Positions 1 to 64,000 of a stretch of 64,000 nt of DNA are shown here, piece by piece. The DNA is taken from assembly GCA_944323735.1 (NCBI GenBank), contig CALUTO010000011.1:1-64000 (forward strand), read 5' to 3'. The stretch comes from Candidatus Gastranaerophilales bacterium. Lineage in GTDB: Bacteria > Cyanobacteriota > Vampirovibrionia > Gastranaerophilales > Gastranaerophilaceae. Numbering within the stretch: the first letter of the stretch is position 1; every line of letters starts with the position of its first letter. The notes under the pieces were generated by a model that was not told the DNA's origin, ran no database searches, and saw only the letters and a program-made list of their open reading frames with translations. The position numbers and the translations under genes were made by a program.

Positions 1-63
1 TAAAGACTGCTTGCGGCGAAACTACTTGGCGGGGGACCGCCTGGGAAGATAGCTAGTTGCCAG
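1..63 (+). rRNA. rrf: 5S ribosomal RNA, 3' part (cut by window start)
   Basis: The first 63 bases align by eye to the 3' half of cyanobacterial 5S rRNA: the TGCGGCGAAACTAC segment, a GGCGG/CCGCC stem closing a GGGA loop, the GAAGATAGCTAG stretch and a GTTGCCAG end matching the usual CGACGCCAG. The 5' half lies outside the window, so this is probably the tail of an rRNA operon. An intrinsic terminator follows within 15 bases. The 3' end is placed at the last base of GCCAG, plus or minus two. Confidence 0.8.
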
Positions 64-77
64 AATCTAATTTTAGC

Positions 78-115
78 AAAAAGGATTTTTTGAGATATTC
101 AAAGAATCCTTTTTT
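78..115 (+). terminator. Intrinsic terminator after 5S rRNA
   Basis: AAAAAGGATT pairs with AATCCTTTTT across a 17-base loop and ends in a T run. It sits 15 bases after the 5S end and would end the rRNA transcript. It is repeated unchanged at 324-361 and 570-607. Confidence 0.8.
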
Positions 116-187
116 GTTGCAGGAATATTTAGTTTAGAAGTATGGGGCTCGTAAAAAACTGAAAATTTGTCAGTTTTTTGCAAAATT

Positions 188-309
188 ATCTCGAACACGG
201 TCGTAAAGACTGCCTCCATTCAAAACTTGACATTTAGTCAACTTTTGAACGGAGTCCTTGGCGAAACTACTTGGCGGGGGAGTGCCTTGCGAAGATAGCT
301 AGTTGCCAG
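188..309 (+). pseudogene. 5S rRNA-like pseudogene copy 1, split by a palindrome
   Basis: TCTCGAACACGG and the following GTAAAGACTGC match 5S loop and helix III sequence, and the tail CGAAACTACTTGG to GTTGCCAG matches the real 5S upstream. Between them, at 214-254, lies a 41-base palindrome: 18-position arms with two mismatches and a 5-base loop. No sequence able to pair with the 3' end is seen upstream, so the 5' arm of helix I is missing. The GGCGG/CCGCC stem is degraded to GGCGG/GTGCC. A functional 5S is unlikely, but a stable structured RNA is possible. Confidence 0.65.
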
Positions 310-323
310 AATCTAATTTTAGC

Positions 324-361
324 AAAAAGGATTTTTTGAGATATTCAAAGAATCCTTTTTT
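324..361 (+). terminator. Intrinsic terminator, repeat unit 1
   Basis: Same hairpin and T run as the terminator at 78-115, shifted by exactly 246 bases. Confidence 0.75.
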
Positions 362-433
362 GTTGCAGGAATATTTAGTTTAGAAGTATGGGGCTCGTAA
401 AAAACTGAAAATTTGTCAGTTTTTTGCAAAATT

Positions 434-555
434 ATCTCGAACACGGTCGTAAAGACTGCCTCCATTCAAAACTTGACATTTAGTCAACTTTTGAACGGAG
501 TCCTTGGCGAAACTACTTGGCGGGGGAGTGCCTTGCGAAGATAGCTAGTTGCCAG
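434..555 (+). pseudogene. 5S rRNA-like pseudogene copy 2, split by a palindrome
   Basis: Second copy of the interrupted 5S segment, 246 bases after copy 1, with the palindrome at 460-500. It differs from the true 5S in the same places as copy 1, so the palindrome was inserted before the tandem duplication. Confidence 0.65.
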
Positions 556-569
556 AATCTAATTTTAGC

Positions 570-607
570 AAAAAGGATTTTTTGAGATATTCAAAGAATC
601 CTTTTTT
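570..607 (+). terminator. Intrinsic terminator, repeat unit 2
   Basis: Third copy of the AAAAAGGATT/AATCCTTTTT hairpin with T run. The 611-779 stretch after it holds no gene; only a GCTGAATAT/ATATTCAGC inverted repeat (about 611-666) is visible. Confidence 0.75.
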
Positions 608-779
608 GTTGCTGAATATATAATTTAATGCTAACCTGCTGACTCTCAACAAAACTAATATTCAGCTAACATTTTTGTATTGCTATCTCCGGTACATCCG
701 TAATGAAAGCCAATTCAAACATGAAATTGCTACCAAACTGATTTTGTATAAAGATTTTATTAAAATTTATCCATTTTTA

Positions 780-808
780 TTGACATAATGTTATGAAAAA
801 AATATGCT
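780..808 (+). promoter_or_regulatory. Sigma-70-type promoter for the glutamate synthase operon
   Basis: TTGACA (780-785), a 17-base spacer, then TATGCT (803-808), 38 bases before the first gene. This is one of the best consensus matches in the window. I did not find an NtcA-type GTA-N8-TAC site next to it. Confidence 0.75.
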
Positions 809-846
809 AGAAGAGCAAAGTGTTTGGAGAGATAAAGAAATAGCCG

Positions 847-1956
847 ATGTGTAGAATAGGTGCCATCAAATCAAAAAAATATTTTCATCCGGTAAAAACG
901 CTCGAACTTATGCGTTCACAGCAAAAGGGTCATGACAATTCGGGTTTTGCATTCGTAATGCAGGATTTAGGAGGAATTTTTGAAGGATATAAAGATTTAC
1001 CAACTCTGTCTATGGCATGTACAAACGATGGTATGCACATTGCTGAGGATATTTTGCATTCAATCGGATTTGTCAGGGTAATGCAATGGACACCGGATAT
1101 TCATCCTGATATCGAGGGGTTAAATATAAAACCTATGCCGAATTATGTTTTTGAGGTGTTTAATTATCCCCGTTCGTACAAATATGCACCACAGTCAGAA
1201 AAAGAAGATTTGCTGATAGATACAAGGCTGAAACTCAGAAAGGCACTTGAAGAAGCTGATGAAGGATATGTATATTCATTCTGGCCGGATGTTTTAACCT
1301 TGAAAGAAATCGGTGACCCGAGAGATATCGGTACATATTTTGGTTTGTGGGAAGAAAACTCTGACTTTACGGCAAAAATTATTACAGCCCAGTGCCGCCA
1401 GAATACAAACTATGACATTGTACGATATGCTGCTCATCCTTTCTTTTTACAGGGCTATACAGCTCTTGTAAACGGAGAAAATACTTTTTATGAAAAGAAT
1501 AAGCTTTTTCAGCAGAGCCTTTATAAAGGGTATATAGGCTTTGAAAGTGATTCACAGTGCTTTTTGTACACACTGCATTATATAAATAAAATATTGAAAT
1601 GGCCGCTCAAGTATTTTAAACATGTAATTACTCCGCTGCCATATGATGAAATTACAGAGAGGGCAGACAGAGATATTTTGTTGAAAATAAAAGCCTCATT
1701 AGCTCATCTTGAAATCAACGGGCCTAACGCAATGATAGGCGTCACTCCTGACGGTACACTGTTTACGGTCTGCGATTCCAAAAAACTGAGACCGGTTGTT
1801 GTAGGCGGTGATGATGATACGGTTATTATTACGTCAGAAGTCACCGGTATAAATGAAGTTATTCCGAACCGTGATATCTCTTGTGATATTTATCCAAATG
1901 AGCGGGAAATGGTTGTTATAGACAATAATTTGAATATTGAAAGGTGGCAACAATAG
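847..1956 (+). CDS. Glutamate synthase, class II glutamine amidotransferase subunit
   Basis: This 369-residue protein begins Met-Cys-Arg-Ile-Gly, so removal of Met exposes an N-terminal Cys, the nucleophile of class II (Ntn) glutamine amidotransferases. The GHDNSG segment near residue 29 fits the conserved substrate region. It should release ammonia from glutamine and channel it to the FMN subunit encoded next. In classical bacterial GltB this is only the first domain of a 1500-residue chain; here it is a separate protein, as in archaeal-type three-part glutamate synthases. The gene follows a strong promoter and overlaps the next gene by 13 bases, so the two are translationally coupled. The GGAGA ribosome binding site lies rather far upstream (826-830). 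The assignment rests on the N-terminus and on the two neighbours. Confidence 0.85.
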   Translation: MCRIGAIKSKKYFHPVKTLELMRSQQKGHDNSGFAFVMQDLGGIFEGYKDLPTLSMACTNDGMHIAEDILHSIGFVRVMQWTPDIHPDIEGLNIKPMPNYVFEVFNYPRSYKYAPQSEKEDLLIDTRLKLRKALEEADEGYVYSFWPDVLTLKEIGDPRDIGTYFGLWEENSDFTAKIITAQCRQNTNYDIVRYAAHPFFLQGYTALVNGENTFYEKNKLFQQSLYKGYIGFESDSQCFLYTLHYINKILKWPLKYFKHVITPLPYDEITERADRDILLKIKASLAHLEINGPNAMIGVTPDGTLFTVCDSKKLRPVVVGGDDDTVIITSEVTGINEVIPNRDISCDIYPNEREMVVIDNNLNIERWQQ

Positions 1957-3599
1957 ATACACGTATTGTAAAAACAAATGACATATCAAAAGACGACTTG
2001 ATGTGGCAGATAGAATATAATCCTCAAAGGTGCACACTCTGCGGAAAATGTGCTGCTGCCTGTACATTTAACGCTATAAAGCCTGACGTTGAAAGACGAA
2101 GAAAGGTATACAGCGAAGGTTCAGAGCCGAAACCGAATGTAAAATGGATAACAGAGCCTGTTATAAAACAGATTGTCAGAACAAATAAAAATTGTGTCGG
2201 CTGCGGCATGTGCGCAAAAGTTTGTCCGAATGAGGCGATTAAGCCTGTTTATAATGATAAACACCGTATGAATGTAAAATACAGGGCCGAAAATGCGGAT
2301 TCTCCAAAAAGAGGCGGCCGCACAAACCTCCATACGGAAGGCCGCACGCTTGATAAAATAAAAATCGGACGAATTTCCCAGATGACTGACCCGTCTTTGG
2401 ATGCACAAAGACATACGTTTGACCTGCTTGCGCCGTTTGGACGGGTGCTTCCTCCGGAACAGCTTCCTTTCGTGGTAAAAGACGGTGAGCTTAAAATCTC
2501 GCAAAACGGGCCCCAAACAAGATGGATATATCCGATTATAATAGGTGATATGTCAATCGGTGCTTTGTCTACGAGAATGTGGGAGGCTGTTGCGATTGCT
2601 ACTGCATATTTAAATGAAGTTGTCGGACTTCCTGTCAGAATGTGCAGCGGTGAAGGCGGAATGCCTTTAAAACTCCTAAAATCAAGATATTTAAAATACA
2701 TGATTTTACAGATTGCATCAGGTCATTTTGGCTGGGACAGAATTATAAATACAATGCCGGAAATGATTGAAGATCCGGCAGGTGTTCTTATAAAAATTGG
2801 ACAGGGAGCAAAACCAGGCGACGGCGGACTGTTGCTTGCAAAAAAAGTTGTGCGTCATATTCAGGAAATCAGAGGCGTTCCAAAATCGGACTTGTTGTCT
2901 CCTCCTAATCATCAGGGGTTGTATTCCATTGAAGAAAGCGTTCAGAAGATGTTTCTTTCGATGAACTCAGCTTTTAAATTCAGAGTACCTGTGGCAATTA
3001 AAGTTGCAGCCTCAACTACCAGCGTAAGCGTCTACAACAATCTGCTGCGCGACCCTTATAATATTGTCGGTGGATTTTTCTTAGACGGTATTGCTGGCGG
3101 AACAGGAGCTGCGCATGAAGTGTCTCTTGACCATACCGGTCATCCTATTGTATCAAGGCTTCGTGACTGTTATCTTGCTGCAGTTCATCAGGGCAAACAG
3201 GGACAAATCCCGCTCTGGGCTGCCGGAGGTATAGGAATGAACGGAACGCTTGCTGCGGATGCGTTTAAAATGATATGTCTCGGTGCAAACGGTGTATTCA
3301 CCGGTAAATTGATACTTCAAATAGCAGGCTGTGTAGGCAATGACTACGGAAAATGCAATGCCTGCAATACAGGTTTGTGTCCTGTCGGCATAACAACCCA
3401 GAACAGAACGCTTGTGGACAGGCTGGATGTTGATAAAGTTGCCGAAAATATTGTGAACTATTTTATTGCGACTAATACCGAATTGAAAAAGCTTATGGCA
3501 CCTATCGGAAATAGTTCTCTGCCGGTCGGTCGTTCGGACGCACTTGTCACTGTTGACAAAAATGTTGCAACAAGACTTGAAATTCAGCATGTCTGCTAG
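1944..3599 (+). CDS. gltB: Glutamate synthase, ferredoxin-FMN central subunit
   Basis: At 551 residues this is the catalytic FMN part of glutamate synthase, which turns 2-oxoglutarate plus ammonia into glutamate. Residues 30-40 (CTLCGKCAAAC) and 84-94 (CVGCGMCAKVC) are two CxxCxxCxxxC 4Fe-4S motifs. The FMN barrel follows (about 170-500) with GQGAKPGDGG, SPPNHQGLYSIE and AGGTGAA motifs. Cys 471, 474 and 479 (KCNACNTGLCPVGITTQ) are the 3Fe-4S ligands next to the flavin. The start is uncertain: GTG at 1944 gives the longest frame, but the strong AAAGGTGG at 1941-1948 overlaps it. The next candidate is ATG at 2001 (Met20), 10 residues before the first Cys. The gene overlaps the amidotransferase gene and is 9 bases from the third subunit. 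Confidence 0.9.
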   Translation: MATIDTRIVKTNDISKDDLMWQIEYNPQRCTLCGKCAAACTFNAIKPDVERRRKVYSEGSEPKPNVKWITEPVIKQIVRTNKNCVGCGMCAKVCPNEAIKPVYNDKHRMNVKYRAENADSPKRGGRTNLHTEGRTLDKIKIGRISQMTDPSLDAQRHTFDLLAPFGRVLPPEQLPFVVKDGELKISQNGPQTRWIYPIIIGDMSIGALSTRMWEAVAIATAYLNEVVGLPVRMCSGEGGMPLKLLKSRYLKYMILQIASGHFGWDRIINTMPEMIEDPAGVLIKIGQGAKPGDGGLLLAKKVVRHIQEIRGVPKSDLLSPPNHQGLYSIEESVQKMFLSMNSAFKFRVPVAIKVAASTTSVSVYNNLLRDPYNIVGGFFLDGIAGGTGAAHEVSLDHTGHPIVSRLRDCYLAAVHQGKQGQIPLWAAGGIGMNGTLAADAFKMICLGANGVFTGKLILQIAGCVGNDYGKCNACNTGLCPVGITTQNRTLVDRLDVDKVAENIVNYFIATNTELKKLMAPIGNSSLPVGRSDALVTVDKNVATRLEIQHVC

Positions 3600-3608
3600 G
3601 AATTAAAT

Positions 3609-5948
3609 ATGAGTAATAAATTTATAATAAACAGTTTAATGGACAACAAAAGGCTCTCAACACAGGAGCTTCTGCAGCTTATTTATGAAAAAATAAATGA
3701 AGGATTTACGGAATTTGAGATAACAGCTTCAGGACAGCACAATATTGGCGGGCCATTGTGGACAAATGACGGTTCTCCTCTGGAATTTGATGTAAAAAAT
3801 CCCGGTCAGCGTGTAGGTTCTATGGGAATGCCCGGTACAAAAATTGTTGTGGAAGGTTCTGCGCCTGCAGATGTCGGCTGGTTGAATTCCGGTGCTGAAA
3901 TTATAGTAAAAGGAGACGGCGGAGACACTACAGCTCACTGCGCCGCAAGCGGAAAAATTTATATAGGCGGACGTGTAGGAGCACGCTCCGGCGCATTAAT
4001 GAAACATGACCCGAAATACCCGGCGCCGGAGTTCTGGGTTTTAAAAAACACCGGTTCTTTTTCGTTTGAGTTTATGGGCGGCGGTACGGCTGTTGTTTGC
4101 GGTGCGGGCTGCGAAAATTTGGAATCTGTGCTAGGAAGCCGTTCATGTGTCGGTATGGTCGGAGGCACTATTTATTTCAGGGGTAAAGTAAAAGACCTGT
4201 CATCCGATGTGTATATTGTTGATTTAGATGACAATGACAAACAGTTCCTTTTTGACGGGCTTGTTGATTTTCTTGAAAAAATAGACAGAACGGATTTGCT
4301 GGACAGTCTTTCAGATTTTTCCCAATGGATGAAAATAGTTGCAAAATCTTATGACGAAAGAAAATCAAATCATCTTATTCCCATAAAAGATTTCAGAAAA
4401 AACAACTGGGTTGAGGGCGGTATATTTTCAGATGTATATGAAGACGATTTTGAAGTTGCGCCCATTGTTGCAAAAGGTGTGCACCGTCTGAGATATCCGG
4501 TCTGGGAAAATTCAGCAATGACTGCTCCGTGTGAAAACCATTGTCCTATCGGTATTCCCACACAAAAAAGAATAGATTTGATTAGAAAAGGAAAACTTAA
4601 AGAGGCGATTGAGCTGGTCTTTAACTATAGTCCGTTTCCTGCGTCGGTTTGCGGAAAATTGTGTCCTAATTTGTGTATGGAAGAATGCAGCAGAGGATAT
4701 GTCGACGAGCATATAAAAGTTTCTGATTTAGGCATAATGAGCCGTGATGTGATTGCACCGTCTTTTCCTACCACAAAAGCAGAAAAAGTTGCGGTAATCG
4801 GTGCCGGTGCAGCAGGGCTTGCGGCTGCATGGCAATTAAAAATGAGGGGATACAGTGTACAGGTATTTGATGAGGATACGGAAATCGGAGGAAAACTCCG
4901 TCAGGTTATACCCGTTGAAAGGCTACCTAAAGAATATCTCGACAAGGAACTCGGCAGATTAAAAACCTCCGGTATAAATTTTACACTCGGACATCGTGTT
5001 GATGCAGAAGTCTTTGGCAAAATAAACGAATATTTCGATGCAGTTATTATTGCCTGCGGTGCACATAACCCTGTTGTTATTCCGTTTGAAGGGAACGAAA
5101 AGCTGGTTAAAGGACTGGAGTTTTTAAAACGGATTAACAGAGGTGAGCATCCTGAAATCGGGAAGCGTGTAGTAATAATCGGAGCAGGAAATGCAGCAAT
5201 GGATGTTGTTACAGGCGCATACAAAATGGGAGCAGAGCATGTAACTGCAATAGATATTCAAAAACCGGCGGCGTTTGATAAAGAAATTGAACACGCAAAA
5301 TCACTGGGTGCGGAAATTTTATATCCCTGCTTTACTGAAAAAGTTACTGATGATGGCGTCTATTTAAAAGACGGAAGATTTTTGCCCGCCGATACCGTAA
5401 TAATTTCAATAGGCGACAGACCGGACTTTGGATTTTTAAATCCGGAATACCTGGATGAGCGTGGTTTTGTAAAACTTGATGAATACAAAAGAAGTGAAAT
5501 AAATCCAAAGGTTTTCCTTGCCGGAGATGCTATAAAACAGGGGCTTTTTACAAATGCAATTGCAGAAGGCAATCATGCGGCAGAAAATGTAGTACACATG
5601 TTTAAAGGGGAGTCATTGGATACATTTACAAAAGCCCCCCAATTACCTAGAGACAGGGTAAAAACAGAGTATTATCAGGGGCTTTCTGCTCCTGCCGTGC
5701 AAAAAATAGAAGCGTGGGATGAAAAAGACAGGTGTATGAGCTGCGGATTGTGCAGGGATTGTGAATTTTGCCTGAATGCTTGTCCGGAGCAGGCAATTTC
5801 AAAATACACTGATGCAAACGGAAACACTATATATGTATCTAACGAAGAGAGATGTATCGGCTGCGGAATATGCGCAGGAGTCTGTCCGTGCGGTATATGG
5901 ACAATGAAGGATAATTTTGAGAATATAGATGAGCTTGCAAGTATTTAA
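3609..5948 (+). CDS. Glutamate synthase GXGXG domain fused to NADPH oxidoreductase
   Basis: The 779-residue protein combines two usually separate parts. Residues 1-245 form the Gly-rich GXGXG beta-helix of the large-subunit C-terminus (GAEIIVKGDGGD, GGRVGARSGA). Residues 300-780 are GltD-like: an N-terminal iron-sulfur region (Cys 308, 312, 348, 352, 356, 360), an FAD site GAGAAG at 398-403, a second nucleotide site IIGAGNAAMD at about 523-532 for NADPH, and a C-terminal pair of 4Fe-4S clusters (CMSCGLCRDC and CIGCGICAGVC). It would feed electrons from NAD(P)H to the FMN subunit. AGGA overlaps the upstream stop and the spacing fits, so this is the last gene of the three-gene operon. The fusion and the extra C-terminal ferredoxin are not standard for Gram-negative GltD. 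Confidence 0.88.
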   Translation: MSNKFIINSLMDNKRLSTQELLQLIYEKINEGFTEFEITASGQHNIGGPLWTNDGSPLEFDVKNPGQRVGSMGMPGTKIVVEGSAPADVGWLNSGAEIIVKGDGGDTTAHCAASGKIYIGGRVGARSGALMKHDPKYPAPEFWVLKNTGSFSFEFMGGGTAVVCGAGCENLESVLGSRSCVGMVGGTIYFRGKVKDLSSDVYIVDLDDNDKQFLFDGLVDFLEKIDRTDLLDSLSDFSQWMKIVAKSYDERKSNHLIPIKDFRKNNWVEGGIFSDVYEDDFEVAPIVAKGVHRLRYPVWENSAMTAPCENHCPIGIPTQKRIDLIRKGKLKEAIELVFNYSPFPASVCGKLCPNLCMEECSRGYVDEHIKVSDLGIMSRDVIAPSFPTTKAEKVAVIGAGAAGLAAAWQLKMRGYSVQVFDEDTEIGGKLRQVIPVERLPKEYLDKELGRLKTSGINFTLGHRVDAEVFGKINEYFDAVIIACGAHNPVVIPFEGNEKLVKGLEFLKRINRGEHPEIGKRVVIIGAGNAAMDVVTGAYKMGAEHVTAIDIQKPAAFDKEIEHAKSLGAEILYPCFTEKVTDDGVYLKDGRFLPADTVIISIGDRPDFGFLNPEYLDERGFVKLDEYKRSEINPKVFLAGDAIKQGLFTNAIAEGNHAAENVVHMFKGESLDTFTKAPQLPRDRVKTEYYQGLSAPAVQKIEAWDEKDRCMSCGLCRDCEFCLNACPEQAISKYTDANGNTIYVSNEERCIGCGICAGVCPCGIWTMKDNFENIDELASI

Positions 5949-5955
5949 AAAAAGT

Positions 5956-5984
5956 TTGCACATATAGTACATTGATGTTAATAT
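5956..5984 (+). promoter_or_regulatory. Probable promoter for topA-aroE
   Basis: TTGCAC (5956-5961), 17-base spacer, TAATAT (5979-5984), about 50 bases before topA. No hairpin terminator is visible between the glutamate synthase operon and this promoter. Confidence 0.5.
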
Positions 5985-6034
5985 CTAGAATTAGACACAA
6001 TCAGTTTGACTCAACCGGTAAATAGAAATTTCAG

Positions 6035-8383
6035 ATGGCAAGAAAAAGTGCAGCGTTAGAGAAAGACGCACAGGAAGAAATTAAACACGAAAAAAAGAAA
6101 ACGTCTAAATCAAAGACGGCTTCATCAAAAACAAACAAGACTTCTAAAGGGAAAGTGCTTGTTATTGTTGAGTCTCCTGCTAAATCCAAAACTATAAAAA
6201 AAATACTCGGCGATGATTATCAGATTGAAGCAAGTTACGGTCATATAAGAGATTTTCCTCCTAAAGTTTTGGGGTTTGATGTAAACAAAAATTTCGAGCC
6301 GTCTTTTATTGTTATTCCTGAAAAAAAGCTGGTTGTGAAAAAGTTAAATGAACTGGCTCAAAAGTCTGACAAAGTCTATCTGGCATCCGACCCTGACCGT
6401 GAAGGAGAGGCGATAGCCTGGCATGTGAGACAGGTTCTTGAGGTTCCGGATGATAAAATTTGCCGTATTGAGTTTAATGAAATTACACCCAAAGCAATTA
6501 AAAATGCCGTAGAGCATTCACGGGATATAGACATGCAGCGGGTTAAGGCACAGCAAACAAGACAAATTCTGGATAGGCTGGTGGGTTATAAAATCAGCCC
6601 TGTGCTCTGGGAAAAAATGAGAAATTACAGATTGTCTGCAGGACGGGTTCAGAGTGTTGCACTGCGGATGATTTGTGAAAGAGAAGATGAGATTGAGGCA
6701 TTTGTTCCCGTCGAATACTGGTCAATAAGTGCAGATTTGAAAAAGGGCAGTACTTCTTTCAGTGCGGAACTTCAAAAGTATAAAGACAAAAAAATTGAAA
6801 TAAAAAATGAAGAAGAAGCACAGAAAATAGTAAACGAATTAAATGATAAAAACCTGAAATACGAAGTTTCAAAAGTTGCATACAGGGATACCCAGCGCAA
6901 ACCTTCAGCTCCGTTTATTACTTCCACTCTTCAGCGAGAAGCATCAAGCAAGCTTGGATACGGTGTTTCAAAAACCATGCAGATTGCGCAAAAACTGTAT
7001 GAAGGGGTTGAAATCAACGGTGAGCCTGTAGGGCTTATTACATATATGAGAACTGATTCTGTCAGAATATCAGATGATGCGGTTGCTGCGGCAAAAGATT
7101 TTATAGTCTCTGATTTTGGTGAAAATTATTATCCTGAGATTCCGAACAACTATGTAAAAGGTGCAAAAGGTAAGAATGTGCAGGATGCTCACGAGGCTAT
7201 CAGACCTTCATATATAGAACGTACTCCTGACAGCATAAAGCAGTATCTTTCACCTGAACAGTACAGATTATACAAGCTTATCTGGGCAAGATTTATTTCG
7301 TCACAGATGGCAAATGCGAAAATTAAAAATACATCTGTTGATATAACAGCAGGTGATTATCTCTTTAAAACAGGTACAAGCAAGGTTGTGTTTGACGGAT
7401 TTTTAAAGGTTTATAATGAGTCTGACGATGAACTTGACCAGAGTAAAATTCCTGATTTGGCGCAGGGTGACTCACTTAAGCTTGAAAAAATTAATCCAAA
7501 ACAACATTTTACACAGCCTCCGCCGAGATTTACCGAAGCATCGCTTGTTAAAAATCTTGAAGAATACGGCATAGGTCGTCCGAGTACGTATGCTCCGATT
7601 ATATCCAAAATTCAGCAAAAAGGTTATGTTGAAAAAATAGAAAAAGCTCTTGCGCCGACACTTCTGGGGCGAACACTGTGTAAGCAATTGATTGAGTATT
7701 TTAAAAATATTATGGACTATCAATTTACTGCACAGATGGAAACGAAGCTTGATGATATTGCAGAAGAAAAAGCAGTATGGGTTGATGTACTGAAAGATTT
7801 TTATGAACCGTTTATTAATGTTGTTTCTTCTGCAAAGGACAAAATGCCAAAAGTCCTTATTGAATCTGATGTTACTTGCCCGAATTGCGGAAAGAAAATG
7901 GTTGTGAGAACAAGCAGATACGGAACACAGTTTCTGGGATGTTCCGGATATCCGGAGTGCAAAACAATGATGCCTCTCTCAAAAGAAGGAAAACCTGTTC
8001 AGGTAGATGAGAAAAGTGATGAAAAGTGTGAAAAATGCAATTCTGAAATGATAGTGAAAATCGGTCCATACGGAAAGTATTTGCAATGCACAAATGAAGA
8101 ATGCAATCACAGAAAAAGACTGCTCTTAACAACAGGCGTAAAATGCCCGAAATGCGGACAGGGAGATGTTATTCAGAGAAAGTCAAAATACGGGAAAGTT
8201 TTCTATGGCTGCAGCAAATATCCTGACTGTGACTTTGTTTCCTGGAATGAACCTGTAGATGAAAAATGTCCTGAATGTTCTTCGTATCTTGTTAAAAAAA
8301 TTACAAAAAAAGAGTCAATGCTTCAGTGCTCTAATCCGAATTGTTCATTCTCAAAACCGCTGGAGGCTGAGAATAATGATTAA
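6035..8383 (+). CDS. topA: DNA topoisomerase I
   Basis: Type IA topoisomerase of 782 residues that relaxes negative supercoils. A Lys/Ser/Thr-rich tail fills residues 1-43. The Toprim domain starts at KVLVIVESPAKSKTI and includes SYGHIRDFP and the acidic DPDREGEAIAWH motif. The catalytic Tyr is residue 337 in TYMRTDS. The C-terminus carries four zinc-ribbon units (CPNC...C, CEKC...C, CPKC...C, CPEC...C). The stop overlaps the aroE start by 8 bases, so aroE is probably co-transcribed. The ribosome binding site is weak. The basic N-terminal tail is an addition to the usual family start and may contact DNA. Confidence 0.96.
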   Translation: MARKSAALEKDAQEEIKHEKKKTSKSKTASSKTNKTSKGKVLVIVESPAKSKTIKKILGDDYQIEASYGHIRDFPPKVLGFDVNKNFEPSFIVIPEKKLVVKKLNELAQKSDKVYLASDPDREGEAIAWHVRQVLEVPDDKICRIEFNEITPKAIKNAVEHSRDIDMQRVKAQQTRQILDRLVGYKISPVLWEKMRNYRLSAGRVQSVALRMICEREDEIEAFVPVEYWSISADLKKGSTSFSAELQKYKDKKIEIKNEEEAQKIVNELNDKNLKYEVSKVAYRDTQRKPSAPFITSTLQREASSKLGYGVSKTMQIAQKLYEGVEINGEPVGLITYMRTDSVRISDDAVAAAKDFIVSDFGENYYPEIPNNYVKGAKGKNVQDAHEAIRPSYIERTPDSIKQYLSPEQYRLYKLIWARFISSQMANAKIKNTSVDITAGDYLFKTGTSKVVFDGFLKVYNESDDELDQSKIPDLAQGDSLKLEKINPKQHFTQPPPRFTEASLVKNLEEYGIGRPSTYAPIISKIQQKGYVEKIEKALAPTLLGRTLCKQLIEYFKNIMDYQFTAQMETKLDDIAEEKAVWVDVLKDFYEPFINVVSSAKDKMPKVLIESDVTCPNCGKKMVVRTSRYGTQFLGCSGYPECKTMMPLSKEGKPVQVDEKSDEKCEKCNSEMIVKIGPYGKYLQCTNEECNHRKRLLLTTGVKCPKCGQGDVIQRKSKYGKVFYGCSKYPDCDFVSWNEPVDEKCPECSSYLVKKITKKESMLQCSNPNCSFSKPLEAENND

Positions 8384-9230
8384 ACTTGCAGTAATAGGTC
8401 ATCCGATTGTCCAGTCTCTGTCTGCTGTTATGCACAATGCAGTGCTTAAAGAAATGGGGCTAGACGGAGAATATGAAACTATTGACACTGAGCAGTCAGA
8501 TCTTGTGGACAGAATTAAACAGATGAAATCGCAGGGGTATACCGGTTTTAATGTCACTATTCCTCTTAAGGTTCCGATTACTCTTTTTATTGATGAAGTA
8601 GACGAAATAGCTGATATCGCAGGTTGTGTGAATACAGTTAAAATTATGCCTAATAAATCGCTTTACGGGTACAACACCGATGTATACGGCTTTATGTCTG
8701 CTATACCGGAGGATGTAAAAAAGAGTTTAAAAGGTGCTGCTGCAGCAATACTGGGAACCGGGGGAGCTGCAAGGGCTGCTGCAATAGGCCTGTGCAGGCT
8801 GGGGGTAAGCGAAATAAATTTTTATGCAAGAAATGTTATTAATGCAAGTAAAATGGTAAATTTTTTGCGTGAAAAATTTTATGATGTGACTTTTAATTTA
8901 AGACAGCTTGAGAGTATGGATACGCTGGAAAAAAATGTAATGCTTGTAAACACAACTCCTGTCGGTATGAGAGGACATGGCATGGGCTTGAGCCCTGTTG
9001 ATGAAAGTTTTGTTAAAACTTTAAAAGAGAGTGCGGTTGTTTATGATATTGTGTACAATCCGCTTAAAACTGAACTCTTAAGTTATGCGCAAAAGAACGG
9101 GTACAGATTGATTACCGGACTCGATATGTTTGTTCATCAGGGCGCAAAGGCTTTTGAAATATGGACAGGCAAAAAGCCCAAAATTGAAATTATGAAAATT
9201 GCTGCTCTTGAAGCTTTGAGCGGTCTGTGA
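8376..9230 (+). CDS. aroE: Shikimate dehydrogenase
   Basis: Reduces 3-dehydroshikimate to shikimate with NADPH, in the aromatic amino acid pathway. The 284-residue protein shows the shikimate-binding VQSLSAVMHN near the start, NVTIPLK with the catalytic Lys, NTDVYGF with the conserved Asp, the nucleotide-binding GTGGAARAA and the NTTPVGM signature. I chose ATG 8376 instead of the longer frame (8259) because TGGAGG lies 9 bases upstream and the family starts with this hydrophobic strand (MIKLAVIGHP). The longer frame would only add residues read from the topA zinc ribbons. It overlaps topA by 8 bases. Confidence 0.93.
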   Translation: MIKLAVIGHPIVQSLSAVMHNAVLKEMGLDGEYETIDTEQSDLVDRIKQMKSQGYTGFNVTIPLKVPITLFIDEVDEIADIAGCVNTVKIMPNKSLYGYNTDVYGFMSAIPEDVKKSLKGAAAAILGTGGAARAAAIGLCRLGVSEINFYARNVINASKMVNFLREKFYDVTFNLRQLESMDTLEKNVMLVNTTPVGMRGHGMGLSPVDESFVKTLKESAVVYDIVYNPLKTELLSYAQKNGYRLITGLDMFVHQGAKAFEIWTGKKPKIEIMKIAALEALSGL

Positions 9231-9314
9231 TAAATAAAATTTCTTCCGTTTATGCCTGCAGAAGAGATAAAATGTGTGAATTGTAGTCAGGAAATGGAAA
9301 TTTGGGCTAGTAAA

Positions 9315-9566
9315 TTATCCTTTTATATCAAAATTTCTTTTGGGAGAGGAATTTCTTAAAATAGCCCCGGTATTATATGACATAAGATTGTATTTTTCTA
9401 TTTCTTCGGCTATGCTGCCGTTGAAAACCTGTTGATTTTCCTGAATAAAGTTAAACAGCGGCTGCCAGACACTGTTGACTCTAGTTGTGATAGTGTCTTG
9501 AGACTGTTTGATTGTTCGTTTTGGAACTTTGATATTTAAACCGAATGGTTTCATCTCATCTGCCAT
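9315..9566 (-). CDS. Small hypothetical protein (83 aa)
   Basis: An 83-residue, charged, apparently soluble protein with no signal peptide, no membrane segment and no motif I recognise. AAGGAG (9581-9586, read on the minus strand) lies 14 bases upstream of ATG, a little far but convincing in sequence. The gene lies convergent to aroE and is followed by no clear terminator. The N-terminal MADEMKPFGLNIKVPK and mid Gln/Asn-rich part suggest a folded cytoplasmic protein rather than noise. Function unknown. Confidence 0.55.
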   Translation of the reverse strand: MADEMKPFGLNIKVPKRTIKQSQDTITTRVNSVWQPLFNFIQENQQVFNGSIAEEIEKYNLMSYNTGAILRNSSPKRNFDIKG

Positions 9567-9967
9567 TGTTTTTACTTATACTCCTTAAGTTTTTATCTTT
9601 ATGTTATATATATCGGATTTCATGCATAATAACTTTAATGATTTTAGCTCTTTTGTAAAGAAATGTGACGTGACTTATTGTAACGTTTTGTAAAAACAAC
9701 TTTTTGCAGCTTTTTTAGCGGAATAAAATTTGAAAAATTCTTTATTTTGGAAATTTTAGAAAAATATTTATATTGTTAAATAAAAAATCATTAAAAATAA
9801 TTGTAAAATATAATTTTAACAAATTTTAACAGCAAAAAAAATTTTTACGTGATTTGTATTTATATAATGACTTGGTATGATAGAAACAGTACGATGTTAT
9901 TGTATAAATTTATTGATTAGTCGTCACATTTACTATTTTACACAGTCTGCTTAAAACATTAGAGATT
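9567..9967. other. 400-bp AT-rich divergent intergenic region
   Basis: No gene is seen here. It separates the minus-strand 83-aa gene from the plus-strand three-gene unit and must hold both promoters. The 9720-9850 part is almost pure A/T with several AAATTT and TTTAAC runs, which would make curved DNA. Confidence 0.6.
9854..9881 (+). promoter_or_regulatory. Possible extended -10 promoter for 9968-13625
   Basis: TTGTAT (9854-9859), 16-base spacer and TATGAT (9876-9881) preceded by TGG, an extended -10. It lies 86 bases before the first gene of the unit. Confidence 0.4.
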
Positions 9968-11659
9968 ATGATGCAAAAAGTTAGTATACAGCCGCAAATA
10001 AAATATCAATATAACAGCCGTGATGCTCAAGAGCCAAAAAATGTTTATTCACGCCCGCAAAATGCAATTTCATACGCAAGCAAAAACAGACCAGCCTTTA
10101 AAGGTGTTCAGGATATTCTGTCCGGCGGTGCGAATTCGCTTATTAGCGGCGTTACATGGGTTTTGCAGCAGTGTAATGTAAATCCAATGGTCAGTGTTTC
10201 TTTAATTGACTGTCTGACCGCCATTTTTCCGAGAACATGGGTTGATGCAAAAACAAACGGTTTTGCCGCAGCTGAAACTTTTCGAAGAGAATCGTCAGGG
10301 CTTATTGTCAACTGTCTGATACCTGGATTTATTGTTTTGGGTGTTGCAAAAGTTCTTGAAAAATTCGGAAAAGACAATGGCGGTTTATCCGGCTTATGGG
10401 CAAATCAGCGCAGTACTGAAACTTTATCAAAATACTTTGCTGATGCAAACGGAAATACTGCTGATTACATCAAAGGTGTGTTTGGTGATTTAGAGTTTAA
10501 TTCCGGTAAAAACTGGAATAAACTTGATTTAAATAACGGGGATATCAAGAATGTCCTTAGTAAATATCAGGATATTGTTGATGGTAAAATTACCGGCAAA
10601 GAAGCGAAAAAGGCATTAAAAGAAACTGAAATGGCACTTCTTGCTCATACGGGCGGTGCTGAAAATATCAGATTTATTAAAGACAAGAAGCCTCTGGGTC
10701 AAAACCTTAGTCTGCTTTTGCGTGACATGTCTGACCTGAAGCCGTTCTTTGCAAAACATATCGGTGATTTAAGTAAATTTGAAAAACAGATAGAACGGTT
10801 TGTAAACAAAAAGAGCCTTATCGGGCTGGCTATTGTTATTCCGCTCGCTGCTTCGATGCAGTCTATTAACAGATGGATTACGAGAGTGCGTTCCGGTCAG
10901 GACGGTGCTCCGATTTATAAAGATTTTGTGACAAAAAAGAAAACCCGTGAAATGACAAACAGCGAAAAATCAAAATTCTGGCTGGATAAAATCGGTGCTG
11001 CTGCACTGATGGTCGGAGTTGCATATGCATCGCTGAAAGATAAATCAAGTTTGAAGAATATATTCAAAGGTCTCCAGTTTACAAAAAATATGCCCACAAT
11101 GGACCAGTGCAGGTGGATTGCTACAGCTACATTCGCCAGCAGAATGCTTGCTTCTGAAGATAAAAATGAGCTAAAAGAAGTAAAATGGAGAGATCTTGCT
11201 ACATTTATGAGTTTGTATATGCTCTGCGACTATGTTCCAAAGGGTGTTGCTACTCTAATTAAAAAAGTTTCAAAAATAGATCTTTTGAATTATACTAAAG
11301 AAGCACCTGAAAAAGTTCAAAACAGATTTAAACAGGTCTGGAAAAATTTCAGTTACTGGGTTAATGATACTCACCTGAAAACATTTGATGAAACAGCATT
11401 GCTGTTGAAAAAATATCCTCAGGCTAAAAATCTCAGATCAGTTTGTGAGCTTAGCAGTTTAGGATTTTCGATGTTGATTTTGGGAATGTTTGTTCCGTGG
11501 TATGTGAGAAAACAAACTGAAATTAAACACAAAAAAGAAATGGAAGCCAACCTGAATAACTATCACCTGCGCCCCGTAATCAATATAGACAGACCGTCAG
11601 CAAGACGAACTTTTCAGGCATTCGGAATGATAGGTTTTCCTCAAAAACAAGGTAAATAA
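9968..11659 (+). CDS. Lineage-specific membrane-associated protein, paralog A
   Basis: I do not recognise a named domain in this 563-residue protein. There is no N-terminal signal peptide. The first 36 residues are polar, followed by RPAFKG and then amphipathic and hydrophobic stretches: about 112-130 (LIVNCLIPGFIVLGVAKVL), about 276-292 (LIGLAIVIPLAASMQSI) and about 500-517 (LGFSMLILGMFVPWYVRK). PRTWVDA at 79-85, followed by a FRRESSG segment, matches APRTAVD plus TREFSS in the next gene, and both share a GLA/GLG...QxIN segment with a Thr-Arg/Lys-basic tail. The two are therefore paralogs; the 15008-16252 protein is a third, more distant one. The unit is three genes with 1-base and zero-base gaps. 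Function unknown; an inner-membrane or membrane-remodelling role is only a guess. Confidence 0.75.
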   Translation: MMQKVSIQPQIKYQYNSRDAQEPKNVYSRPQNAISYASKNRPAFKGVQDILSGGANSLISGVTWVLQQCNVNPMVSVSLIDCLTAIFPRTWVDAKTNGFAAAETFRRESSGLIVNCLIPGFIVLGVAKVLEKFGKDNGGLSGLWANQRSTETLSKYFADANGNTADYIKGVFGDLEFNSGKNWNKLDLNNGDIKNVLSKYQDIVDGKITGKEAKKALKETEMALLAHTGGAENIRFIKDKKPLGQNLSLLLRDMSDLKPFFAKHIGDLSKFEKQIERFVNKKSLIGLAIVIPLAASMQSINRWITRVRSGQDGAPIYKDFVTKKKTREMTNSEKSKFWLDKIGAAALMVGVAYASLKDKSSLKNIFKGLQFTKNMPTMDQCRWIATATFASRMLASEDKNELKEVKWRDLATFMSLYMLCDYVPKGVATLIKKVSKIDLLNYTKEAPEKVQNRFKQVWKNFSYWVNDTHLKTFDETALLLKKYPQAKNLRSVCELSSLGFSMLILGMFVPWYVRKQTEIKHKKEMEANLNNYHLRPVINIDRPSARRTFQAFGMIGFPQKQGK

Positions 11660-11660
11660 T

Positions 11661-13334
11661 ATGTATATTTCTAAACTTACTACGCCAATTGCCGATAACA
11701 AAAATAACAATTTAAAAAAGTCAAATACCGGAAAAGTTAAACACAATTTTAAAAGCTTGGGCACTGCCGGTACTCAGGCTCTCAATTACCTTGCGACAAA
11801 TCCTGCTATTGGAGCTATACTCGTTGATGTCGGGTTTATGGGTGCACCGAGAACGGCTGTTGATTTTTCAAGAGGTGTGGATGCCGGTATAGAAACAGGA
11901 ACAAGAGAGTTCTCAAGCACGCTTAATCACGCTGCAGCAGGTTTTGTTGGACTTGGTGCCGGTTATTTGCTTTCGCACGCAATAAATAAATCAAACGGTG
12001 TTAAAGCTCATTTGATGTTTATTAACGATGAAGCAATTGATTTATTCAGTGACTTTGTGGATGATACAAAGAATTCTGCATCTGATTATTACAGAAAATT
12101 TTTTGAGAATATGAAAGGTCTGAACGGTTCACAGTGGCGGAGTCTTAATCAGGGAACTGTAGAAGAAGCAACGAAGCTTATGTCTGAAATGGGCGAGGAT
12201 TCGTATAAAGTCAAAAAAGATGTAATGGCAAAGATAAAATCGCTTGTGACCGGCGATATCGGTGCAAACTGCGATATCAAAGTTTCAAGGGGTGAACAGT
12301 CTGTTTATAATTCTCTGGAAAATCATGTAAGCAATGCTGTTGCAATCAGAAAGGCATATCTTGATAAAGCGATACATGATGCAAAAGAAGGAGTGAAAGC
12401 TATACCTGCTGCAGAATTCAGGTCTGCTCTCAAGAAAACAAAAGGTGCTACTGCTCTACTTGGACTCGGTATTACGTCTGCAATCGGAATGAGCCTTCAG
12501 CCTATTAACATGTACTTAACCAAAAAACGCACGGGCTCAGATAAATTTGTCGGTGTTGATACTCCGCCGGACAAATCATTGAAATTCAAAATCTTGAAAA
12601 TTGTCATGGCTCTCGGTATTGGTACTGCAATGATTTCTACTATTACCAAGAAACCGAAAGAAATGCTCTCACTGCTTCAGTATAAAGGTATAGTTCCGAC
12701 AATAAACCAGTTTAAGCTGGTTTATGCGTTGACGATTATGAGCCGGCTGGTTGCGGCAAGAGACAAAAATGAACTTAGAGAAAGCTCTATAAAAGATTCA
12801 TTAGGATTTGTAAACTGGCTGATATTAGGCGGATTTGTTTCTAAGCTTGTATCAAATGCATTTGATAAAGATTTAATTAATCTAGATAAAAACGCTGCTA
12901 AAATGAACAAAGGCAATGCAATTTCAAAAGGCTGGAAATGGATTACAAAAGCAGCAGAAAAAACGCACGATGAATTGATACAACCATTACTGAAAAAAGC
13001 CGGTATTGCTGTTGTTGATGAAAAAGGCAAGATAAAACCCTACAGAGTTCTTCTCGATGAGCTTTACAAAAAAGCACCAAAAGATATGGAGAAAGATATT
13101 AAGCTGCTGCAAAAACGTATAAGACAGAAAAATATTGCCCAGCTTCTCGGTTATGCATACTCCGGTATTGTACTCGGATGGGGTATTCCTAAATTGAATA
13201 TTGCTATTACAAAGGCCGTTAATAAGAGTAAAAAGAATAATGAGCAGCAGATACAACTATCTCAACAGCATACACAGGGTACACTTTTGAATCAGTATAA
13301 CAAAACATTCGGTGCTTTTTTGAAAGGGATGTAA
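11661..13334 (+). CDS. Lineage-specific membrane-associated protein, paralog B
   Basis: A 557-residue paralog of the preceding protein. Shared marks are HNFKSLG early on (compare RPAFKG), APRTAVDFSRG, TREFSSTLNHAAAG followed by a hydrophobic segment, ALLGLGITSAIGMSLQPIN near residue 270, and a C-terminal hydrophobic segment (LLGYAYSGIVLGWGIPKL) followed by a Lys/Gln-rich tail. AAGGT precedes ATG by 7 bases, only 1 base separates it from the upstream stop, and the next gene begins right after its own stop. The pair probably arose by tandem duplication. No enzymatic motif is visible, so function is open. Confidence 0.75.
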   Translation: MYISKLTTPIADNKNNNLKKSNTGKVKHNFKSLGTAGTQALNYLATNPAIGAILVDVGFMGAPRTAVDFSRGVDAGIETGTREFSSTLNHAAAGFVGLGAGYLLSHAINKSNGVKAHLMFINDEAIDLFSDFVDDTKNSASDYYRKFFENMKGLNGSQWRSLNQGTVEEATKLMSEMGEDSYKVKKDVMAKIKSLVTGDIGANCDIKVSRGEQSVYNSLENHVSNAVAIRKAYLDKAIHDAKEGVKAIPAAEFRSALKKTKGATALLGLGITSAIGMSLQPINMYLTKKRTGSDKFVGVDTPPDKSLKFKILKIVMALGIGTAMISTITKKPKEMLSLLQYKGIVPTINQFKLVYALTIMSRLVAARDKNELRESSIKDSLGFVNWLILGGFVSKLVSNAFDKDLINLDKNAAKMNKGNAISKGWKWITKAAEKTHDELIQPLLKKAGIAVVDEKGKIKPYRVLLDELYKKAPKDMEKDIKLLQKRIRQKNIAQLLGYAYSGIVLGWGIPKLNIAITKAVNKSKKNNEQQIQLSQQHTQGTLLNQYNKTFGAFLKGM

Positions 13335-13625
13335 ATGATAGATAAAGTCAGGGGAATGTTTAGAACGACACTTTCTAAACGGGAAATTATGGAAAAACAG
13401 ATTGCTGAGCTGACGGCAAAAAAGGCAAAAAAAGCGGCAGTTGCTGCTTTACTAAAGTCAACAAATGATTTACAAAACAGTGATTTGTATAATTCGACAA
13501 TGAGGGAGCTGGCACTGATAAATTTAAAACTGGATGATGTTGTAGATGAATACAAAAGATTTGTTGCAAAAGAAAATGCAGTTCAAAGAGCCTTTGAAAG
13601 GTTGAACGGACTGGATAAACAGTGA
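13335..13625 (+). CDS. Small coiled-coil hypothetical protein (96 aa)
   Basis: This 96-residue Lys/Ala/Glu-rich protein is predicted by eye to be almost all helix, with heptad-like spacing (IMEKQIAELTAKKAKKAAV, then a Leu-rich stretch to LDDVVDEYKRFVAK). It starts immediately after the stop of paralog B with AAAGGGA as binding site, so it belongs to the same operon. It may be a cytoplasmic partner of the two membrane proteins; that is inference from position only. Confidence 0.65.
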   Translation: MIDKVRGMFRTTLSKREIMEKQIAELTAKKAKKAAVAALLKSTNDLQNSDLYNSTMRELALINLKLDDVVDEYKRFVAKENAVQRAFERLNGLDKQ

Positions 13626-13674
13626 TGTTTATAATAGAACACGGTTCTACTGTTTTAATTACTGAAATAAAGAT

Positions 13675-13707
13675 AAAAAAATGCGTTTCTGATAAAGAAA
13701 CGCATTT
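13675..13707 (-). terminator. Terminator of rpsT (also usable from the plus strand)
   Basis: AAATGCGTTTC pairs perfectly with GAAACGCATTT across a 7-base loop. On the minus strand the hairpin is followed by a run of seven T, 28 bases after the rpsT stop. The plus-strand T run is short, so it serves mainly rpsT. Confidence 0.8.
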
Positions 13708-13734
13708 CAATTTCGAATATAAATCCAATCCGGC

Positions 13735-14004
13735 TTATTTTGCAAGAAGCTTGTTAGCTGCAACAGTAAGTCTGGATTTTTTTCTGGAAGCTGTATTTTT
13801 GTGCAAAATACCTTTTGAAACAGCTTTGTCGCAAAGTTTGTAAAGATTGCTCAAAGCGGGTTTTAATGCTTCTTCGTCTTTGGCCTGTGCCAGTTCGAGA
13901 ACTTTTCTTGACGCAGTTTTAATCGCAGATTTAGCAGCAACGTTTCTTAATCTGTTTCTTTCTGCAACAAGTATTCTCTTTTTTGCGGATTTAATATTTG
14001 CCAT
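13735..14004 (-). CDS. rpsT: 30S ribosomal protein S20
   Basis: This 89-residue basic protein has the S20 signature: MANIKSAKKRI at the start, RNRLRNVAAKSAIKTA, and HKNTASRKKSRL near the end. It binds 16S rRNA in the body of the small subunit. AAAGGA lies 8 bases before ATG. A perfect terminator follows the stop. It stands 84 bases downstream of mrnC on the same strand; the two may be co-transcribed. Confidence 0.97.
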   Translation of the reverse strand: MANIKSAKKRILVAERNRLRNVAAKSAIKTASRKVLELAQAKDEEALKPALSNLYKLCDKAVSKGILHKNTASRKKSRLTVAANKLLAK

Positions 14005-14088
14005 TGTTTTTTCCTTTCATATGCATTTTCATCTGCATTGAGGATGGTGAGTAACCTGATTATAAAACATACATATATGAAATTCAAG

Positions 14089-14463
14089 CTATATTAACTT
14101 TTTAGAAGCAATATACCCATCAATGAGTCTGAATATTTCTGCTAATCTTTCTTTGTTATTCAGGTGCCAGTATCCTATTAAAACCTCAAATCCTGTTGCT
14201 ATTCTGTGCAGGGACTGATTTATGCGTCTTGCTGAAGAAATCTGGATATTTTTTCCTCTTCTGAACAGGTCTTTTTCTTTTTCATCCAGATATTTGTATA
14301 AATAATCCGCAAGTTCGCACTGAAATGATGCACAGACAAATGATATGGTTAATTTATGCAGTTTCGAAAGATTTGATGTGACCTGAATAATTTTTTCTCT
14401 GATAAAAACTTCATAAACAGCATCACCGAGGTGCGCATAACATTTTAAACTCATCTTTTCCAT
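14089..14463 (-). CDS. mrnC: Mini-ribonuclease III
   Basis: An RNase III catalytic domain without the double-stranded RNA-binding domain, as in Mini-III, which matures 23S rRNA ends in Bacillus and cyanobacteria. Visible marks are YAHLGDAVYEVFIRE (catalytic Asp and Glu helix), RRGKN and ATGFEVLIGYWHL, which contains the second acidic cluster. The open frame extends to 14553, but the added 30 residues are Cys/Tyr-rich and unlike the family. I start at ATG 14463 (124 residues); ATG 14454 with GGAAAAG upstream is equally possible. No strong ribosome binding site is seen. The rRNA remnants at the start of the window are a reminder that its substrate is nearby, but this is coincidence. Confidence 0.88.
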   Translation of the reverse strand: MEKMSLKCYAHLGDAVYEVFIREKIIQVTSNLSKLHKLTISFVCASFQCELADYLYKYLDEKEKDLFRRGKNIQISSARRINQSLHRIATGFEVLIGYWHLNNKERLAEIFRLIDGYIASKKLI

Positions 14464-14627
14464 TTTATTTATTATACCGTAACAGCAATAGTTTACAGGT
14501 GATATGTTAAGATATATTACAAATCGCATACAAAATATATACAAAAGTGGCAATTTTTATTTCGGTTTTGCGTTTATATAAGTACGAGAGATACAAAGAG
14601 AGATTAATTAAGCCACAGGAGGAAAAA

Positions 14628-14816
14628 ATGTCAAGAGTACTTATTTCAATGCCGGAAAAATTTTTAGACGAAATCGACAAAGTTGCAGGTGCTGAAAATC
14701 GTTCACGCAGTGAACTCATTCGTGAAGCACTCAGAACTTACATTCACAGAAACAGGATTCGTGAAAATTCAATTGCAACAAAAAATGCAGCTATTCTTGA
14801 AGCACTGCTTGATTAG
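14628..14816 (+). CDS. Ribbon-helix-helix (CopG/MetJ-type) regulator 1
   Basis: This 62-residue protein begins with a beta strand (SRVLISMPEKFL), then two helices with the RSRSELIREALRTYI motif typical of ribbon-helix-helix DNA-binding dimers. A very strong AGGAGG lies 4-9 bases before ATG 14628; the open frame reaching back to 14547 adds only untranslated leader. No toxin-like gene follows: the next 140 bases hold no gene, then a terminator. A near-twin, also 62 residues and about half identical by eye, lies at 54997-55185. It is probably a stand-alone transcription factor rather than an antitoxin. Confidence 0.85.
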   Translation: MSRVLISMPEKFLDEIDKVAGAENRSRSELIREALRTYIHRNRIRENSIATKNAAILEALLD

Positions 14817-14956
14817 CGTAGAAAACGGTTACTGATTTGGGGAAATCAGAGTAAAAAAAACACATGGCAAAACTGGACTTGCCGGGGGATAATGAGAGAT
14901 AGAGTAAAACGGATAAAATTTCAGTGCAAAACTAGACTAAATATGAAATGATTATA

Positions 14957-14988
14957 AAAGGCGTTTAGGGTAACTAAACGCTTTTTTA
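14957..14988. terminator. Bidirectional terminator between convergent genes
   Basis: GCGTTTAG pairs with CTAAACGC over a 5-base loop (GGTAA), with A-rich sequence before and TTTTTT after. It serves the ribbon-helix-helix gene on the plus strand and the 15008-16252 gene on the minus strand. The preceding 14820-14950 stretch is an untranslated tail containing GCAAAACTGGAC and GCAAAACTAGAC about 50 bases apart; I see no gene in it. Confidence 0.8.
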
Positions 14989-15007
14989 TTGTTGTTTGTT
15001 TCTGTAT

Positions 15008-16252
15008 TTACTGCATAAACGATTTAAAAGCAGGCGGAAGCTGTTGTTTTTCTTGTATTATCCGGTTTTTACCCGTATTTGACTGCTTTGCTTTTTCAAA
15101 TCTGTATTTTGTAAACACATTAGAAATTCCGGCAACAAAAAATCCCATAAAACCTATGCTAAACAGGAATGGAACTCCTGATATAAGAGTTTTTTGCTTT
15201 GCAAGTTTTTTAAATTCATCAGCGGCTTTTGTTCCGTTTTTTTGTGCATATGTTTTGGCCAAATCCCCTAGTTCTTCAAAAGAAGGAACCTGCAGGTTTT
15301 TACCGATAGTTTCTTTGCATTTACCGGCTTTTACAAGCAGTTTTTTAAATCCTTTTTCAAATAATTCACTGCCTGTAATAATGTAAAAACCGACAACCGG
15401 GAATCTGAACAGAGTTTCGAGAAAGTTCTGTTTGCCTCTGTCTTTTGAGGCACCGAAATATCCGGCTCCGCCTATCAAAACACAGGAGGTTAACTGTCCT
15501 TTGCTTAAAACAAGTTTTCCGTCCTGTTGTGCAAAATCAATACTAAGATACTTGTTGAAGAAGTTTTTAGCTTTTTCATTATTTTTAAATAATTTGCTGC
15601 CCGGTGCAAGAATAAGCTCACTTAGGTTTTGTAGTATTTTGCTGGTGTTTCCCTTTTTCGCTATGAGTGTACCCAGTCCTAAACATCCTGCAAAGACAGA
15701 AGCTGCACCGAGTATATGCTTTTGAGCACTTTTTTCAACTTTTTTCTGGAGTTCTTTATCTTCTTTTTTGTTTTCAAGAGCTGCAATATTATTAAAGTCA
15801 GCTTTTTTAAATGTTTTTAAGGTAAAAATATTTTTGAAATAATTAAGTGTAAATTCTGTAAGCGGTATAAACATTGCGCTCAGAGCAATAGCCGCTTTTA
15901 CGGGAAGTATTTGCTTGTTTAGCGGATTTTTTTGCTCCAGCAATTTTACCGCCTGAACAGAAACAAGTTCTTTTGCACTTTTTTCAAGCTTTTTTGAAAA
16001 TATCTTTCTGGATATTTTTTCTCCGATTAGTGCAGGTACAAAATACACAAGTCCGCTTTCGGTCAATTCAAGAAAAGAATTTTCAGCAAGGTCTGCGGCA
16101 CTTCTGGAGAATACAGCTTTGGGCAAAAGGCATGTTCCGGTATCCTGTATAAAACGTGAGGTTGAAAGACCGGAAGCCTGTTCCTGATGGTTTATAAACT
16201 TTGCTGCTGTTTTTAGCGGCTGAGCCAGTGTATTTATTAATGTGACGTGCAT
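15008..16252 (-). CDS. Lineage-specific membrane-associated protein, paralog C
   Basis: A 414-residue protein of unknown function, distantly like the products of 9968 and 11661. It carries TSRFIQDTG, PKAVFSRSAADLAENSF then a hydrophobic stretch (GLVYFVPALIGEKI), a KAAIALSAMFIPLTEF segment and a late GVPFLFSIGFMGFFVAGIS membrane segment before a basic Gln-rich tail, in the same order as the two paralogs. I start at ATG 16252 because GAAGG lies 8 bases upstream; the longer frame from 16288 has no binding site and would place a terminator-like hairpin inside the gene. The leader is discussed under 16279-16348. No catalytic motif is visible. Confidence 0.72.
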   Translation of the reverse strand: MHVTLINTLAQPLKTAAKFINHQEQASGLSTSRFIQDTGTCLLPKAVFSRSAADLAENSFLELTESGLVYFVPALIGEKISRKIFSKKLEKSAKELVSVQAVKLLEQKNPLNKQILPVKAAIALSAMFIPLTEFTLNYFKNIFTLKTFKKADFNNIAALENKKEDKELQKKVEKSAQKHILGAASVFAGCLGLGTLIAKKGNTSKILQNLSELILAPGSKLFKNNEKAKNFFNKYLSIDFAQQDGKLVLSKGQLTSCVLIGGAGYFGASKDRGKQNFLETLFRFPVVGFYIITGSELFEKGFKKLLVKAGKCKETIGKNLQVPSFEELGDLAKTYAQKNGTKAADEFKKLAKQKTLISGVPFLFSIGFMGFFVAGISNVFTKYRFEKAKQSNTGKNRIIQEKQQLPPAFKSFMQ

Positions 16253-16278
16253 ATTTATTACCTTCTTTAAACTAAAAA

Positions 16279-16348
16279 ACCTGTACATAATTTTTTTAGT
16301 ACAGGTCTTTTATAAAAATATACGTTATATACCTGTACTTTCTACAGG
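16279..16348 (-). promoter_or_regulatory. Leader with alternative CCTGTA/TACAGG hairpins (possible attenuator or operator)
   Basis: Read on the minus strand there are four arms in order: CCTGTA, TACAGGT, ACCTGTAC, GTACAGGT. Arms 1 and 2 form a 6-bp hairpin with a 5-base loop (16332-16348). Arms 3 and 4 form a perfect 8-bp hairpin (16279-16306) followed by TTTTTT, an intrinsic-terminator shape ending about 20 bases before the ribosome binding site. Arm 2 could instead pair with arm 3, which would break the terminator. The same repeats could also be a protein-binding operator. Confidence 0.5.
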
Positions 16349-16579
16349 CACCACCAACTTTTATTCAAGTTTAAAGAATTCAGTTTATTCATAGGTGCAT
16401 ATTAGCAACAATATTTTTATTAGTCAATACTACCTTTATAACAATTTACAATTATTCTGACGTGCTGAAAAATAATTTTAAATAGTGAGTTTAATTCTTG
16501 CAATAATACTAAAAATTTTTTTATACTTGTTGTATAATAATTCTATACTTCCGAAAGTACATCAGATAGGGTCTATATT

Positions 16580-17533
16580 ATGCTCCAGATATATAAAACA
16601 CAAGATGACAAAACCCTAAAAGAGCTCACGATAGGGGAGTTTGACAAAGGAGCATGGTTTAATATGATTAAACCTACGGCGGATGAAATTAAAGAGGTGG
16701 CCGGAGCATTAAATATAGAAGCTGACTTCTTAAGGGATTCTCTGGACTCCGAGGAGCGTTCACGTATAGAAATTGATGATGATAAACTTTTGATAATCAC
16801 AAATGTTCCGGTTATGGAGGATGAGAACAGTTTTGATACATTGCCTTTAGGTATTATTATGACTCCTGATAATATTGTTACGGTTTCTTTAAAAGAAAAC
16901 AGGATAATATCGTTTTTTAATCAGGATACTGCTAAACTCTTTGATACAAAAGACAAAACTAGATTTATGTTCCAGATTCTTTTCCGTTCAACAAAATTTT
17001 ACTTAAGATATCTTGAGCACATAAACAGGCATACGGAAAGAATTGAAGATGAGCTCAGAAAAACAATGAAAAACAAGGCATTGTTTCAGCTTCTGGCAGT
17101 GCAGAAGAGTTTGGTGTACTTTACAACAGCTCTAAAAGACAACGGGCATGTATTAGATAAATTGAGCAGGTTCAAAAAATTTCCGAGTTTTAGTACATTT
17201 ATGCACTACAATGAAGAAATTGAAGATTTAATGGAAGATGTAATTGTTGAGAATAAACAGGCAATAGAGATGGTTGAAATGCACAGAAACATTCTCGAAA
17301 GTATGATGGACGCATTTGCATCTATTATTTCAAATAATCTGAATATAGTGATGAAGTTTTTGACTTCAGTGACGATTATTCTCGCTATACCGACTATGGT
17401 TGCCAGTTTTTGGGGGATGAATGTTGCTGTTCCGCTTGGACATGACCATTATGCATTTGTTTTAATATTACTGCTTTCTCTGTTTTTTGCTGCAATTATC
17501 GGTATACTGCTTGCGAGAAAAGGTCTGTTTTAA
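16580..17533 (+). CDS. corA: Magnesium/cobalt transporter CorA family
   Basis: A 317-residue member of the CorA family, a pentameric inner-membrane channel for Mg2+. A long cytoplasmic helical domain (1-250) is followed by two membrane helices. The first ends with the GMN selectivity motif at residues 279-281 (FWGMNVAVP); the second runs to the short basic C-terminus (ARKGLF). The periplasmic loop GHDHYAF replaces the usual acidic MPEL-type loop, as in many divergent CorA proteins. A TATAAT box (16533-16538) lies 42 bases before ATG, but no good -35 is visible. The gene is single, with ileS 77 bases downstream. Confidence 0.92.
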   Translation: MLQIYKTQDDKTLKELTIGEFDKGAWFNMIKPTADEIKEVAGALNIEADFLRDSLDSEERSRIEIDDDKLLIITNVPVMEDENSFDTLPLGIIMTPDNIVTVSLKENRIISFFNQDTAKLFDTKDKTRFMFQILFRSTKFYLRYLEHINRHTERIEDELRKTMKNKALFQLLAVQKSLVYFTTALKDNGHVLDKLSRFKKFPSFSTFMHYNEEIEDLMEDVIVENKQAIEMVEMHRNILESMMDAFASIISNNLNIVMKFLTSVTIILAIPTMVASFWGMNVAVPLGHDHYAFVLILLLSLFFAAIIGILLARKGLF

Positions 17534-17610
17534 ACTAATACAAAAATACTTTGACCCTTATTCGTCTTTAGTATAGAATTATTACTATATAACAAGGAAT
17601 AGAGGGAAAT

Positions 17611-20421
17611 ATGACAGAAGAATATAAAGATTCGCTTAATCTTCCGCAAACTACGCTTCCTATGAGAGCAAATGCGGCTAACAGAGAAATAGAAATCCAG
17701 GAATTCTGGGCTCAAAACCAGATTTACAAAAAGAATTTAAAACAAAGAGATAAAGAGAATAAATTCGTGCTCCATGACGGACCGCCGTATTTGAGTTCAG
17801 ACAAAATCCATATAGGAACTGCATTAAACAAAATATTAAAGGATATTGTTGTAAAATACAAATCAATGTCCGGTTATTATTCTCCTTTTGTTCCTGGGTA
17901 TGACGGACACGGACTGCCGATTGAAAACGCTGTTGTGAAAACAATAAAAGGCGGGCGCAATGCTGTTTCTCCCTATCTTTTAAGGTTAAAATGCAGAGAA
18001 TTTGCGTATAAAAACCTTATGGGACAGGAGGACAATTTTAAAAGACTCGGGGTCTGGGGAAACTGGGGCAGGCCCTATGTGACTATTTCGCCTGAGATTG
18101 AGGCTGAACAGGTGAGAGTATTCGGTGAAATGTACAGGAAGGGATATATTGAAAAAGGATTAAAACCTGTTTACTGGTGTCCTGAATGCGAAACAGCACT
18201 TGCTGAAGCCGAAGTTGAATATGCAGATCATACCTCAACTGCAATTTATGTAAAATTTGAATTTGAGGAAGGGGCAGCCAAGCTTGCTTATTCAAGAGCC
18301 GGCGTGAATTCAGAAAAACCTCTTTATGCGGTTATCTGGACGACAACCCCGTGGACAATTCCTTCGAACCTCGCTATCTGTTTGAATGCCAGACTTGAGT
18401 ATTCTCTTGTTGAATATGAAGAAGAAGTTTTTGTAGTGGCTTCTGATTTGTTGAATTCGTTTATTCAGGACAGCGAACTTGAGCCGGAAAAAATAAAAGT
18501 TCTGGGCACACTTCAGGGGGCTGAACTCGAAAATCTTCGTACTGTTCATCCGCTTTATGACAGGTACAGCCCGATTATTCTGGGAGACCATGTTACGACC
18601 GATGCCGGTACCGGCTGTGTTCACACTGCTCCCGGACACGGTCTGGAGGACTGGGAAGTCGGTACGAAGTACGGTCTGGATGTTTTGTCTCCGCTTGATG
18701 CAAAAGGTTACTGGACAGAGCAGGTGCCTGACCTTAAGGGTGTAAAATATACTGATGGGAATAAAATTGTTATAAACAAACTGCTTGAGCATGATGCGCT
18801 TATTTCTCATAAAGAAATAACTCACAGCTACCCGCATTGCTGGAGATGTAAAAATCCTGTTATCTACAGAGCTACGCCGCAGTGGTTTGTCAAGGTAGAT
18901 AAGTTTAGAAAAGAAGCACTTGATGCTATTTCAAATGTTCAATGGATACCGGCATCAGGCGAGCAGCGTATTTCTAATATGGTTGCCTCAAGAAGCGACT
19001 GGTGTATTTCCAGACAGAGAACCTGGGGGGTTTCTATAACTGTTCTTTTTTGCCAAGGTTGCCGGAAGGTTATTGTTACGCCGGAAACAATCGAGCATGT
19101 TGCAAAAATCTTTGATAAAGAAACATCGGATGTCTGGGTTAAATATGATGCAAAACACCTGCTTCCACCCGGATTCAGATGTCCAAAGTGTCAAAACCAT
19201 CACTTTTTAAAAGAAAAAGATATTATGGATGTATGGTTTGATTCCGGCATAACTCACAGAGCTGTCGTTGAAAAAAGACATGAAGAGCTCGGTCATCCTC
19301 CTGTTGATTTGTATCTTGAAGGCTCAGACCAGCATCGGGGCTGGTTCCAGTCCTCGCTGCTGACTTCTGTTGCCACAACAGGGATTGCTCCATATCTGAC
19401 GGTATTGACTCACGGGTTTGTACTGGACGAAGAAGGCAAAAAAATGAGCAAGTCTCTGGGTAATGTTGTTGCGCCACAGGATATCATAAAATACTATGGT
19501 ACGGATGTACTTAGACTCTGGGCTGCTTCTGTTGACTACAGAAACGACGTTAAAATAGGAGAAAATGCTGTTAAACAGATGGTTGAAATATTCAAAAAAA
19601 TCAGAAACACCTCACGTTTTCTTCTTGGTAATATATATGATTTTGATCCGGAAAATGATTATGTCTATTACAATGATTTGAAAGATATTGACAAATTTGC
19701 TCTGCACAAGCTAAACGTACTTATACATAATGTAACAGATGCGTTTGAGGCTTATGAGTTTTATAAATACTTCCAGTATTTACAAAATTTTGCGGCTGTA
19801 GATTTGAGTTCGTTCTATCTCGATATTGTTAAAGACAGACTTTATACCGCAGGTAAAAAATCACTCTCAAGGCGAGCCTGCCAGACTGTTCTATATGAAA
19901 TATCACAGGCTCTGACAAGAATGATTGCGCCGGTAATGCCGCATCAGGCAGAGGACATATGGCAGCATACACCGGAACTGCAAAAATCCGGACTTGAAAG
20001 TATTTTACTTGCAGACTGGCCGATTTCGAATGCAAAATGGCATAATGACGAGCTTGAAAAAGAATTTTCGCAAATCTTAAAACTGAGAGAAATCGTAACC
20101 AGAGCCATTGAGCCATTAAGAGCAACAAAACGTGTAGGAAGCTCTCTTGAGGTTGCTGTATACATTCAAGGCGGCGACAAAAAACTTCTGAATTATTATG
20201 CTGATGAGCTTTCTAATATATTTATCACCTCACAGGCGTTTGTTGTTGATGAGGCTCCGCAAAATGTTCTCCAGACATATACAGAGGATGATTACACCAT
20301 CTTTGTAACTAAAGCTATTGGTGAAAAATGTGAAAGATGCTGGAAATATAGAGAACTAGGTACTAACGGTTCTCATCCGACGCTTTGCTCAGAATGTGCC
20401 GAAGCACTAAATGAAAGATAG
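17611..20421 (+). CDS. ileS: Isoleucyl-tRNA synthetase
   Basis: Charges tRNA-Ile. The 936-residue protein has the class I core with KMSKS at 611-615 (GKKMSKSLGN), an editing domain between (TTTPWTIPSNLA, GTGCVHTAPGHG), and a C-terminal zinc finger (CERCWKY...CSEC). The first signature reads HIGT at residues 67-70 where most IleS proteins have HIGH; His67 and Gly69 are kept, the fourth position is Thr. AGAGGG precedes the start. A perfect terminator follows the stop by 5 bases. No T-box leader is seen in the 77 bases upstream. Confidence 0.97.
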   Translation: MTEEYKDSLNLPQTTLPMRANAANREIEIQEFWAQNQIYKKNLKQRDKENKFVLHDGPPYLSSDKIHIGTALNKILKDIVVKYKSMSGYYSPFVPGYDGHGLPIENAVVKTIKGGRNAVSPYLLRLKCREFAYKNLMGQEDNFKRLGVWGNWGRPYVTISPEIEAEQVRVFGEMYRKGYIEKGLKPVYWCPECETALAEAEVEYADHTSTAIYVKFEFEEGAAKLAYSRAGVNSEKPLYAVIWTTTPWTIPSNLAICLNARLEYSLVEYEEEVFVVASDLLNSFIQDSELEPEKIKVLGTLQGAELENLRTVHPLYDRYSPIILGDHVTTDAGTGCVHTAPGHGLEDWEVGTKYGLDVLSPLDAKGYWTEQVPDLKGVKYTDGNKIVINKLLEHDALISHKEITHSYPHCWRCKNPVIYRATPQWFVKVDKFRKEALDAISNVQWIPASGEQRISNMVASRSDWCISRQRTWGVSITVLFCQGCRKVIVTPETIEHVAKIFDKETSDVWVKYDAKHLLPPGFRCPKCQNHHFLKEKDIMDVWFDSGITHRAVVEKRHEELGHPPVDLYLEGSDQHRGWFQSSLLTSVATTGIAPYLTVLTHGFVLDEEGKKMSKSLGNVVAPQDIIKYYGTDVLRLWAASVDYRNDVKIGENAVKQMVEIFKKIRNTSRFLLGNIYDFDPENDYVYYNDLKDIDKFALHKLNVLIHNVTDAFEAYEFYKYFQYLQNFAAVDLSSFYLDIVKDRLYTAGKKSLSRRACQTVLYEISQALTRMIAPVMPHQAEDIWQHTPELQKSGLESILLADWPISNAKWHNDELEKEFSQILKLREIVTRAIEPLRATKRVGSSLEVAVYIQGGDKKLLNYYADELSNIFITSQAFVVDEAPQNVLQTYTEDDYTIFVTKAIGEKCERCWKYRELGTNGSHPTLCSECAEALNER

Positions 20422-20425
20422 ATAG

Positions 20426-20450
20426 AAAAAGCCCCGTTACGGGGCTTTTT
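20426..20450. terminator. Bidirectional terminator between ileS and 20456-20737
   Basis: AAAAAGCCCCG pairs perfectly with CGGGGCTTTTT over a TTA loop. It ends ileS and, on the other strand, the small convergent gene, whose stop is 6 bases away. Confidence 0.9.
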
Positions 20451-20455
20451 GGTGT

Positions 20456-20737
20456 TTAATTTGCGCAGCTCTGATATCCCAGAATACTGAAAGCTGCAAT
20501 TTTCTCTTCGCACACATTCAGCCATTCATACATCGGACTATCAAGGCTGCAGGAGCATTCATCAGTGTGTTTGCAAATTGATGCATTTTTTAGTGTAAGA
20601 AGGTGTTTGAGATTGTTTTTGTCATCGTTTACAAGTGAGCCGAAAATTTTAAAGTGGTCGGTAAAAATTACGACTTCATTTACACCGCCTGCCATTTCGG
20701 ATACTTTGTAGATTTTTTCTATAATGTCGTTGCTCAT
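20456..20737 (-). CDS. Small hypothetical protein (93 aa)
   Basis: A 93-residue protein with no signal peptide or membrane segment. It has a Cys-rich middle (ICKHTDECSCS) and later single Cys residues that could bind metal or form disulfides. No known motif is recognised. GGGAG lies 9 bases before ATG, and the gene ends at the shared terminator, which supports a real, independently transcribed gene. Confidence 0.65.
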   Translation of the reverse strand: MSNDIIEKIYKVSEMAGGVNEVVIFTDHFKIFGSLVNDDKNNLKHLLTLKNASICKHTDECSCSLDSPMYEWLNVCEEKIAAFSILGYQSCAN

Positions 20738-20899
20738 TTTGTGTCTCCCGGTTTTCTGTAATCACTATAATTATTGATTTAAAAATAAATTTTTTTATCA
20801 ACCTTCTCTACATATCCGGCTGTATTTAAAAATTTATTCTTATATTTGATATCTGCAGAATTTTAATATTCACTGATAAGCAAAATATATTGAATCTTG

Positions 20900-22474
20900 T
20901 TAATTATTTTTCTTTTTAGCGGAACATTTTGGTATATTGCTGTCAATAAAGAACAGCAGCGGGATTACAATAACTGCAAGTATTCCGAAAATTCTGAAAG
21001 CATCCATGTATGCTAAAAGGTGAGCCTGCTGTACCATTTGTTTGTAGAGTGTACTTTGTGCCATATAATTAGCAACTGAAGGGTGCGTATACTGTGAAAG
21101 TGCAGCGGCAATCATTTGAAGTTTATCAGTAAACACAGGATTTAGTTCTGTTAAATTGTCAACAAGATAGTGCTGGTGAATTTGTGAAAATCTGGAAATT
21201 GCTGTTGCGACAAAAGAGGTTCCGACGGCAGAGCCTATGTTTTTTAACAGGTTCTGCACTCCGCTTGCGTTAGTAAGCTGTGAGTTTTGAAGCGTGTTGT
21301 TTGATAATGTTATAAGCGGAATCATTGCAAATCCCATACCCAGACCGTAAAAAACATTCGGAATAATAATGTTGACCGTTGATATTTGCAGATTAAGATT
21401 ACCAAATACAAAACCGCCCAGCCCGATGAAAAACAAACCTGCTGCAACAAGTTTTCTGTTGTCAATTCTGTCTGCAATTGCAGCGCATATAATCACAGAT
21501 ACCATACACCCGAGACCGCGCGGCATCATGGAAAATCCGCTTAAAAACGCAGTATAACCGAGCATTACCTGCAAAAATTGCGGTAATATTGCGAGTGCTG
21601 CATAAAGTATTAAATTTATCATTACAAGAATTATTGTTCCGTTTAAAAAGTTTTTGTCACGAAATACAGACAGGTCAATTAGAGACTCTTTGTTTTTAAG
21701 CTGTGATATGAAAAATGCAATACAGGCCAGAGCTGATACAGCCGAAGTCCAACAGACCCATGCCGCATTAAACCAGTCTGAATTGTTTCCTTTGTCCAGT
21801 ACTATCTGTAATGTCACAAGCCATATTACCAGAAAGAAAAAACCAGCTCCGTCGGTTTTTACATTCTTTTGTTTACTGGCATATGGCGGATCTTCCAGAA
21901 CTGAATTGCAAATAATTGCTGCAATTATTCCGAAAGGCACATTTATGAAAAAAATCCACGGCCATGTCCAGTTGTCAGTAATCCAGCCGCCTAGAACAGG
22001 TCCTATTATCGGAGCAAGCAGCACGCCCAGCGCAAACATTGCCATAGCGGCGGGACGTTTTTCTTTTGGAAAGCTTTCCAGTAAAACTGCCTGGGCAATA
22101 GGGATTATTCCTCCGCCCCCGATGCCCTGAAGTATACGGAATATTACCATTTGCCCCAGAGACTGCGCCATTCCGCAGAGCATAGAAGCCAGCGTAAATA
22201 TGATTACGCTGATTATCAGAAAATTTTTACGTCCGCAAACTCTGCTGAACCAGTCAACCATCGGGATGATTATACCGCTTGCTATCAGATAGCTTGTCAG
22301 TATCCAGGTTGATTCGTCATGGCTTGCTGAAAAACTTCCTGCCATATGAGGCAGTGCAACATTGGCAATAGTTCCGTCTATTGCAAAAATGATTACCGGC
22401 AAAAGTATTGCCGCCGTTATAACCCACGGGTTTCGTGATGGTTTCCATTCTTCTTGTGGTATAATATTTTCCAT
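20900..22474 (-). CDS. emrB: EmrB/QacA-type multidrug efflux transporter (MFS, 14 TM)
   Basis: This 524-residue drug:H+ antiporter belongs to the DHA2 group of the major facilitator superfamily. ILLPVIIFAIDGTIANVALP is the first helix with motif D1; RILQGIGGGGIIP and GPVLGGWI (motif C, antiporter signature) are clear. It would pass substrates to EmrA and TolC, both encoded next to it. It is the third gene of the marR-emrA-emrB operon, but it is separated from emrA by 87 bases containing an intrinsic terminator. Its own ribosome binding site is weak, so less EmrB than EmrA may be made. Confidence 0.92.
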   Translation of the reverse strand: MENIIPQEEWKPSRNPWVITAAILLPVIIFAIDGTIANVALPHMAGSFSASHDESTWILTSYLIASGIIIPMVDWFSRVCGRKNFLIISVIIFTLASMLCGMAQSLGQMVIFRILQGIGGGGIIPIAQAVLLESFPKEKRPAAMAMFALGVLLAPIIGPVLGGWITDNWTWPWIFFINVPFGIIAAIICNSVLEDPPYASKQKNVKTDGAGFFFLVIWLVTLQIVLDKGNNSDWFNAAWVCWTSAVSALACIAFFISQLKNKESLIDLSVFRDKNFLNGTIILVMINLILYAALAILPQFLQVMLGYTAFLSGFSMMPRGLGCMVSVIICAAIADRIDNRKLVAAGLFFIGLGGFVFGNLNLQISTVNIIIPNVFYGLGMGFAMIPLITLSNNTLQNSQLTNASGVQNLLKNIGSAVGTSFVATAISRFSQIHQHYLVDNLTELNPVFTDKLQMIAAALSQYTHPSVANYMAQSTLYKQMVQQAHLLAYMDAFRIFGILAVIVIPLLFFIDSNIPKCSAKKKNN

Positions 22475-22500
22475 ATTGAATTTTTCTATTGAACGTTTTT

Positions 22501-22540
22501 AAAAAAAAGCACCCTCCCTTTAAACAGCAGAAAGGGTGCG
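22501..22540 (-). terminator. Intrinsic terminator inside the emr operon
   Basis: On the minus strand GCACCC(TTT) pairs with (AAA)GGGTGC with a short bulge, followed by eight T. It lies after the emrA stop and before emrB. It could set the emrA:emrB ratio by partial termination. Confidence 0.7.
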
Positions 22541-22561
22541 GAATGTTAAGATAGGGTTATT

Positions 22562-23560
22562 TTATTTGACTTTTACTTTCGGTACTACCGACATTCCGGG
22601 TACTATCGAGTATTTTTCTGTATCTATTTTTTCTGTAAATATGATTTTAACAGGTATTCTTTGTACAATTTTAACAAAGGAGCCAACTGCATTTTCCGGT
22701 GGAAACAGACTTGATTTTGCACCGGAGCTTCTTTGTATGCTGTCTATTTTTCCTTTAAATACTTTATCCGGATATGTATCCACTTTTATGTCTACCGGCT
22801 GTCCTGGTTTCATGTGTCGTAGCTGATTTTCTTTGTAATTAGCAACAACCCAGACTTCTTCAGGCACCAGTGTAAATAACGGAGAGCCTGTTTGTACATA
22901 CATACCTTTTTCTACTCTTCTGCTTGAGACAGTTCCGTCTTGCGGGGCATAGACATTTGTGTATGAAAGATTAAGTTTTGCCTGATCTCTTAATGCTTTC
23001 AGTGCTTTTATTTCAGCATCGGCAACTTTAGAATTGTTTTGAGAGAGCAAAGCCTGTTCTGACTGCGTTAACTGTGCCTGTGCCGCATCATATTTTGCCT
23101 GTGCCGCATCCAGCGTCTGTTTGGATACAGCTCCTTCATTGTAGAGGTTTTCGTATCTGATTAAATCTTTGCGGGCTACATCTATCTGTGTTTTTGTTGC
23201 TGCATGAACTGCTCTTGCGTTTTTCTGGTTTAATAACGCCCTGTCGTAATTTGCCTGTGCCTGTGCAAGTTTGACTTCATAGTCTGCGGGATCGATTTTT
23301 GCTACGAGTTGACCTTCTTTAACGTGCTGGTTGTCTTTTATATAGACCTCTATAACCTGCCCTGAAATTTTAGGCGAAACCTGTACTGTTGTGGTTTCAA
23401 CATAAGCATCATCTGTTGTCTGATAGTGAATTGCTTCGTATATCAAATATCCACATATAACAGCAAGTACAAGACCAACAGCTGCGGCTATATATCTTTT
23501 AAACGGTTTTCTTTTCTCTTCCTGTTCCGGTGTTTGTTCTTTTGTTTCGTTGTCGCTCAT
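22562..23560 (-). CDS. emrA: EmrA-type membrane fusion protein
   Basis: A 332-residue periplasmic adaptor of the HlyD/EmrA family. A short cytoplasmic N-terminus rich in Glu/Lys leads to one membrane helix (YIAAAVGLVLAVICGYLIY). Then comes the lipoyl-like half (VQVSPKISGQVIEV, KEGQLVAKIDP), a coiled-coil hairpin rich in Ala/Gln (about 75-170), the second lipoyl half (YAPQDGTVSSRRVEKGMYV) and the beta-barrel part. It would link EmrB in the inner membrane to TolC in the outer membrane. GAGGTAAGAG precedes ATG. It is 39 bases downstream of marR. Confidence 0.93.
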   Translation of the reverse strand: MSDNETKEQTPEQEEKRKPFKRYIAAAVGLVLAVICGYLIYEAIHYQTTDDAYVETTTVQVSPKISGQVIEVYIKDNQHVKEGQLVAKIDPADYEVKLAQAQANYDRALLNQKNARAVHAATKTQIDVARKDLIRYENLYNEGAVSKQTLDAAQAKYDAAQAQLTQSEQALLSQNNSKVADAEIKALKALRDQAKLNLSYTNVYAPQDGTVSSRRVEKGMYVQTGSPLFTLVPEEVWVVANYKENQLRHMKPGQPVDIKVDTYPDKVFKGKIDSIQRSSGAKSSLFPPENAVGSFVKIVQRIPVKIIFTEKIDTEKYSIVPGMSVVPKVKVK

Positions 23561-23599
23561 CTCTTACCTCATACTTCATGTATTTTTCTGTTCAATACA

Positions 23600-24067
23600 T
23601 TATATTTGTTTTTCTATTAAATTTTCTATTCCGTCTCTCAGTTTTTTTAAAATATCTCTTACCAGTCGTTCTTCTTCTTCTGTAATAATTGTATCTATCT
23701 GTTCTTTTATGGGAAGAAAATATTCAGTCGCTTTTTGTAAAAATTTTTTACCTTCTTCTGTTATTTCCATTTTCCTGACAAGTCTGTTATTTTTGGTATC
23801 GTTATATCTGTGAACAAATCCTTCTTTTTCAAGGATATCCAGAGACCTTCCGGTGTTGGCTCTGTCTTTTAATATCAATCTTGCTAAATCTCTCTGGCAG
23901 ATTCCGGGATTGCACGAAATTGTATCCAGTAAAATAAAACAATCAATCGGTATATTGGGTTTGAATTTTTGAAATACCTGAATTCCTAAAGTTTTTGTGT
24001 ATTTTCCGGTCAGTTCCAGATCATAATGTAATGAATCTATGTAGTGTTTTGTTTCATTATCCTGCAT
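23600..24067 (-). CDS. MarR family transcriptional regulator
   Basis: A 155-residue winged-helix repressor of the MarR family. The recognition region is ICQRDLARLILKDRANTGRSL, with the wing at NRLVRKMEITEEG and helical ends for dimerisation. As first gene of the emr operon and divergent from tolC, it most likely represses both by binding the palindrome at 24134-24151 and releases it when drugs bind. AGGAA precedes ATG. Confidence 0.9.
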   Translation of the reverse strand: MQDNETKHYIDSLHYDLELTGKYTKTLGIQVFQKFKPNIPIDCFILLDTISCNPGICQRDLARLILKDRANTGRSLDILEKEGFVHRYNDTKNNRLVRKMEITEEGKKFLQKATEYFLPIKEQIDTIITEEEERLVRDILKKLRDGIENLIEKQI

Positions 24068-24133
24068 TTAGCTTTTTGATTCCTTTGTGTGTTAATATGT
24101 TTTGTAGTTACAATAATGTGTTGCAAAAATTAC

Positions 24134-24151
24134 ATGTTGCATTTGCAACAT
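24134..24151. promoter_or_regulatory. Palindromic operator in the marR/tolC divergent promoter
   Basis: ATGTTGCA, TT, TGCAACAT: a perfect 8-2-8 inverted repeat in the 144 bases between the two divergent starts. An extra half site TGTTGCA lies at 24119-24125. TATGCT at 24155-24160 just beyond the palindrome is a plausible -10 for tolC. Size and position fit a MarR dimer site. Confidence 0.75.
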
Positions 24152-24211
24152 AGTTATGCTAACATACGAACATAAAAATTGCAAGCTTTAGAAAATTCAG
24201 AGGGAAGAAAA

Positions 24212-25618
24212 TTGAAAAAGGTTATTATATTAGCGATTATAACTTGTATTCAGACAGGTATGCTTGCTCCGCTGGCTTTTGCAGCAGGAGATTCGAAATC
24301 AGACGCACAGCCAAAGCAGTTTAAATCTTATGCATCAAAAAGTAAAAAAGAAAAAAAACATTCACAGGAAAATAAGTTTGAGTATTTAAATATCGAATGG
24401 TGGGAAAATTTCAACGACCCTGTCTTGAGTGATTATATTTCACGTGCAGTACAGAATAACCATGATTTGAAAGCGGCAACACTTGCTGTTGAAGAGTACT
24501 ACCAGAATGTAAAAGCCCAGTTTTCAAATGAACTGCCGCAGATAGGTGCCGGTTTTTCACCGAATTATATAAAAATGCCCGGCTCTACATCGTCAGATTG
24601 GGCTTTTGCAATGCCGGTTTTTGCCAGTTATGAATTGGATTTATTCCTGAAAAACAGAGACAAAACAAAATCAGTAAAAAAATCATACGAAGCATCGAAA
24701 TTTGATGAGCGTGCCGCATATATTGCCGTAGCAGCTGCTGTCGGAACTACATACTTTAATGTTGTAAAACTGGATAAAATGATTGAATTACAGGAAGAAA
24801 TAGTAAAATCAAGAGAAAAAATTTATGATTTGATGTTGAAACGCAACCGTGAAGGTTTGACCTCCACAGCTGATACAATAAAAGCTAATAAAGCACTTGT
24901 GAGCGGGGAAACAGAGTTGATTGAGCTGAAGAAGCAGAGAGAAAAAGCATTGAACCAGCTGGCTGTGCTGGTAGGAGAAAGTCCTGCAAATTCTGCTTCA
25001 TTATCCAGAACATCTCTTGATGACCTTGCTTTAAACAGCAGAGTACCTTCGGAAATTTCATCAGACATAATTATGTCCAGACCTGATTATTTAAAAGCAG
25101 AAAAGATGGTGGAAAAAGCAGGAATAGATGTGCGGGTTGCAAGAAAAGAGTTTTTGCCTTCTATAAATATTCTCGGACTTGCGCTTTTTAACACAGCGAA
25201 CTTCGGCAGTCTTTTTACGACAAGAGATATGCTTACGATGCTGGGCGGGGGGATAATGGCACCTTTGTTTACCGGCGGTCGCAGATTTGCAAATCTCAGG
25301 CTGCAAAAAGCAAGGTATGAAAGAGTTTTGCATAATTATTATCAGACAAACCTTACGGCTATTCAGGAAGTTAACGATTCTTTGCTGTCAGTAAAACTGG
25401 ATAAAGAAAAAATGGAAAGAACCATAAAACAGTTTGATTTAGAGTCAGAGGATTATCGCTATAATGAGCTTAAATACGAGCAGGGTACTATTTCACAGCT
25501 GGATTTGATACAGTTTAGAGAAAATCTTTTGTCCATAGATAAACTTGTTGCGCAGCAGAAGGTGGAATGCATGGTGGATTCTATCGGTCTTTATAAAGCA
25601 GCAGGAAGCAAGCTTTAA
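24212..25618 (+). CDS. tolC: Outer-membrane efflux protein, TolC/NodT family
   Basis: This outer-membrane channel completes the EmrAB pump. I start at TTG 24212 (468 residues) because AGGGA lies 6 bases upstream and the product then begins with a clean signal peptide (MKKVIILAIITCIQTG..., cleavage after AFA). The longer frame, also TTG at 24179, would bury the signal. Two tandem outer-membrane efflux domains follow with long coiled coils (about 50-230 and 255-460). Marks include WWENFNDPVLSDYI near the mature N-terminus and SRPDYLKAEKMV in the middle. Unlike NodT lipoproteins, the Cys in the signal (IITC) is not in a good lipobox. Confidence 0.9.
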   Translation: MKKVIILAIITCIQTGMLAPLAFAAGDSKSDAQPKQFKSYASKSKKEKKHSQENKFEYLNIEWWENFNDPVLSDYISRAVQNNHDLKAATLAVEEYYQNVKAQFSNELPQIGAGFSPNYIKMPGSTSSDWAFAMPVFASYELDLFLKNRDKTKSVKKSYEASKFDERAAYIAVAAAVGTTYFNVVKLDKMIELQEEIVKSREKIYDLMLKRNREGLTSTADTIKANKALVSGETELIELKKQREKALNQLAVLVGESPANSASLSRTSLDDLALNSRVPSEISSDIIMSRPDYLKAEKMVEKAGIDVRVARKEFLPSINILGLALFNTANFGSLFTTRDMLTMLGGGIMAPLFTGGRRFANLRLQKARYERVLHNYYQTNLTAIQEVNDSLLSVKLDKEKMERTIKQFDLESEDYRYNELKYEQGTISQLDLIQFRENLLSIDKLVAQQKVECMVDSIGLYKAAGSKL

Positions 25619-25684
25619 AAAAAATATAGATTTATGGCTGATAAAGTGTAAAAATGCCAATAAAAACAATAATGCCAATAAAAA

Positions 25685-25706
25685 AGAGCTGATTTCTATC
25701 AGCTCT
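25685..25706. terminator. Bidirectional terminator between tolC and 25921-26685
   Basis: AGAGCTGAT pairs perfectly with ATCAGCTCT over a TTCT loop. The minus-strand side has the better T run (TTTTTA). The rest of 25620-25920 is AT-rich and holds no gene that I can see. Confidence 0.75.
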
Positions 25707-25920
25707 GATTTGGTTTTTCCAAAATCTCCTCCCCAATATCTAATATCGAAATTTTATCCGTATAATTTATATTATTATTAAACCAGATAATGCATTGCTT
25801 GTGAAGAGTAAACAGGGAATTTTCTTTATTTATTAATTGTACAAAATACGCATATTCAATAATAATCATGGTTTAGCATGATAAATTGATTTTAATATTT
25901 GTTTACATATTCAGTATAGA

Positions 25921-26685
25921 TTATTTTAATACTTCTCCTATCCAGTTCGCAATATAGCCGGACATAGCCGGATTTGCCTTTAGCATGAGCATTCCTGCAC
26001 CACCCAGCGGATATATTTTTTCATCATATTTTCCCTGTGCAAATTTTTTGAGCTCTTGCAATTGTTTATAAGAATAATTATCTCTTTGACTGGCAATTGC
26101 GAGAATAGGTGTTGTGCCGAGATTTGTCATCGCAATAGGTGTATATAGTCCTTTAAATTTTATAGAAGCCGAAATCAGTACAAGTCCTTTTGGCTTTACT
26201 TTAAGTTGTTCGGCTGCGAGTATCGCTGTGTTTGCGCCAATATCCGCTCCGATTATTGCATAATCCTGTGCTGAAATATTTTTGTATGCATATAATACAT
26301 AGTTTATCATTTCTACTATGTCTTTAGGATATTTGCTAAATTGAGAATTTGTATATTTAGTCCAGTAATGTATCCGGAAATTTGAGTCATATAAGCTTTT
26401 TCCGTGTCCTCTTAAATCAATAAGCAAAACAGCATATCCTTTGTCATTCAATAGTTTTGGCAGATTTGTCCAGTATGAACTGGAGTATCCGAGAGAATGG
26501 AGCATAATGACAAGAGGGTATTTCTCTTTTTTTGCTTTTGGATAAATAATTTTTGATTTTATTATGAAACTGTCTTTTGTTTCATATGTGAGAGTCAGAG
26601 TGCTTTGCTGTTTTTTAGGTGCGGCAAAACAAGCAGCCGGAAACAGCATAGACATTATTATAATAAATATAAAAAATTTTTTCAT
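25921..26685 (-). CDS. Exported alpha/beta-hydrolase fold protein lacking canonical catalytic residues
   Basis: A 254-residue exported protein with the alpha/beta-hydrolase layout: signal peptide (MKKFFIFIIIMSMLFP..., cleavage after CFA), oxyanion-side LVIMLHSLGYSSSYW, then LLIDLRGHGKS. At the nucleophile elbow the sequence is IIGADIGAN, with Asp148 where Ser is expected. The acidic residue is present (ASQRDNYS), but the region that normally holds the catalytic His reads PLGGAGMLML. It could be a pseudo-enzyme, or use Asp as haloalkane dehalogenases do, though the His loss argues against that. I use ATG 26685 because the signal starts there; ATG 26703 is possible. It lies 39 bases after the HD-GYP-like gene. 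Confidence 0.8.
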   Translation of the reverse strand: MKKFFIFIIIMSMLFPAACFAAPKKQQSTLTLTYETKDSFIIKSKIIYPKAKKEKYPLVIMLHSLGYSSSYWTNLPKLLNDKGYAVLLIDLRGHGKSLYDSNFRIHYWTKYTNSQFSKYPKDIVEMINYVLYAYKNISAQDYAIIGADIGANTAILAAEQLKVKPKGLVLISASIKFKGLYTPIAMTNLGTTPILAIASQRDNYSYKQLQELKKFAQGKYDEKIYPLGGAGMLMLKANPAMSGYIANWIGEVLK

Positions 26686-26724
26686 GTTAGCTCTGTCTCT
26701 CATTCATTTTTTCGAGATAAAATC

Positions 26725-28098
26725 CTATTTTTGGTTTAATAAATGTACGAGTGCATTTACGAGTACAGGATCCCATTTCGATTCGGCTTCCTGCTGCATA
26801 ATTTCAAGGGCTTTTTCTTTGCTCATAGCCTTTCTGTACGGACGGTCTTCAGTTAGTGCACAGTATGCATCTGCAATTGCAATAATTCTTGAGCCGAGCG
26901 GTATACTGTGACCTTTGAGACCTTCAGGTTCTCCTTTGCCGTCCCATCTTTCTTTGTGATAATGTATGTAGGGGATAACTTCCGAGAGAAAGTTAATACT
27001 CATAAGCAGGCTGACTCCGACATTCGGGTGGTTTTGCAGCTTTTCCCATTCATCTTTCGTCAGAGCGTCTTTTTTATCAAACAACTCTGATGGCAGTGTT
27101 ATTTTACCGATATTTTGCAGCAAACCTGCATAGTATATCAAATCTTTTGTTTTTTCATTTAATTCAAGAAAATTGCACAGTTCTTTTGCGAGATTAGCAA
27201 CATTCTGTGAATGGTTGTTGCTGTATTTACTTTTGGCATCAACTGCTTTTGCGAGCATTTCTACAAACTGCTGCTGCTGCTCTCCTAAATCTCCTATTGT
27301 TGCAGTAAGCTCTGCTCTGAGATGCTGTAATTCAGAGCTTGAGATAACCTCTGCTGTTATTGTTTTTGCAGTTTCTTCAGTTAGTTTTTGCAGCAGCATT
27401 GATGTTGCAAAAAGTTTAGCTGTTGTTTTTACAAGCATTGCAAATTCATTAGACAGTGATTTTTCTGAAGAATGCTGTAATAGCACAACACCTACCGACT
27501 CTGCATTATTATGCATAGGAATAGCTGTAAATTCTGATTTTTCCATATTTTCTGTTGTCAGTTTATTAAAACATTCAGGCAATTGTCTTGCAGGTATCAT
27601 TATTGTTTTTTTCATTTCATAGGCTTCGGTCAGAAAATTTTCATCATTTGTGCTGCAGCCGATTTTAAATGAGTAGATATCATCGTTGAAATCAACGGAG
27701 GAGCCGACGAGAACAATATCTTGATGTTCTGATTTTAAACCTTTTGCATATTCTTCCGACAGAAAAATATGACATGCTTCTATATCAAGCATCTGTACTA
27801 TTGTTTTGGCAATAGAATTGTATATTACGTAATCTTCTTTACTGCTAAAGCCGAGCACGCTGAGGGTGTTGTTAATTGAGTAAATCGAAATCAGCTCTTT
27901 AAGCTGGCGTTTTAAGCCTTCTGCTTTGTCATTAGCATCATGTTTTTTAATTTTTTGTGCCAGTTCTTCTGATATTAAATGTTCGGTTAAGAAATCACCA
28001 AGATTTAGCGCAAAAATTTCTTCTAATGGATCTTCTCCTAAAAGTTCTGTTGTTCTCGAGAAAACTGAGACCCCGTTTTCCAATTTTTTTTCTGTCAT
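26725..28098 (-). CDS. GAF-like plus degenerate HD-GYP domain protein
   Basis: A 457-residue cytoplasmic protein. Residues 85-240 look like a GAF-type sensor domain, 245-285 a helical linker, and 285-450 an HD-GYP domain. HD-GYP enzymes cleave cyclic di-GMP, but here the metal-binding His-Asp pair is Gln328-Asn329 (GLLQNIGK, normally LLHDIGK) and the GYP motif is Gly-Glu-Pro (389-391). His296, His357, His379, His381 and Asp410 remain. I infer a non-catalytic, probably binding or signalling role. GGAAG precedes ATG. A 20-base inverted repeat lies just upstream, between this gene and the divergent 28241 gene. Confidence 0.85.
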   Translation of the reverse strand: MTEKKLENGVSVFSRTTELLGEDPLEEIFALNLGDFLTEHLISEELAQKIKKHDANDKAEGLKRQLKELISIYSINNTLSVLGFSSKEDYVIYNSIAKTIVQMLDIEACHIFLSEEYAKGLKSEHQDIVLVGSSVDFNDDIYSFKIGCSTNDENFLTEAYEMKKTIMIPARQLPECFNKLTTENMEKSEFTAIPMHNNAESVGVVLLQHSSEKSLSNEFAMLVKTTAKLFATSMLLQKLTEETAKTITAEVISSSELQHLRAELTATIGDLGEQQQQFVEMLAKAVDAKSKYSNNHSQNVANLAKELCNFLELNEKTKDLIYYAGLLQNIGKITLPSELFDKKDALTKDEWEKLQNHPNVGVSLLMSINFLSEVIPYIHYHKERWDGKGEPEGLKGHSIPLGSRIIAIADAYCALTEDRPYRKAMSKEKALEIMQQEAESKWDPVLVNALVHLLNQK

Positions 28099-28165
28099 AC
28101 TTACTTCCTATTTGTATTTGTATTTTTATTATCGGCACAAACCTGAAAAAACTTTATAGAGTTTT

Positions 28166-28185
28166 ACAAAAGTTTATACTTTTGT
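28166..28185. promoter_or_regulatory. Palindrome in a divergent promoter region
   Basis: ACAAAAG, TTTATA, CTTTTGT: a perfect 7-bp inverted repeat with 6-base spacer, midway between the divergent genes at 28098 and 28241. The AAAGTTTATA core is repeated directly at about 28192. It may be a dimeric regulator site. Confidence 0.45.
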
Positions 28186-28240
28186 TTAAAAAAGTTTATA
28201 TTTTAGTTTCAATTTTCAAACTTTAGTTCATAATGTAGTT

Positions 28241-28972
28241 ATGGGAATAGTAAAAAGGTTTTTTCTCTCTATATCCGTGTCTGCGGTTATATTCATAAAT
28301 AGCGGTGTCTGTTATGCAAAACAGACTATTATCACTATTCCGTCATCGGATGTACTGCCGGGAGGCGAGGTTATACTTAAACAATCCAATCGTTTTTCTA
28401 CATTTGGAGCCGGAAAGTATGTTTCACTGACTCCGCAGATTACTATAGGAACCGGTAAAGACACTGAGATTTCAATAGGTGCGGGAACAAATATTGATAG
28501 TCATGACACGGATGTACGTTTGAATCTTGCGGCAAAAAAGGTTTTCAGGATAAATCGGGCGGCAAGGCTTACAATAGGCGGTGAAATAAATCCAACGTTA
28601 ACTGCCGGTGAAAAACCTGAAAGCATGGTTTTTTCACACGGTTCATATCTTGTCAGGAAAACGAGAACTACTCTCACATCGGGTGTTTATGTGTCAGGAG
28701 ACCAGCGTTTGCCTAATCATACAGGAGTTATGCTTGGCATAGATCAGACTATTATTCCTAACAAATTCCGGTTTGTGGCTGATTGGATGTCAAGAGGTGA
28801 TTCCGGCTGTGCGTTTGCGGCAGGTTTTAAAATACGTCCGGAAGCGACAACTTCCATCACTACGGCGGTAATTATTCCCAATAACAGTGAGGATAGAGTT
28901 GCTTTTTCAATATCTATTTCAAAATATATAGGAAGTATCCTTCCTGAAAAGAAAGATAAGGAGTCGTTATGA
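28241..28972 (+). CDS. Exported hypothetical protein, probable beta-barrel
   Basis: This 243-residue protein has a signal peptide (MGIVKRFFLSISVSAVIF..., cleavage after CYA) and then alternating short beta strands with many Gly, Thr and Ile residues (SLTPQITIGTGKDTEISIG, RLTIGGEINPTLTAG, FVADWMSRGDSG). The last strand before the basic tail ends in Tyr-Ile. The pattern suggests an outer-membrane beta-barrel. I do not recognise the family. The stop overlaps the next start as ATGA, so it is translationally coupled to the pentapeptide protein. Confidence 0.75.
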   Translation: MGIVKRFFLSISVSAVIFINSGVCYAKQTIITIPSSDVLPGGEVILKQSNRFSTFGAGKYVSLTPQITIGTGKDTEISIGAGTNIDSHDTDVRLNLAAKKVFRINRAARLTIGGEINPTLTAGEKPESMVFSHGSYLVRKTRTTLTSGVYVSGDQRLPNHTGVMLGIDQTIIPNKFRFVADWMSRGDSGCAFAAGFKIRPEATTSITTAVIIPNNSEDRVAFSISISKYIGSILPEKKDKESL

Positions 28973-29403
28973 AAAAAAGGTCTCTGTTAATTTTTTGTAT
29001 ATTATTAATTAGTTTTATATACACAGGCAGGGGGATTGCTGTTGAAACATATACAATGCAAGCATCTTCATCACAAAAGACTTTTTCCGGTGCTGATTTA
29101 GAGGGACATGATTTTTCAGGACAAAAATTAAACGGTGCTGATTTTAGCAATGCGGATCTGGATGAAGTTAATTTTTCCGGTGCTGACTTAACTGGTGCAA
29201 ATTTTCAGGGTGCGGATGTTGAAAATTCAAACTTTATTAATGCAAATTTAACAAATACAAATTTTAAAGATGCAGATTTAGAAGAGGCTAATTTAAAGGG
29301 CGCAAAAATAGAAGGTGCAGTGTTTAAAAATACTGAACTGGAATATGCAATCTGGGTCGACGGAAAAATATGCGGTGCCGGTTCTGTGGGGTCATGCTGG
29401 TAG
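28969..29403 (+). CDS. Exported pentapeptide-repeat protein
   Basis: A 144-residue protein with a signal peptide (MKKRSLLIFCILLISFIY...) followed by about 16 pentapeptide repeats of A(D/N)LxX type between residues 38 and 122, which fold as a right-handed square beta-helix. The C-terminal WVDGKICGAGSVGSCW resembles the common ending of this family, with two Cys that could form a disulfide. AAGGAG lies 5 bases before ATG, inside the upstream gene. It is likely periplasmic or surface-located; the partner is the barrel-like protein encoded before it. Confidence 0.88.
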   Translation: MKKRSLLIFCILLISFIYTGRGIAVETYTMQASSSQKTFSGADLEGHDFSGQKLNGADFSNADLDEVNFSGADLTGANFQGADVENSNFINANLTNTNFKDADLEEANLKGAKIEGAVFKNTELEYAIWVDGKICGAGSVGSCW

Positions 29404-29410
29404 CCGGCAG

Positions 29411-31246
29411 CTATTTTGCCTTTTCCGGATTGTTATTAAAAAAGTCAAATACTGCTTTTGCTGCACGTTTGCTGATAACAAGAGACAGTTCTTCTTTTGT
29501 CGCCTGTGATATTTTTCTAATATTTTTGTATTTTTTAAGCAGCAGTTCCCTGCCTTCGTTACTCAATCCGTTTATTTCATCGAGAACGGACTTTGTTGCA
29601 CTTTTTTGTCTCAATTGTCTGTGGAATGTTATTGCAAACCTGTGAGCTTCATCTCTTATACGCTGAAAGAAGTATAAAGCCGGTGAGTTAACAGGAAAGA
29701 TAACAGGATTTGAACGGTATGGAAGAAAAACTTCTTCAAGTCTTTTTGCGAGTGAGACAATATCGTCCTGTTCAATGCCTTCTTCTTTAAATGTTTCCAT
29801 AACGGAGGAAAGCTGACCTTTGCCGCCGTCTATTATTATTAAATCAGGTTTTGTCATTGTTTCTGCTAACTTTCCTTTGTATCTGCGTTTGACTGCTTCC
29901 TGCAATGATTTAAAGTCATCAGGTTTGGATTCTGTAGATTTTATTTTAAACTTCCTGTATCCTGATTTTTTAGGCATGCCGTTTTCAAACCTGACCATTG
30001 AAGCTACTGTATTTGTGCCCTGAATATGTGAAATATCAAAACATTCAACAACATGAGGAAAGTTTTTCAATCCCAGTTTTTCCTGTATATATGAGCCTAC
30101 TTCATTGTAGTCCCGTTGAATTTCCGTAAGTGTTTGCAGCTTTACTTTTTCAAAGTAAAATTTTGCATTTTTTTCGGCTAAGCTTTCCAGCTCTATGTTT
30201 CTTTTGCTTTTATTTGTAATAAATTTTACTTTTTTACCGGCTCTTGAGGACAACCAGTCTGAATAAAGTTCTGTTTCTTCTGTATCAAGAACATCAGGTA
30301 TAAGAATTGTTGATGGAATTTCGTAGTCAGAGCACATTGTATAATATTCTTTTATAAATGTATTGAGAACTTCATGTTCGGAGCTGAGGTTAAGATTTTT
30401 AAATTCAAAATCTTTTTTGTCCGTAAGTCTGCCCTGTCTTATTTGTAATAGCGATACAACGTATAAATTTCCTTCAAAGTACACTGCTGCTATGTCTTGA
30501 TTTATTGAGGTGTTTTCAAAGACAACTTTCTGTTTTTCCATGGTTTTTTGAACATCAAAGTAGCTGTCTCTGTAACGTGCTGCTTTTTCATATTCTTCAC
30601 GCCCAGCATATTTTTCCATTTCAAGCTTCAGCTGTTCGACAAGTTCCTGCTGTTTGCCGGTCAGAAAGAGTTCTACGTTTTTTATAATCTCTTTGTATTC
30701 TTCAGGAGACACCAGCCTCTGGCATGGTGCGGAACATCGGCCTATTTGATAATACAGGCACGGACGGTCTTTGAATTTCGGGGTCTTGCATTGTTTTAGA
30801 GGGAAAAGTTTTTTTAGAAGGTCAAGAGTGGAGTACATTGCTCTCGAGTCGGTGTAAGGACCGAAATATTTTCCTTTTATTTTATTCCTGTTTGCTTTTC
30901 TTGCAACAACTATTCTCGGGTATTCTTCATCTGTAATAACAAAGTATGGAAATTTTTTGTCATCTTTTAAAAGAACATTGTATTTTGGTTTGTATTTTTT
31001 TATAAGGTGTGATTCCAGAATAAGTGCTTCTACTTCAGAGTCTGTTATTATAAATTTTATTTGTGCAATTTGAGGAACCATTATCTTGAGCTTGGGTGAG
31101 TCATGCTTTTTGTTAAAGTAGCTGTGAACACGTCTTTTCAGATTTTTAGCTTTTCCGACATATATAACTTCACCGGTTGCGTCATAGAATTGATAAGATC
31201 CGCTTAGTTCTGGTATAATGGACAGAGTTTGTTTAACATCATTCAT
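29411..31246 (-). CDS. uvrC: Excinuclease ABC subunit C
   Basis: The 611-residue nuclease makes both incisions in nucleotide excision repair with UvrA and UvrB. The GIY-YIG domain is at the start (SYQFYDATGEVIYVGKAKNL), the Cys-rich region near 155-175 (CPLYYQIGRCSAPC-type), a UvrB-binding UVR motif near 205-235, the RNase H-like domain (VVECFDISHIQGTNTV, IIDGGKGQL) and tandem helix-hairpin-helix at the end. Length is normal. No strong ribosome binding site precedes ATG. It ends 8 bases from the convergent pentapeptide gene. Confidence 0.96.
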   Translation of the reverse strand: MNDVKQTLSIIPELSGSYQFYDATGEVIYVGKAKNLKRRVHSYFNKKHDSPKLKIMVPQIAQIKFIITDSEVEALILESHLIKKYKPKYNVLLKDDKKFPYFVITDEEYPRIVVARKANRNKIKGKYFGPYTDSRAMYSTLDLLKKLFPLKQCKTPKFKDRPCLYYQIGRCSAPCQRLVSPEEYKEIIKNVELFLTGKQQELVEQLKLEMEKYAGREEYEKAARYRDSYFDVQKTMEKQKVVFENTSINQDIAAVYFEGNLYVVSLLQIRQGRLTDKKDFEFKNLNLSSEHEVLNTFIKEYYTMCSDYEIPSTILIPDVLDTEETELYSDWLSSRAGKKVKFITNKSKRNIELESLAEKNAKFYFEKVKLQTLTEIQRDYNEVGSYIQEKLGLKNFPHVVECFDISHIQGTNTVASMVRFENGMPKKSGYRKFKIKSTESKPDDFKSLQEAVKRRYKGKLAETMTKPDLIIIDGGKGQLSSVMETFKEEGIEQDDIVSLAKRLEEVFLPYRSNPVIFPVNSPALYFFQRIRDEAHRFAITFHRQLRQKSATKSVLDEINGLSNEGRELLLKKYKNIRKISQATKEELSLVISKRAAKAVFDFFNNNPEKAK

Positions 31247-31303
31247 AGTATCAAGTATATCATTATTATTGTATAATGTACTAAATATAATATAGGGTTA
31301 TGT

Positions 31304-32410
31304 ATGAAAAATTTATTAAAAATTTTATTGGTTTGCTGTATAAGCTTTTGTCCTGCGTCACGGGTATTTGCGTCGGAAGGCTTTTCTGAACTGTATTTGT
31401 TGAAAAAATCCGATTCTGATTCTGTCTCAGGAATAATCCGTGCAATGCTGAAATCAAAAGGCTATAAAGTTTATGGCTCGAAAAAAATGTATGTTGTTCC
31501 GGAAAATGTTGATGTCAGGGTTCCTAAATATTATATTTTGTTGTTTGAACAAAATAAAAAAGACTGTTATTATTATAATTTTACCAGTGAAAATTATATG
31601 CTCAATGATCTTGTTCTTGAGGAATTTGATAAACGAAAAATTAATTATAAAACGAAAAATAATAAAGATTTAAAAGAATTGTTTGAAGAATCGGCAATTG
31701 CTTTTAAAAGCAGAGCTGAAAATTTCAATTTGAATAATCAAGCAGATAAAAAACAATCTCCGGTAAATATTAAAATAAATCAGCCGGCAGATGAAAGCAG
31801 CAATAGTGATACTATACAAACAGCAGTAAATGTATTTGATGATGTAAAAAAAATATCAATGCGTGATTTAAACGGTCGTGTTGTTACAATTCCAGCAGGA
31901 ACTGTCATAAATCTAAAGCTCCAATCTGATATTAATACGGTAAGTTTGTCAAAAAATGATACAGTAACTGCAGAGTTGCGTAGTGATTTGATTTATGATG
32001 ATGTTCTAATTGCACCGGCCGGCAGCATACTGTACGGAAAACCTATAAATATCAAAAGGGCGGGATATAAGTACGGAAATTCAAGTGTGGAGCTGTCTTT
32101 TAATGAACTTATGACCCCTGACGGAAAGAGTTTAAACCTGTGCACGGAAACAATAAAGCTGAAAACAAACATAAAAAATCCCGGAAAAATAACCAGAGAT
32201 ATTGCATTTGGTTCTACAATAGGACTTGTCGGCGGAATAGCTGCAGCATTGATAGGAGTTGATATGAGAAACTCTGTTATCTGGGGATTGGGTGAAGGTG
32301 CCGGTTCCGGAACAACACAGGCAATCCTGCAAAGAGGTGAAAATGTTGAGATTCAGGACTATATGAATATGTATATAAAACTTGTTGAACCTGTGATTGT
32401 TGCAGATTAA
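31304..32410 (+). CDS. Exported hypothetical protein with TrbI/VirB10-like C-terminal half
   Basis: A 368-residue protein with a signal peptide (MKNLLKILLVCCISFCP..., cleavage after VFA), a Lys/Asn-rich linker (about 135-175) and a C-terminal domain of short strands: TIPAGTVINLKLQSDINT, LIAPAGSILYGKPINIK and LSFNELMTPDGKSL. That order (PAGT...L..., AP(A)GS...G..., F..I.TPDG) resembles the TrbI/VirB10 beta domain, but no conjugation gene is near. A late Gly-rich stretch (GSTIGLVGGIAAALIG) may be a membrane segment. Two TATAAT-like boxes precede it. Function unknown; envelope location is inferred. Confidence 0.72.
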   Translation: MKNLLKILLVCCISFCPASRVFASEGFSELYLLKKSDSDSVSGIIRAMLKSKGYKVYGSKKMYVVPENVDVRVPKYYILLFEQNKKDCYYYNFTSENYMLNDLVLEEFDKRKINYKTKNNKDLKELFEESAIAFKSRAENFNLNNQADKKQSPVNIKINQPADESSNSDTIQTAVNVFDDVKKISMRDLNGRVVTIPAGTVINLKLQSDINTVSLSKNDTVTAELRSDLIYDDVLIAPAGSILYGKPINIKRAGYKYGNSSVELSFNELMTPDGKSLNLCTETIKLKTNIKNPGKITRDIAFGSTIGLVGGIAAALIGVDMRNSVIWGLGEGAGSGTTQAILQRGENVEIQDYMNMYIKLVEPVIVAD

Positions 32411-32413
32411 TAC

Positions 32414-32432
32414 AGTCCGGTTAATCCGGACT
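32414..32432. terminator. Bidirectional terminator between convergent genes
   Basis: AGTCCGG pairs perfectly with CCGGACT across a short TTAAT-type loop. It lies 4 bases after the plus-strand stop and overlaps the stop of the minus-strand J-domain gene. Confidence 0.75.
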
Positions 32433-33492
32433 AGTTGTTTTGTAATTCCAGCAGCTGTTTATACAATGCAATTTCTTTTTCTGAAATATCTTTAGGGATA
32501 TTTAGACTTATTTTTGCATTTAAATTTCCATACCCTCCTCCTTTTTTAGGAAGACCGAGCCCTTTAAGTCTGAGAGTTGCTCCACTGGATGTTTTTGGAG
32601 GTATTTTTATATTTATATTTCCATGCAGGGTTTTTATTTCCTTCTGGCAGCCGATAACAGCTTCTGCAGGGGTTATTTCTACTGTCTTTGTCAAATCTGT
32701 TCCGTCGATTTTGTATTCTTTGTCGTTAAAGTGGATAATAAGATACAAATCACCGTGCTGTCCGCGTGAAGATGTTTTTCCTTCGCCTTTGAGTCTTATC
32801 TTTTGTCCTTCTTTTACTTCCGGAGGCAGTTTTATGTTCAGACTCTTTGTTTCGCTGACAACACCGGCACCGCCGCAATTATAGCAAACAGAGCCTACTC
32901 CGTTGCAATTCGGACATTTTTCTATGCTGTTTATTTTTACGGAAACAGGTTTTTGATCAAAAATGTTTTTAGCCGTTATATTAATGGTTTGTGTTATGTT
33001 AAGCTCTGTTTTTGGCTCTTGCGTAGCTGTTTTTCTTGTTGTTCGTCTGCTTGATGTACCCATACCTCCCATATTGCCGGGGTCTTGATAAAATCCTCCC
33101 GGGTTCTGTCCTGTATATCCGCCGAAAATCGTTTTGAAAAAGTCGGAAAAACCGCCTAAGTCCTCGAATCCGCCGGATGTGTAAGTTGCACCGCCGTAGC
33201 GGCCGCCGCCAAAACCGCCAAAATCAAAGTTTATGTTTTCAAATCCCGGTGGCGGGGTGAAATTTGCACCCTGCTGCCAGTTCGAGCCAAGACTGTCGTA
33301 TCTTGCTCTCTTCTCTTTGTCAGAAAGCACTTCAAATGCTTCGTTTATATCTTTAAATTTATTTGAAGCTTCAGGTGTTTTGTTAACATCCGGATGGTAT
33401 TTTTTCGCAAGTTTACGGTAAGCTGATTTTATTTCTGCTTCAGTTGCGTCACGTTTTACACCTAAAATTTCATAATAATCTTTATATTCCAT
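32431..33492 (-). CDS. J-domain chaperone (DnaJ/CbpA-like) with half zinc finger
   Basis: A 353-residue DnaK co-chaperone. The J domain comes first ([20 protein letters not shown] in KKYHPDVNK), then a Gly/Phe-rich linker (about 75-150), then a client-binding beta region and C-terminal domains ([31 protein letters not shown]). Only two CxxCxGxG motifs exist (CPNCNGVG and CYNCGGAG); true DnaJ has four, CbpA none. I start at ATG 33492, where AAGGTG lies 8 bases upstream; the longer frame adds 18 basic residues with no binding site. No dnaK or grpE is in the window. Confidence 0.88.
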
Positions 33493-33635
33493 AGGTTCAC
33501 ACCTTCTTTGTATCTCTTTTCTTTTATAATAATACAAAATCTGCACTAATTAGTTGATTTTAATTATTTATTAATAAATTATTCTTGAAAGTAGCCGTAA
33601 AATATAATAAGAATATATTCAAATAAAGTAGCTAT

Positions 33636-35507
33636 ATGAAAAAATTATTCGCTGATTTATTAATTATTGCTTTCTTAACCGGCATGTTTTGTCCGTGTGC
33701 ACCGGCAGCACTTCCGCCTGTTCCCGGAAATAGCAGCCAGCCGGCTTTTGAGGGTATACTAAAACAATCAGAGATTAAGATAGACAGTATCGATCCGCTT
33801 TCTGATCCGTCTTTTACGGGTAGATTTTTTCCTGGCGGCAGGGGTTCAAATCAGCTTATTATTTATACAAAAAATTCAGGGTTGAGAACAGGTACTAATG
33901 AATTTGGCGCAGAGGCGGTTGTTGTAGACAATACTGTAGTACAAATCAGCGGTGCAGATTCGATTATTCCATCGAATGGCTTTATTATAAGCGGACATGG
34001 CAGGGCAAAAAACTGGATAAATGAAAATCTTCTTATAGGTACAAAAGTTTATGTTGATTCACAGAATAAAAAACTGACAGCATATCTTACAAATGACAGC
34101 TTTTTATTTGCAACCAGAGAAAAAATAAAAGAAGTCGGCCAGATAATAAATTATTACAAAGGAAAAGATACTTTATACAATGATTATTTTTCAAAATATT
34201 ATATAGATAAAGCTCAGGAAAACCTGCAGCAAGCTGCAAAGAAGCCCGATGATACCCAGAAATATTCTTCTCAGGCGATAAATTGTGCCAACAAAGCATT
34301 GCAGCATGCTATACCGTATTACGAATCCGAGTTCAAGGGTGTTTGGCTCAGACCTGTTGAAAAAACACCGGAGGATATAAAAAATACCTTAGACAGAGTA
34401 AAGAGCTTTGGTATTGAAAATATATTTCTTGAAACTTATTTTCAGGGTAAAACTATTTTCCCGAGCGAGACTCTTGCCAGATATAATGTGCAACAACAAA
34501 GAAATGAGTTCGTTGGTTTTGACCCTTTAAAAATCTGGATTGAGGAAGCACACAAAAGAAATATGAAAATTCATATCTGGTTCCAGACTTTTTATGCAGG
34601 AAACGAAAATCCGAATAAAAATCCGTTGAATGTTGTGCATGTTTACCCGCAGTGGGCGAATGTAACAAAAGCAAAATATAATTCGTCCATTCCTGTTTCA
34701 TCTCTTTCCGAGCACAACGGATACTTTTTAGATCCGGCAAATCCTGCTGTTCATACTTATCTGCTTGCTTTATTAAAAGAAATAATAGAAAGATATAATC
34801 CTGACGGCATAAATCTCGATTATATCAGGTATCCTCAGAGTATCAGTGCAAAATTTGCCGGATATGAACTTTCAAACTGGGGTTATACACAGTATGCACG
34901 TAATGAATTTAAAAACAGGTACGGAGTTGATCCTGTTGAGCTGGTTTACGGCACTGAAGAGTGGACATACTGGGATAAATACAGACAGGATAAAGTCACG
35001 GACTTTGTGTACAAGGCAAAACTAATCACATATAAGAAGGGTATACCTCTTACTGCGGTAATTTTTCCTGACAGACTGAAAAGTATGGAAGTCAAAATGC
35101 AGGACTGGAAAACATGGTCTGTTTACAACTATGTTGACGGCTTCACGCCTTTGATTCTCACGTGCGATAAAGACACGGCAGACTATCTTATTCGTGATAT
35201 CAGAGTAAATTCCCAGCCTCAAACAAAAATTTATCCGGGGCTTTTTGTGCCTTTTATGAATGGAAATCCTGATGATTTACTAAGACAGATACATCAGAGC
35301 CGTAAATTAAAGGCATCCGGTGTTATTATGTTTGATTATGCCCATATGCAGCCGAAGTATACCGATGTGCTTCTTGTGAGTGCATTTACAAAGCCTGAAA
35401 AAATGAAGCTCAGAGGTATTCCTCTTTCTGAAAAACGTAAAGCAAAGAAAATTATAAAAGAAAAAAATAAACAAAATGACAGTGATAAAACAAAAAAGAA
35501 AAATTGA
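33636..35507 (+). CDS. Exported GH10-like (DUF187/GHL10) glycosidase
   Basis: A 623-residue exported protein. Signal peptide (MKKLFADLLIIAFLTGMF..., cleavage near PAA), an N-terminal beta domain (about 70-175) and a C-terminal barrel of the GHL10/DUF187 type: EFKGVWLRPVEKTPEDIK, FLETYFQGKTIFPS, GFDPLKIWIEEAHKRNMK, YFLDPANPAV, and GINLDYIRYPQ with the conserved Asp. Family members are predicted glycan hydrolases, some acting on cell-wall or surface polymers. The C-terminal 40 residues are very Lys-rich, perhaps an electrostatic wall anchor. No substrate can be named from the sequence. Confidence 0.85.
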   Translation: MKKLFADLLIIAFLTGMFCPCAPAALPPVPGNSSQPAFEGILKQSEIKIDSIDPLSDPSFTGRFFPGGRGSNQLIIYTKNSGLRTGTNEFGAEAVVVDNTVVQISGADSIIPSNGFIISGHGRAKNWINENLLIGTKVYVDSQNKKLTAYLTNDSFLFATREKIKEVGQIINYYKGKDTLYNDYFSKYYIDKAQENLQQAAKKPDDTQKYSSQAINCANKALQHAIPYYESEFKGVWLRPVEKTPEDIKNTLDRVKSFGIENIFLETYFQGKTIFPSETLARYNVQQQRNEFVGFDPLKIWIEEAHKRNMKIHIWFQTFYAGNENPNKNPLNVVHVYPQWANVTKAKYNSSIPVSSLSEHNGYFLDPANPAVHTYLLALLKEIIERYNPDGINLDYIRYPQSISAKFAGYELSNWGYTQYARNEFKNRYGVDPVELVYGTEEWTYWDKYRQDKVTDFVYKAKLITYKKGIPLTAVIFPDRLKSMEVKMQDWKTWSVYNYVDGFTPLILTCDKDTADYLIRDIRVNSQPQTKIYPGLFVPFMNGNPDDLLRQIHQSRKLKASGVIMFDYAHMQPKYTDVLLVSAFTKPEKMKLRGIPLSEKRKAKKIIKEKNKQNDSDKTKKKN

Positions 35508-35608
35508 TTTGATGAATTAAAGTATTGTTTTTTCGAATATTCCGGTAATGATTAAGCGGGGCTTAATAATAACTTGTAATTTGGTAATTTTTTGTTCATT
35601 ATTGTAAT

Positions 35609-36373
35609 ATGAAAAACTCTAGGAATGGTGAAACTTTCAGGCTGAATAAATATATTGCTCAAAGCGGACTGTGTTCCAGAAGAAAAGCTGATGAGCTTAT
35701 AGAAGCAGGTGTTGTGCAAGTTAACGGAAAAACCGTAACAGAGCCGGGTATGGTTGTTTGTGCAAAAGACAAAATTTTTGTTAACGGAAAAGAAATAAAA
35801 AAAGTTCAATACACTTATATAAAATATTACAAACCTGCAGGTTATATTACGACTATGAGCGATGAAAAGGGCAGAAAAACTATATATGACCTGCTGCCTG
35901 ACGAAATTAAAAGGCTAAAACCTGCCGGCAGACTGGATAAAGAGTCAACAGGCTTGATTATTTTGACGGATGATGGTGATTTGATATACAGATTGACACA
36001 TCCGTCGGTGAAAATCCCGAAGGTATACAGGGTAGTTGCGCAGGGTAAGTTGAACATAGAACATTTGAAACGTATGGCGGAGGGTATTGAAATAGAAAAA
36101 GGCAAAATTGCTTATGCTGACGCAATGATTCTTGAATATGAAGGCAGGGATACAGTTTTGCAAATCACTCTTTATCAGGGTTTAAACCGTCAGATTAGAA
36201 AAATGCTGGACTTTCTTGCCCATCCTGTAATATCATTAAAACGTATAAGTCATGGTACGATAAACATTCAGGGAATGAAAAAAGGACAGTTTAAGTATAT
36301 TAAATCAAGAGAACTTAAAGAGCTCTTGAATCAGCTTGCAAAAGCCGAAAAACTGGCAGAGCAGGAGAAATAA
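35609..36373 (+). CDS. rluB: Ribosomal large-subunit pseudouridine synthase, RluB/RsuA family
   Basis: At 254 residues it has an N-terminal S4 RNA-binding domain (RLNKYIAQSGLCSRRKADELI, VQVNGK) and the catalytic domain with GRLDKESTGLIILTDDGD, whose Asp is the nucleophile. The family modifies uridines in 23S or 16S rRNA; RluB is the nearest guess, RsuA/RluE/RluF remain possible. Its stop is one base before the bioD ATG, so the two are co-translated. The start has no Shine-Dalgarno sequence. Confidence 0.9.
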   Translation: MKNSRNGETFRLNKYIAQSGLCSRRKADELIEAGVVQVNGKTVTEPGMVVCAKDKIFVNGKEIKKVQYTYIKYYKPAGYITTMSDEKGRKTIYDLLPDEIKRLKPAGRLDKESTGLIILTDDGDLIYRLTHPSVKIPKVYRVVAQGKLNIEHLKRMAEGIEIEKGKIAYADAMILEYEGRDTVLQITLYQGLNRQIRKMLDFLAHPVISLKRISHGTINIQGMKKGQFKYIKSRELKELLNQLAKAEKLAEQEK

Positions 36374-36374
36374 A

Positions 36375-37097
36375 ATGCATATTTTCGTTACAGGTACAGA
36401 TACAGATGCAGGAAAAACAGTTGTCACAGCGGGTATTGCTGCAGTTATGCAGTCTCTCGGTTATCAGGCAGGTGTGTATAAACCTTTTCAGAGCGGAGCA
36501 ATTGAGCGTAACGGCTTTTATATCTCTCCGGATCTAGCTTTTGTAAAAAAGATGGATTTTTATATAGAAACATTGTGCACATATATCCTGAAGGAGCCGG
36601 CAGCACCGTTTATTGCAGCAGAACTTGAGCATATAAATATCGATATGGAAAATATAACAAAAGACTTTAACCTGATAAAAAGAAAATGCGAGACGGTGCT
36701 TGTTGAGGGTGCCGGCGGGCTTTTGGTTCCTGTCAGCCAGAAAGAGACAATTGCGGATGTTATTAAACTTCTTGATATTCCTGCTGTTATTGTTGCCAGA
36801 CCTGATTTGGGAACAGTTAATCATACTCTTTTGACGATAAATCAGGCAGAGCTTGCAGGGATAAAAATTGCCGGGGTTATAATAAACAAATATCCGGAAG
36901 ATAAAGATGATGTCGCTATAAAAACTGCTCCGAGACTTATTGAGGACTATTCAAATGCAAAAATACTCGGAATAATTCCTGAAATCAAGAATTTTAAATA
37001 TATTAAACCCGGTGATTTGATTGATATAATGATTAACTGCGTTGATATCGAAAAAGTATTCGGATTAAAGATACCCAAGCTAAATCTTGAGTATTAG
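36375..37097 (+). CDS. bioD: Dethiobiotin synthetase
   Basis: A 240-residue ATP-dependent carboxylase closing the ureido ring of dethiobiotin. MHIFVTGTDTDAGKTVV holds the P-loop, YKPFQSGA the conserved Lys-Pro, VEGAGGLLVP the substrate loop, and IINKYP the base-binding motif. ATG 36375 has AGGAG 7-11 bases upstream inside the rluB end; the longer frame only reads through rluB. No other biotin gene is in the window. It overlaps the convergent dgkA end by 4 bases. Confidence 0.93.
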   Translation: MHIFVTGTDTDAGKTVVTAGIAAVMQSLGYQAGVYKPFQSGAIERNGFYISPDLAFVKKMDFYIETLCTYILKEPAAPFIAAELEHINIDMENITKDFNLIKRKCETVLVEGAGGLLVPVSQKETIADVIKLLDIPAVIVARPDLGTVNHTLLTINQAELAGIKIAGVIINKYPEDKDDVAIKTAPRLIEDYSNAKILGIIPEIKNFKYIKPGDLIDIMINCVDIEKVFGLKIPKLNLEY

Positions 37098-37471
37098 AGA
37101 AACAGAAGAAGGATTTTTCTGCCGAAAAGCATTGCACCTATGAGTATAGTCGTTGTTGCTGCAATCAGAACAACTCCTGCTGACAGGTCTTTTGCCATTT
37201 TGACCATTGTGGAATACTGGTTTTTAAAATATGCATCCAGTGTGAATTCAATGACTGAATTGAATAGTTCAGCTGTGATAACAAAACCTATTGCGAGAAT
37301 AAGAACACAGTATTCAATGCATTTAAAATTCAAAAGTATTGCAGCCAGAAGAGTTAAAAAACCGGCAAGCAAATGGAAACGGTAATTTCGCTGGCTTTTG
37401 TAAGCTACACTAAGTCCTTCTATTGCATTTTTCAGACTTTTAAAAAATCCCGTGGAAGTATATTTAGACAT
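37094..37471 (-). CDS. dgkA: Diacylglycerol/undecaprenol kinase, DgkA family
   Basis: A 125-residue three-helix inner-membrane kinase. FKSLKNAIEGLSVAYKSQRNYRFH is the amphipathic start, AELFNSVIEFTLD carries the catalytic Glu motif (usually NTAIE), and KMAKDLSAGVVLIAA contains the conserved KD-AAGAVL element. It would recycle undecaprenol or diacylglycerol. The start overlaps the ybeY stop by 8 bases, making a pgpH-ybeY-dgkA operon, an order known from Firmicutes and cyanobacteria. Confidence 0.93.
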   Translation of the reverse strand: MSKYTSTGFFKSLKNAIEGLSVAYKSQRNYRFHLLAGFLTLLAAILLNFKCIEYCVLILAIGFVITAELFNSVIEFTLDAYFKNQYSTMVKMAKDLSAGVVLIAATTTILIGAMLFGRKILLLFL

Positions 37472-37985
37472 TTAATACTCCTGTCATTTCTTTTTGCATA
37501 TCCCACATTTCATTTAGTGTTTCTTCTGTCCGGTGGTCGTATCCTGCAAGATGAAGTATTCCGTGGGCTAACAGAAAATATAATTCAACGTAAAATCCGT
37601 GGTTATTTTCTTGTGCCTGCTGTTTTGTCTTTTCCAGTGAAATAATAATTTCCCCAAGATTTATTTCATTGTCAAAAACGAATCTTTCTTCAGGCTCGCT
37701 ATCTGCAAATATAGCAAAAGAGATAACATCTGTAGGACAGTCTTTGTTTCTGTATTCTCTGTTGATTTCATGAATTTTTTTGTTGTCGCATAAAACTATA
37801 TCAAAACTGATAGTATCAAATTCTTCATTTTTCAGGCACGATTTTTCAATCCAATTTTGGTTGTTCAGAAAAAATTCCAGCATTTTTTTTGTATTATCTG
37901 TCAAAACACGCAAATCAACAGAAGGCTCAAATTCATTACATATATTTTCAATAAATATGTTGAGTTCTTTTTTATTCGTCATCAT
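37464..37985 (-). CDS. ybeY: Endoribonuclease YbeY
   Basis: A 173-residue zinc-dependent RNase needed for rRNA maturation and quality control. The metal motif H-x3-H-x5-H is complete in HGILHLAGYDHRTEE, and RNKDCPTDVISFA is the conserved substrate loop. It overlaps pgpH by 14 bases and dgkA by 8, so translation is coupled across all three genes. Confidence 0.95.
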   Translation of the reverse strand: MMTNKKELNIFIENICNEFEPSVDLRVLTDNTKKMLEFFLNNQNWIEKSCLKNEEFDTISFDIVLCDNKKIHEINREYRNKDCPTDVISFAIFADSEPEERFVFDNEINLGEIIISLEKTKQQAQENNHGFYVELYFLLAHGILHLAGYDHRTEETLNEMWDMQKEMTGVLNV

Positions 37986-40185
37986 TTGTTTTGTTCAATC
38001 TTTTCTGGATTTTCTTTTCTACCTTTTCTTCATCGGAGGAGAGAATTTTTTCCGGTGCAACGAATTTCTTTTTGGCTTTTACTTTATCTTCAAGCTCCTG
38101 AATTATATTTTCGTGATATTTGATACGCTGATGGTGCGCAGCTCTCAGGTTTTTGCTAAATGTTGACGCTATAGTTTTTAAATCTTTCAGCGTCAGAGGA
38201 CTGTCAGAGAGCTGTCCGTCATTGAGTCTGTCTTGAATAATATTGTTTATCATATTATCGAGTTCTTCAACGCTGTGGTCTTTTAATGTTCTTGATGCAG
38301 ACTCAACAGCGTCTGCAATCATCAGAATAGCAGTTTCTTTTGTATTTGGCTTTGGACCTGAGTATCTGAACTGTTCTTCTGTTACTTTTTCGTCGCCTTC
38401 TTCCTGTTTTGCCTGATTGTAGAAATATTTAGCCAGAGAGTCTCCGTGGTGCTGAATTATAAAATTTTGAATAACCGGGGGAAGCCCGTATTCTTTTGCG
38501 AGATCCAGACCGTCTTTCGGATGTGCGGTAATAATCATTTTACTTAATCTGGGATTCAGCTTTTTATGAGGGTTCTCAATTCCCAGATAAGTCTGGTTTT
38601 CAACAAAGAATAAAGGGCGTTTTAGTTTTCCTATATCATGGTAAAGCGCACCTACTCTTGCAAGCACAGGGTCTGCACCAATTGCTTCAGCTGCACTTTC
38701 GCATAGGTTAGAGACCATAAGACAGTGGGCAAATGTTCCCGGAGCATCCATCTGCATACGTTTTAACAGCTTCTGATTGTGATCTGCCAGTTCTGCCAGT
38801 CCGTAGGGTGTAACAATTTGGAATATGCTTTCGAGTATAGGTATTGTACCGAGAACAATAACACCGCTCAATATACCGTTTATAAATCCTATTATGGAGT
38901 CCTTCCAGATAAGTATGGGATTTATGTCTGTTACATTGTTTTCAATTATATAAATATCAAGTATAAGGAAGAACATCGCAAGTGCGATTTCCAGTCCTAT
39001 TTTTATCAAATCAAATCTGCGTGAATATCTTATTTTTGCCGTTGCAATTGTAGAGATAAGAGAAGCTATTAAGAATACAATTGCGTACTGTATGGGCAGC
39101 TGCATGGCGATAGATATAACGGAAATAATAATTGCGCTGGAAAGGAAAGATATTCTGGGGTTTGTAAAAATTGCGAGTAGTATTGCAATTGCAGGGAAAG
39201 GAAGATAGTAAAATGATGCTTCTTCAGGCAGAAACATTGCCGTCAAGCTTATAACTACTGCCATTAATCCTATTACTGAAAGGTAATTTTTTGTTAAATA
39301 TTGTTTTTCAAAATATTGCAGGTAGTATAAAAGTGAAATCATTCCGAATACGACAAGAACAAATATTCCCGCAACACCGACATAGTCAAGTTCTAGCACA
39401 TTGTATCCGGATTTTATAAGAGCATCTCTTTTCAGCTTTGTGATAGGTTCACCTTCTACAACAATGTTTTCACCTTTATGAAAAGTAACAACTGTTGGGG
39501 ACACAGAATTTAGCGCATTTTTCCTTGCAATTTCGGTAGCGTACTCATCAACTATCATGTTCGGAACTATTACCTGTTCGAGAAGTGCGCTGATTACTCT
39601 GAGTTCACCTTTAGACGCTTCAAAATGCGCATTTTTTAAAACTGCATTTGCAATATTTTTTGACTCAAAGTCTTTTTCCGTAACACCCTGCTTTAAAATG
39701 CCATCCAGACTTTTTTCCGACTTTTTAAACAGTGTAGCGAGTTTTTCATCTTTTGCGTTAATCAGAAAGTTTAGAACATATGAGCGGTCATAGTTGTTGT
39801 CTATATCAAAAAGAAGATTGAGTTCATCTCTTTTTGCATTGTAATCTATATTCTTTTTTCTTATTTCCGTTATGTTTCGTTCGAGACTGTTAAAATTATT
39901 TTTTATGTATGAGTCCTCTGCAGGGGTGAGAACCGGTTCAATTTTTTGTGCTACTTCTTTTTTTGTTTGTTCTGTTTTAAAAGTATCAACAACTTTTATT
40001 GTTTTGTAGGCAACAATATTTTTTTTGCTTGTATTATCGTCATTGATTATACTCTGGAATAGAAAGTATTTTGCAGACAGGATTGCGGTAAGCATTATTG
40101 CAAAAAACAAAAATATTAAAAAATTTAATATTTTCGATGAAGAAAATGTATCTGCAATCAGATTCGTAAATTTAATTTTTTTCAT
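37972..40185 (-). CDS. pgpH: 7TM-HD family protein, cyclic di-AMP phosphodiesterase PgpH-like
   Basis: A 737-residue membrane protein with one N-terminal membrane helix, an extracytoplasmic domain (about 60-270), seven membrane helices (about 280-480) and a C-terminal cytoplasmic HD domain with YHDIGKLKRP and downstream His residues (ITAHPKDG, IQHHGD). The listeria and cyanobacterial homologs hydrolyse c-di-AMP. Metal ligands are intact, in contrast to the HD-GYP protein at 26725. I use ATG 40185 with GGATTGAG upstream; TTG at 40194 would add three residues. First gene of the operon with ybeY and dgkA. Confidence 0.92.
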   Translation of the reverse strand: MKKIKFTNLIADTFSSSKILNFLIFLFFAIMLTAILSAKYFLFQSIINDDNTSKKNIVAYKTIKVVDTFKTEQTKKEVAQKIEPVLTPAEDSYIKNNFNSLERNITEIRKKNIDYNAKRDELNLLFDIDNNYDRSYVLNFLINAKDEKLATLFKKSEKSLDGILKQGVTEKDFESKNIANAVLKNAHFEASKGELRVISALLEQVIVPNMIVDEYATEIARKNALNSVSPTVVTFHKGENIVVEGEPITKLKRDALIKSGYNVLELDYVGVAGIFVLVVFGMISLLYYLQYFEKQYLTKNYLSVIGLMAVVISLTAMFLPEEASFYYLPFPAIAILLAIFTNPRISFLSSAIIISVISIAMQLPIQYAIVFLIASLISTIATAKIRYSRRFDLIKIGLEIALAMFFLILDIYIIENNVTDINPILIWKDSIIGFINGILSGVIVLGTIPILESIFQIVTPYGLAELADHNQKLLKRMQMDAPGTFAHCLMVSNLCESAAEAIGADPVLARVGALYHDIGKLKRPLFFVENQTYLGIENPHKKLNPRLSKMIITAHPKDGLDLAKEYGLPPVIQNFIIQHHGDSLAKYFYNQAKQEEGDEKVTEEQFRYSGPKPNTKETAILMIADAVESASRTLKDHSVEELDNMINNIIQDRLNDGQLSDSPLTLKDLKTIASTFSKNLRAAHHQRIKYHENIIQELEDKVKAKKKFVAPEKILSSDEEKVEKKIQKRLNKTNDDE

Positions 40186-40281
40186 ATAACTCAATCCAAT
40201 TATAATTATATTTTTAATTTTTATTACATTTTAATACTTATATATATAATTGCAAACAAACATCCCCTGCGATACCATCAA

Positions 40282-41898
40282 TCAGAGTATTTTATCTGCA
40301 CGGCACGGTTTTTCAAGCAGTCTCCTGTTTTCATTTTCAAGAAATTTTCTGCCCGGATAAATATCTATAAAATCCCATGGCAGAGACTCTGAAAGTTCAT
40401 GTGCTTTTAGTGCGTATTCATCAGAAGGCGGCAATAATTTTTTTGCCCTCAGTTTTTTATAGGCATTTTTAAAGGCACCGAGATTTCCGCCCTGTCTGTA
40501 AACTTCTTCAATATATCTGCACAGACGCCTGTCACCTCTGGACAAAAGTGCCTGATAGTAGTCCCAGTTTATGCTGGAAAGTCTGATTTTTATGCCCAGC
40601 TGGTGAAAGTTTTTTTTGAGGTAGTTGTATTTTTTCTCAAGTGTTTTGTTTGCTTCTCTTGAGCAGAACTGAAACGGCGTATGTGATTTTGGCACAAAGG
40701 TTGCAAATGAGTATGTAAAATCAAATGTTTTGAATTCTTTTTTCAGTTTTGCAGCCAGATTTACGAGCTCTTCTATATCTTCCCGTGTTTCTGTAGGATG
40801 TCCTATCATTGCATAAATCTTGAGTCCTTTGAGTCCGTTATCTTGAGCTGTTTTTACTGTTTTAAAAATTTGTTCTTCAGTCAGATTTTTGTTAATCACT
40901 TTCCGTAATCTGTCAGAACCTGCCTCGATAGCTATAGTAGCATGTTTTTGTCCGCACTGGACCAGTGTTCGCACAACCTCAGGAGAAATCGCATCAGCCC
41001 GCAGCGAGGATACAGACATTTCTAAATCCGGTATTTCTTTTTTCTTTTCAAGAATATATTCGCAGATTTTTTCAAAATCGGGATGTGCTGATATCAAAGC
41101 TCCGAGAAGAGCTATTTTGTTAGTATATTTCAGTCCTTTGTCTATTTCTGAAATAATTTGTTTGTAATCAGCAAATCTCACAGGCAAATTCAGGTAAGAT
41201 GCAATGCAAAAACCGCATCTTTGCGCACAGCCTCTTGCAATTTCAATTATAAAAGTATTTGAAAAAAAACTTTTTTCGCTTAAAACCGGCGTTGTTATTG
41301 TGTTATCAATGCTGCAAGAGACTTTCTTAACACAAAGCGGTTTTCCGTCAATTTTAACGGTATTGTTTTCAAAATCAGTCAGTGCCGGAACGTAAATACC
41401 TTCTTTTTCTGACAACATATGCAGCAGCTCATTTTTTGGAAGATTTTTATTATCCTTTATAAAATCTATAATTCTTGTATCTATTCCTTCGGCATCACCG
41501 ACCATAATGAAATCAAAAAATTCACAGAATGGTTCCGGGTTTGCACTGACAACCGGCCCGCCTGCAAAAATCAGAGGAAAATCATCCCCCCGGTCTTTTG
41601 CGTAAAACGGTATATTGTGCGCTTCCATTATTTTAAAAATTCCGAGGAAATCAATCTCGAATGAAAAAGAAAATCCCATCAAATCAACCTGATTTATGGA
41701 TAAATCAGTCGATTTTGTGTCAGTAAAAATTCTTTCAACATAATAATCAGGACGCAAATCCAATGTTTTAAAAATGGACATAAACCCGAGTGATGAGAGT
41801 CCGAAATTATAAATAGCAGGGAAAGCCAGCCATATATTTATTTCCGGATTGCTTTTTACAGCTTTTTCATAAAGAAATATTTCACCCGCATTATTCAT
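40282..41898 (-). CDS. B12-binding-domain radical SAM protein
   Basis: A 538-residue protein with an N-terminal cobalamin-binding-type region (about 20-150: LAFPAIYNFGLSSLGF, FAGGPVVSANPEPF) and a radical SAM core at about 218-430, whose cluster motif is CAQRCGFC (C-x3-C-x2-C). The downstream GxIxGxP-type motif reads YAMIGHPTET. The usual His of the B12 DxHxxG motif is not evident, so cobalamin use is unsure. It resembles the N-terminal part of the fused TIGR03960-type proteins encoded beside ribosomal genes in other bacteria. It overlaps the AI-2E gene by 8 bases, with GAGGA as binding site. The methyl or other substrate is unknown. Confidence 0.85.
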   Translation of the reverse strand: MNNAGEIFLYEKAVKSNPEINIWLAFPAIYNFGLSSLGFMSIFKTLDLRPDYYVERIFTDTKSTDLSINQVDLMGFSFSFEIDFLGIFKIMEAHNIPFYAKDRGDDFPLIFAGGPVVSANPEPFCEFFDFIMVGDAEGIDTRIIDFIKDNKNLPKNELLHMLSEKEGIYVPALTDFENNTVKIDGKPLCVKKVSCSIDNTITTPVLSEKSFFSNTFIIEIARGCAQRCGFCIASYLNLPVRFADYKQIISEIDKGLKYTNKIALLGALISAHPDFEKICEYILEKKKEIPDLEMSVSSLRADAISPEVVRTLVQCGQKHATIAIEAGSDRLRKVINKNLTEEQIFKTVKTAQDNGLKGLKIYAMIGHPTETREDIEELVNLAAKLKKEFKTFDFTYSFATFVPKSHTPFQFCSREANKTLEKKYNYLKKNFHQLGIKIRLSSINWDYYQALLSRGDRRLCRYIEEVYRQGGNLGAFKNAYKKLRAKKLLPPSDEYALKAHELSESLPWDFIDIYPGRKFLENENRRLLEKPCRADKIL

Positions 41899-42925
41899 TT
41901 ACGTCCTCTTCGTTCATTGGTTTTATGTATATTTCTTTAAACAGTGCAACAATTACTGCCGCTATAGCCGGTGCAAGAATTACACCAATGACACCCAGAA
42001 ATTTTGCCGCAACAAGAAAAGAAAAAATAACGATTAACGGATGCATATCCATATATTTTGAAAAGAAATATGGTTTTGCCCAGTTGTTTTCAATGGTCTG
42101 TGCAATTATCAGAACGAGACAGGAGAGAATGCAGATTAAAAGTCCTTTCGGGTAAGATACAAGTATTATAAGACCGAAAGTTACAATAGGGCCTACAATA
42201 GGCACCAGATCCATAATAGCAGCTATTAGTCCGAGAAAGATTGCATATTCGACTCTCAATATCATTAATCCGGCAGCGGTGACTATCCCGACCTGCATAA
42301 TTGAGAGTACCTGAGCTGTGACATATCCTCCGACTTTTGTTTCAAGCTCATCCATTGTTTTTTTTGCATTGTCCCGTATCGTCGGCGGGAACAGTGCAAG
42401 CATCGTGTTTTGAATTTTATCCCTGTCGTTGGAGAAGAAAAATACAATAATTCCGAGGGTAATAATTATTGTAAGAGCACCTATAATACTTACAGTAAAA
42501 TTTATTGAATTATCAATTATTCCTTTTGCAAGAACAGAGGAGTTTGCAATAGTTTTGTCGAAGCCGAAAACACTTGCTACACTATGGTTTGCAATTTTTA
42601 AAGAACTCCAGTATTCCTGAAGGTGGGAGATTTGCGCAGGAAGCTGAACAATAAACTCTTTTATTTCTTTGAAAGCAAGTACTCCGATAGGAATTATCAA
42701 TCCCAGCGTCACCAGAGTTATGACTGTAATCATTAAGCCTACGGCAATGCTTCTGGGCATTTTTTTCTCAAGTTTGTCGACTGCAGGATTTATTGCACAG
42801 GCAATAACATAACTTGCAAACATTAACAGAAAAACATCGGTCATTTTTACCATTAAATAAATTAAAAAAATAACAAGCACAAAAAAGCTTATATTTTTTG
42901 CTGTTATATAACTTTTTATGTTCAT
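41891..42925 (-). CDS. AI-2E family transporter (PerM/YdiK-like)
   Basis: A 344-residue inner-membrane protein with about eight membrane helices: two near the N-terminus, a soluble portion (about 95-140), then five toward the end with the conserved AIMDLVPIVGP and a late FLGVIGVILAPAIAAV. The family includes the autoinducer-2 exporter TqsA but also Na+/H+ antiporters, so the substrate is unknown. ATG 42925 has AGAGGTG 4-10 bases upstream; the frame reaching 43015 adds a hydrophilic stretch unlike the family. Confidence 0.9.
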   Translation of the reverse strand: MNIKSYITAKNISFFVLVIFLIYLMVKMTDVFLLMFASYVIACAINPAVDKLEKKMPRSIAVGLMITVITLVTLGLIIPIGVLAFKEIKEFIVQLPAQISHLQEYWSSLKIANHSVASVFGFDKTIANSSVLAKGIIDNSINFTVSIIGALTIIITLGIIVFFFSNDRDKIQNTMLALFPPTIRDNAKKTMDELETKVGGYVTAQVLSIMQVGIVTAAGLMILRVEYAIFLGLIAAIMDLVPIVGPIVTFGLIILVSYPKGLLICILSCLVLIIAQTIENNWAKPYFFSKYMDMHPLIVIFSFLVAAKFLGVIGVILAPAIAAVIVALFKEIYIKPMNEEDVNE

Positions 42926-43169
42926 GGCACCTCTTTTCTGCGGTATTGAAATTTCTTTGTTGATTTTACTATAAATTATGAAATATTTAAATAGTCCTTT
43001 TCTTTGTTGTACCAACTATAAAAATAGGCGGCTGTTGATTTTTGTAATGCATGGTTAACATTTAAGTGCTAGCATACGGCAATTTTTTTATACGTGCAAA
43101 ACAGTATCATTTTCACGATACGAATTTAATAAACCTCACCATAACGACACAAATAATCGATGTTAATGA

Positions 43170-44320
43170 AACAAGGCAGGCATGACCCGCCGGAGGCTTG
43201 AAAATTTGTCATGCTGAAGCGCAGGGCGGAGGATGTGTGTGTCAGGTGTGGATGTTCAGCATCTTACCATTTTGGCAAAATTGTTTAAAACAAGGCGCAT
43301 TTTAATTCGCAATGCTTATTTAATTCTCGCACTGCTTTTAAGATCCTGAACATCAGCGATTATTGTACACTTTCACCATTCAACGCTTCAGGATGACATC
43401 TTTCTGTCATGCTGAAGCGCAGGGCGGGGGATGTATGTGTCAGGTGTGGATGTTCAGCATCTTACAATTTGGGAAAAATTGTTTAAATCAAGGCGCATTT
43501 TAAGTCGCAATGATTATTTAATTCTCTCACTGCTTTTAAGATCCTGAACATCAGCAATTATTGTACACTTTCACCAATCAACTCTTCAGGATGACATCTT
43601 TCTGTCATGCTGAAGCGCAGGGCGGAGGATGTGTGTGTCAGGTGTGGATGTTCAGCATCTTACCATTTGGGCAAAATTGTTTAAATCAATGCGCATTTTA
43701 ATTCGCAATGATTATTTAATTCCCGCAATGCTTTTAAGATCCTGAATATCAGCGATTATTTGCACACCTTCACCATTAAACGCTTCAGGATGACATCTTT
43801 CTGTCATGCTGAAGCGCAGGGCTGGGGATGTGTGTGTCAGGCGGGGATGACCCGCAGGAGGTAAAGTATAAAAATGGTGAGCTTCAACAATATGATTTTT
43901 GCTTTTTATTCCACCCATTCTTTTAAAAAGAACGGGTGGAGCCGAAGAAATTTTTCGGGCTGCTGTTCCACTCATACAGAAAGTAAATTAAACCTTTGTC
44001 TCATAACTCGCAGCCCAGATTGCCGCATAAATTGTTGCATATATTTCAATAATCTTGGAAATAATTAAGGGCTGCTCGGACAGATGAGACTAATCGTTGT
44101 TTAATTAACTTTCTGTAATTCATTTCACAATGCCCGAATTTTTTATTCAATGCTTCAGGATGACAGTTGTTATGCGAAAACGAAAACCTCATGCTGCATT
44201 TTTAACCTCCTGAATATCAGTGATTATTTGCACTCATTCACCAATCAACGCTTCAGGATGACATCTTTCTGTCTTAATGAGGCGGCTTGCAGGCATGACC
44301 CGCCGGAGGCTTAAAAATTA
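43170..44320. repeat. Left array of about 198-bp repeats (plus orientation)
   Basis: Four units begin with CATGCTGAAGCG at 43210, 43408, 43606 and 43805 (spacing 198, 198, 199), the last truncated near 43860. Degenerate pieces continue to 44290. Within each unit CGCTTCAGGATGACA and TGTCATGCTGAAGCG form a 15-bp hairpin with one mismatch, and GATGTTCAGCATCTTA pairs with TAAGATCCTGAACATC further on. A separate GACCCGCCGGAGGCTT element flanks the array at about 43180 and 44298. The same unit occurs in reverse at 48265-49012. No protein-coding gene is convincing in this stretch. Confidence 0.85.
43910..43940. other. Strong hairpin in the left repeat region
   Basis: TCCACCC(A)TTCTTTT pairs with AAAAGAA(C)GGGTGGA over no real loop: 15 positions with one mismatch. 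It is not followed by a T run, so it is not an obvious terminator. Confidence 0.5.
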
Positions 44321-44349
44321 AAAAAACGCCAAACAAAAGCAAAACGCTA

Positions 44350-47300
44350 TTACCCCATAACGGAACTAAGAAGAGTCATAATCATCTGAGTTCTGGCAGC
44401 CTGAGTCTGGGCAAGCAGAGACATGGCAGTCTGCTGCCTAATCTGGTATTCAACATACTTTTGTGTTTCAGCAGCAATATCAGCATCCATAATAGAGGAA
44501 TATGCGGCATATTTGTGCTCCTGCTTCATAACATTGGTGTCATAGATAACTTCAAGCCTTGTCATATAAACACCGACATCGGTCTGTTTAGACTTAACAG
44601 CATCGATAAGAGCATCAATTGCGTCAATAGAATCCTCACAATCTTCAGCAGAAGACATATCAAGAGAGAATTCGTCAAAGAGGAAAGTGGTGTCGCAGTA
44701 TAAAGCGGAGGACTCTGAGGAGTCCGTGCCGACCTGCAAACGGATATTGGAGACGCCTTCGGTTTTGAGTCCTGCAACATCAAAAGGAGGTTTTTGGGGC
44801 TCATCATCGTCATTGCCGCCGGTGTTACCGCCGTCGGGATCAGTGCCGCCTGTACCTCCGCCCGTGCCGGAACCATCGCCGCCTGTGCCGGAACCATCAC
44901 CGCCTGTACCGGAACCATCGCCGCCTGTGCCGGAACCATCACCGCCTGTACCGGAACCATCGCCGCCCGTACCGGAACCATCACCGCCATCACCACCGTC
45001 ACCGCCGTCGGGATCTGGAACAGTTTCTGTCGAGGTTGAAATGCTTCCTGTGTGAGTGTCCTGAGAGTCATCGAGTCCGTAGAAGTTAGAGAAACCGGAG
45101 GAGTCAGAGTTAACTTTCAAATCGGACACCCCTTCAGCCGTAATCTGGATTTTGCCGTCAGAGCCGATAGTTGACGTCAAACCTGCATCATTGATTTTGT
45201 CTAAGACATCAGAGCGAGTGTCTGTTGCTGATACAGAAACATTAACGCCGTTAGAGAAGGAGATTTGTCCGTCAGTTTGTCCGTAAAAGTAGTTGTCAGC
45301 AAAGTTGTTAGTGTTGACAGATCCGGTGATAGTGGAGGTTGCGGGCTGAGAGACAGAGCTGCCGGAGGATACGGAGCCTGAGTAAGTTTTACCGGAAGAG
45401 GACAGCCCGTAGAAGTCAGCGAAACCTGAACTGTCCGAAGTAACTTTCAAATCCGAAACACCCTGAGCTGTGATTTTTATCTTACCGTCAGAGCCGATTT
45501 CAGCAGTCAAACCTGCATCATTGATTTTTTGAATAACTTCCGAACGTGTATCATTAGCATCAATAGAAACATTAACGCCGTTAGAGAAAGACAGCAGCCC
45601 TGAAGATTGTCCGTAAAATGCAGAGTCTGTCATACCCGTCGTGTTAACCGAGCCTGTGAGTGTGGAGGAGCTTGAGGCATCGTCTTTAGAAAACATATTT
45701 TTGAGAGTAGGAGTTGAGCCTGAAAAGTCCCAGATAGATTCATCCCAGCCAAAGTTGGTGAAATTCGCTGCGTTGGCAAAATCAGCTGTTTTTAATCCTG
45801 ATACATGGGAAAGAGTGGCTCCCGCCCCGTTGTGTGTTGCTTCACTTTTCCCTGTTTTTTGTTTGTCCCAGAAGGAGTATTCTATTGTTAATGAACTGTC
45901 TGGAGATCCGACCAGCCCATAGCTGAAAGTACCACCGTTGATGTAGCCCGAGGCATAGCATCTTAAAATTGTTGTATTTCCTGCTGTGAATCCAATAAGC
46001 CCGCCGGCGAAGTAACCGTCTACTGCTCCTGTTGCAAATGAATCTGATATATCTGCAAACTTTGCGTATCCTACCAGCCCTCCTGCAGCATCGTTAGGTG
46101 AATTCACTTCACCTGTTGCATACGATTTTGAGATATTTGTGCCGGTAGCATTCCCGACCAGTCCTCCTGAAAAATCTACACCAGCAGCAGTTTGTACGTT
46201 TCCTGTTGCACCGCAGTTAGAAATAGTTCCGTTCCTATCTTCTCCTACTAATCCGCCGCAATAATCACTGTCCTCTGAATCAATTTCTACAGACGCAAGA
46301 CTTTTGCTTATTCTTCCTTCTAAATTATATCCGATGAGTCCTCCTGCTGTTACCACCCCTGAGGCATTATTGTCATTAACATCGATTACTCCGCTTGCAG
46401 AACAGTTAGTTATAGCTGTATTTGCATTTTTTCCAACAAGTCCTCCTGCGTAGCAATCAGAAGTATATGCACTTGTGAAAATTTCAATATCTGTTGAACA
46501 GTCAGTTATGGTGGTTGAATAATCAGTACTACCTATCAAACCTCCTATTGTCACAGAACTACCGCGAATTTCCCCTGTTACATAGCAATTTGATATTTCC
46601 GTCATATTAATTGCTTCGCCAATCAATCCGCCGGTGCAATTTGCAACAAAAGTAGAATTAGGGTCACTTGTTGTTATACTTATATTTTCCATTCCTAAAT
46701 TTTTAATAGTTGCACCATCTGTCTTCCCGAATAGTCCATTTATGAGATTCTCGTCACTAAAATCCATACTAAAATTCTTGAGCACATATCCGTTACCGTC
46801 AAGAGTGCCTGTAAATGAGCCATAATCACTTCCAATCGGCGTCCAGCCGGTGAAAAAGGACATGTCAATGTCCCCCATGAGAATATATTTTCCGTCCAGA
46901 TTGAATTTTATATTACTCAACTGCGCAGCAGTTTTTATAACAGTATACCCCTGCGCTATGGCCTCTTCCTCTGTCAGCCTGTCAACCTGCCTTACAAACC
47001 CGACCTCATCAGCTCCGCTGCCGGATGAAACGTTCGTCGTTGTTCCCGCCTGAACCTGATAACTCGCCAGCCCCGAAACCCTCGCCATATCACCCGTCGC
47101 CTGAATGGAAATACCTGATGCCTCACTCTCAATCGTGAACTTCCCGTCTTGAATAGATGCAGTAACAACCCCCTGCGAATTTATCTCCGAAATAATCTGG
47201 TTTAAAGTTTTCCCTGCCGTGTTAATCTCTGCCCCGCTGCCAACTTTAATAGTGCCTGAAACAACAGTCTCGCTTCCGTTCAGCCCCGCCGCAGCCCCCT

Positions 47301-47601
47301 GGGAAATATAAACATTCTGTGCGGATGTGTTCGAGGTAGAACCCGCCTGCACAGTATAACTTCCAATCCCTGTAACCCTCGAAAAATCCCCCGCAGCATC
47401 AATACTAACTTCTCCGCTTTCACTCTTAATAGTGAACTTCCCGTCCTGAATAGATGCACTAACCTGCCCCTGCGCAGTAATCTCATCAGCAATCTGCCCT
47501 AAAGTCTTTCCTTTAGCATCAATAACTCCCCCGCTGCCAACCTGAATACTCCCGCTTAAAATAACAATATCTTCGCTTAACCCTGAATTGGCCCCCTGCA
47601 T
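44350..47601 (-). CDS. Giant flagellin, central adhesin-like and C-terminal part (split frame)
   Basis: 1083 residues; the same frame is open upstream of this ATG back to the C9 tract at 47702-47710, and no ribosome binding site precedes the ATG, so this is not an independent gene. Order: two flagellin-IN-like repeats (about 10-190, each with ASIQDGKFTI), an adhesin-type region from about 195 (GSFTGTLDGNGYVLKNFSMD) with at least seven GLUG-like GGL(I/V)G units (323-565), two further IN-like repeats of about 110 residues (647-860, each with VNVS...NDAGL...IGSDGKI), a Gly-Asp-Ser-Thr minisatellite linker (866-930), and a flagellin D1/D0 C-terminus (about 980-1083: DADIAAETQKYVEYQ, QQTAMSLLAQTQA). 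Adding 191 gives numbering in the joined 1274-residue chain. It would be exported by the flagellar apparatus and assemble as filament. Confidence 0.85.
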   Translation of the reverse strand: MQGANSGLSEDIVILSGSIQVGSGGVIDAKGKTLGQIADEITAQGQVSASIQDGKFTIKSESGEVSIDAAGDFSRVTGIGSYTVQAGSTSNTSAQNVYISQGAAAGLNGSETVVSGTIKVGSGAEINTAGKTLNQIISEINSQGVVTASIQDGKFTIESEASGISIQATGDMARVSGLASYQVQAGTTTNVSSGSGADEVGFVRQVDRLTEEEAIAQGYTVIKTAAQLSNIKFNLDGKYILMGDIDMSFFTGWTPIGSDYGSFTGTLDGNGYVLKNFSMDFSDENLINGLFGKTDGATIKNLGMENISITTSDPNSTFVANCTGGLIGEAINMTEISNCYVTGEIRGSSVTIGGLIGSTDYSTTITDCSTDIEIFTSAYTSDCYAGGLVGKNANTAITNCSASGVIDVNDNNASGVVTAGGLIGYNLEGRISKSLASVEIDSEDSDYCGGLVGEDRNGTISNCGATGNVQTAAGVDFSGGLVGNATGTNISKSYATGEVNSPNDAAGGLVGYAKFADISDSFATGAVDGYFAGGLIGFTAGNTTILRCYASGYINGGTFSYGLVGSPDSSLTIEYSFWDKQKTGKSEATHNGAGATLSHVSGLKTADFANAANFTNFGWDESIWDFSGSTPTLKNMFSKDDASSSSTLTGSVNTTGMTDSAFYGQSSGLLSFSNGVNVSIDANDTRSEVIQKINDAGLTAEIGSDGKIKITAQGVSDLKVTSDSSGFADFYGLSSSGKTYSGSVSSGSSVSQPATSTITGSVNTNNFADNYFYGQTDGQISFSNGVNVSVSATDTRSDVLDKINDAGLTSTIGSDGKIQITAEGVSDLKVNSDSSGFSNFYGLDDSQDTHTGSISTSTETVPDPDGGDGGDGGDGSGTGGDGSGTGGDGSGTGGDGSGTGGDGSGTGGDGSGTGGGTGGTDPDGGNTGGNDDDEPQKPPFDVAGLKTEGVSNIRLQVGTDSSESSALYCDTTFLFDEFSLDMSSAEDCEDSIDAIDALIDAVKSKQTDVGVYMTRLEVIYDTNVMKQEHKYAAYSSIMDADIAAETQKYVEYQIRQQTAMSLLAQTQAARTQMIMTLLSSVMG
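44860..44985 (-). repeat. 21-bp minisatellite encoding GDGSGTG x6
   Basis: Six tandem 21-bp units encode Gly-Asp-Gly-Ser-Gly-Thr-Gly at residues 873-914 of the frame above. Codons alternate slightly (ccgcctgtg, ccgcctgta, ccgcccgta), so the units are old enough to have drifted. Unit number can change without breaking the frame. Confidence 0.9.
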
Positions 47602-47657
47602 AACAGTAAGCTCAATTTCAGCAAGAGTAGAAACTCCGCCGGATGTTGCAGCCGGAG

Positions 47658-48173
47658 CTAAACTAGGCGCAAATGCAGTGGTAGAGAGCGTTTGAGTTGT
47701 CGGGGGGGGGTGCTGGAAGCCGAAACCTTGTTTACAGCGGCATTCGCCGTGTCATCAGCCCCGAAAACATTAATCCCGTTGAACTCTGACTCGTCCTTTA
47801 ACTTGAATAACTCCTCTAAAAGAGCATCAGTCTCCTTCTGAATAGCCTGCCTCTCAGAATCCTCAACATTATCATTGGAACCCTGAAGCGCAAGATTCTT
47901 AATCCTGTTTAAAATATCATACATCTGTCCAAGTGAATCATGAGCAGTGGTCATAAAATTTAACCCGTCAGAAATGTTCTGCTGAACAACAGCTAAAGAA
48001 CGTAACTCGGAATTAATAGAAGAAGCAAGATAATATCCCGCCGGATCATCAGCAGGAGAATTAATCCGAAACCCTGAAGTCAAACGCTCAAGAGCTTGAT
48101 TAACATAATTAGATGAAATATTAATGTTACGCTGTGCAACAAGCACATTGGGATCGAAATTAAGGGAAATCAT
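47658..48173 (-). CDS. Giant flagellin, N-terminal part (frame ends at C9 tract)
   Basis: 171 residues, of which 1-157 are flagellin D0/D1 (SSNYVNQALERLTSGFRINS, ADDPAGYYLASSI, NISDGLNFMTTAHDSLGQM, LALQGSND, EFNGINVFG). Residues 158-171 are read out of frame after the C9 tract. A complete flagellin needs the C-terminal D1/D0 coiled coil, which is found in the 44350-47601 frame, so this fragment alone cannot polymerise. The start has ACAGG about 8 bases upstream and a good sigma-70-type promoter, not a sigma-28 one. No other flagellar structural gene is in the window. Confidence 0.88.
   Translation of the reverse strand: MISLNFDPNVLVAQRNINISSNYVNQALERLTSGFRINSPADDPAGYYLASSINSELRSLAVVQQNISDGLNFMTTAHDSLGQMYDILNRIKNLALQGSNDNVEDSERQAIQKETDALLEELFKLKDESEFNGINVFGADDTANAAVNKVSASSTPPRQLKRSLPLHLRLV
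47702..47710 (-). repeat. C9 homopolymer tract splitting the flagellin
   Basis: Nine C in the coding direction, after Thr155 of the N-terminal part. Nine C leads to 14 out-of-frame residues and a stop at 47658; ten or seven C gives Pro-Thr-Thr-Gln-Thr-Leu and continues into the large downstream frame. 44350-48173 is 3824 bases, exactly one short of 1275 codons. This is the size and place of a slippage contingency tract, or of a homopolymer sequencing error. Confidence 0.85.
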
Positions 48174-48202
48174 ACAAAAACCTGTCTAACCAACGATACG
48201 TC

Positions 48203-48252
48203 AGATGTAAAACATCTATAAATATTATATATCATGATAACCTAAAAAACAA
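48203..48252 (-). promoter_or_regulatory. Flagellin promoter with downstream palindrome
   Basis: On the minus strand: TTGTTT (48252-48247), 17-base spacer, TATAAT (48229-48224), then the palindrome AGATGT-TTT-ACATCT (48217-48203) seven bases later. The palindrome would lie at or just after the transcription start, as an operator or 5' hairpin. The promoter lies inside the repeat-flanked segment. Confidence 0.6.
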
Positions 48253-48264
48253 GAGGTGAGAGGA

Positions 48265-49012
48265 AAACTGTCATGCTGAAGCGATGATTTGTGAATGAGT
48301 CTAAAAATCACTGATGTTCAGGATCTTAAAAGCAGTGAGAGAATTAAATAATCATTGAAAATTAAAATGCACATTGATTTAAACAATTTTGCCCAAATGG
48401 TAAGATGCTGAACATCCACACCTGCCGCACACATCCCCAGCCCTGCGCTTCAGCATGACAGAAAGATGTCATCCTGAAGAGTTTAATAGTGAAGGTGTAC
48501 AATAATCGCTGATGTTCAGGATCTTAAAAGCATTGCGGGAATTAAATAATCATTGCGAATTAAAATGCGCATTGATTTAAACAATTTTGCCCAAATGGTA
48601 AGATGCTGAACATCCACACCTGCCGCACACATCCCCAGCCCTGCGCTTCAGCATGACAGAAAGATGTCATCCTGAAGCGTTTAATAGTGAAGGTGTGCAA
48701 ATAATCATTGCAAATTAAAGTGCGCATTGATTTAAACAATTTTACCCAAATGGTAAGATGCTGAATATCCCCGCCTGACACACACATCCCCAGCCCTGCG
48801 CTTCAGCATGACAGAAAGATGTCATCCTGAAGCGTTGAATAGTGAAGGTGTACAATAATCGCTGATGTTCAGGATCTTAAAAGCATTGCGAGAATTAAAT
48901 AATCATTGAAAATTAAAATGCACATTGATTTAAACAATTTTTCCCAAATGGTAAGATGCTGAATATCCCCGCCTGCCGCACACATCCCCCGCCCTGCGCT
49001 TCAGCATGACAA
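48265..49012. repeat. Right array of about 198-bp repeats (inverted orientation)
   Basis: Units end with CGCTTCAGCATGACA at 48460, 48658, 48813 and 49011 (spacing 198, 155, 198; the third unit has a deletion of about 43 bp). Sequence is the reverse complement of the left array (for example GGTAAGATGCTGAACATCC here against GGATGTTCAGCATCTTACC there). Together the arrays form inverted repeats around the 3.8-kb flagellin locus. Confidence 0.85.
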
Positions 49013-49079
49013 ATTTTATTTAAAAAGTTTTTGCGGTGCCGGATATGCACGCTTATATATAAATTCCATTGCCATAATA

Positions 49080-49107
49080 TTGAAACAGCCGTTTTTCATA
49101 ATATAAT
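49080..49107 (+). promoter_or_regulatory. Promoter for hisS
   Basis: TTGAAA (49080-49085), 16-base spacer, TATAAT (49102-49107), 32 bases before the hisS start. Confidence 0.6.
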
Positions 49108-49139
49108 TAATTTAGACTCTACATTATAGCGAGGAAGTC

Positions 49140-50354
49140 ATGATAAAAGCTCAAAAAGGAACAAAAGATATATTACCGTCAGAAGTTGACAACTGGCACA
49201 AAATGGAAAAAGCTGCACTTGACATTTTTTCAAAAGCCAATTTTAAAGAAATAAGAACACCCATATTCGAGGCAACAGAGCTTTTTGCCAGAGGGGTCGG
49301 TGATTCTACTGATATTGTTAACAAAGAAATGTATACTTTTGAAAAAAGTGATCGTTCTTTGACTCTTCGTCCCGAAAATACGGCAGGAGTCGTACGTGCA
49401 TATATTGAAAACGGTTTTTCAAGGCTTCCTCAGCCGGTAAAGCTCTGGTACAAAGGGCCCATGTTCCGGTACGAAAGACCGCAGGCAGGCAGGCAGCGGC
49501 AGTTTCATCAGGTAGGCGTCGAAATGTTCGGTGTTTCTGAGGCCTCTGCTGACGCTGAATGCATAAATCTTGCCGTGAAATATTTAAATGCTCTCGGATT
49601 AAATAATCTTGAAATCGAATTGAACTCGCTTGGCTGTAAAAATTGCCGTGACAAATACAGAACAGCTATAAAAGAAGTTCTTAAAAATGTGCTTCCCTGG
49701 CTGTGCGATGACTGCAAATACAGATATGAAAAAAATCCTTTGAGAATTCTGGACTGCAAAAACGAGTCCTGTAAAAAAATCTTTGAGAAAAAAGAGATTC
49801 AGGATGTTATCTATTCTGATTACATATGTGATGATTGCAGAACTCACTTTGAAGAACTCAAAGGCTATCTTGATGCATTAAAAATACCATATAAAATTAA
49901 TAAACTTCTTGTAAGAGGTCTGGATTATTACAACAGAACAGTTTTTGAAATTAAGTCTAACAACCTCGGCTCACAGAATGCCGTATGCGGCGGCGGAAGG
50001 TATGATTCGCTGGTTGAAACACTGGGTGGTGCTCCAACTCCGGCTGTCGGCTGGGCCATGGGAATGGAAAGACTAAATTCTCTCATGTCTGTTGAAGTTA
50101 CAAAAAACCTCGATGCTTTTGTTATTTCCGAAAATATTGGCGAGGCTTTGAAACTTACACAGGAATTGAGAGATAAGGGATTAAGTGTTGAGATTGACTA
50201 CTGCGCAAGAAAATTTAAAAAACAACTCGATAAAGCAGCCAAAACAGCAAATTATGCATATATTCTTCTCGAGGATGAACTGAAAAACAATACGGTTACT
50301 ATCAAAAATCTTTTGACCTCCCAACAAAAAACAATAAGCCGCAGTGAAATTTAG
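49140..50354 (+). CDS. hisS: Histidyl-tRNA synthetase
   Basis: A 404-residue class II synthetase charging tRNA-His. Motif 2 region TLRPENTAGVVRAYI and LWYKGPMFRYERPQAGRQRQFHQ, the His-specific GLDYYNRTVFEI and motif 3 (GGGRYDSL...GWAMGMERL) are clear; the anticodon-binding domain closes the protein. The insertion domain holds a CKNC/CDDC set of Cys pairs (about 180-240) that could bind zinc. GAGGAAG precedes ATG. It overlaps the convergent helicase gene by 4 bases. Confidence 0.96.
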   Translation: MIKAQKGTKDILPSEVDNWHKMEKAALDIFSKANFKEIRTPIFEATELFARGVGDSTDIVNKEMYTFEKSDRSLTLRPENTAGVVRAYIENGFSRLPQPVKLWYKGPMFRYERPQAGRQRQFHQVGVEMFGVSEASADAECINLAVKYLNALGLNNLEIELNSLGCKNCRDKYRTAIKEVLKNVLPWLCDDCKYRYEKNPLRILDCKNESCKKIFEKKEIQDVIYSDYICDDCRTHFEELKGYLDALKIPYKINKLLVRGLDYYNRTVFEIKSNNLGSQNAVCGGGRYDSLVETLGGAPTPAVGWAMGMERLNSLMSVEVTKNLDAFVISENIGEALKLTQELRDKGLSVEIDYCARKFKKQLDKAAKTANYAYILLEDELKNNTVTIKNLLTSQQKTISRSEI

Positions 50355-52327
50355 TCCTCAACCTCCAGCACCCAGTGCTCCAGAATATCTTCTCCGATAT
50401 TATCCAAAAATCTGGAGGGCTTTGAAAGCACCATTCCGGTTGCATGGTCAAACATGTCTACGGGATATGTTATATAAAGATACGTTTTGGCACGTGTTGT
50501 TGCAACATACATAAGTCTCAGCTCTTCATCCAGTTCTTCTTCCGAATTAAAAGAGTATACTGAAGGAAACCGTCCGTCAACGGCTCCTATAATAAACACA
50601 GCCTTCCACTCCAACCCTTTTGCGCTATGTATAGTGGATAAAGTCAGGTATTCATCCTGAACTGCACCATCTTCAACATCAGTTACAGCAGTATCAGGCG
50701 GTTCAAGTGCTAAATCACTCAAAAAATCATCAAGAGACGAGTACTGCTCCGACAGATACAAAAAGTGTTCTAAATCCTTCTGACGCTTTGTGTAGTCATC
50801 ATACTTATCCGTCAAAATCGGTTCATAGTAATGCAATATTTTTTCAACAATCAAAGACGGTTTAGACAAATTTCTCCGGCAATCCTGCATTGTATCAAAA
50901 AGATGTTTTATATCTGCTGTGCTTTTTGCAGGCAGCATGAGTTTTTCTGATTGTATATTCCCGCCTGTCACAACAGGTAAAAGTTTCATCGCTGTTTGTG
51001 TGCCTACCCCCTTTAGCAGCAAAAGTATACGGTTTATGCTGATAATATCATTTGGATTAAGAATTACTCTCAAGTGTGCGATAACATCTTTTACATGTGC
51101 TGTTTCTATGAATTTTAAGCCCCCGAATTTTCTGTAAGGGATTGATTTTTTTGCAAGCTCAATTTCTATGTTGTATGTCATTCTTGCACTTCTTGCAAGA
51201 ACAGCAATATCATTCAGAGATACACCTTCTTCCTGAAGTTCAAGAATTCTCTGCGCTACAAACCCGGCCTCTGTCTGCATATCATTTGTACATATAATAG
51301 CAGGCTTTTCCGGTGATTCAATTGTTGAAAACAGCTTTTTTGCGTATTTTTCTTTTGCTTTTTCGATAATTCTGTTTGTTAATGCCAGAATATTCTGCGA
51401 GCTTCTGTAGTTCTGTTCGAGTTTTATAATTTTTGTATCCGGAAAAATATCCGGAAAATCAAGAATATTTCTAAAATTTGCCCCTCTGAATGAATAAATA
51501 CTCTGCGAGTCATCCCCCACTGCCATTACATTATTGTGCCCGGACGCAAGGAGTTTTATTATATCCGCCTGCAGGGTATTCGTATCCTGATATTCATCAA
51601 TAAGAATGTATTTATACTGATTTGAGATTTTTTTTCGTATTTCTTCGTTAGATTGGAGCAGGGTTCTTAAATATAAAAGTAAATCATCATAGTCAAGAAG
51701 GCTGTTTGCCCTTTTGTATTCCGCATACCGGAGAGATATTTCGTTTATTTTGTCAACACAGTGTTCAAACTGTTTGTATTCCCGTTCGATAACATCTTTT
51801 GCGCAAAGGTTTTTGTTTACTGCTTTTGAATAAATATCCAGTATCGTATGTTTTCTCGGAAAACGTTTTTCCTGCTTTTCTATAACTTTTGAGCGGAGGT
51901 GATTTATTACATCCTCTGCATCCGCTCTGTCTATAATTGTAAAATTGTTTCTCAATTCAAGGTAATTTGAATATTTTCTTAAAATAAAATTCGCAAAAGA
52001 GTGGAATGTTCCGCCTGCAACTTTTTCACATCTTGAATCCAGTATCATAACAGCACGATTGAGCATTTCATCCGCTGCCTTTCTGGTAAAAGTAAGAAGC
52101 AATATGTTTTCAGGCGATACTCCGTCTTCTATGAGTCTTGCTACACGGTATGTAAGAGTTTTTGTTTTACCAGAACCTGCTCCGGCTATAACAAGAACAG
52201 CACCGTTTTTAAACTGCACAGCTTCCAGCTGCTGCGCATTAAGGTCTTTTTCGTAATTTATTCTGTAAACTGCGGCAGCCGGCTGTTTCTTTAAAACATA
52301 TTTTTTTGTGACAGCAATACTTTCCAT
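50351..52327 (-). CDS. UvrD/Rep-family superfamily 1 DNA helicase
   Basis: At 658 residues it has the full motif set: Walker A GAGSGKT in VLVIAGAGSGKTKTLTY, TFTRKAADEM (Ia), DEYQDTN (II), GDDSQSIYSFRGA (III), LEQNYRSSQNIL (IV), STIHSAKGLEWKAVF (V) and VATTRAK (VI). It translocates 3'-5' on single-stranded DNA. It is shorter than typical PcrA/UvrD (about 720-770) because the C-terminal UvrB/RNA-polymerase-binding tail is absent; the end (LEHWVLEVED) is acidic. UvrD, Rep or a damage-associated paralog are all possible. Confidence 0.9.
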   Translation of the reverse strand: MESIAVTKKYVLKKQPAAAVYRINYEKDLNAQQLEAVQFKNGAVLVIAGAGSGKTKTLTYRVARLIEDGVSPENILLLTFTRKAADEMLNRAVMILDSRCEKVAGGTFHSFANFILRKYSNYLELRNNFTIIDRADAEDVINHLRSKVIEKQEKRFPRKHTILDIYSKAVNKNLCAKDVIEREYKQFEHCVDKINEISLRYAEYKRANSLLDYDDLLLYLRTLLQSNEEIRKKISNQYKYILIDEYQDTNTLQADIIKLLASGHNNVMAVGDDSQSIYSFRGANFRNILDFPDIFPDTKIIKLEQNYRSSQNILALTNRIIEKAKEKYAKKLFSTIESPEKPAIICTNDMQTEAGFVAQRILELQEEGVSLNDIAVLARSARMTYNIEIELAKKSIPYRKFGGLKFIETAHVKDVIAHLRVILNPNDIISINRILLLLKGVGTQTAMKLLPVVTGGNIQSEKLMLPAKSTADIKHLFDTMQDCRRNLSKPSLIVEKILHYYEPILTDKYDDYTKRQKDLEHFLYLSEQYSSLDDFLSDLALEPPDTAVTDVEDGAVQDEYLTLSTIHSAKGLEWKAVFIIGAVDGRFPSVYSFNSEEELDEELRLMYVATTRAKTYLYITYPVDMFDHATGMVLSKPSRFLDNIGEDILEHWVLEVED

Positions 52328-52435
52328 ATTCTTATTATATCTTTTAATATATTGTCATTGCAAATACATTAATTGATTGTGTTTTTTTTCTGTAAAATGT
52401 AATAATATATCGATAATTAGTAGAATGAGGATATT

Positions 52436-53356
52436 ATGGTTTTAGATTTCAGTTTGTTTTTAAATCCGGTAATTCTTGCTATACTTGCGCTTTTTGCCGG
52501 TATACTTGTATATTACATAAATTCTGTAAGATATATAAACGCATCTCTGCATTATCTAACGAACATTCTTCGCTCTTTTAAAAAGGGAAATATTGTTTTC
52601 CGTTTTAAAGAATTGGATGAAGCTTTTTCGAATAATCCGTTTATTTCACAGTACTGGATTGAGTTTAAAAACAGTCTTGTCTTTAATGAAGGAGTGCAGG
52701 TAAAAGCAAATGATGATGCACTGAAATTCAAAACAATGGGCGCAGAAACCGCATCTATACAGTGCACTATGGATGCAGGATATTTCTTTAATGAAGAAAC
52801 CCTTATAAATAATAAAATGAATTACAAATTCATTTCTGCCGTGCCGACTATATTAACAGGTCTCGGACCGCTGTTTACCTTTTTGCATATTTCTCTGGCC
52901 TTTGCAAAGGTTAATTTTGCTACTCAGGAAGCTACTATTTCTTCCGTATCCGCTTTAATGGCTGCTATGAAGGTTGCCGCAATGATTTCGGTAGTCGCTG
53001 TTGGTACTTCAATAATATTCCTGATAGTTGAAAGACTGCTCTATAAAAACATGTGTAAAGCTCCTCTCTCGGAGTTTCAGCTTGAGATGAGTAAATTGTT
53101 TGATAATATATCTTCAGAAAAATTTCTTGTGCAGTTATTGAATGAAGCAAGATTTTCAAACAATGCAATGAATCAGGTATTTAACCAGCTTCCCGAACAG
53201 ATGAAAATTGCATTTGAAAAAAGTTTTAGTGCCAGCCTCATTCCTTATCTTGATAACCTTATATTCAGTGTAAATAAACTTAATGAACAGCTTGTCCAGT
53301 CAGGTAAAGGAACTTCAAACATTCTGGATGATTTATTTAAAGGTAAAGACGGGTAA
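52436..53356 (+). CDS. ZorA/ExbB/MotA-like proton-channel subunit
   Basis: A 306-residue inner-membrane protein with three predicted helices: 8-28, 131-157 (FISAVPTILTGLGPLFTFL) and 172-200 (MKVAAMISVVAVGTSIIFL). That topology and the PTxxTGLGxLFTFL motif fit ZorA and ExbB/TolQ better than four-helix MotA. The C-terminal tail (205-306) is helical and cytoplasmic but far shorter than the long tail of Zorya ZorA. The next gene encodes a ZorB/MotB-like partner 3 bases away. GAGGAT precedes ATG. Together they should form an ion-driven rotary motor; no effector gene is adjacent. Confidence 0.75.
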   Translation: MVLDFSLFLNPVILAILALFAGILVYYINSVRYINASLHYLTNILRSFKKGNIVFRFKELDEAFSNNPFISQYWIEFKNSLVFNEGVQVKANDDALKFKTMGAETASIQCTMDAGYFFNEETLINNKMNYKFISAVPTILTGLGPLFTFLHISLAFAKVNFATQEATISSVSALMAAMKVAAMISVVAVGTSIIFLIVERLLYKNMCKAPLSEFQLEMSKLFDNISSEKFLVQLLNEARFSNNAMNQVFNQLPEQMKIAFEKSFSASLIPYLDNLIFSVNKLNEQLVQSGKGTSNILDDLFKGKDG

Positions 53357-53359
53357 AAT

Positions 53360-54097
53360 ATGAAATACATAAAATATGGAAACAGAACTGCCGGTAATGA
53401 CGGTGATGATAATGTTTTCTGGGTTACGATGAGTGACCTTCTGCTCGGTCTTGCTGTCATTTTCATTATTCTGTTTGTGTTTGCAATCACCGGATTTACT
53501 CAAAATAAAGTAGAAGAACAAAAAACACAGTATGAATTTAGCGAAAGACTTGTAAAAGAGCTTGAGAAACACAATATTCAGGCTGATGTAGACAAATTTT
53601 CAGGAAGGATAAAAATATCTGACCTTGAACTTTTTGAGCTCAACAGTTATGAACTTTCAGACCGTGGAAAACAGTATCTGGCAAAATTTGTGCCAATATA
53701 TTTTAATACAATTATGAAAGACCCGGAAATAAGAAAAAATATTTCGCAGATTATAATAGAAGGGCATACTGATTCTCAGGCATTTGCAGATGCACGTACT
53801 CCCGAGATGAAGTATTACAAAAATATGGACTTGAGCTTGAAAAGAGCTTCTTCTGTTGCCCGGTATATAATATTTTCTGACTATGAAGGCAAAGCCCAGC
53901 ACCAGCAGGCAATGTTTAAACTGCTTTCAGTTCAGGGAAAGGGACAGTCAGAGCCTGTTATTGTGAACGGACATGAAGATTTTGCTAAAAGCCGGCGTGT
54001 AGAATTGAAAATAATGTTTAAAGATGACAGCATACTTGATGCAATTAAAAATAACCAAAATTCTAAAGCTGAGCAAAAAAAACAAATGCATTATTAA
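53360..54097 (+). CDS. ZorB/MotB-like OmpA-domain motor subunit
   Basis: A 245-residue protein with one N-terminal membrane helix (25-45). FWVTMSDLLLGLAVIFIIL places Asp26 at the start of the helix, the position of the proton-binding Asp in MotB and ZorB. An OmpA-type peptidoglycan-binding domain follows (90-230: IIIEGHTDSQAF, SLKRASSVARYI, VQGKGQSEPV, SRRVELKI). The tail is Lys/Gln-rich. It starts 3 bases after the ZorA-like stop and ends 14 bases before a perfect terminator, so the pair is a closed two-gene unit. Confidence 0.82.
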   Translation: MKYIKYGNRTAGNDGDDNVFWVTMSDLLLGLAVIFIILFVFAITGFTQNKVEEQKTQYEFSERLVKELEKHNIQADVDKFSGRIKISDLELFELNSYELSDRGKQYLAKFVPIYFNTIMKDPEIRKNISQIIIEGHTDSQAFADARTPEMKYYKNMDLSLKRASSVARYIIFSDYEGKAQHQQAMFKLLSVQGKGQSEPVIVNGHEDFAKSRRVELKIMFKDDSILDAIKNNQNSKAEQKKQMHY

Positions 54098-54110
54098 TTG
54101 TTTTACAGCA

Positions 54111-54144
54111 CAGAAAAATCAGGCTTTAAAGCCTGATTTTTCTG
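54111..54144. terminator. Bidirectional terminator after the motor pair
   Basis: AGAAAAATCAGGC pairs perfectly with GCCTGATTTTTCT over a short TTTAAA-type loop, with T-rich sequence on both strands. It serves the motor pair and the convergent LysM gene. Confidence 0.88.
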
Positions 54145-54160
54145 TTTTATTTTATTATGT

Positions 54161-54802
54161 TTAATTTGTTGCCCAGTTCCAGAGTTCTTTTAAAGCACCC
54201 TGATTATCAATTTCAGATGGTTTTACTTTGATTGTCCGGCCGGCTTGTATAGTATTGTTTGAATAGTCTTTGTACTGACGTCCTTCCAGCTCAGACGGAA
54301 CATCACCTTCATAATATGTATATTCGTAATCCAAATCATTGTGGGCTCTTACGGCACCGTCTTTGATATCAAAAAGTTTTTTCAATTCTTCAACATTTAT
54401 ATCTTTTTTAGGTGTAATCAATATGTAATCCTGATTTGGATCCAGCTCCATTTTTGCCGTTTCTTTTTGTTTAGCCTGTTTAGCTTTGAGTTCATTTATT
54501 TCTTTTTGAATCTCGGCTTTTTCTTCCGGTGTTTTTGCTTTTGCGAGTTCACCGTATTTATCGCTGATTTTTAAGTCCATGTAGTGTAATTTTTGTCTTT
54601 CATAATTTAAATCATCTTTTTCAACAGTTTTTTCAGATGATTGTGCCGGTTGTCCGATTGGAATAGTGATTTTTTGACCTGCTTTTATGCTGTTTGCATC
54701 TTTAATATTGTTTTCATTCATAAGCGCATCAACAGAAACTCCATACTTTGATGCTATTTGTGACAATGTTTGTCCGCTTGCTACTGTAATTGTGTCTCCC
54801 AT
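54161..54802 (-). CDS. LysM-domain protein without signal peptide
   Basis: A 213-residue protein starting directly with a LysM motif (VASGQTLSQIASKYGV...NSIKAGQKITIP, residues 7-50), then a Lys/Glu-rich coiled coil (about 65-120) and a C-terminal domain (125-213) that I do not recognise. LysM usually binds peptidoglycan, yet no signal peptide precedes it, so it is either exported by another route or cytoplasmic. AGGAG lies 8 bases before ATG. The terminator at 54111-54144 follows its stop. Confidence 0.85.
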   Translation of the reverse strand: MGDTITVASGQTLSQIASKYGVSVDALMNENNIKDANSIKAGQKITIPIGQPAQSSEKTVEKDDLNYERQKLHYMDLKISDKYGELAKAKTPEEKAEIQKEINELKAKQAKQKETAKMELDPNQDYILITPKKDINVEELKKLFDIKDGAVRAHNDLDYEYTYYEGDVPSELEGRQYKDYSNNTIQAGRTIKVKPSEIDNQGALKELWNWATN

Positions 54803-54996
54803 TTTAAACTCCTCATACTAATTTAACATTTGTATATTAATAAAAACAGTTTGGCAAAAAAAATTGCTACTGAATTATTTTATAAAAAGAAATGTTACAG
54901 TTTTATAAAAATCAGACAAAATGATATAGAAAATATAACTTTTTGATGTATAATATTTGTAATATTTGTCACCGTATTACTAAAAAAGGAGAAAGT

Positions 54997-55185
54997 ATGG
55001 CTAGAATATTGGTATCAATGCCTGATGAATTTTTGAGTAAAATTGACCAGGTCGCTGACAGTGAGCAAAGAACAAGAAGCGAGCTTGTTAGAGAAGCACT
55101 AAGAAGTTATATAAAAAGAACCAAACTGCCAAATCCCGTAAAAGCATCAAACAATGCAAAATTATTAGAAGAAATATTGAATTAA
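54997..55185 (+). CDS. Ribbon-helix-helix (CopG/MetJ-type) regulator 2
   Basis: A 62-residue near-twin of the protein encoded at 14628: ARILVSMPDEFL strand, then RTRSELVREALRSYI. About half the positions are identical and the length is equal. AAAGGAGAAAG lies just before ATG 54997; the longer frame from 54943 is leader. Here the gene is followed after 11 bases by a cytidylyltransferase gene, so it may regulate that operon. Confidence 0.85.
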   Translation: MARILVSMPDEFLSKIDQVADSEQRTRSELVREALRSYIKRTKLPNPVKASNNAKLLEEILN

Positions 55186-55196
55186 CGGATTGTAAA

Positions 55197-55895
55197 ATGG
55201 AAGTTTTATCCATAATACCTGTCCGTGGCGGCTCAAAGGGAATCCCGGGAAAGAATATCAAACTGCTTGCCGGTAAACCGCTTGTTTCATACACAATAGA
55301 AGCTTCACAAAAATCAAAATATATAACAAGAACTATTGTCTCAACAGAGGATAAAAAAATAAAACATGTTTGTGAAACTTTCGGCGCAGAAGTTATAGAC
55401 AGACCGCCAGAACTTGCACAGGATGAGACGAAAACCGCACCTGTTATGCTTCAGGTTTTAGATGTTCTGGAAAAACAGAACTACCGGCCAGATGTAACTA
55501 TTCTTTTGCAGGCAACATGTCCGTTAAGAGATGAAAAACAAATTGACGAAGCATTCGAGTTATATTTGAAATCAGACTGTGATTCTGTTTTTGCTGCATT
55601 CTCTGCAGGAACTACACATGCCAGATGGAGAAAATCACCGTTTACAGGTGAATATGAATGTCTATACGACTACAGAAACAGACCGAGACGACAGGACACT
55701 GACCTTCATTATCCGCTGTTTATTGAAAGCGGAGCTATTTATATTGTAAAAACAGAGGTAATGAAAGAAGTAAAAGACTTTATCGGATACAAACCGGAAA
55801 TATATTTACAAAAAAATCCGGTTGATATAGATACAATTGCCGACTTTGAAAAGGCAGAAAAATTGATTCTTGAAAGAAGACTGAACTCTAAATAA
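55197..55895 (+). CDS. CMP-sugar-acid cytidylyltransferase (NeuA/PseF/LegF family)
   Basis: A 232-residue enzyme activating a nonulosonic acid (sialic, pseudaminic or legionaminic) as CMP-sugar. The nucleotide-binding VRGGSKGIPGKNIK start, IVSTEDKKI, LLQATCPLRD and the late NPVDIDTIADFEKAE motif are characteristic. Which nine-carbon sugar cannot be told. Pseudaminic and legionaminic acids often glycosylate flagellin, which is notable given the flagellin 7 kb away, but no other sugar-pathway gene is here. Lies between a ribbon-helix-helix gene and DUF721. Confidence 0.87.
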   Translation: MEVLSIIPVRGGSKGIPGKNIKLLAGKPLVSYTIEASQKSKYITRTIVSTEDKKIKHVCETFGAEVIDRPPELAQDETKTAPVMLQVLDVLEKQNYRPDVTILLQATCPLRDEKQIDEAFELYLKSDCDSVFAAFSAGTTHARWRKSPFTGEYECLYDYRNRPRRQDTDLHYPLFIESGAIYIVKTEVMKEVKDFIGYKPEIYLQKNPVDIDTIADFEKAEKLILERRLNSK

Positions 55896-55904
55896 GCCAT
55901 ACAT

Positions 55905-56474
55905 ATGAAAAAAATATTATACTCGGGACTTGAAAACATTGGCGATATCGTTAACATAATAGTTAAAGATAAAGACCTGCAAACGGGCATAAGTAACAGT
56001 ATGCTTTTAAAATTCTGGAATAAAATCGTTGGAAAAAAATTTGAAAAAATTACCCGCCCTGTTTCAATAAATCCTGATAAAACATTGATAGTTGCCTGCG
56101 CAAATTCAATGATAACAAGTGAATTATTAATGTTTAAAAATGATATACTAAAAAAAATGCTGCCCTATACAAAATCTCTGAATCTTGAGATATCAGACAT
56201 AATATTTTCCCATAAAATATGGAAAGAAGATAAATCAGCTGATGCGAATGAGACAGTTGAGTTTTTAAATAATTCAAAAACTTCAAATATCACAGCATTT
56301 CATAAAGATTTTAATCCTGATAACATTGTACTTAGTGACGAAGAAATCTCTTCCATTCGTGCCTGTGTTGATAGAAACACATTTGCAAAGGAAACACAGC
56401 GGGAAAAAATGTTTACCGCAATCATAAACGACTTAAAGTATCAGAAATTTCTATCACAAAACAATATCAAATAG
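55905..56474 (+). CDS. DUF721 (DciA-like) protein
   Basis: A 189-residue protein whose residues 25-110 fit the DUF721/DciA pattern (LLKFWNKIVGKKFEKITRPVSI, TLIVACANSMITSELLMFK, ISDIIFSHKIW). DciA loads the replicative helicase in most bacteria lacking DnaC/DnaI. The C-terminal third is polar and variable. No clear Shine-Dalgarno sequence. It is 9 bases after the cytidylyltransferase gene, so co-transcribed. The stop overlaps a small minus-strand gene by 8 bases. Confidence 0.72.
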   Translation: MKKILYSGLENIGDIVNIIVKDKDLQTGISNSMLLKFWNKIVGKKFEKITRPVSINPDKTLIVACANSMITSELLMFKNDILKKMLPYTKSLNLEISDIIFSHKIWKEDKSADANETVEFLNNSKTSNITAFHKDFNPDNIVLSDEEISSIRACVDRNTFAKETQREKMFTAIINDLKYQKFLSQNNIK

Positions 56475-56598
56475 TCTGCTGCTCTGTTTTTTCCATGCTG
56501 TTAAGTACCAGTTCTATTTGTTTTTGCATATATTCCAAAAATATTTTCAACTCATTGTTAAAACTGTAGGCTCCGGGCCATAATTGCTGCTGTTCCAT
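56467..56598 (-). CDS. Small protein of 43 aa (new small ORF)
   Basis: A short frame from ATG 56598 to TGA 56467. AAAGGA lies 8 bases upstream of ATG. The product begins MEQQQLWPGAYSFNNELK and continues as an amphipathic helix (IFLEYMQKQIELVLNSMEK). It lies in the otherwise empty gap between DUF721 and pnp, convergent with DUF721. No homology is known to me; the good binding site and helix suggest a real microprotein. Confidence 0.5.
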   Translation of the reverse strand: MEQQQLWPGAYSFNNELKIFLEYMQKQIELVLNSMEKTEQQTI

Positions 56599-56703
56599 AC
56601 CAATATCCTTTGTTTGACTGTTTTTATTTACTGTTTAGTTATCGGCATGTTTTATTTAAAACTTTATATAATTTCGGATAAAAGTAATATAAATTTACAA
56701 AAA

Positions 56704-56726
56704 GAGGGAAACTATTTGTTTCCCTG
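56704..56726 (-). terminator. Terminator of pnp
   Basis: AGGGAAAC pairs with GTTTCCCT over a 5-base TATTT loop. On the minus strand the hairpin is followed by CTTTTTTG, 36 bases after the pnp stop. Confidence 0.75.
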
Positions 56727-56761
56727 CTTTTTATCTTATTTAATGTCTATGTTAATGTTAT

Positions 56762-58894
56762 TTATTGAACAGACGCTTTTTCTTCATCCGTAACCCCTTT
56801 GATAGTCAGGTTAACTCTGCCCTTGTCGTCTATTTTCATAACTTTGACAATAACTTCGTCTCCGATATGCAAGTGGGGTTCGATTGACTCAATTCTTTCG
56901 TTGCAGACTTGAGAGATGTGTACCATACCGTCTTTGCCGGGAGCGAGTTCAACGAATGCACCGATAGGTATGATTCTTACAACTTTACCTTTTCTAATCA
57001 TGCCGGGCTGCGGCTTGAAGGTTATTGAGTCAATCATTCTTATTGCGATATCTGTACCTTCTTTATCGTTGCTGGTGATAGTAACTGTGCCGTCATCCTG
57101 AATATCGATTTCAGCACCCGAGCATTCGATAATGTGTCTGATATTTTTGCCGCCTGGTCCGATTACTGCGCCGATGTCTTCAACATCGATTTTCATTGTG
57201 TGAATTCTCGGTGCATATGGAGACATTTCTTTAGCAGGTTCAGTGATTACCTCTCTCATTTTTCCGAGGATGTGTAATCTGCCTTCTTTGGCCTGTTCAA
57301 GAGCACGTCTCAGTGTTTCATTAGAGATACCTTTAGCCTTCATATCCATCTGAAGAGCAGTAATACCGGTATCATTACCTGTAACTTTGAAGTCCATATC
57401 GCCTAAGAAGTCTTCAATACCCTGAATATCTGTTAAAACGATATCTTCATCAGGCTCTTTGATAAGTCCCATTGCAACACCGCCAATCATACATTTTACA
57501 GGAACACCGGCGTTCATAAGTGCCATAGAGGTTGCACAGGTAGAGCCCATTGACGTTGAACCGTTCGATTCAAGAACATCTGAAGTAACTCTGATAGTGT
57601 AGCCGAATTCTTCCTGAGATGGAAGTGCCGGCACGTTAGCTCTTTCTGCAAGATGTCCGTGTCCGACTTCACGTCTGCCGGGGCCTCTCAGCGGTTTTAC
57701 TTCTCCTACTGAAAAACCGGGGAATATGTATTTATGCATAAATGTTTTCTTTGTTTCAGGGTCTACACCGTCAAGCTCCTGTGCCATGCCCGGCCCCGCA
57801 AGAGTAGCAACAGACAGAATTTGTGTTTGACCTCTTGTAAATACAGCAGAACCGTGAGCTCTCGGTATAACACCGACTTCACACCAGATAGGACGGACTT
57901 CGTTAAATTTTCTGCCATCGGCTCTGACTCTTTCCTCTTTAATCATTTTTCTCATGATTTTCTTTTCAAGAGCCTTAAACTCTTCTGCTACAAAGTCTAT
58001 ACCTGTTTCCGCCATCATTATTTTTGCTTCATGGTCATCACCGTATGAATCAAATTCTGCCTTGACCATATTTTTAGCTTCTTCAAGCTTAGCTTTTCTG
58101 CCTTCTCTGTCAAAGTCATGATAAGCTTCTGTTACTTTATCATAAGCAATATCGTTTATAATTTTGGCAATAGCTGATGTATCGTAGGGATTTACGAATT
58201 CGGGTTTTACAATACCGCAGTCATTCATGAACTGAATCTGAAGTTCGCACTGACGTCTGATTTCAACCTGCGCAAACTCTACAGCCTGCATAATATCATC
58301 TTCAGTAACAAATTTTGCGCCTGCCTCTACCATGATTACAGAATCATGCGTGCCTGCAACAACAATATCGATATCAGATTTAGCAGCATCAGCATAAGAC
58401 GGATTTGCAATAAAATTACCGTCAACTCTGCCGACTCTTACTGCACCAATCGGGCCTTCAAACGGAGCTTCTGTCAGCATAAGAGCTGTAGAAGCACCGA
58501 GCATTGCCAGTGTATCAGGCTGATTTTCGTGGTCAAGGCTGACAAGCTGGGCTACGATTTGAACGTCATTTCTGTATCCTTTTGGAAACAATGGCCTGAT
58601 AGGTCTGTCAATAAGTCTAGAAATAAGAATAGCTTTATCTGAAGCTTTGCCTTCGCTTCTGTTATATCCGCCCGGAATTCTTCCTACAGCTGACATTCTT
58701 TCTTCATAATCAATTAACAACGGGAAAAAGTCTATCCCGACTCTCGGTTCAGGGCTGACAACAGCATGAACCAGAAGCATTGTGTCGCCGCAGCGGACGA
58801 CTACCGAACCACTCGCTGATTTGGCATACTTTCCTGTCTCAATAGAAACTACTTTGTTTCCTACAGGAATTTCGATTCTTTTAACATCTACCAT
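56762..58894 (-). CDS. pnp: Polyribonucleotide nucleotidyltransferase (PNPase)
   Basis: A 710-residue 3'-5' phosphorolytic exoribonuclease of the RNA degradosome. It has two RNase PH domains (1-230 and 330-555) around an all-helical linker, with FFPLLIDYEERMSAVGRIPGGY early and GVPVKCMIGGVAMGLI in the second, then a KH domain (APRIHTMKIDVEDIGAVIGPGGKNI) and an S1 domain (GKVVRIIPIGAFVELAPGKDGMVH). Full length. AAAAGGA precedes ATG. No rpsO stands upstream, unlike in many bacteria. Confidence 0.97.
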   Translation of the reverse strand: MVDVKRIEIPVGNKVVSIETGKYAKSASGSVVVRCGDTMLLVHAVVSPEPRVGIDFFPLLIDYEERMSAVGRIPGGYNRSEGKASDKAILISRLIDRPIRPLFPKGYRNDVQIVAQLVSLDHENQPDTLAMLGASTALMLTEAPFEGPIGAVRVGRVDGNFIANPSYADAAKSDIDIVVAGTHDSVIMVEAGAKFVTEDDIMQAVEFAQVEIRRQCELQIQFMNDCGIVKPEFVNPYDTSAIAKIINDIAYDKVTEAYHDFDREGRKAKLEEAKNMVKAEFDSYGDDHEAKIMMAETGIDFVAEEFKALEKKIMRKMIKEERVRADGRKFNEVRPIWCEVGVIPRAHGSAVFTRGQTQILSVATLAGPGMAQELDGVDPETKKTFMHKYIFPGFSVGEVKPLRGPGRREVGHGHLAERANVPALPSQEEFGYTIRVTSDVLESNGSTSMGSTCATSMALMNAGVPVKCMIGGVAMGLIKEPDEDIVLTDIQGIEDFLGDMDFKVTGNDTGITALQMDMKAKGISNETLRRALEQAKEGRLHILGKMREVITEPAKEMSPYAPRIHTMKIDVEDIGAVIGPGGKNIRHIIECSGAEIDIQDDGTVTITSNDKEGTDIAIRMIDSITFKPQPGMIRKGKVVRIIPIGAFVELAPGKDGMVHISQVCNERIESIEPHLHIGDEVIVKVMKIDDKGRVNLTIKGVTDEEKASVQ

Positions 58895-59018
58895 GTTTTT
58901 TTCCTTTTTTCTACTTTTACTTCTTCTTTTATACTTTGCACTTTTACTGTGTTCATCTAAAGTATATCGTAAACATGGCTATATTCAAATATATTCAATA
59001 AATTAAATTTTCATAACT

Positions 59019-59052
59019 TAAAGCATAAACAGAAAAAACTGCTTATGCTTTT
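59019..59052 (-). terminator. Possible terminator of 59076-60203
   Basis: AAAGCATAA pairs with TTATGCTTT over a 14-base loop, 24 bases after the stop. The T run on the minus strand is weak. The 58900-59018 stretch before it is AT-rich and holds only the pnp promoter region. Confidence 0.4.
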
Positions 59053-59075
59053 TATATATAATATAGGGGAAATTT

Positions 59076-60203
59076 CTACAAATTGAGCCCGTCAATGATT
59101 TCATCAACAACAGGAGAGTCATAGTCGTTTGTGTTTTGAATTTTGTCTAAATTTTCATGTATAAGCTCAAATGATTCGGAAAAATCTGGTGCTGCGTCAG
59201 ACGTGGCTGTTTCCATGGACTCAATCAAAACTCTGCAGGCTGCGTCTACCATAGTGTGAGAAGCATCAAGCATTTTTATTCCCGCATCATTTATCCGTTC
59301 TTTTCCGTTTTTATCTGCAATTTTATTAAGTTCGTTGAATGTATTAATTAATTCTCCGATTTTTTCGTCTGCTTCTTTCGTATTTAAAGACTTCATCAAG
59401 GAAAGTTCGCCAATTTGATTCATATATTTTTCATAGCCGGTTTCATATTCATCGCCGGTGATAACAGGCTCTCTTCTGTCAAAAGTTTCGGCTGCATTTT
59501 TTAGTCTGCGAAGAGCACTTCCTCTGACAGAGTTAGCAGCAGTACAGTTTATTTTTAAGTCCTTTTGTTTGTTTGAAACATCTGTCAAATATCCGTGTTT
59601 TTCATAATATGCGGGATTTTCTAGTTTTATATTGTCAATTTCTTTGTACAAATCCTGTATTCTCCGGACATAATCAGCATTCAGCAATCCGTCATTTGCT
59701 TTTGATATGTCGTTAAAATCCTCATCAAGATTGTTAAATTCACTGCTTTCAGTGCCGAATGCAGACAGGACTGTTTTTACAAATTCTGATGTTGTTTCGT
59801 AATTTTGTTTTGAGCGGTTTGCGTAATCATCTATTTTATCAGTATTTGCATAAACAGTTGAATCCAGTTTTTCAATAATAACAGGAGGTGTCATTTTGTA
59901 TGAATTTTCCCGCAAATGTTCAAGTGCCTGACCGAAGTCCATCACCTGACCCTGAGGATTTTTTTCAATATCATCGATGGGTGACTCCTCGCTGCAGCTC
60001 TGGGCTGAAAGACCTATTGCGAATGCGGCTATAGCAGATTTTATCCTGTTAATTAAGGATGACTTTGTGTGATATTCAGTTTTTGTATTATGAACAAATT
60101 CATCTCCTTTTGCACGCCTCTCAGTATGACTTTGCGCTGAATTATTAATATATTTATCAGTTTTATATAAATTAACTTTAGAACAGTCCATGCCTTTAAT
60201 CAC
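59076..60203 (-). CDS. Hypothetical protein with internal hydrophobic segment
   Basis: A 375-residue, acidic, helix-rich protein of unknown function. A 50-residue polar N-terminus (many Lys, Arg, Asn) precedes a single hydrophobic segment (SLINRIKSAIAAFAIGLSAQSC, about 49-70) ending at a Cys followed by Ser-Glu-Glu. This resembles a lipoprotein signal with a very long leader, but LSAQSC is not a standard lipobox. The rest (75-375) is helical with coiled-coil-like stretches. GTG 60203 is chosen with AAAGGTTGGG upstream; ATG 60191 is possible. It is single, not in an operon. Confidence 0.65.
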   Translation of the reverse strand: MIKGMDCSKVNLYKTDKYINNSAQSHTERRAKGDEFVHNTKTEYHTKSSLINRIKSAIAAFAIGLSAQSCSEESPIDDIEKNPQGQVMDFGQALEHLRENSYKMTPPVIIEKLDSTVYANTDKIDDYANRSKQNYETTSEFVKTVLSAFGTESSEFNNLDEDFNDISKANDGLLNADYVRRIQDLYKEIDNIKLENPAYYEKHGYLTDVSNKQKDLKINCTAANSVRGSALRRLKNAAETFDRREPVITGDEYETGYEKYMNQIGELSLMKSLNTKEADEKIGELINTFNELNKIADKNGKERINDAGIKMLDASHTMVDAACRVLIESMETATSDAAPDFSESFELIHENLDKIQNTNDYDSPVVDEIIDGLNL

Positions 60204-60578
60204 AGTTTCCCAACCTTTCTTGATAATATAATTTATTTAGTTAAAACAATTGAATAAAATTTTTTGCTAGTATTTTGTAAAAAAATGTAAACAGATTAAA
60301 ATTTGTAGAATTACAATTAACAATCCGGCTAAACTCTGCAAATCTTTACGGGAAGCGCAATGGGTAACCGGTCAGTCATAAATCGCCTGAATAATCATGC
60401 CGAAGTGTGAAGCGGGTATGTATACGGCAGGCAGGAAGAACCCGCCGGAGGCTTAAAAATTGTCATGCTGAAGCAATGATTGGTGCCAAATAGTTAACCT
60501 ATTCATATTTTTAACCAAAAACTATAAACTGATTAAAAAATTTATAGTATAATTTATGCATAGGCAAGGAAAGACAGC
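60204..60578. other. Intergenic region with repeat relic and nadK promoter
   Basis: No gene seen. At about 60430-60480 it holds AACCCGCCGGAGGCTT followed by TTGTCATGCTGAAGC, the same two elements that flank the repeat arrays near the flagellin. TATAAT at 60548-60553 lies 25 bases before nadK with a weak -35. Confidence 0.6.
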
Positions 60579-61379
60579 ATGATTTCATTCAAAAATACCG
60601 CCATTGTCTACAACAGAGATGTACCGGAATCATCTATTGTTGCCGGAAAGGCAGCAGAGCTTTTCAGTGCAAAACTTACCACACCTGACTCGCTCAGAGA
60701 TGATGCTGAGTTTGTTGTAACTGTCGGAGGGGACGGAACAATACTACGAGCTGCAAGATATTATGCAAAAAAAAATGTTCCTATTTTCGGTATTAATCTG
60801 GGCAGACTGGGGTTTCTTGCTCAGGCAAACCCTGATGAACTTGAATGGGCCGTCAAAAAATTGAAAAACGGAGAATACAAAATCCAGAATAGAATGATGT
60901 TATCTGCTTTTGACGGGAGAATTACCGCATTAAACGATATTGTAATAAAAGGCGACACATTTTCAAGAACCTCAAGGTTGTACCTTTCTATAAACGGAAA
61001 TCACGTATGCGACTATCTTGCAGACGGGCTTATTATCTCCACTCCGACAGGCTCCACTGCTTATACACTTTCTGCAGGCGGACCGGTTATTTCCCCCGGG
61101 CTGGAGGCAGTTGTTATTGTGCCTATCTGCCCGCACACGCTTACAGCGAGACCACTCGTCATTCCATCCGGTGAAGAGATTGAAGTCAGCTCCTGCGATA
61201 CTTGCAGCGGGTTAAAGCTTTCTGCTGACGGTCAAAACACAATAGATGTCGCTTCTAATGAAAAAATAATAATAAAAAAAAGCAATATACAGGCAAAACT
61301 TGTTGTTCTCAACAGAGAAAATAACGGTTTTTATGCTGTTTTGAGAGAGAAACTCCAATGGGGAGTGTCACCAAGGTAA
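60579..61379 (+). CDS. nadK: NAD kinase
   Basis: A 266-residue kinase making NADP from NAD. FVVTVGGDGTILRAARYY carries the GGDGT catalytic motif, followed by GINLGRLGFLAQ, then DGLIISTPTGSTAYTLSAGGP and PICPHTLTARP, all standard. AAGGAAAG precedes ATG. The recN start lies 5 bases after its stop, so the two genes form an operon, an arrangement also known in other bacteria. Confidence 0.96.
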   Translation: MISFKNTAIVYNRDVPESSIVAGKAAELFSAKLTTPDSLRDDAEFVVTVGGDGTILRAARYYAKKNVPIFGINLGRLGFLAQANPDELEWAVKKLKNGEYKIQNRMMLSAFDGRITALNDIVIKGDTFSRTSRLYLSINGNHVCDYLADGLIISTPTGSTAYTLSAGGPVISPGLEAVVIVPICPHTLTARPLVIPSGEEIEVSSCDTCSGLKLSADGQNTIDVASNEKIIIKKSNIQAKLVVLNRENNGFYAVLREKLQWGVSPR

Positions 61380-61384
61380 ACAAT

Positions 61385-63040
61385 ATGATAAAAACTCTTA
61401 ATATAAAAGATTTTATACTTATTGATGAACTCGAAGTTGTATTCGACAAAGGTTTTAATGTAATTACAGGTGAAACAGGTGCAGGGAAAAGTATAATCAT
61501 TCAGGCAATTGACATTGCTTTCGGCGCAAGAGCCTCTAAAGATTTAATTAAAACCGGAAAAAATCGTGCACTCATAGAACTAACCGTTTCCGTTGATGAA
61601 GATTTTTCCAGAAATCTGCCTGCAGATTTAGGGCTTGAAATCTTTGACAATGAAATTGTGTTTTCAAAAGAAATCACAGAAAACGGCTCACGCTCCAGAG
61701 TTAACGGAATGGTGGTTACGCAGGATATTATAAAAACGCTCAGAGAACTGCTTATCGATATCCATTCCCAGCATATGACATACACATATGTCCAGCCCAA
61801 ACACCACATAACACTTCTTGATAATTACGGAAAAGCAGAGCACAAAGAACTTTTAGCAGCATACAAACAGCTATTCTCTAAATACATGGAAATAACAGAA
61901 AAGCTTAACAGAGCAAAAGAAAAGATTGATGTATCAGAACAGCAAATAGAATTTTTGAAATTCCAGCTATCAGAAATAGAAAACGCACAAATACAAAACA
62001 AAAATGAAGATGAAGAGCTAAAAGAAGAGCTGAATGTTCTGGCAAACTCCGAAAAACTCAAAGAATACACATATTCGGCATACTGGGGATTGTATGGAGG
62101 CGAACAGGATATAATTTCAGCCCTGGGCAAAATAAAATCCGCCCTATCTAAAGCAGCAGAATATGACACGAAGCTGGCTGATTTTGAAGAAAATATCACA
62201 GGTGCACAGGAAACGCTTAGAGAAACTGCGATAGGACTTAGAGACTATTCTGAAGCAATGGAGCTGGATGAAGCAAGGTTGAACGAAGTTCAGGAACGCA
62301 TAGACCTCCTTGAAAAATTGAAAAGAAAATACGGAAGTACTCTCGAAGAAGTTCTATCTACCTATGAAAAGCTTTCTATTGAAATGAACGAAATTGATGC
62401 ATCAGCTGAAAATGTTGAAGAACTTGAACAGCAGAAAAAAGAAGCACTGCTTGCTCTAAAAGCCGGAGCCGAAGCTCTTTCAGGCTCAAGACTTGAAATT
62501 GCAAGAGAGCTTTCGCAGGTTATGACATCAGAATTAGAAAAGCTTGATATGCCTAAAGTACGTTTTTCTATTGACATATCTCCGTGTGATTTTAACTCCA
62601 ACGGTGCAGACAATGTAGAATTTTTAATATCTACAAACATATCGGAAGAGCCGAAGCCGCTTGCAAAAATTGCATCCGGAGGAGAAATTTCACGTGTAAT
62701 GCTCGCTATGAAAACGATTTTCGCAAACTCGGACAACATTAACACGGTTATTTTTGACGAAATTGATACAGGTATATCAGGAAAAACCTCGCAGGCTGTG
62801 GCAGAAGAAATTGCACGGCTTGCTGAAGCACGACAGATTATCGCTATCACTCACCAGCCCATAATCGCTGCAAAATCCGACCGACATTTTTATGTCGCAA
62901 AAAGCCAGAATGAAGCAACACAGGTTCATGTCTACATTCTGGATGAAGAAAATAAAATCAAAGCCATTGCGATGCTTGCAGCAGGAGATGTTACAGACGA
63001 TTCTGTTAAATTTGCCAAACAGCTTATCTACGGTTGTTGA
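61385..63040 (+). CDS. recN: DNA repair protein RecN
   Basis: A 551-residue SMC-like ATPase for double-strand break repair. Walker A is in NVITGETGAGKSIIIQAI, the coiled coil spans about 150-350, and the ABC signature and Walker B are IASGGEISRVMLAMKTIF and TVIFDEIDTGISGKT near 430-475. I start at ATG 61385, which has AAGG 9 bases upstream and matches the family start (MIKTLNIKDFILIDEL); the frame from 61358 overlaps nadK. Full length. Confidence 0.95.
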   Translation: MIKTLNIKDFILIDELEVVFDKGFNVITGETGAGKSIIIQAIDIAFGARASKDLIKTGKNRALIELTVSVDEDFSRNLPADLGLEIFDNEIVFSKEITENGSRSRVNGMVVTQDIIKTLRELLIDIHSQHMTYTYVQPKHHITLLDNYGKAEHKELLAAYKQLFSKYMEITEKLNRAKEKIDVSEQQIEFLKFQLSEIENAQIQNKNEDEELKEELNVLANSEKLKEYTYSAYWGLYGGEQDIISALGKIKSALSKAAEYDTKLADFEENITGAQETLRETAIGLRDYSEAMELDEARLNEVQERIDLLEKLKRKYGSTLEEVLSTYEKLSIEMNEIDASAENVEELEQQKKEALLALKAGAEALSGSRLEIARELSQVMTSELEKLDMPKVRFSIDISPCDFNSNGADNVEFLISTNISEEPKPLAKIASGGEISRVMLAMKTIFANSDNINTVIFDEIDTGISGKTSQAVAEEIARLAEARQIIAITHQPIIAAKSDRHFYVAKSQNEATQVHVYILDEENKIKAIAMLAAGDVTDDSVKFAKQLIYGC

Positions 63041-63156
63041 TTTTTATTTTACTGTTTAACAAATTTGCCTATAGTTAATATTTCTTTACATAAATGTAAA
63101 TTTTTTCAATACTCCGGTTTTTATATATTTAAGAAATAAAATTAGGAGTAGAGAGA

Positions 63157-63954
63157 ATGAGCTTAAATAATGTTAAATATGTACAAAATTACAACAATAC
63201 CGGCACTGCTAACAGTACCAACAATGTAAATAAATCTGTTAATACAAACCCTATACAAATTTTTTCAGGAAATACTCAGCAGATTGACGATTTTAATGAA
63301 AAATCAGTAGACACATTTGTCAAAACAAATAAAGTAAATCCTACTGTACAAAAAGCTATTGATACAAAATTAGATTCAAAAAATCTAAAAACATACAGTG
63401 ACATTGATAAAGCAGAAAAGACAACAGTAAATCTTTTCAGCGCAAACGCAACAGCTATTGAAAAAGAAAAAGCCTATACAGACTTTTCTAACGGCATTTT
63501 AAAAAGTTATGATGCAAATGATGACGGTGTTGTAACAGTTGAAGAATTCGCTCAAAAAGAAACAGATGACGGAATGAAGGCAGCTGAATTAACTGTTGAG
63601 GAATTCGGCGGTTATATTCCGGAAGAAGTAAAACTTGCAGTAGAACGTTCTGGAAATGTATTTGCACAAAATTTAGATATAAACAGAAACGGAAAAATCG
63701 ATACTGAAGAAATGAACTTCTTTAATAAAACGGCTGATGAAATGGATGGGGCAAAAGACGGACAGATTTCAGCACCTTATGAAAATGCTTTATTTAAAAG
63801 TGTAACAGGTCAAATTGTTTCAGATAAAGAGCTCAAAGCCGTTACACAAAAATACTTTGAAGGTCAGCAGCTGACTGATGAAGAACAAAAAATCTTTGAC
63901 AAAGGAATGCAGACAATAAACAAAAATATGCAGAATATGTCCGGAATAAAATAG
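63157..63954 (+). CDS. EF-hand calcium-binding protein
   Basis: A 265-residue polar protein without signal peptide. Two canonical EF-hand loops are visible: DANDDGVVTVEE (about 116-127) and DINRNGKIDTEE (about 173-184), both with D-x-[DN]-x-[DN]-G and the final Glu; a third loop, DGAKDGQIS, is incomplete. The N-terminus is Asn/Thr-rich and low in complexity. TTAGGAG precedes ATG. It probably binds Ca2+; role unknown. Like the LysM protein it shows no export signal. Confidence 0.8.
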   Translation: MSLNNVKYVQNYNNTGTANSTNNVNKSVNTNPIQIFSGNTQQIDDFNEKSVDTFVKTNKVNPTVQKAIDTKLDSKNLKTYSDIDKAEKTTVNLFSANATAIEKEKAYTDFSNGILKSYDANDDGVVTVEEFAQKETDDGMKAAELTVEEFGGYIPEEVKLAVERSGNVFAQNLDINRNGKIDTEEMNFFNKTADEMDGAKDGQISAPYENALFKSVTGQIVSDKELKAVTQKYFEGQQLTDEEQKIFDKGMQTINKNMQNMSGIK

Positions 63955-63956
63955 CT

Positions 63957-64000
63957 TTAGTCTATATCAACCGGCGGACGGAGAATTGCATCTATCGCAG
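63957..64000 (-). CDS. C-terminal end of a gene cut by the window
   Basis: Read on the minus strand the last 44 bases encode AIDAILRPPVDID and a TAA stop at 63957-63959, 2 bases from the convergent EF-hand gene. The Pro-Pro and Asp-rich ending looks like a real C-terminus, but the family cannot be named. Confidence 0.3.
   Translation of the reverse strand, partial: AIDAILRPPVDID

What the first reader, a model, noticed from the sequence alone, without database searches (positions are those of the whole stretch)
1..610. 5S rRNA pieces duplicated in tandem and interrupted by a palindrome
After the real 5S end, two 246-bp copies repeat the 5S 3' half with its terminator, but each has a 41-base palindrome inserted at the same position in the 5S and changed bases in the next stem. 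Each copy also contains its own A6/T6 hairpin upstream. The result is two potential small structured RNAs with their own terminators. Unequal exchange at the operon end followed by decay explains it; an exapted RNA family is the exciting alternative.
Basis: partly seen in the sequence, partly recalled or inferred. Interest (0 to 1): 0.55.

Follow-up and report, generated by a model that had tools for sequence, protein, structure and literature searches.

The report
Hairpin-marked cassette arrays at RNA genes
The odd 5S rRNA repeats are one case of a widespread hairpin element in a group of gut bacteria that sits in displaced spare copies of the ends of tRNA, tmRNA and 5S genes, sometimes with small toxin genes between copies, and may mark a so far undescribed way of shuffling genes.

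Summary
In detail: two identical 246-bp tandem units follow the 5S tail, each with a 41-nt palindrome (214-254, 460-500) and a second, decayed hairpin. The reading as a local 5S accident or exapted 5S RNA does not. The palindrome belongs to a dispersed family: tip GACATTTAGTC, variable stem with compensatory change, common flanks CCTCTC...TCGGCAGAGT. The core occurs 19 times in this genome and in 205 of 383 genomes sampled from its order (Gastranaerophilales). Many copies lie in displaced duplicates of structural RNA gene ends (tRNA D-loop or T-loop, tmRNA, 5S). They nearly always read outward from the intact gene (121 sites against 8) and are usually followed by its terminal 10-20 nt (93 of 121). 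Some 3'-side units carry genes (ParDE, zeta toxin, DUF2971). Two tmRNA-associated gene units stand in swapped order in two congeners. Best explanation: integron-like recombination sites and cassettes anchored at structural RNA genes; the window holds an empty 5S array. The recombinase is unknown; tests for IS200/IS605, IS110, reverse transcriptase and IntI gave no support. Hairpin family and anchoring are shown; recombination is inferred.

The parts
1..65 (+). 3' part of the intact 5S rRNA gene, cut by the contig start
   Evidence: Rfam RF00001 26 bits, model 53-120; full 5S after the 23S end in congener G001
78..116 (+). terminator-like hairpin with T run of the intact 5S
   Evidence: inverted repeat I5
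42..287 (+). tandem unit 1 (246 bp, in register)
288..533 (+). tandem unit 2 (246 bp, identical)
151..181 (+). decayed family hairpin (hp1) at the 5S loop C position, unit 1
   Evidence: inverted repeat I8; intact homologue in G001; fold z -3.2
188..213 (+). 5S fragment (loop C to helix II 3' strand) between the two hairpins, unit 1
   Evidence: read by eye against the intact 5S of G001
214..254 (+). family hairpin (hp2, CTCC...TGACATTTAGTCA...GGAG), unit 1
   Evidence: (core 228-240), fold z -3.4, in alignment A2
260..310 (+). displaced 5S 3' end with changed helix IV bases, unit 1
   Evidence: repeat families D2 and D3
324..362 (+). terminator-like hairpin, unit 1
   Evidence: inverted repeat I6
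397..427 (+). decayed family hairpin hp1, unit 2
   Evidence: inverted repeat I9
434..459 (+). 5S fragment between hairpins, unit 2
   Evidence: identical to 188-213
460..500 (+). family hairpin hp2, unit 2
   Evidence: core 474-486
506..556 (+). displaced 5S 3' end, unit 2
570..608 (+). outermost terminator-like hairpin, then unique flank
   Evidence: inverted repeat I7; sequence differs from the unit after 612

Best explanation
The palindromes are copies of a dispersed, structure-conserved hairpin that marks recombination-type sites in Gastranaerophilales. A typical site is built as: left half of a stem-loop of a structural RNA gene, then CCTCTC-hairpin-TCGGCAGAGT (or the variant CTCC-hairpin-GGAGTCCTTG), then the terminal 10-20 nt of that gene. 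The intact gene stays next to it and the site points away from it. Units between sites are mostly short and empty; some on the 3' side carry genes such as toxin-antitoxin pairs. I think they are cassettes: circles or tandem units joined at the hairpin/RNA-end boundary, so that insertion beside the anchor rebuilds the RNA gene and pushes the older end outward, as in tRNA-borne integrative elements and integron arrays. The hairpin is probably read as folded single-stranded DNA by a recombinase acting in trans (a Xer-type enzyme is the only tyrosine recombinase seen in all genomes looked at). The window shows an empty, amplified 5S array. Shown: hairpin family, structure conservation, anchoring, orientation rule, gene-bearing units, swapped unit order. 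Inferred: cassette excision and insertion, ssDNA recognition, the enzyme.
For: Core 19 times in the own genome, reversed control 1; 205 of 383 genomes of the order have it. Stem: first pair outside TGAC/GTCA is Watson-Crick in 249 of 252 unique sites, using all four pair types; on 48 distinct rows 90.0% of cells are paired (shuffled 72.9), covariation score 0.368 (shuffled mean 0.085, 0 of 500; slid versions at most 0.116). 60 of 99 strict sites lie within 300 bp of a tRNA/tmRNA against 309 of 4000 random points. Of 209 unique sites, 121 have a tRNA/tmRNA on the inner side within 600 bp and 8 only on the outer side; the 9 nt after the site match that gene (8 of 9 or better) in 93 of 121, a random other gene in 13 of 121. 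5S loop C sites recur in G001, L095 and L204; 4 unique 5S and 4 tmRNA sites. Gene units: tRNA-Glu locus L128 with three sites sharing 10-11 nt of tRNA end and 57-108 nt of upstream site, with different cargo between; cargo above Pfam cut-offs: HI1420-type antidote beside a Gp49-like protein (itself below cut-off), ParD and ParE, Zeta toxin, DUF2971, the last also PADLOC PDC-S31 at 2.5e-46. tmRNA-associated units A and Z stand as Z-A-flank in G001 and A-Z-site remnant-flank in G000, block identities 92-97%. On 5' sides the unit seems to have been placed between promoter and tRNA: promoter-like score of 9 or more next to the tRNA in 11 of 81 (shuffled mean 6.7, 6 of 100 shuffles reach it), in the outermost flank in 35 of 81 (17.9, 0 of 100), and in tRNAs without site 32 of 56 (12.5, 0 of 100).
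Against: No recombinase found: among the 40 largest ORF clusters near sites none looked like one (at most 6 loci share a family, judged by eye), and none of six full-length tyrosine recombinases scanned reaches the integron-integrase cut-off. Two of the five structure measures, pairs with a change on both sides and further pair types, do not exceed shuffles (116 and 420 of 500). Most units are empty. There is one clear case of swapped unit order; tandem duplication and deletion at the repeated RNA ends could also give it; in G001 the tmRNA lies on another contig (C2) than the units (C27, which starts inside a site with a tmRNA end), so their link is inferred. The Z unit ends at AAGAG|TCC without a hairpin in both genomes. 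The ParDE unit's second boundary is degenerate (GAGACGC only) and its contig holds no tRNA-Phe gene, the anchor being inferred. 28 of 121 sites do not show the RNA-end match; 81 of 209 sites have no RNA gene in view, 41 of them within 300 bp of a locus edge. Some copies sit in other palindromic repeats (L196; G001 copies). At the looser promoter threshold of 8 the outermost flanks do not differ from shuffles (47 of 81 against 42.0; 16 of 100).
Confidence: 0.5

Rival explanations
1. A non-autonomous hairpin repeat (MITE/REP-like) that inserts into palindromic DNA such as the loops of RNA genes; arrays then grow by replication slippage or unequal crossing-over between the repeated RNA ends, and genes between sites are accidental.
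For: Near-identical dispersed copies inside another palindromic repeat in G001; exact tandem units in the window; repeated RNA ends offer homology, and in G002 the repeat after two tmRNA sites extends to 96 nt; no recombinase seen in cis.
Against: Y1 transposases not found in the four congeners, which are rich in sites; IS110 in 0 of 14 genomes; does not by itself explain the orientation rule, the short RNA-end boundary with different cargo in L128 or the swapped order.
Confidence: 0.3
2. Attachment-site debris of ordinary tyrosine-recombinase islands and prophages that integrated at tRNA genes, the hairpin being part of many attP sites.
For: Terminal identity blocks are typical of tRNA islands (general knowledge); a truncated integrase C-terminus lies between two sites at tRNA-Phe in G000.
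Against: Same hairpin at 19 isotype/side combinations of tRNA genes plus tmRNA and 5S; no exact match in viral contigs for either of two patterns; units as short as 90 bp (L178); 5' ends seen more often than 3' ends (95 against 26).
Confidence: 0.13
3. Exapted structured RNAs, expressed from the units.
For: 5' side units seem to lie between promoter and tRNA and so may be transcribed; terminator-like hairpins in the 5S units; structure conserved.
Against: Transcribed sense of the hairpin is opposite on 5' and 3' sides, while DNA orientation is nearly constant; no Rfam match at gathering.
Confidence: 0.05
4. Assembly artefact at a collapsed rRNA operon end.
For: Window starts at a contig edge; 18 of 19 cores in this assembly lie within 650 bp of a contig end.
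Against: Same architecture with sequence differences in a separate assembly (G001), and the element in many independent records; arrays more likely break assemblies than arise from them.
Confidence: 0.02

Closest known systems
Integron gene cassette arrays (attC sites, IntI)
   Same: Arrays of short units bounded by hairpin-forming sites with conserved structure and variable stem; toxin-antitoxin units; polarity away from an anchor (integron facts recalled)
   Different: Anchored at tRNA/tmRNA/5S genes; attC consensus boxes absent (GTTRRRY 0 of 209, RYYYAAC 1 of 209); no IntI among the six recombinases scanned; boundary carries the RNA gene end
tRNA/tmRNA-borne integrative elements (tyrosine recombinases; recalled)
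   Same: Terminal gene fragment repeated at the far end, intact gene restored at the near end
   Different: Units often about 90-250 bp and no integrase seen apart from one truncated copy; one shared hairpin across many RNA genes; frequent use of 5' ends and D-loops; 5S used
E. coli tyrT operon repeats / rtT RNA (recalled; one passage of PMC2658671 seen, a table row with a 175-bp VNTR at rtT RNA)
   Same: Tandem units next to a tRNA gene that repeat the tRNA 3' end (recalled)
   Different: One locus; whether it holds a comparable hairpin was not checked here
Expansion segments in bacterial and archaeal 5S rRNA (PMC7812874; abstract and seven passages seen)
   Same: Helix-forming inserts in 5S genes, also in 5S pseudogenes that can share the insert with expanded genes of the same genome
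   Different: Here the intact 5S of G001 is unexpanded and the insert is a genome-wide element; the find call counted no mention of Cyanobacteria, Melainabacteria or Gastranaerophilales in that paper's main text
REP/RAYT and IS200/IS605-derived palindromes (recalled)
   Same: Imperfect hairpin with a conserved mismatch, dispersed and sometimes clustered
   Different: No Y1 transposase found in the congeners; RNA-end duplication

Membership tests
Integron | IntI-type integrase | tested here: not met
   Six full-length tyrosine recombinases from four genomes (G000, G001, G003, G106): best TIGR02249 score 161 against cut-off 265; the other recombinases were not scanned
Integron | attC core boxes RYYYAAC / GTTRRRY at the site ends | tested here: not met
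   1 of 209 and 0 of 209 unique sites (consensus recalled)
Integron | variable gene cassettes between structurally conserved hairpin sites | tested here: met
   few of the units seen carry genes
Integron | cassette excision and insertion | tested here: inconclusive
   one swapped order between congeners
IS200/IS605 or REP/RAYT | Y1 HUH transposase in the genomes that carry the hairpins | tested here: not met
   PF01797 found in 7 of 30 genomes; not in G000-G003, nor in site-rich G106, G170, G272, G294, G322 (drafts)
IS110/IS1111 (bridge RNA) | IS110-type transposase | tested here: not met
   PF02371 in 0 of 14 genomes
Retroelement | reverse transcriptase present | tested here: not met
   RVT_1 in 9 of 14 genomes but not in site-rich G000, G110, G170 (drafts)
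tRNA-borne integrative element | identity block from crossover to the gene end | tested here: met
   93 of 121 sites; 10-11 nt in L128
tRNA-borne integrative element | element-encoded integrase | tested here: not met
   none recognised among recurrent ORFs near sites; one truncated integrase between two sites
Known structured RNA (Rfam) | match to a family | tested here: not met
   no gathering-level match in the window

The most novel reading that the evidence does not exclude
A so far undescribed cassette-recombination system in which folded hairpin sites use the loops of structural RNA genes (tRNA D- and T-loops, tmRNA, 5S loop C) as anchors, rebuild the gene at each insertion, and collect toxin-antitoxin and defence-like genes, driven by a host recombinase acting in trans.
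Probability: 0.4. Interest if true: 0.92.

Novelty: categorically new. Interest (0 to 1): 0.78.

Why it matters
If the cassette reading holds, bacteria have a second integron-like way to collect genes, anchored on highly conserved RNA genes instead of a dedicated platform, with a folded site that differs from attC. It could explain why 18 of 19 core copies in this assembly fall near contig ends, and it gives a defined pair of substrates with which to look for the recombinase. Even as a plain hairpin repeat, a structure-conserved element lodged in displaced ends of many structural RNA genes across an order did not turn up in ten full-text searches.

Tried and rejected
Considered and dropped: IS200/IS605 or RAYT mobilisation (no Y1 found in congeners); IS110 bridge RNA, suggested by guide-like target halves around the small upstream hairpin (0 of 14); reverse transcription; a 186-aa tyrosine recombinase about 200 bp from a site in G000 C1, because similar proteins in L303 and L304 lie among phage-like genes (judged by eye) without any site; a transposase shared by neighbourhoods (the 40 largest clusters looked at); phage origin (no exact match in viral contigs). 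Weak Rfam matches at E<=1 such as TtnuHACA5 are far below their gathering scores and judged chance. A weak plasmid-collection match (57 bp, 84%, Fusobacterium) was not followed. My first promoter threshold (8) proved too loose when a shuffle control was added; the report uses 9. Literature searches that gave nothing on this element: (open-licence papers only).

Alignment A1 uses 54 of 102 diverse sites, chosen by me, nearly all with the CCTCTC flank; A2 has the same 54 plus one window site, and two variant sites that were out of register were left out. drop tRNAs with under 150 bp upstream and sites without a recognised flank; in 58 of the 81 site-bearing tRNAs the gene-end copy was found by match, in the rest its place was assumed; a few arrays are counted for two neighbouring tRNAs. 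One search counts only sites with the exact tip; only sites with the CTCTC...GGCAG flanks and that tip.

Full report
What is in the window. The contig starts inside a 5S gene (Rfam 5S model 53-120 at window 1-65). Two identical 246-bp units follow, then a partial third. Each unit holds a degenerate hairpin (151-181), a 5S piece (188-213), a 41-nt hairpin (214-254), the 5S tail (260-310) and a terminator-like hairpin (324-362).

A dispersed hairpin. A search of the own genome with the 5S unit hit the palindrome elsewhere. The core TGACATTTAGTCA occurs 19 times in the 2.06-Mb assembly, reversed control once, and in 205 of 383 genomes sampled from the order, with up to 41 copies per genome in one genus; the reversed control stays at 0 or 1 per strand in the table. 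Other tips occur in the same frame, e.g. CCACTGG or ATACTTAAT.

Structure is selected. In 252 unique sites the first pair outside the invariant tip is Watson-Crick in 249, with GC 99, AT 60, TA 48, CG 42; the next position is a C.C mismatch in 128 and paired in 109. On a 55-row alignment (48 distinct) 90.0% of cells are paired (shuffled 72.9) and covariation is 0.368 against 0.085 shuffled (0 of 500) and at most 0.116 when slid; two cruder counts, pairs with a change on both sides (6) and further pair types (13), do not exceed the shuffles.

Where the sites sit. Many lie in displaced copies of structural RNA gene ends: 19 tRNA isotype/side combinations, tmRNA and 5S. 60 of 99 strict sites are within 300 bp of a tRNA or tmRNA (random points 309 of 4000). 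Of 209 unique sites, 121 have such a gene on the inner side within 600 bp, 8 only on the outer side; the 9 nt after the site match that gene in 93 of 121, a random other gene in 13 of 121; the match starts 10-14 nt from the 3' end (T-arm) or mostly 11-12 or 17-20 nt from the 5' end (D-arm). In this sample each tRNA species keeps to one side except Met. 81 of the 209 have no RNA gene in view, 41 of these within 300 bp of a locus edge. On 5' sides the unit seems to separate tRNA and promoter: with a promoter-like score of 9 or more, 11 of 81 next to the tRNA (shuffled 6.7), 35 of 81 in the outermost flank (17.9), 32 of 56 before tRNAs without site (12.5); at threshold 8 the outermost flanks are not above shuffles. 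The direction of the site is outward on DNA, so the transcribed sense differs between sides; this argues for a DNA-level role.

Units with genes. Of 96 unique spacings between neighbouring sites on one strand, 74 are 60-250 bp. Some 3' side units carry genes. At tRNA-Glu (L128) three sites share 10-11 nt of tRNA end and 57-108 nt of upstream site, with different cargo between, including a Gp49-like protein (below the Pfam cut-off) beside an HI1420-type antidote. In G002 a unit bounded by tRNA-Phe-type sites carries ParD and ParE; its outer boundary is degenerate and the tRNA itself is not on that contig. At the tmRNA gene of G002 the first unit holds a DUF2971 protein that matches a candidate defence family (PDC-S31, 2.5e-46). 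Units Z (zeta toxin, 1.25 kb) and A (0.39 kb) stand as site, Z, A, flank in G001 and as site, A, Z, site remnant, flank in G000, block identities 92-97%. That is what cassette shuffling would leave, although duplication and deletion between repeated RNA ends could mimic it, and the G001 units lie on a contig that starts inside a site, apart from the tmRNA contig.

The enzyme. Y1 transposases, IS110 and reverse transcriptases fail as common factors. Among tyrosine recombinases only Xer-type enzymes (by score and length) are present in all 12 genomes looked at, site-rich and site-poor alike; of six full-length enzymes scanned, five score as Xer-type and one lower, none as IntI. No recombinase-like ORF family recurs next to sites in the clusters looked at. 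The recombinase, if there is one, acts in trans and remains unknown.

Comparison. It works like an integron array and like a tRNA-borne integrative element, but meets neither definition: attC boxes are absent, IntI was not found, and units lack an intact integrase. 5S inserts in other bacteria are known as expansion segments (PMC7812874, abstract and passages seen), and tRNA-end-bearing tandem repeats are known at E. coli tyrT (recalled). I found no paper on this element in ten searches, which cover open-licence papers only.

Verdict. Observation confirmed; interpretation widened from a local 5S curiosity to an order-wide hairpin system at structural RNA genes. Hairpin family, anchoring and gene-bearing units are shown; recombination is the most likely mechanism at about 0.5.

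Noticed in passing
whole assembly G000: 18 of 19 hairpin cores lie within 650 bp of a contig end (3.5% of positions expected), so these arrays seem to break the assembly and true copy numbers are probably higher.
   Followed up: yes
L306, L307, L309, L310, L311, L320, L142 (G001): Near-identical copies of the variant hairpin with its own upstream hairpin, most of them between two copies of another palindromic repeat (CCTTCCCCAAGTCGGGGAAGG ... CCTCCCCAACTTGGGGAGG), at dispersed loci without a tRNA in view.
   Followed up: partly
window 245-260 and 275-292: The helix IV changes in the 5S copies (GAGTGCCTTGCG) resemble the right flank of the variant hairpin (GGAGTCCTTG); perhaps the scar of a third site.
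   Followed up: no
upstream of tRNA genes in many loci: A recurrent motif close to TTGAAAATTAAATA sits shortly before tRNA 5' ends, mostly where a hairpin site lies upstream; possibly a leader, processing or antitermination signal.
   Followed up: partly
L347 second site (G002 tmRNA): Hybrid hairpin with left arm ACAAGAC and right arm GTCATAT, one of 5 sites among 252 with an unpaired position next to the tip; suggests exchange inside a hairpin.
   Followed up: no
L302:2067-2621, L303, L304: Short tyrosine recombinases of about 180 aa; in L303 and L304 they lie among phage-like genes, by eye.
   Followed up: partly
L156 (JAMPCZ010000013.1): A record titled Muribaculaceae carries the same hairpin at tRNA-Met; perhaps a misbinned contig.
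   Followed up: no

Follow-up and report, generated by a model that had tools for sequence, protein, structure and literature searches.

Homopolymeric C/G tracts as likely slipped-strand switches within the long flagellin genes of a Gastranaerophilales genus

The long flagellin genes of a genus within the Gastranaerophilales, an order generally known as gut bacteria, contain in most cases a homopolymeric run of C or G. Such a run, 7 to 13 nucleotides in length and located at codon 140 to 179 just after the D1 helix, is found in 19 of the 21 copies that could be judged. The best reading of these tracts is that they are slipped-strand contingency switches placed within the flagellin structural genes. 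This reading is likely; switching itself has not been observed, and the data are consensus genomes without reads.

Reading frames of the window gene

The gene from which this analysis starts lies on the minus strand of the window, which here means the whole 64-kb stretch of DNA analysed. Its N-terminal part (47658 to 48173, minus strand) encodes the D0/D1-N region of a flagellin (Pfam Flagellin_N, 2.4e-31), and its C-terminal D1/D0 helices are encoded at 44368 to 44628 (minus strand; Pfam Flagellin_C, 3.1e-10), so that the helical regions of both flagellin ends are recognised. Between them, at 47702 to 47710 (minus strand, codon 154 to 157), is a tract of nine C residues, the proposed slippage switch. 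From 48173 to 44350 the gene measures 3824 nt, a multiple of three minus one base, and it is thus out of frame (OFF) as assembled; only if the frames are joined does it encode a protein of about 1270 residues. The N-terminal ORF in its present state specifies 171 amino acids, the OFF-phase product, of which approximately the first 154 are flagellin and the remainder is out-of-frame sequence.

Downstream of the tract, a frame of 1116 codons (44350 to 47700, minus strand) runs unbroken to the flagellin C-terminus without a start or ribosome binding site of its own. The preliminary description, which was made without database searches, had reported two minus-strand frames holding the flagellin N- and C-terminus, split by nine C and together one base short of whole codons, the second of them lacking a ribosome binding site. 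All of this held, including coordinates and frames, with one refinement: the downstream frame opens at 47700, directly 3′ of the tract, and not at the ATG at 47601, because the residues right after C9 are conserved with an ortholog. No Shine-Dalgarno sequence was found when one was sought at the ATG at 47601.

The downstream frame encodes a large surface insert, within which are a GLUG or M26-N-like repeat region (46378 to 46929, minus strand; Pfam Glug, 7.4e-21, and supported by the fold of a paralog's insert) and a Flagellin_IN motif (45466 to 45585, minus strand; Pfam, 3e-9). The insert is followed by a 21-bp tandem repeat of 6.2 copies (44858 to 44988, minus strand) that encodes a Gly/Asp/Ser/Thr-rich spacer before D1-C. 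No Rfam match to an RNA family was obtained in the flagellin region. The presence of C9 is more than chance: no other C/G run in the window exceeds 6, and in the genome of the uncultured bacterium to which the window belongs (G000; 2.06 Mb, 56 contigs) runs of at least 9 occur in two places only. The other C9 of this genome (C25:479) looks intergenic.

Long flagellins across the genus

Three other species of the same genus (G001 to G003) were compared with G000, all of the genomes being metagenome-assembled and each represented by one consensus. Together the four genomes contain 23 N-termini of long flagellins (16 in G001, 2 in G002, 3 in G003 and 2 in G000); two of these lie on contigs that end ahead of the tract site and were not judged. 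In other copies RTX and DUF3060 repeats take the place of GLUG. With regard to size, one in-frame (ON) paralog has 1435 residues.

The reading frame is kept in seven of the 19 copies with a tract and lost in 12, which agrees with the one third in frame that would be expected at random (p = 0.81), and all three downstream frames (0, +1 and +2 relative to the N-terminus) are represented. The ON copies are L040 (G12), L041 and L042 (C11 each), L047, L048 and L050 (G11 each) and L054 (G13), L050 being in frame to the contig end. The OFF copies are the window gene (C9), L039, L043, L045 and L046 (G12 each), L044 (G11), L049 (G13), L051 and L056 (G8 each), L053 (C13), L057 (C11) and L059 (C7). Two further copies, L037 and L038, are tract-free and in frame. 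The G001 genome has 15 C/G runs of at least 9, and 12 of them are located at this one site; a p-value for this placement is illustrative only because the copies are related, and more generally the paralogs share ancestry, so that the family counts are not independent.

Beyond the genus, G195, a member of another genus of the family, carries a G12 at codon 151 that leaves the gene OFF, followed by an intact remainder of 1183 codons. Most relatives on the G195 side outside the genus are without a long tract and in frame.

Differences in tract length among relatives

Tract length differs among close relatives with consequences for the reading frame. The ortholog of the window gene in G002 (L053) has C13 in place of C9 and is also OFF. 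Among the paralogs of G001, L045 and L046 (G12, OFF) have flanks on both sides that are near-identical to those of L047, L048 and L050 (G11, ON), the difference being a single G. The ortholog of the window gene in G001 reads ACC CCT CCT CCC at the tract site, where synonymous bases break up the C run without altering the prolines; this gene is in frame and open for 1124 codons to the contig end. This ortholog, tract-free and fixed ON, counts against the switch reading. Within-species copies were sought in viral contigs and none were found there.

The purity of the tract was considered as an independent argument and is weak, being only mildly unexpected: paralogs of G001 do not vary at about half of the fourfold sites of this N-terminal region anyway, so that three to four invariant tract codons on their own mean little.

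The comparison with related genomes had been named in the preliminary description as a check on its proposal that C9 is a contingency switch operating by slippage. The outcome supports this proposal (C13 and OFF, interrupted and ON, G11 and G12 among paralogs) and places a C/G tract at the same site in 18 other genes of the genus. One correction is that the window gene is a member of a multigene family.

Integrity of the OFF copies and the ordinary flagellins

In each of the 12 OFF copies one frame stays open for 432 to 1474 codons after the tract, while the other frames of the counted OFF segments contain 20 to 106 stops. The C-terminal D0/D1 region is reached in nine of the 12, and the other three run off their contigs. 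Downstream dN/dS values (Nei-Gojobori, saturated pairs excluded) range from 0.13 to 0.34, and they include pairs in which both members are OFF: 0.17 for the window gene and its G002 ortholog, 0.32 for L045 and L046, and 0.23 for L049 and L051. Purifying selection acts on both sides of the tract, and it does so in OFF/OFF pairs as well.

The four genomes also encode ordinary flagellins of about 300 residues, six per genome, and all 24 are uninterrupted (280 to 334 codons). The OFF state is therefore seen in 12 of 21 long versus none of 24 ordinary flagellins (Fisher p = 1e-5). It had been suggested at the outset that the filament protein itself is turned on and off; this held in part, because with six ordinary flagellins intact in each genome the switch would alter the composition of the filament and not flagellation. 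Each of the four genomes also has FlhA and FliD.

Predicted structure of the surface insert

An AlphaFold model of an ON paralog (L048, listed also as L096; mean pLDDT 72) contains the D0/D1 helices and a low-confidence stretch at residues 139 to 190 that includes the tract codons; from about residue 200 to 520 it shows a beta-solenoid, predicted with confidence. In fold searches the helices match flagellin filaments and the solenoid matches the GLUG region of the M26 IgA1 protease (3n6z, Foldseek E 5e-8). The model thus predicts that the tract encodes Gly or Pro in a disordered linker upstream of the whole surface domain, and therefore changes by whole codons should be harmless in such a flexible segment. 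The Pfam match to M26 (IgA protease) was rejected as an indication of function, as it covers the repeat scaffold only.

Flanking sequences

Upstream of the gene, alignment identifies a TATAAT (48229 to 48224) and a palindrome, GATGT-TTT-ACATC (48216 to 48204), together spanning 48204 to 48229 on the minus strand. They are conserved upstream of the window-gene orthologs in G001 and G002 and are inferred to be promoter and operator. The gene is bracketed by an inverted pair of 198-bp repeats, the left arm being an array of 3.2 copies (43207 to 43856, plus strand) and the right arm lying in the opposite orientation (48263 to 49017, minus strand), with up to 92% complementarity over 398 nt. The 198-bp repeats are present at other loci and absent from congeners. 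No recombinase-like ORF was recognised among the ORFs adjoining the window gene. A Hin-type system would require an invertible promoter segment and a recombinase, and this criterion is not met, the inferred promoter and the gene being together inside the inverted repeats.

Proposed mechanism and alternative explanations

In the proposed mechanism, the D0/D1 helices at both ends of the flagellin of about 1270 residues should pack into the filament, and the GLUG-type beta-solenoid would sit on the filament surface. C9, located in codons of the linker that joins D1-N to the insert, would be a site of slipped-strand mispairing, where gain or loss of a single C at replication would bring the downstream part into frame or take it out. 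With the frame joined, a complete subunit would be made, able to enter filaments built by the ordinary flagellins; with the frame broken, the product would be the 171-residue stub alone. That switched subunits join filaments of ordinary flagellins is likely, and is the most probable arrangement because FlhA and FliD occur in all four genomes; the assembly itself is inferred. Most long-flagellin paralogs of the genus would have the same device, each with its own surface domain of the GLUG or the RTX/DUF3060 type, and therefore a population should mix cells with different sets of decorated subunits. It is accordingly likely that single cells could switch different flagellar coats at random. The rate of slippage, its reversibility in the cell, expression, export, incorporation into filaments and biological role are inferred only, and a role in adhesion or in escape from antibodies or phage is no more than a possibility.

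It could be argued that the OFF states are homopolymer errors of sequencing or assembly and that the true genes are all in frame, since the length of tracts of 11 to 13 is difficult to determine and the genomes are metagenome bins. However, the tract is short in four OFF copies (C7, G8, G8 and C9), at lengths that are normally called well, the frames split into 7 ON and 12 OFF, and the existence and placement of the tracts do not depend on their exact lengths; this explanation is very unlikely. Nor is it at all probable that the OFF copies are decaying pseudogenes in which the tract is merely where the frameshift happens to lie, even though a majority of the long flagellins have been assembled out of frame. 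No further stop or frameshift is found in the downstream codons of any OFF copy, the break coincides with the tract in every one of them, the in-frame share of tract-bearing copies is about one third, and dN/dS between OFF copies is far below 1 while dS is near or above 1. Dead genes would look otherwise at such divergence.

A programmed frameshift at the tract, in translation or in transcription, by which every template would yield a short and a full product, is possible in principle at slippery runs. It is nonetheless very improbable here, because one directed shift cannot serve copies whose downstream frames are 0, +1 and +2; moreover, orthologs differ in tract length (C9 and C13) and one is tract-free and simply in frame. 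Recombination, either as gene conversion between paralogs or as inversion at the flanking repeats, might instead be the main source of variation, with the tract secondary. The G001 paralogs are indeed mosaic (L039 and L040 are 100% identical upstream and 71% identical in the N-terminal part), and the window gene lies between inverted repeat arrays that resemble each other by up to 92% over about 400 nt. A flip, however, would leave the gene unswitched because the inferred promoter sits inside the inverted segment, no neighbouring recombinase-like ORF was recognised, and the 198-bp repeats are missing in congeners whereas the tract is common to them. Recombination as the principal mechanism is therefore very unlikely; it is also at work, the upstream regions of G001 copies being mosaic, and may add diversity, yet it does not explain the frames.

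Wider occurrence and significance

Long G runs abound in sister genera that lack long flagellins. In one such genome (G012, 393 kb), 19 of 24 C/G runs of at least 9 lie within about 50 nt after a Shine-Dalgarno sequence and ATG; these 19 runs lead into prepilin-like proteins (FTMAEILLSLTIIGVVAAITLPSL), and five of them are in frame. The prepilin-like genes, as well as two-piece surface genes, were named by the appearance of their sequences alone. The sister genera appear to switch prepilin-like genes likewise, which suggests that switching in the family extends to filament subunits at large. A bolder form of the slippage reading is that, throughout this family of gut Gastranaerophilales, slippage at C/G tracts serves generally to diversify filaments: each cell would display its own random selection from as many as about a dozen flagellins with different beta-solenoid or RTX domains, and the sister genera would do likewise with very large repertoires of prepilin-like genes. 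Taken as one joint claim, this is favoured by a narrow margin only.

The most familiar contingency loci are those of host-adapted pathogens. What is switched here is apparently the filament subunit itself, and the gut commensal concerned, a relative of Cyanobacteria, encodes it by a multigene family whose members differ in their surface domains. Should the slippage reading hold, the make-up of the filaments would vary at random and in many combinations; metagenomic reads could reveal it, and it would bear on adhesion, on recognition of flagellin by the host and on flagellotropic phages. The bolder form, if true, would mean that a commensal varies its extracellular filaments combinatorially.

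Comparison with known systems

The poly-G/C loci of Campylobacter, Helicobacter and Neisseria resemble the present family in having a C/G run of 7 to 13 inside the frame of a surface gene, and in the occurrence of many such genes in random ON and OFF frames. In the flagellar examples from the literature searched, phase variation affects genes for regulators, for export or the basal body, or for glycosylation (flgR/flgS, flhA, fliP, maf, cj1295; PMC8355987, PMC2831843, PMC3068675), whereas here the tract is within the flagellin gene itself and the organism is a Gastranaerophilales gut bacterium. Candidatus Melainabacteria have been noted as flagellated (PMC7018530). In the open-licence literature searched, no precedent was found for a homopolymer switch inside a flagellin gene, and no report was found of phase variation in Gastranaerophilales or Melainabacteria.

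The FljB/FliC system of Salmonella (Hin) and the flk/fll system of E. coli likewise switch which flagellin is made. These operate by recombinase-mediated DNA inversion or excision and involve two flagellins (PMC7018530), as is also generally known, unlike the window family, for which slippage at many mutually independent loci is proposed. Giant flagellins (Thomson et al. 2018, PMC6248924) are similar in combining conserved D0/D1 with a large surface insert, and they exceed 1000 residues, a length that the window gene would reach only with its frame joined; those are not described as phase variable, while the present ones have a GLUG/RTX-type insert and a frameshifting tract. The N-terminal region of the M26 IgA1 protease (GLUG beta-solenoid; 3n6z, 7uvk, 6xja) is the best match to the fold of the insert and a weak Pfam match, but only the repeat scaffold is shared, and no protease domain was found in the flagellin. 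Poly-G/C contingency loci and giant flagellins are both known; as far as the open-licence papers searched show, it is the location of such a tract in a flagellin gene that is new.

Long flagellins and export components

The second long flagellin gene of the window's genome, G000 (L218, contig C41, 3-3505), consists of a flagellin N-terminus followed by a G8 tract and an out-of-frame RTX-repeat part, which spans at least 1013 codons and is truncated by the contig end. The flagellin of the window itself is bracketed by arrays of a species-specific 198-bp repeat in inverted orientation (window 43207-43856 and 48263-49017). Further copies of this repeat are found on C13, C15, C16 and C19 of the same genome and none in the three congeners (G001-G003). 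At window 48229-48204, TATAAT is followed by the palindrome GATGT-TTT-ACATC, an arrangement kept upstream of the orthologs; the palindrome may be an operator for a common regulator.

Very long open frames were also encountered (G019:C28:23108, G008:C1:69012, G168:C9:19053 and G002:C2:73428), among which one of 3249 codons has a flagellin-N match and those of 5924-6511 codons have weak FliD-N matches. FlhA-type proteins are represented in each genome by two full-length copies plus a third, partial match (in G000: C22, C8 and C23), a tentative hint that there are two systems for export; where a genus has no long flagellins, only the second is retained.

Other tract-bearing genes

A two-piece gene of about 100 + 482 codons, termed membrane/surface from its sequence appearance, carries a G run at the same position in the three congeners (G12 at L069:4137 in G001, G13 at L072:3740 in G002 and G10 at L078:3825 in G003), and is a second candidate contingency locus. 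A C/G11 tract lies at the C-terminal end of an acyltransferase-like membrane protein in two congeners (L070:3933, G001; L077:3394, G003).

Within sister genera lacking long flagellins, G11-14 runs occur by the dozen about 10 codons past the start of prepilin-like genes (L195-L213 in G012; L171-L194 in G006 and G016). In 393 kb of G012, 19 of the 24 tracts are so placed, and five of these 19 genes are in frame. Judged from sequence alone, these genera appear to possess very large repertoires of pilin-like genes that are phase-variable.
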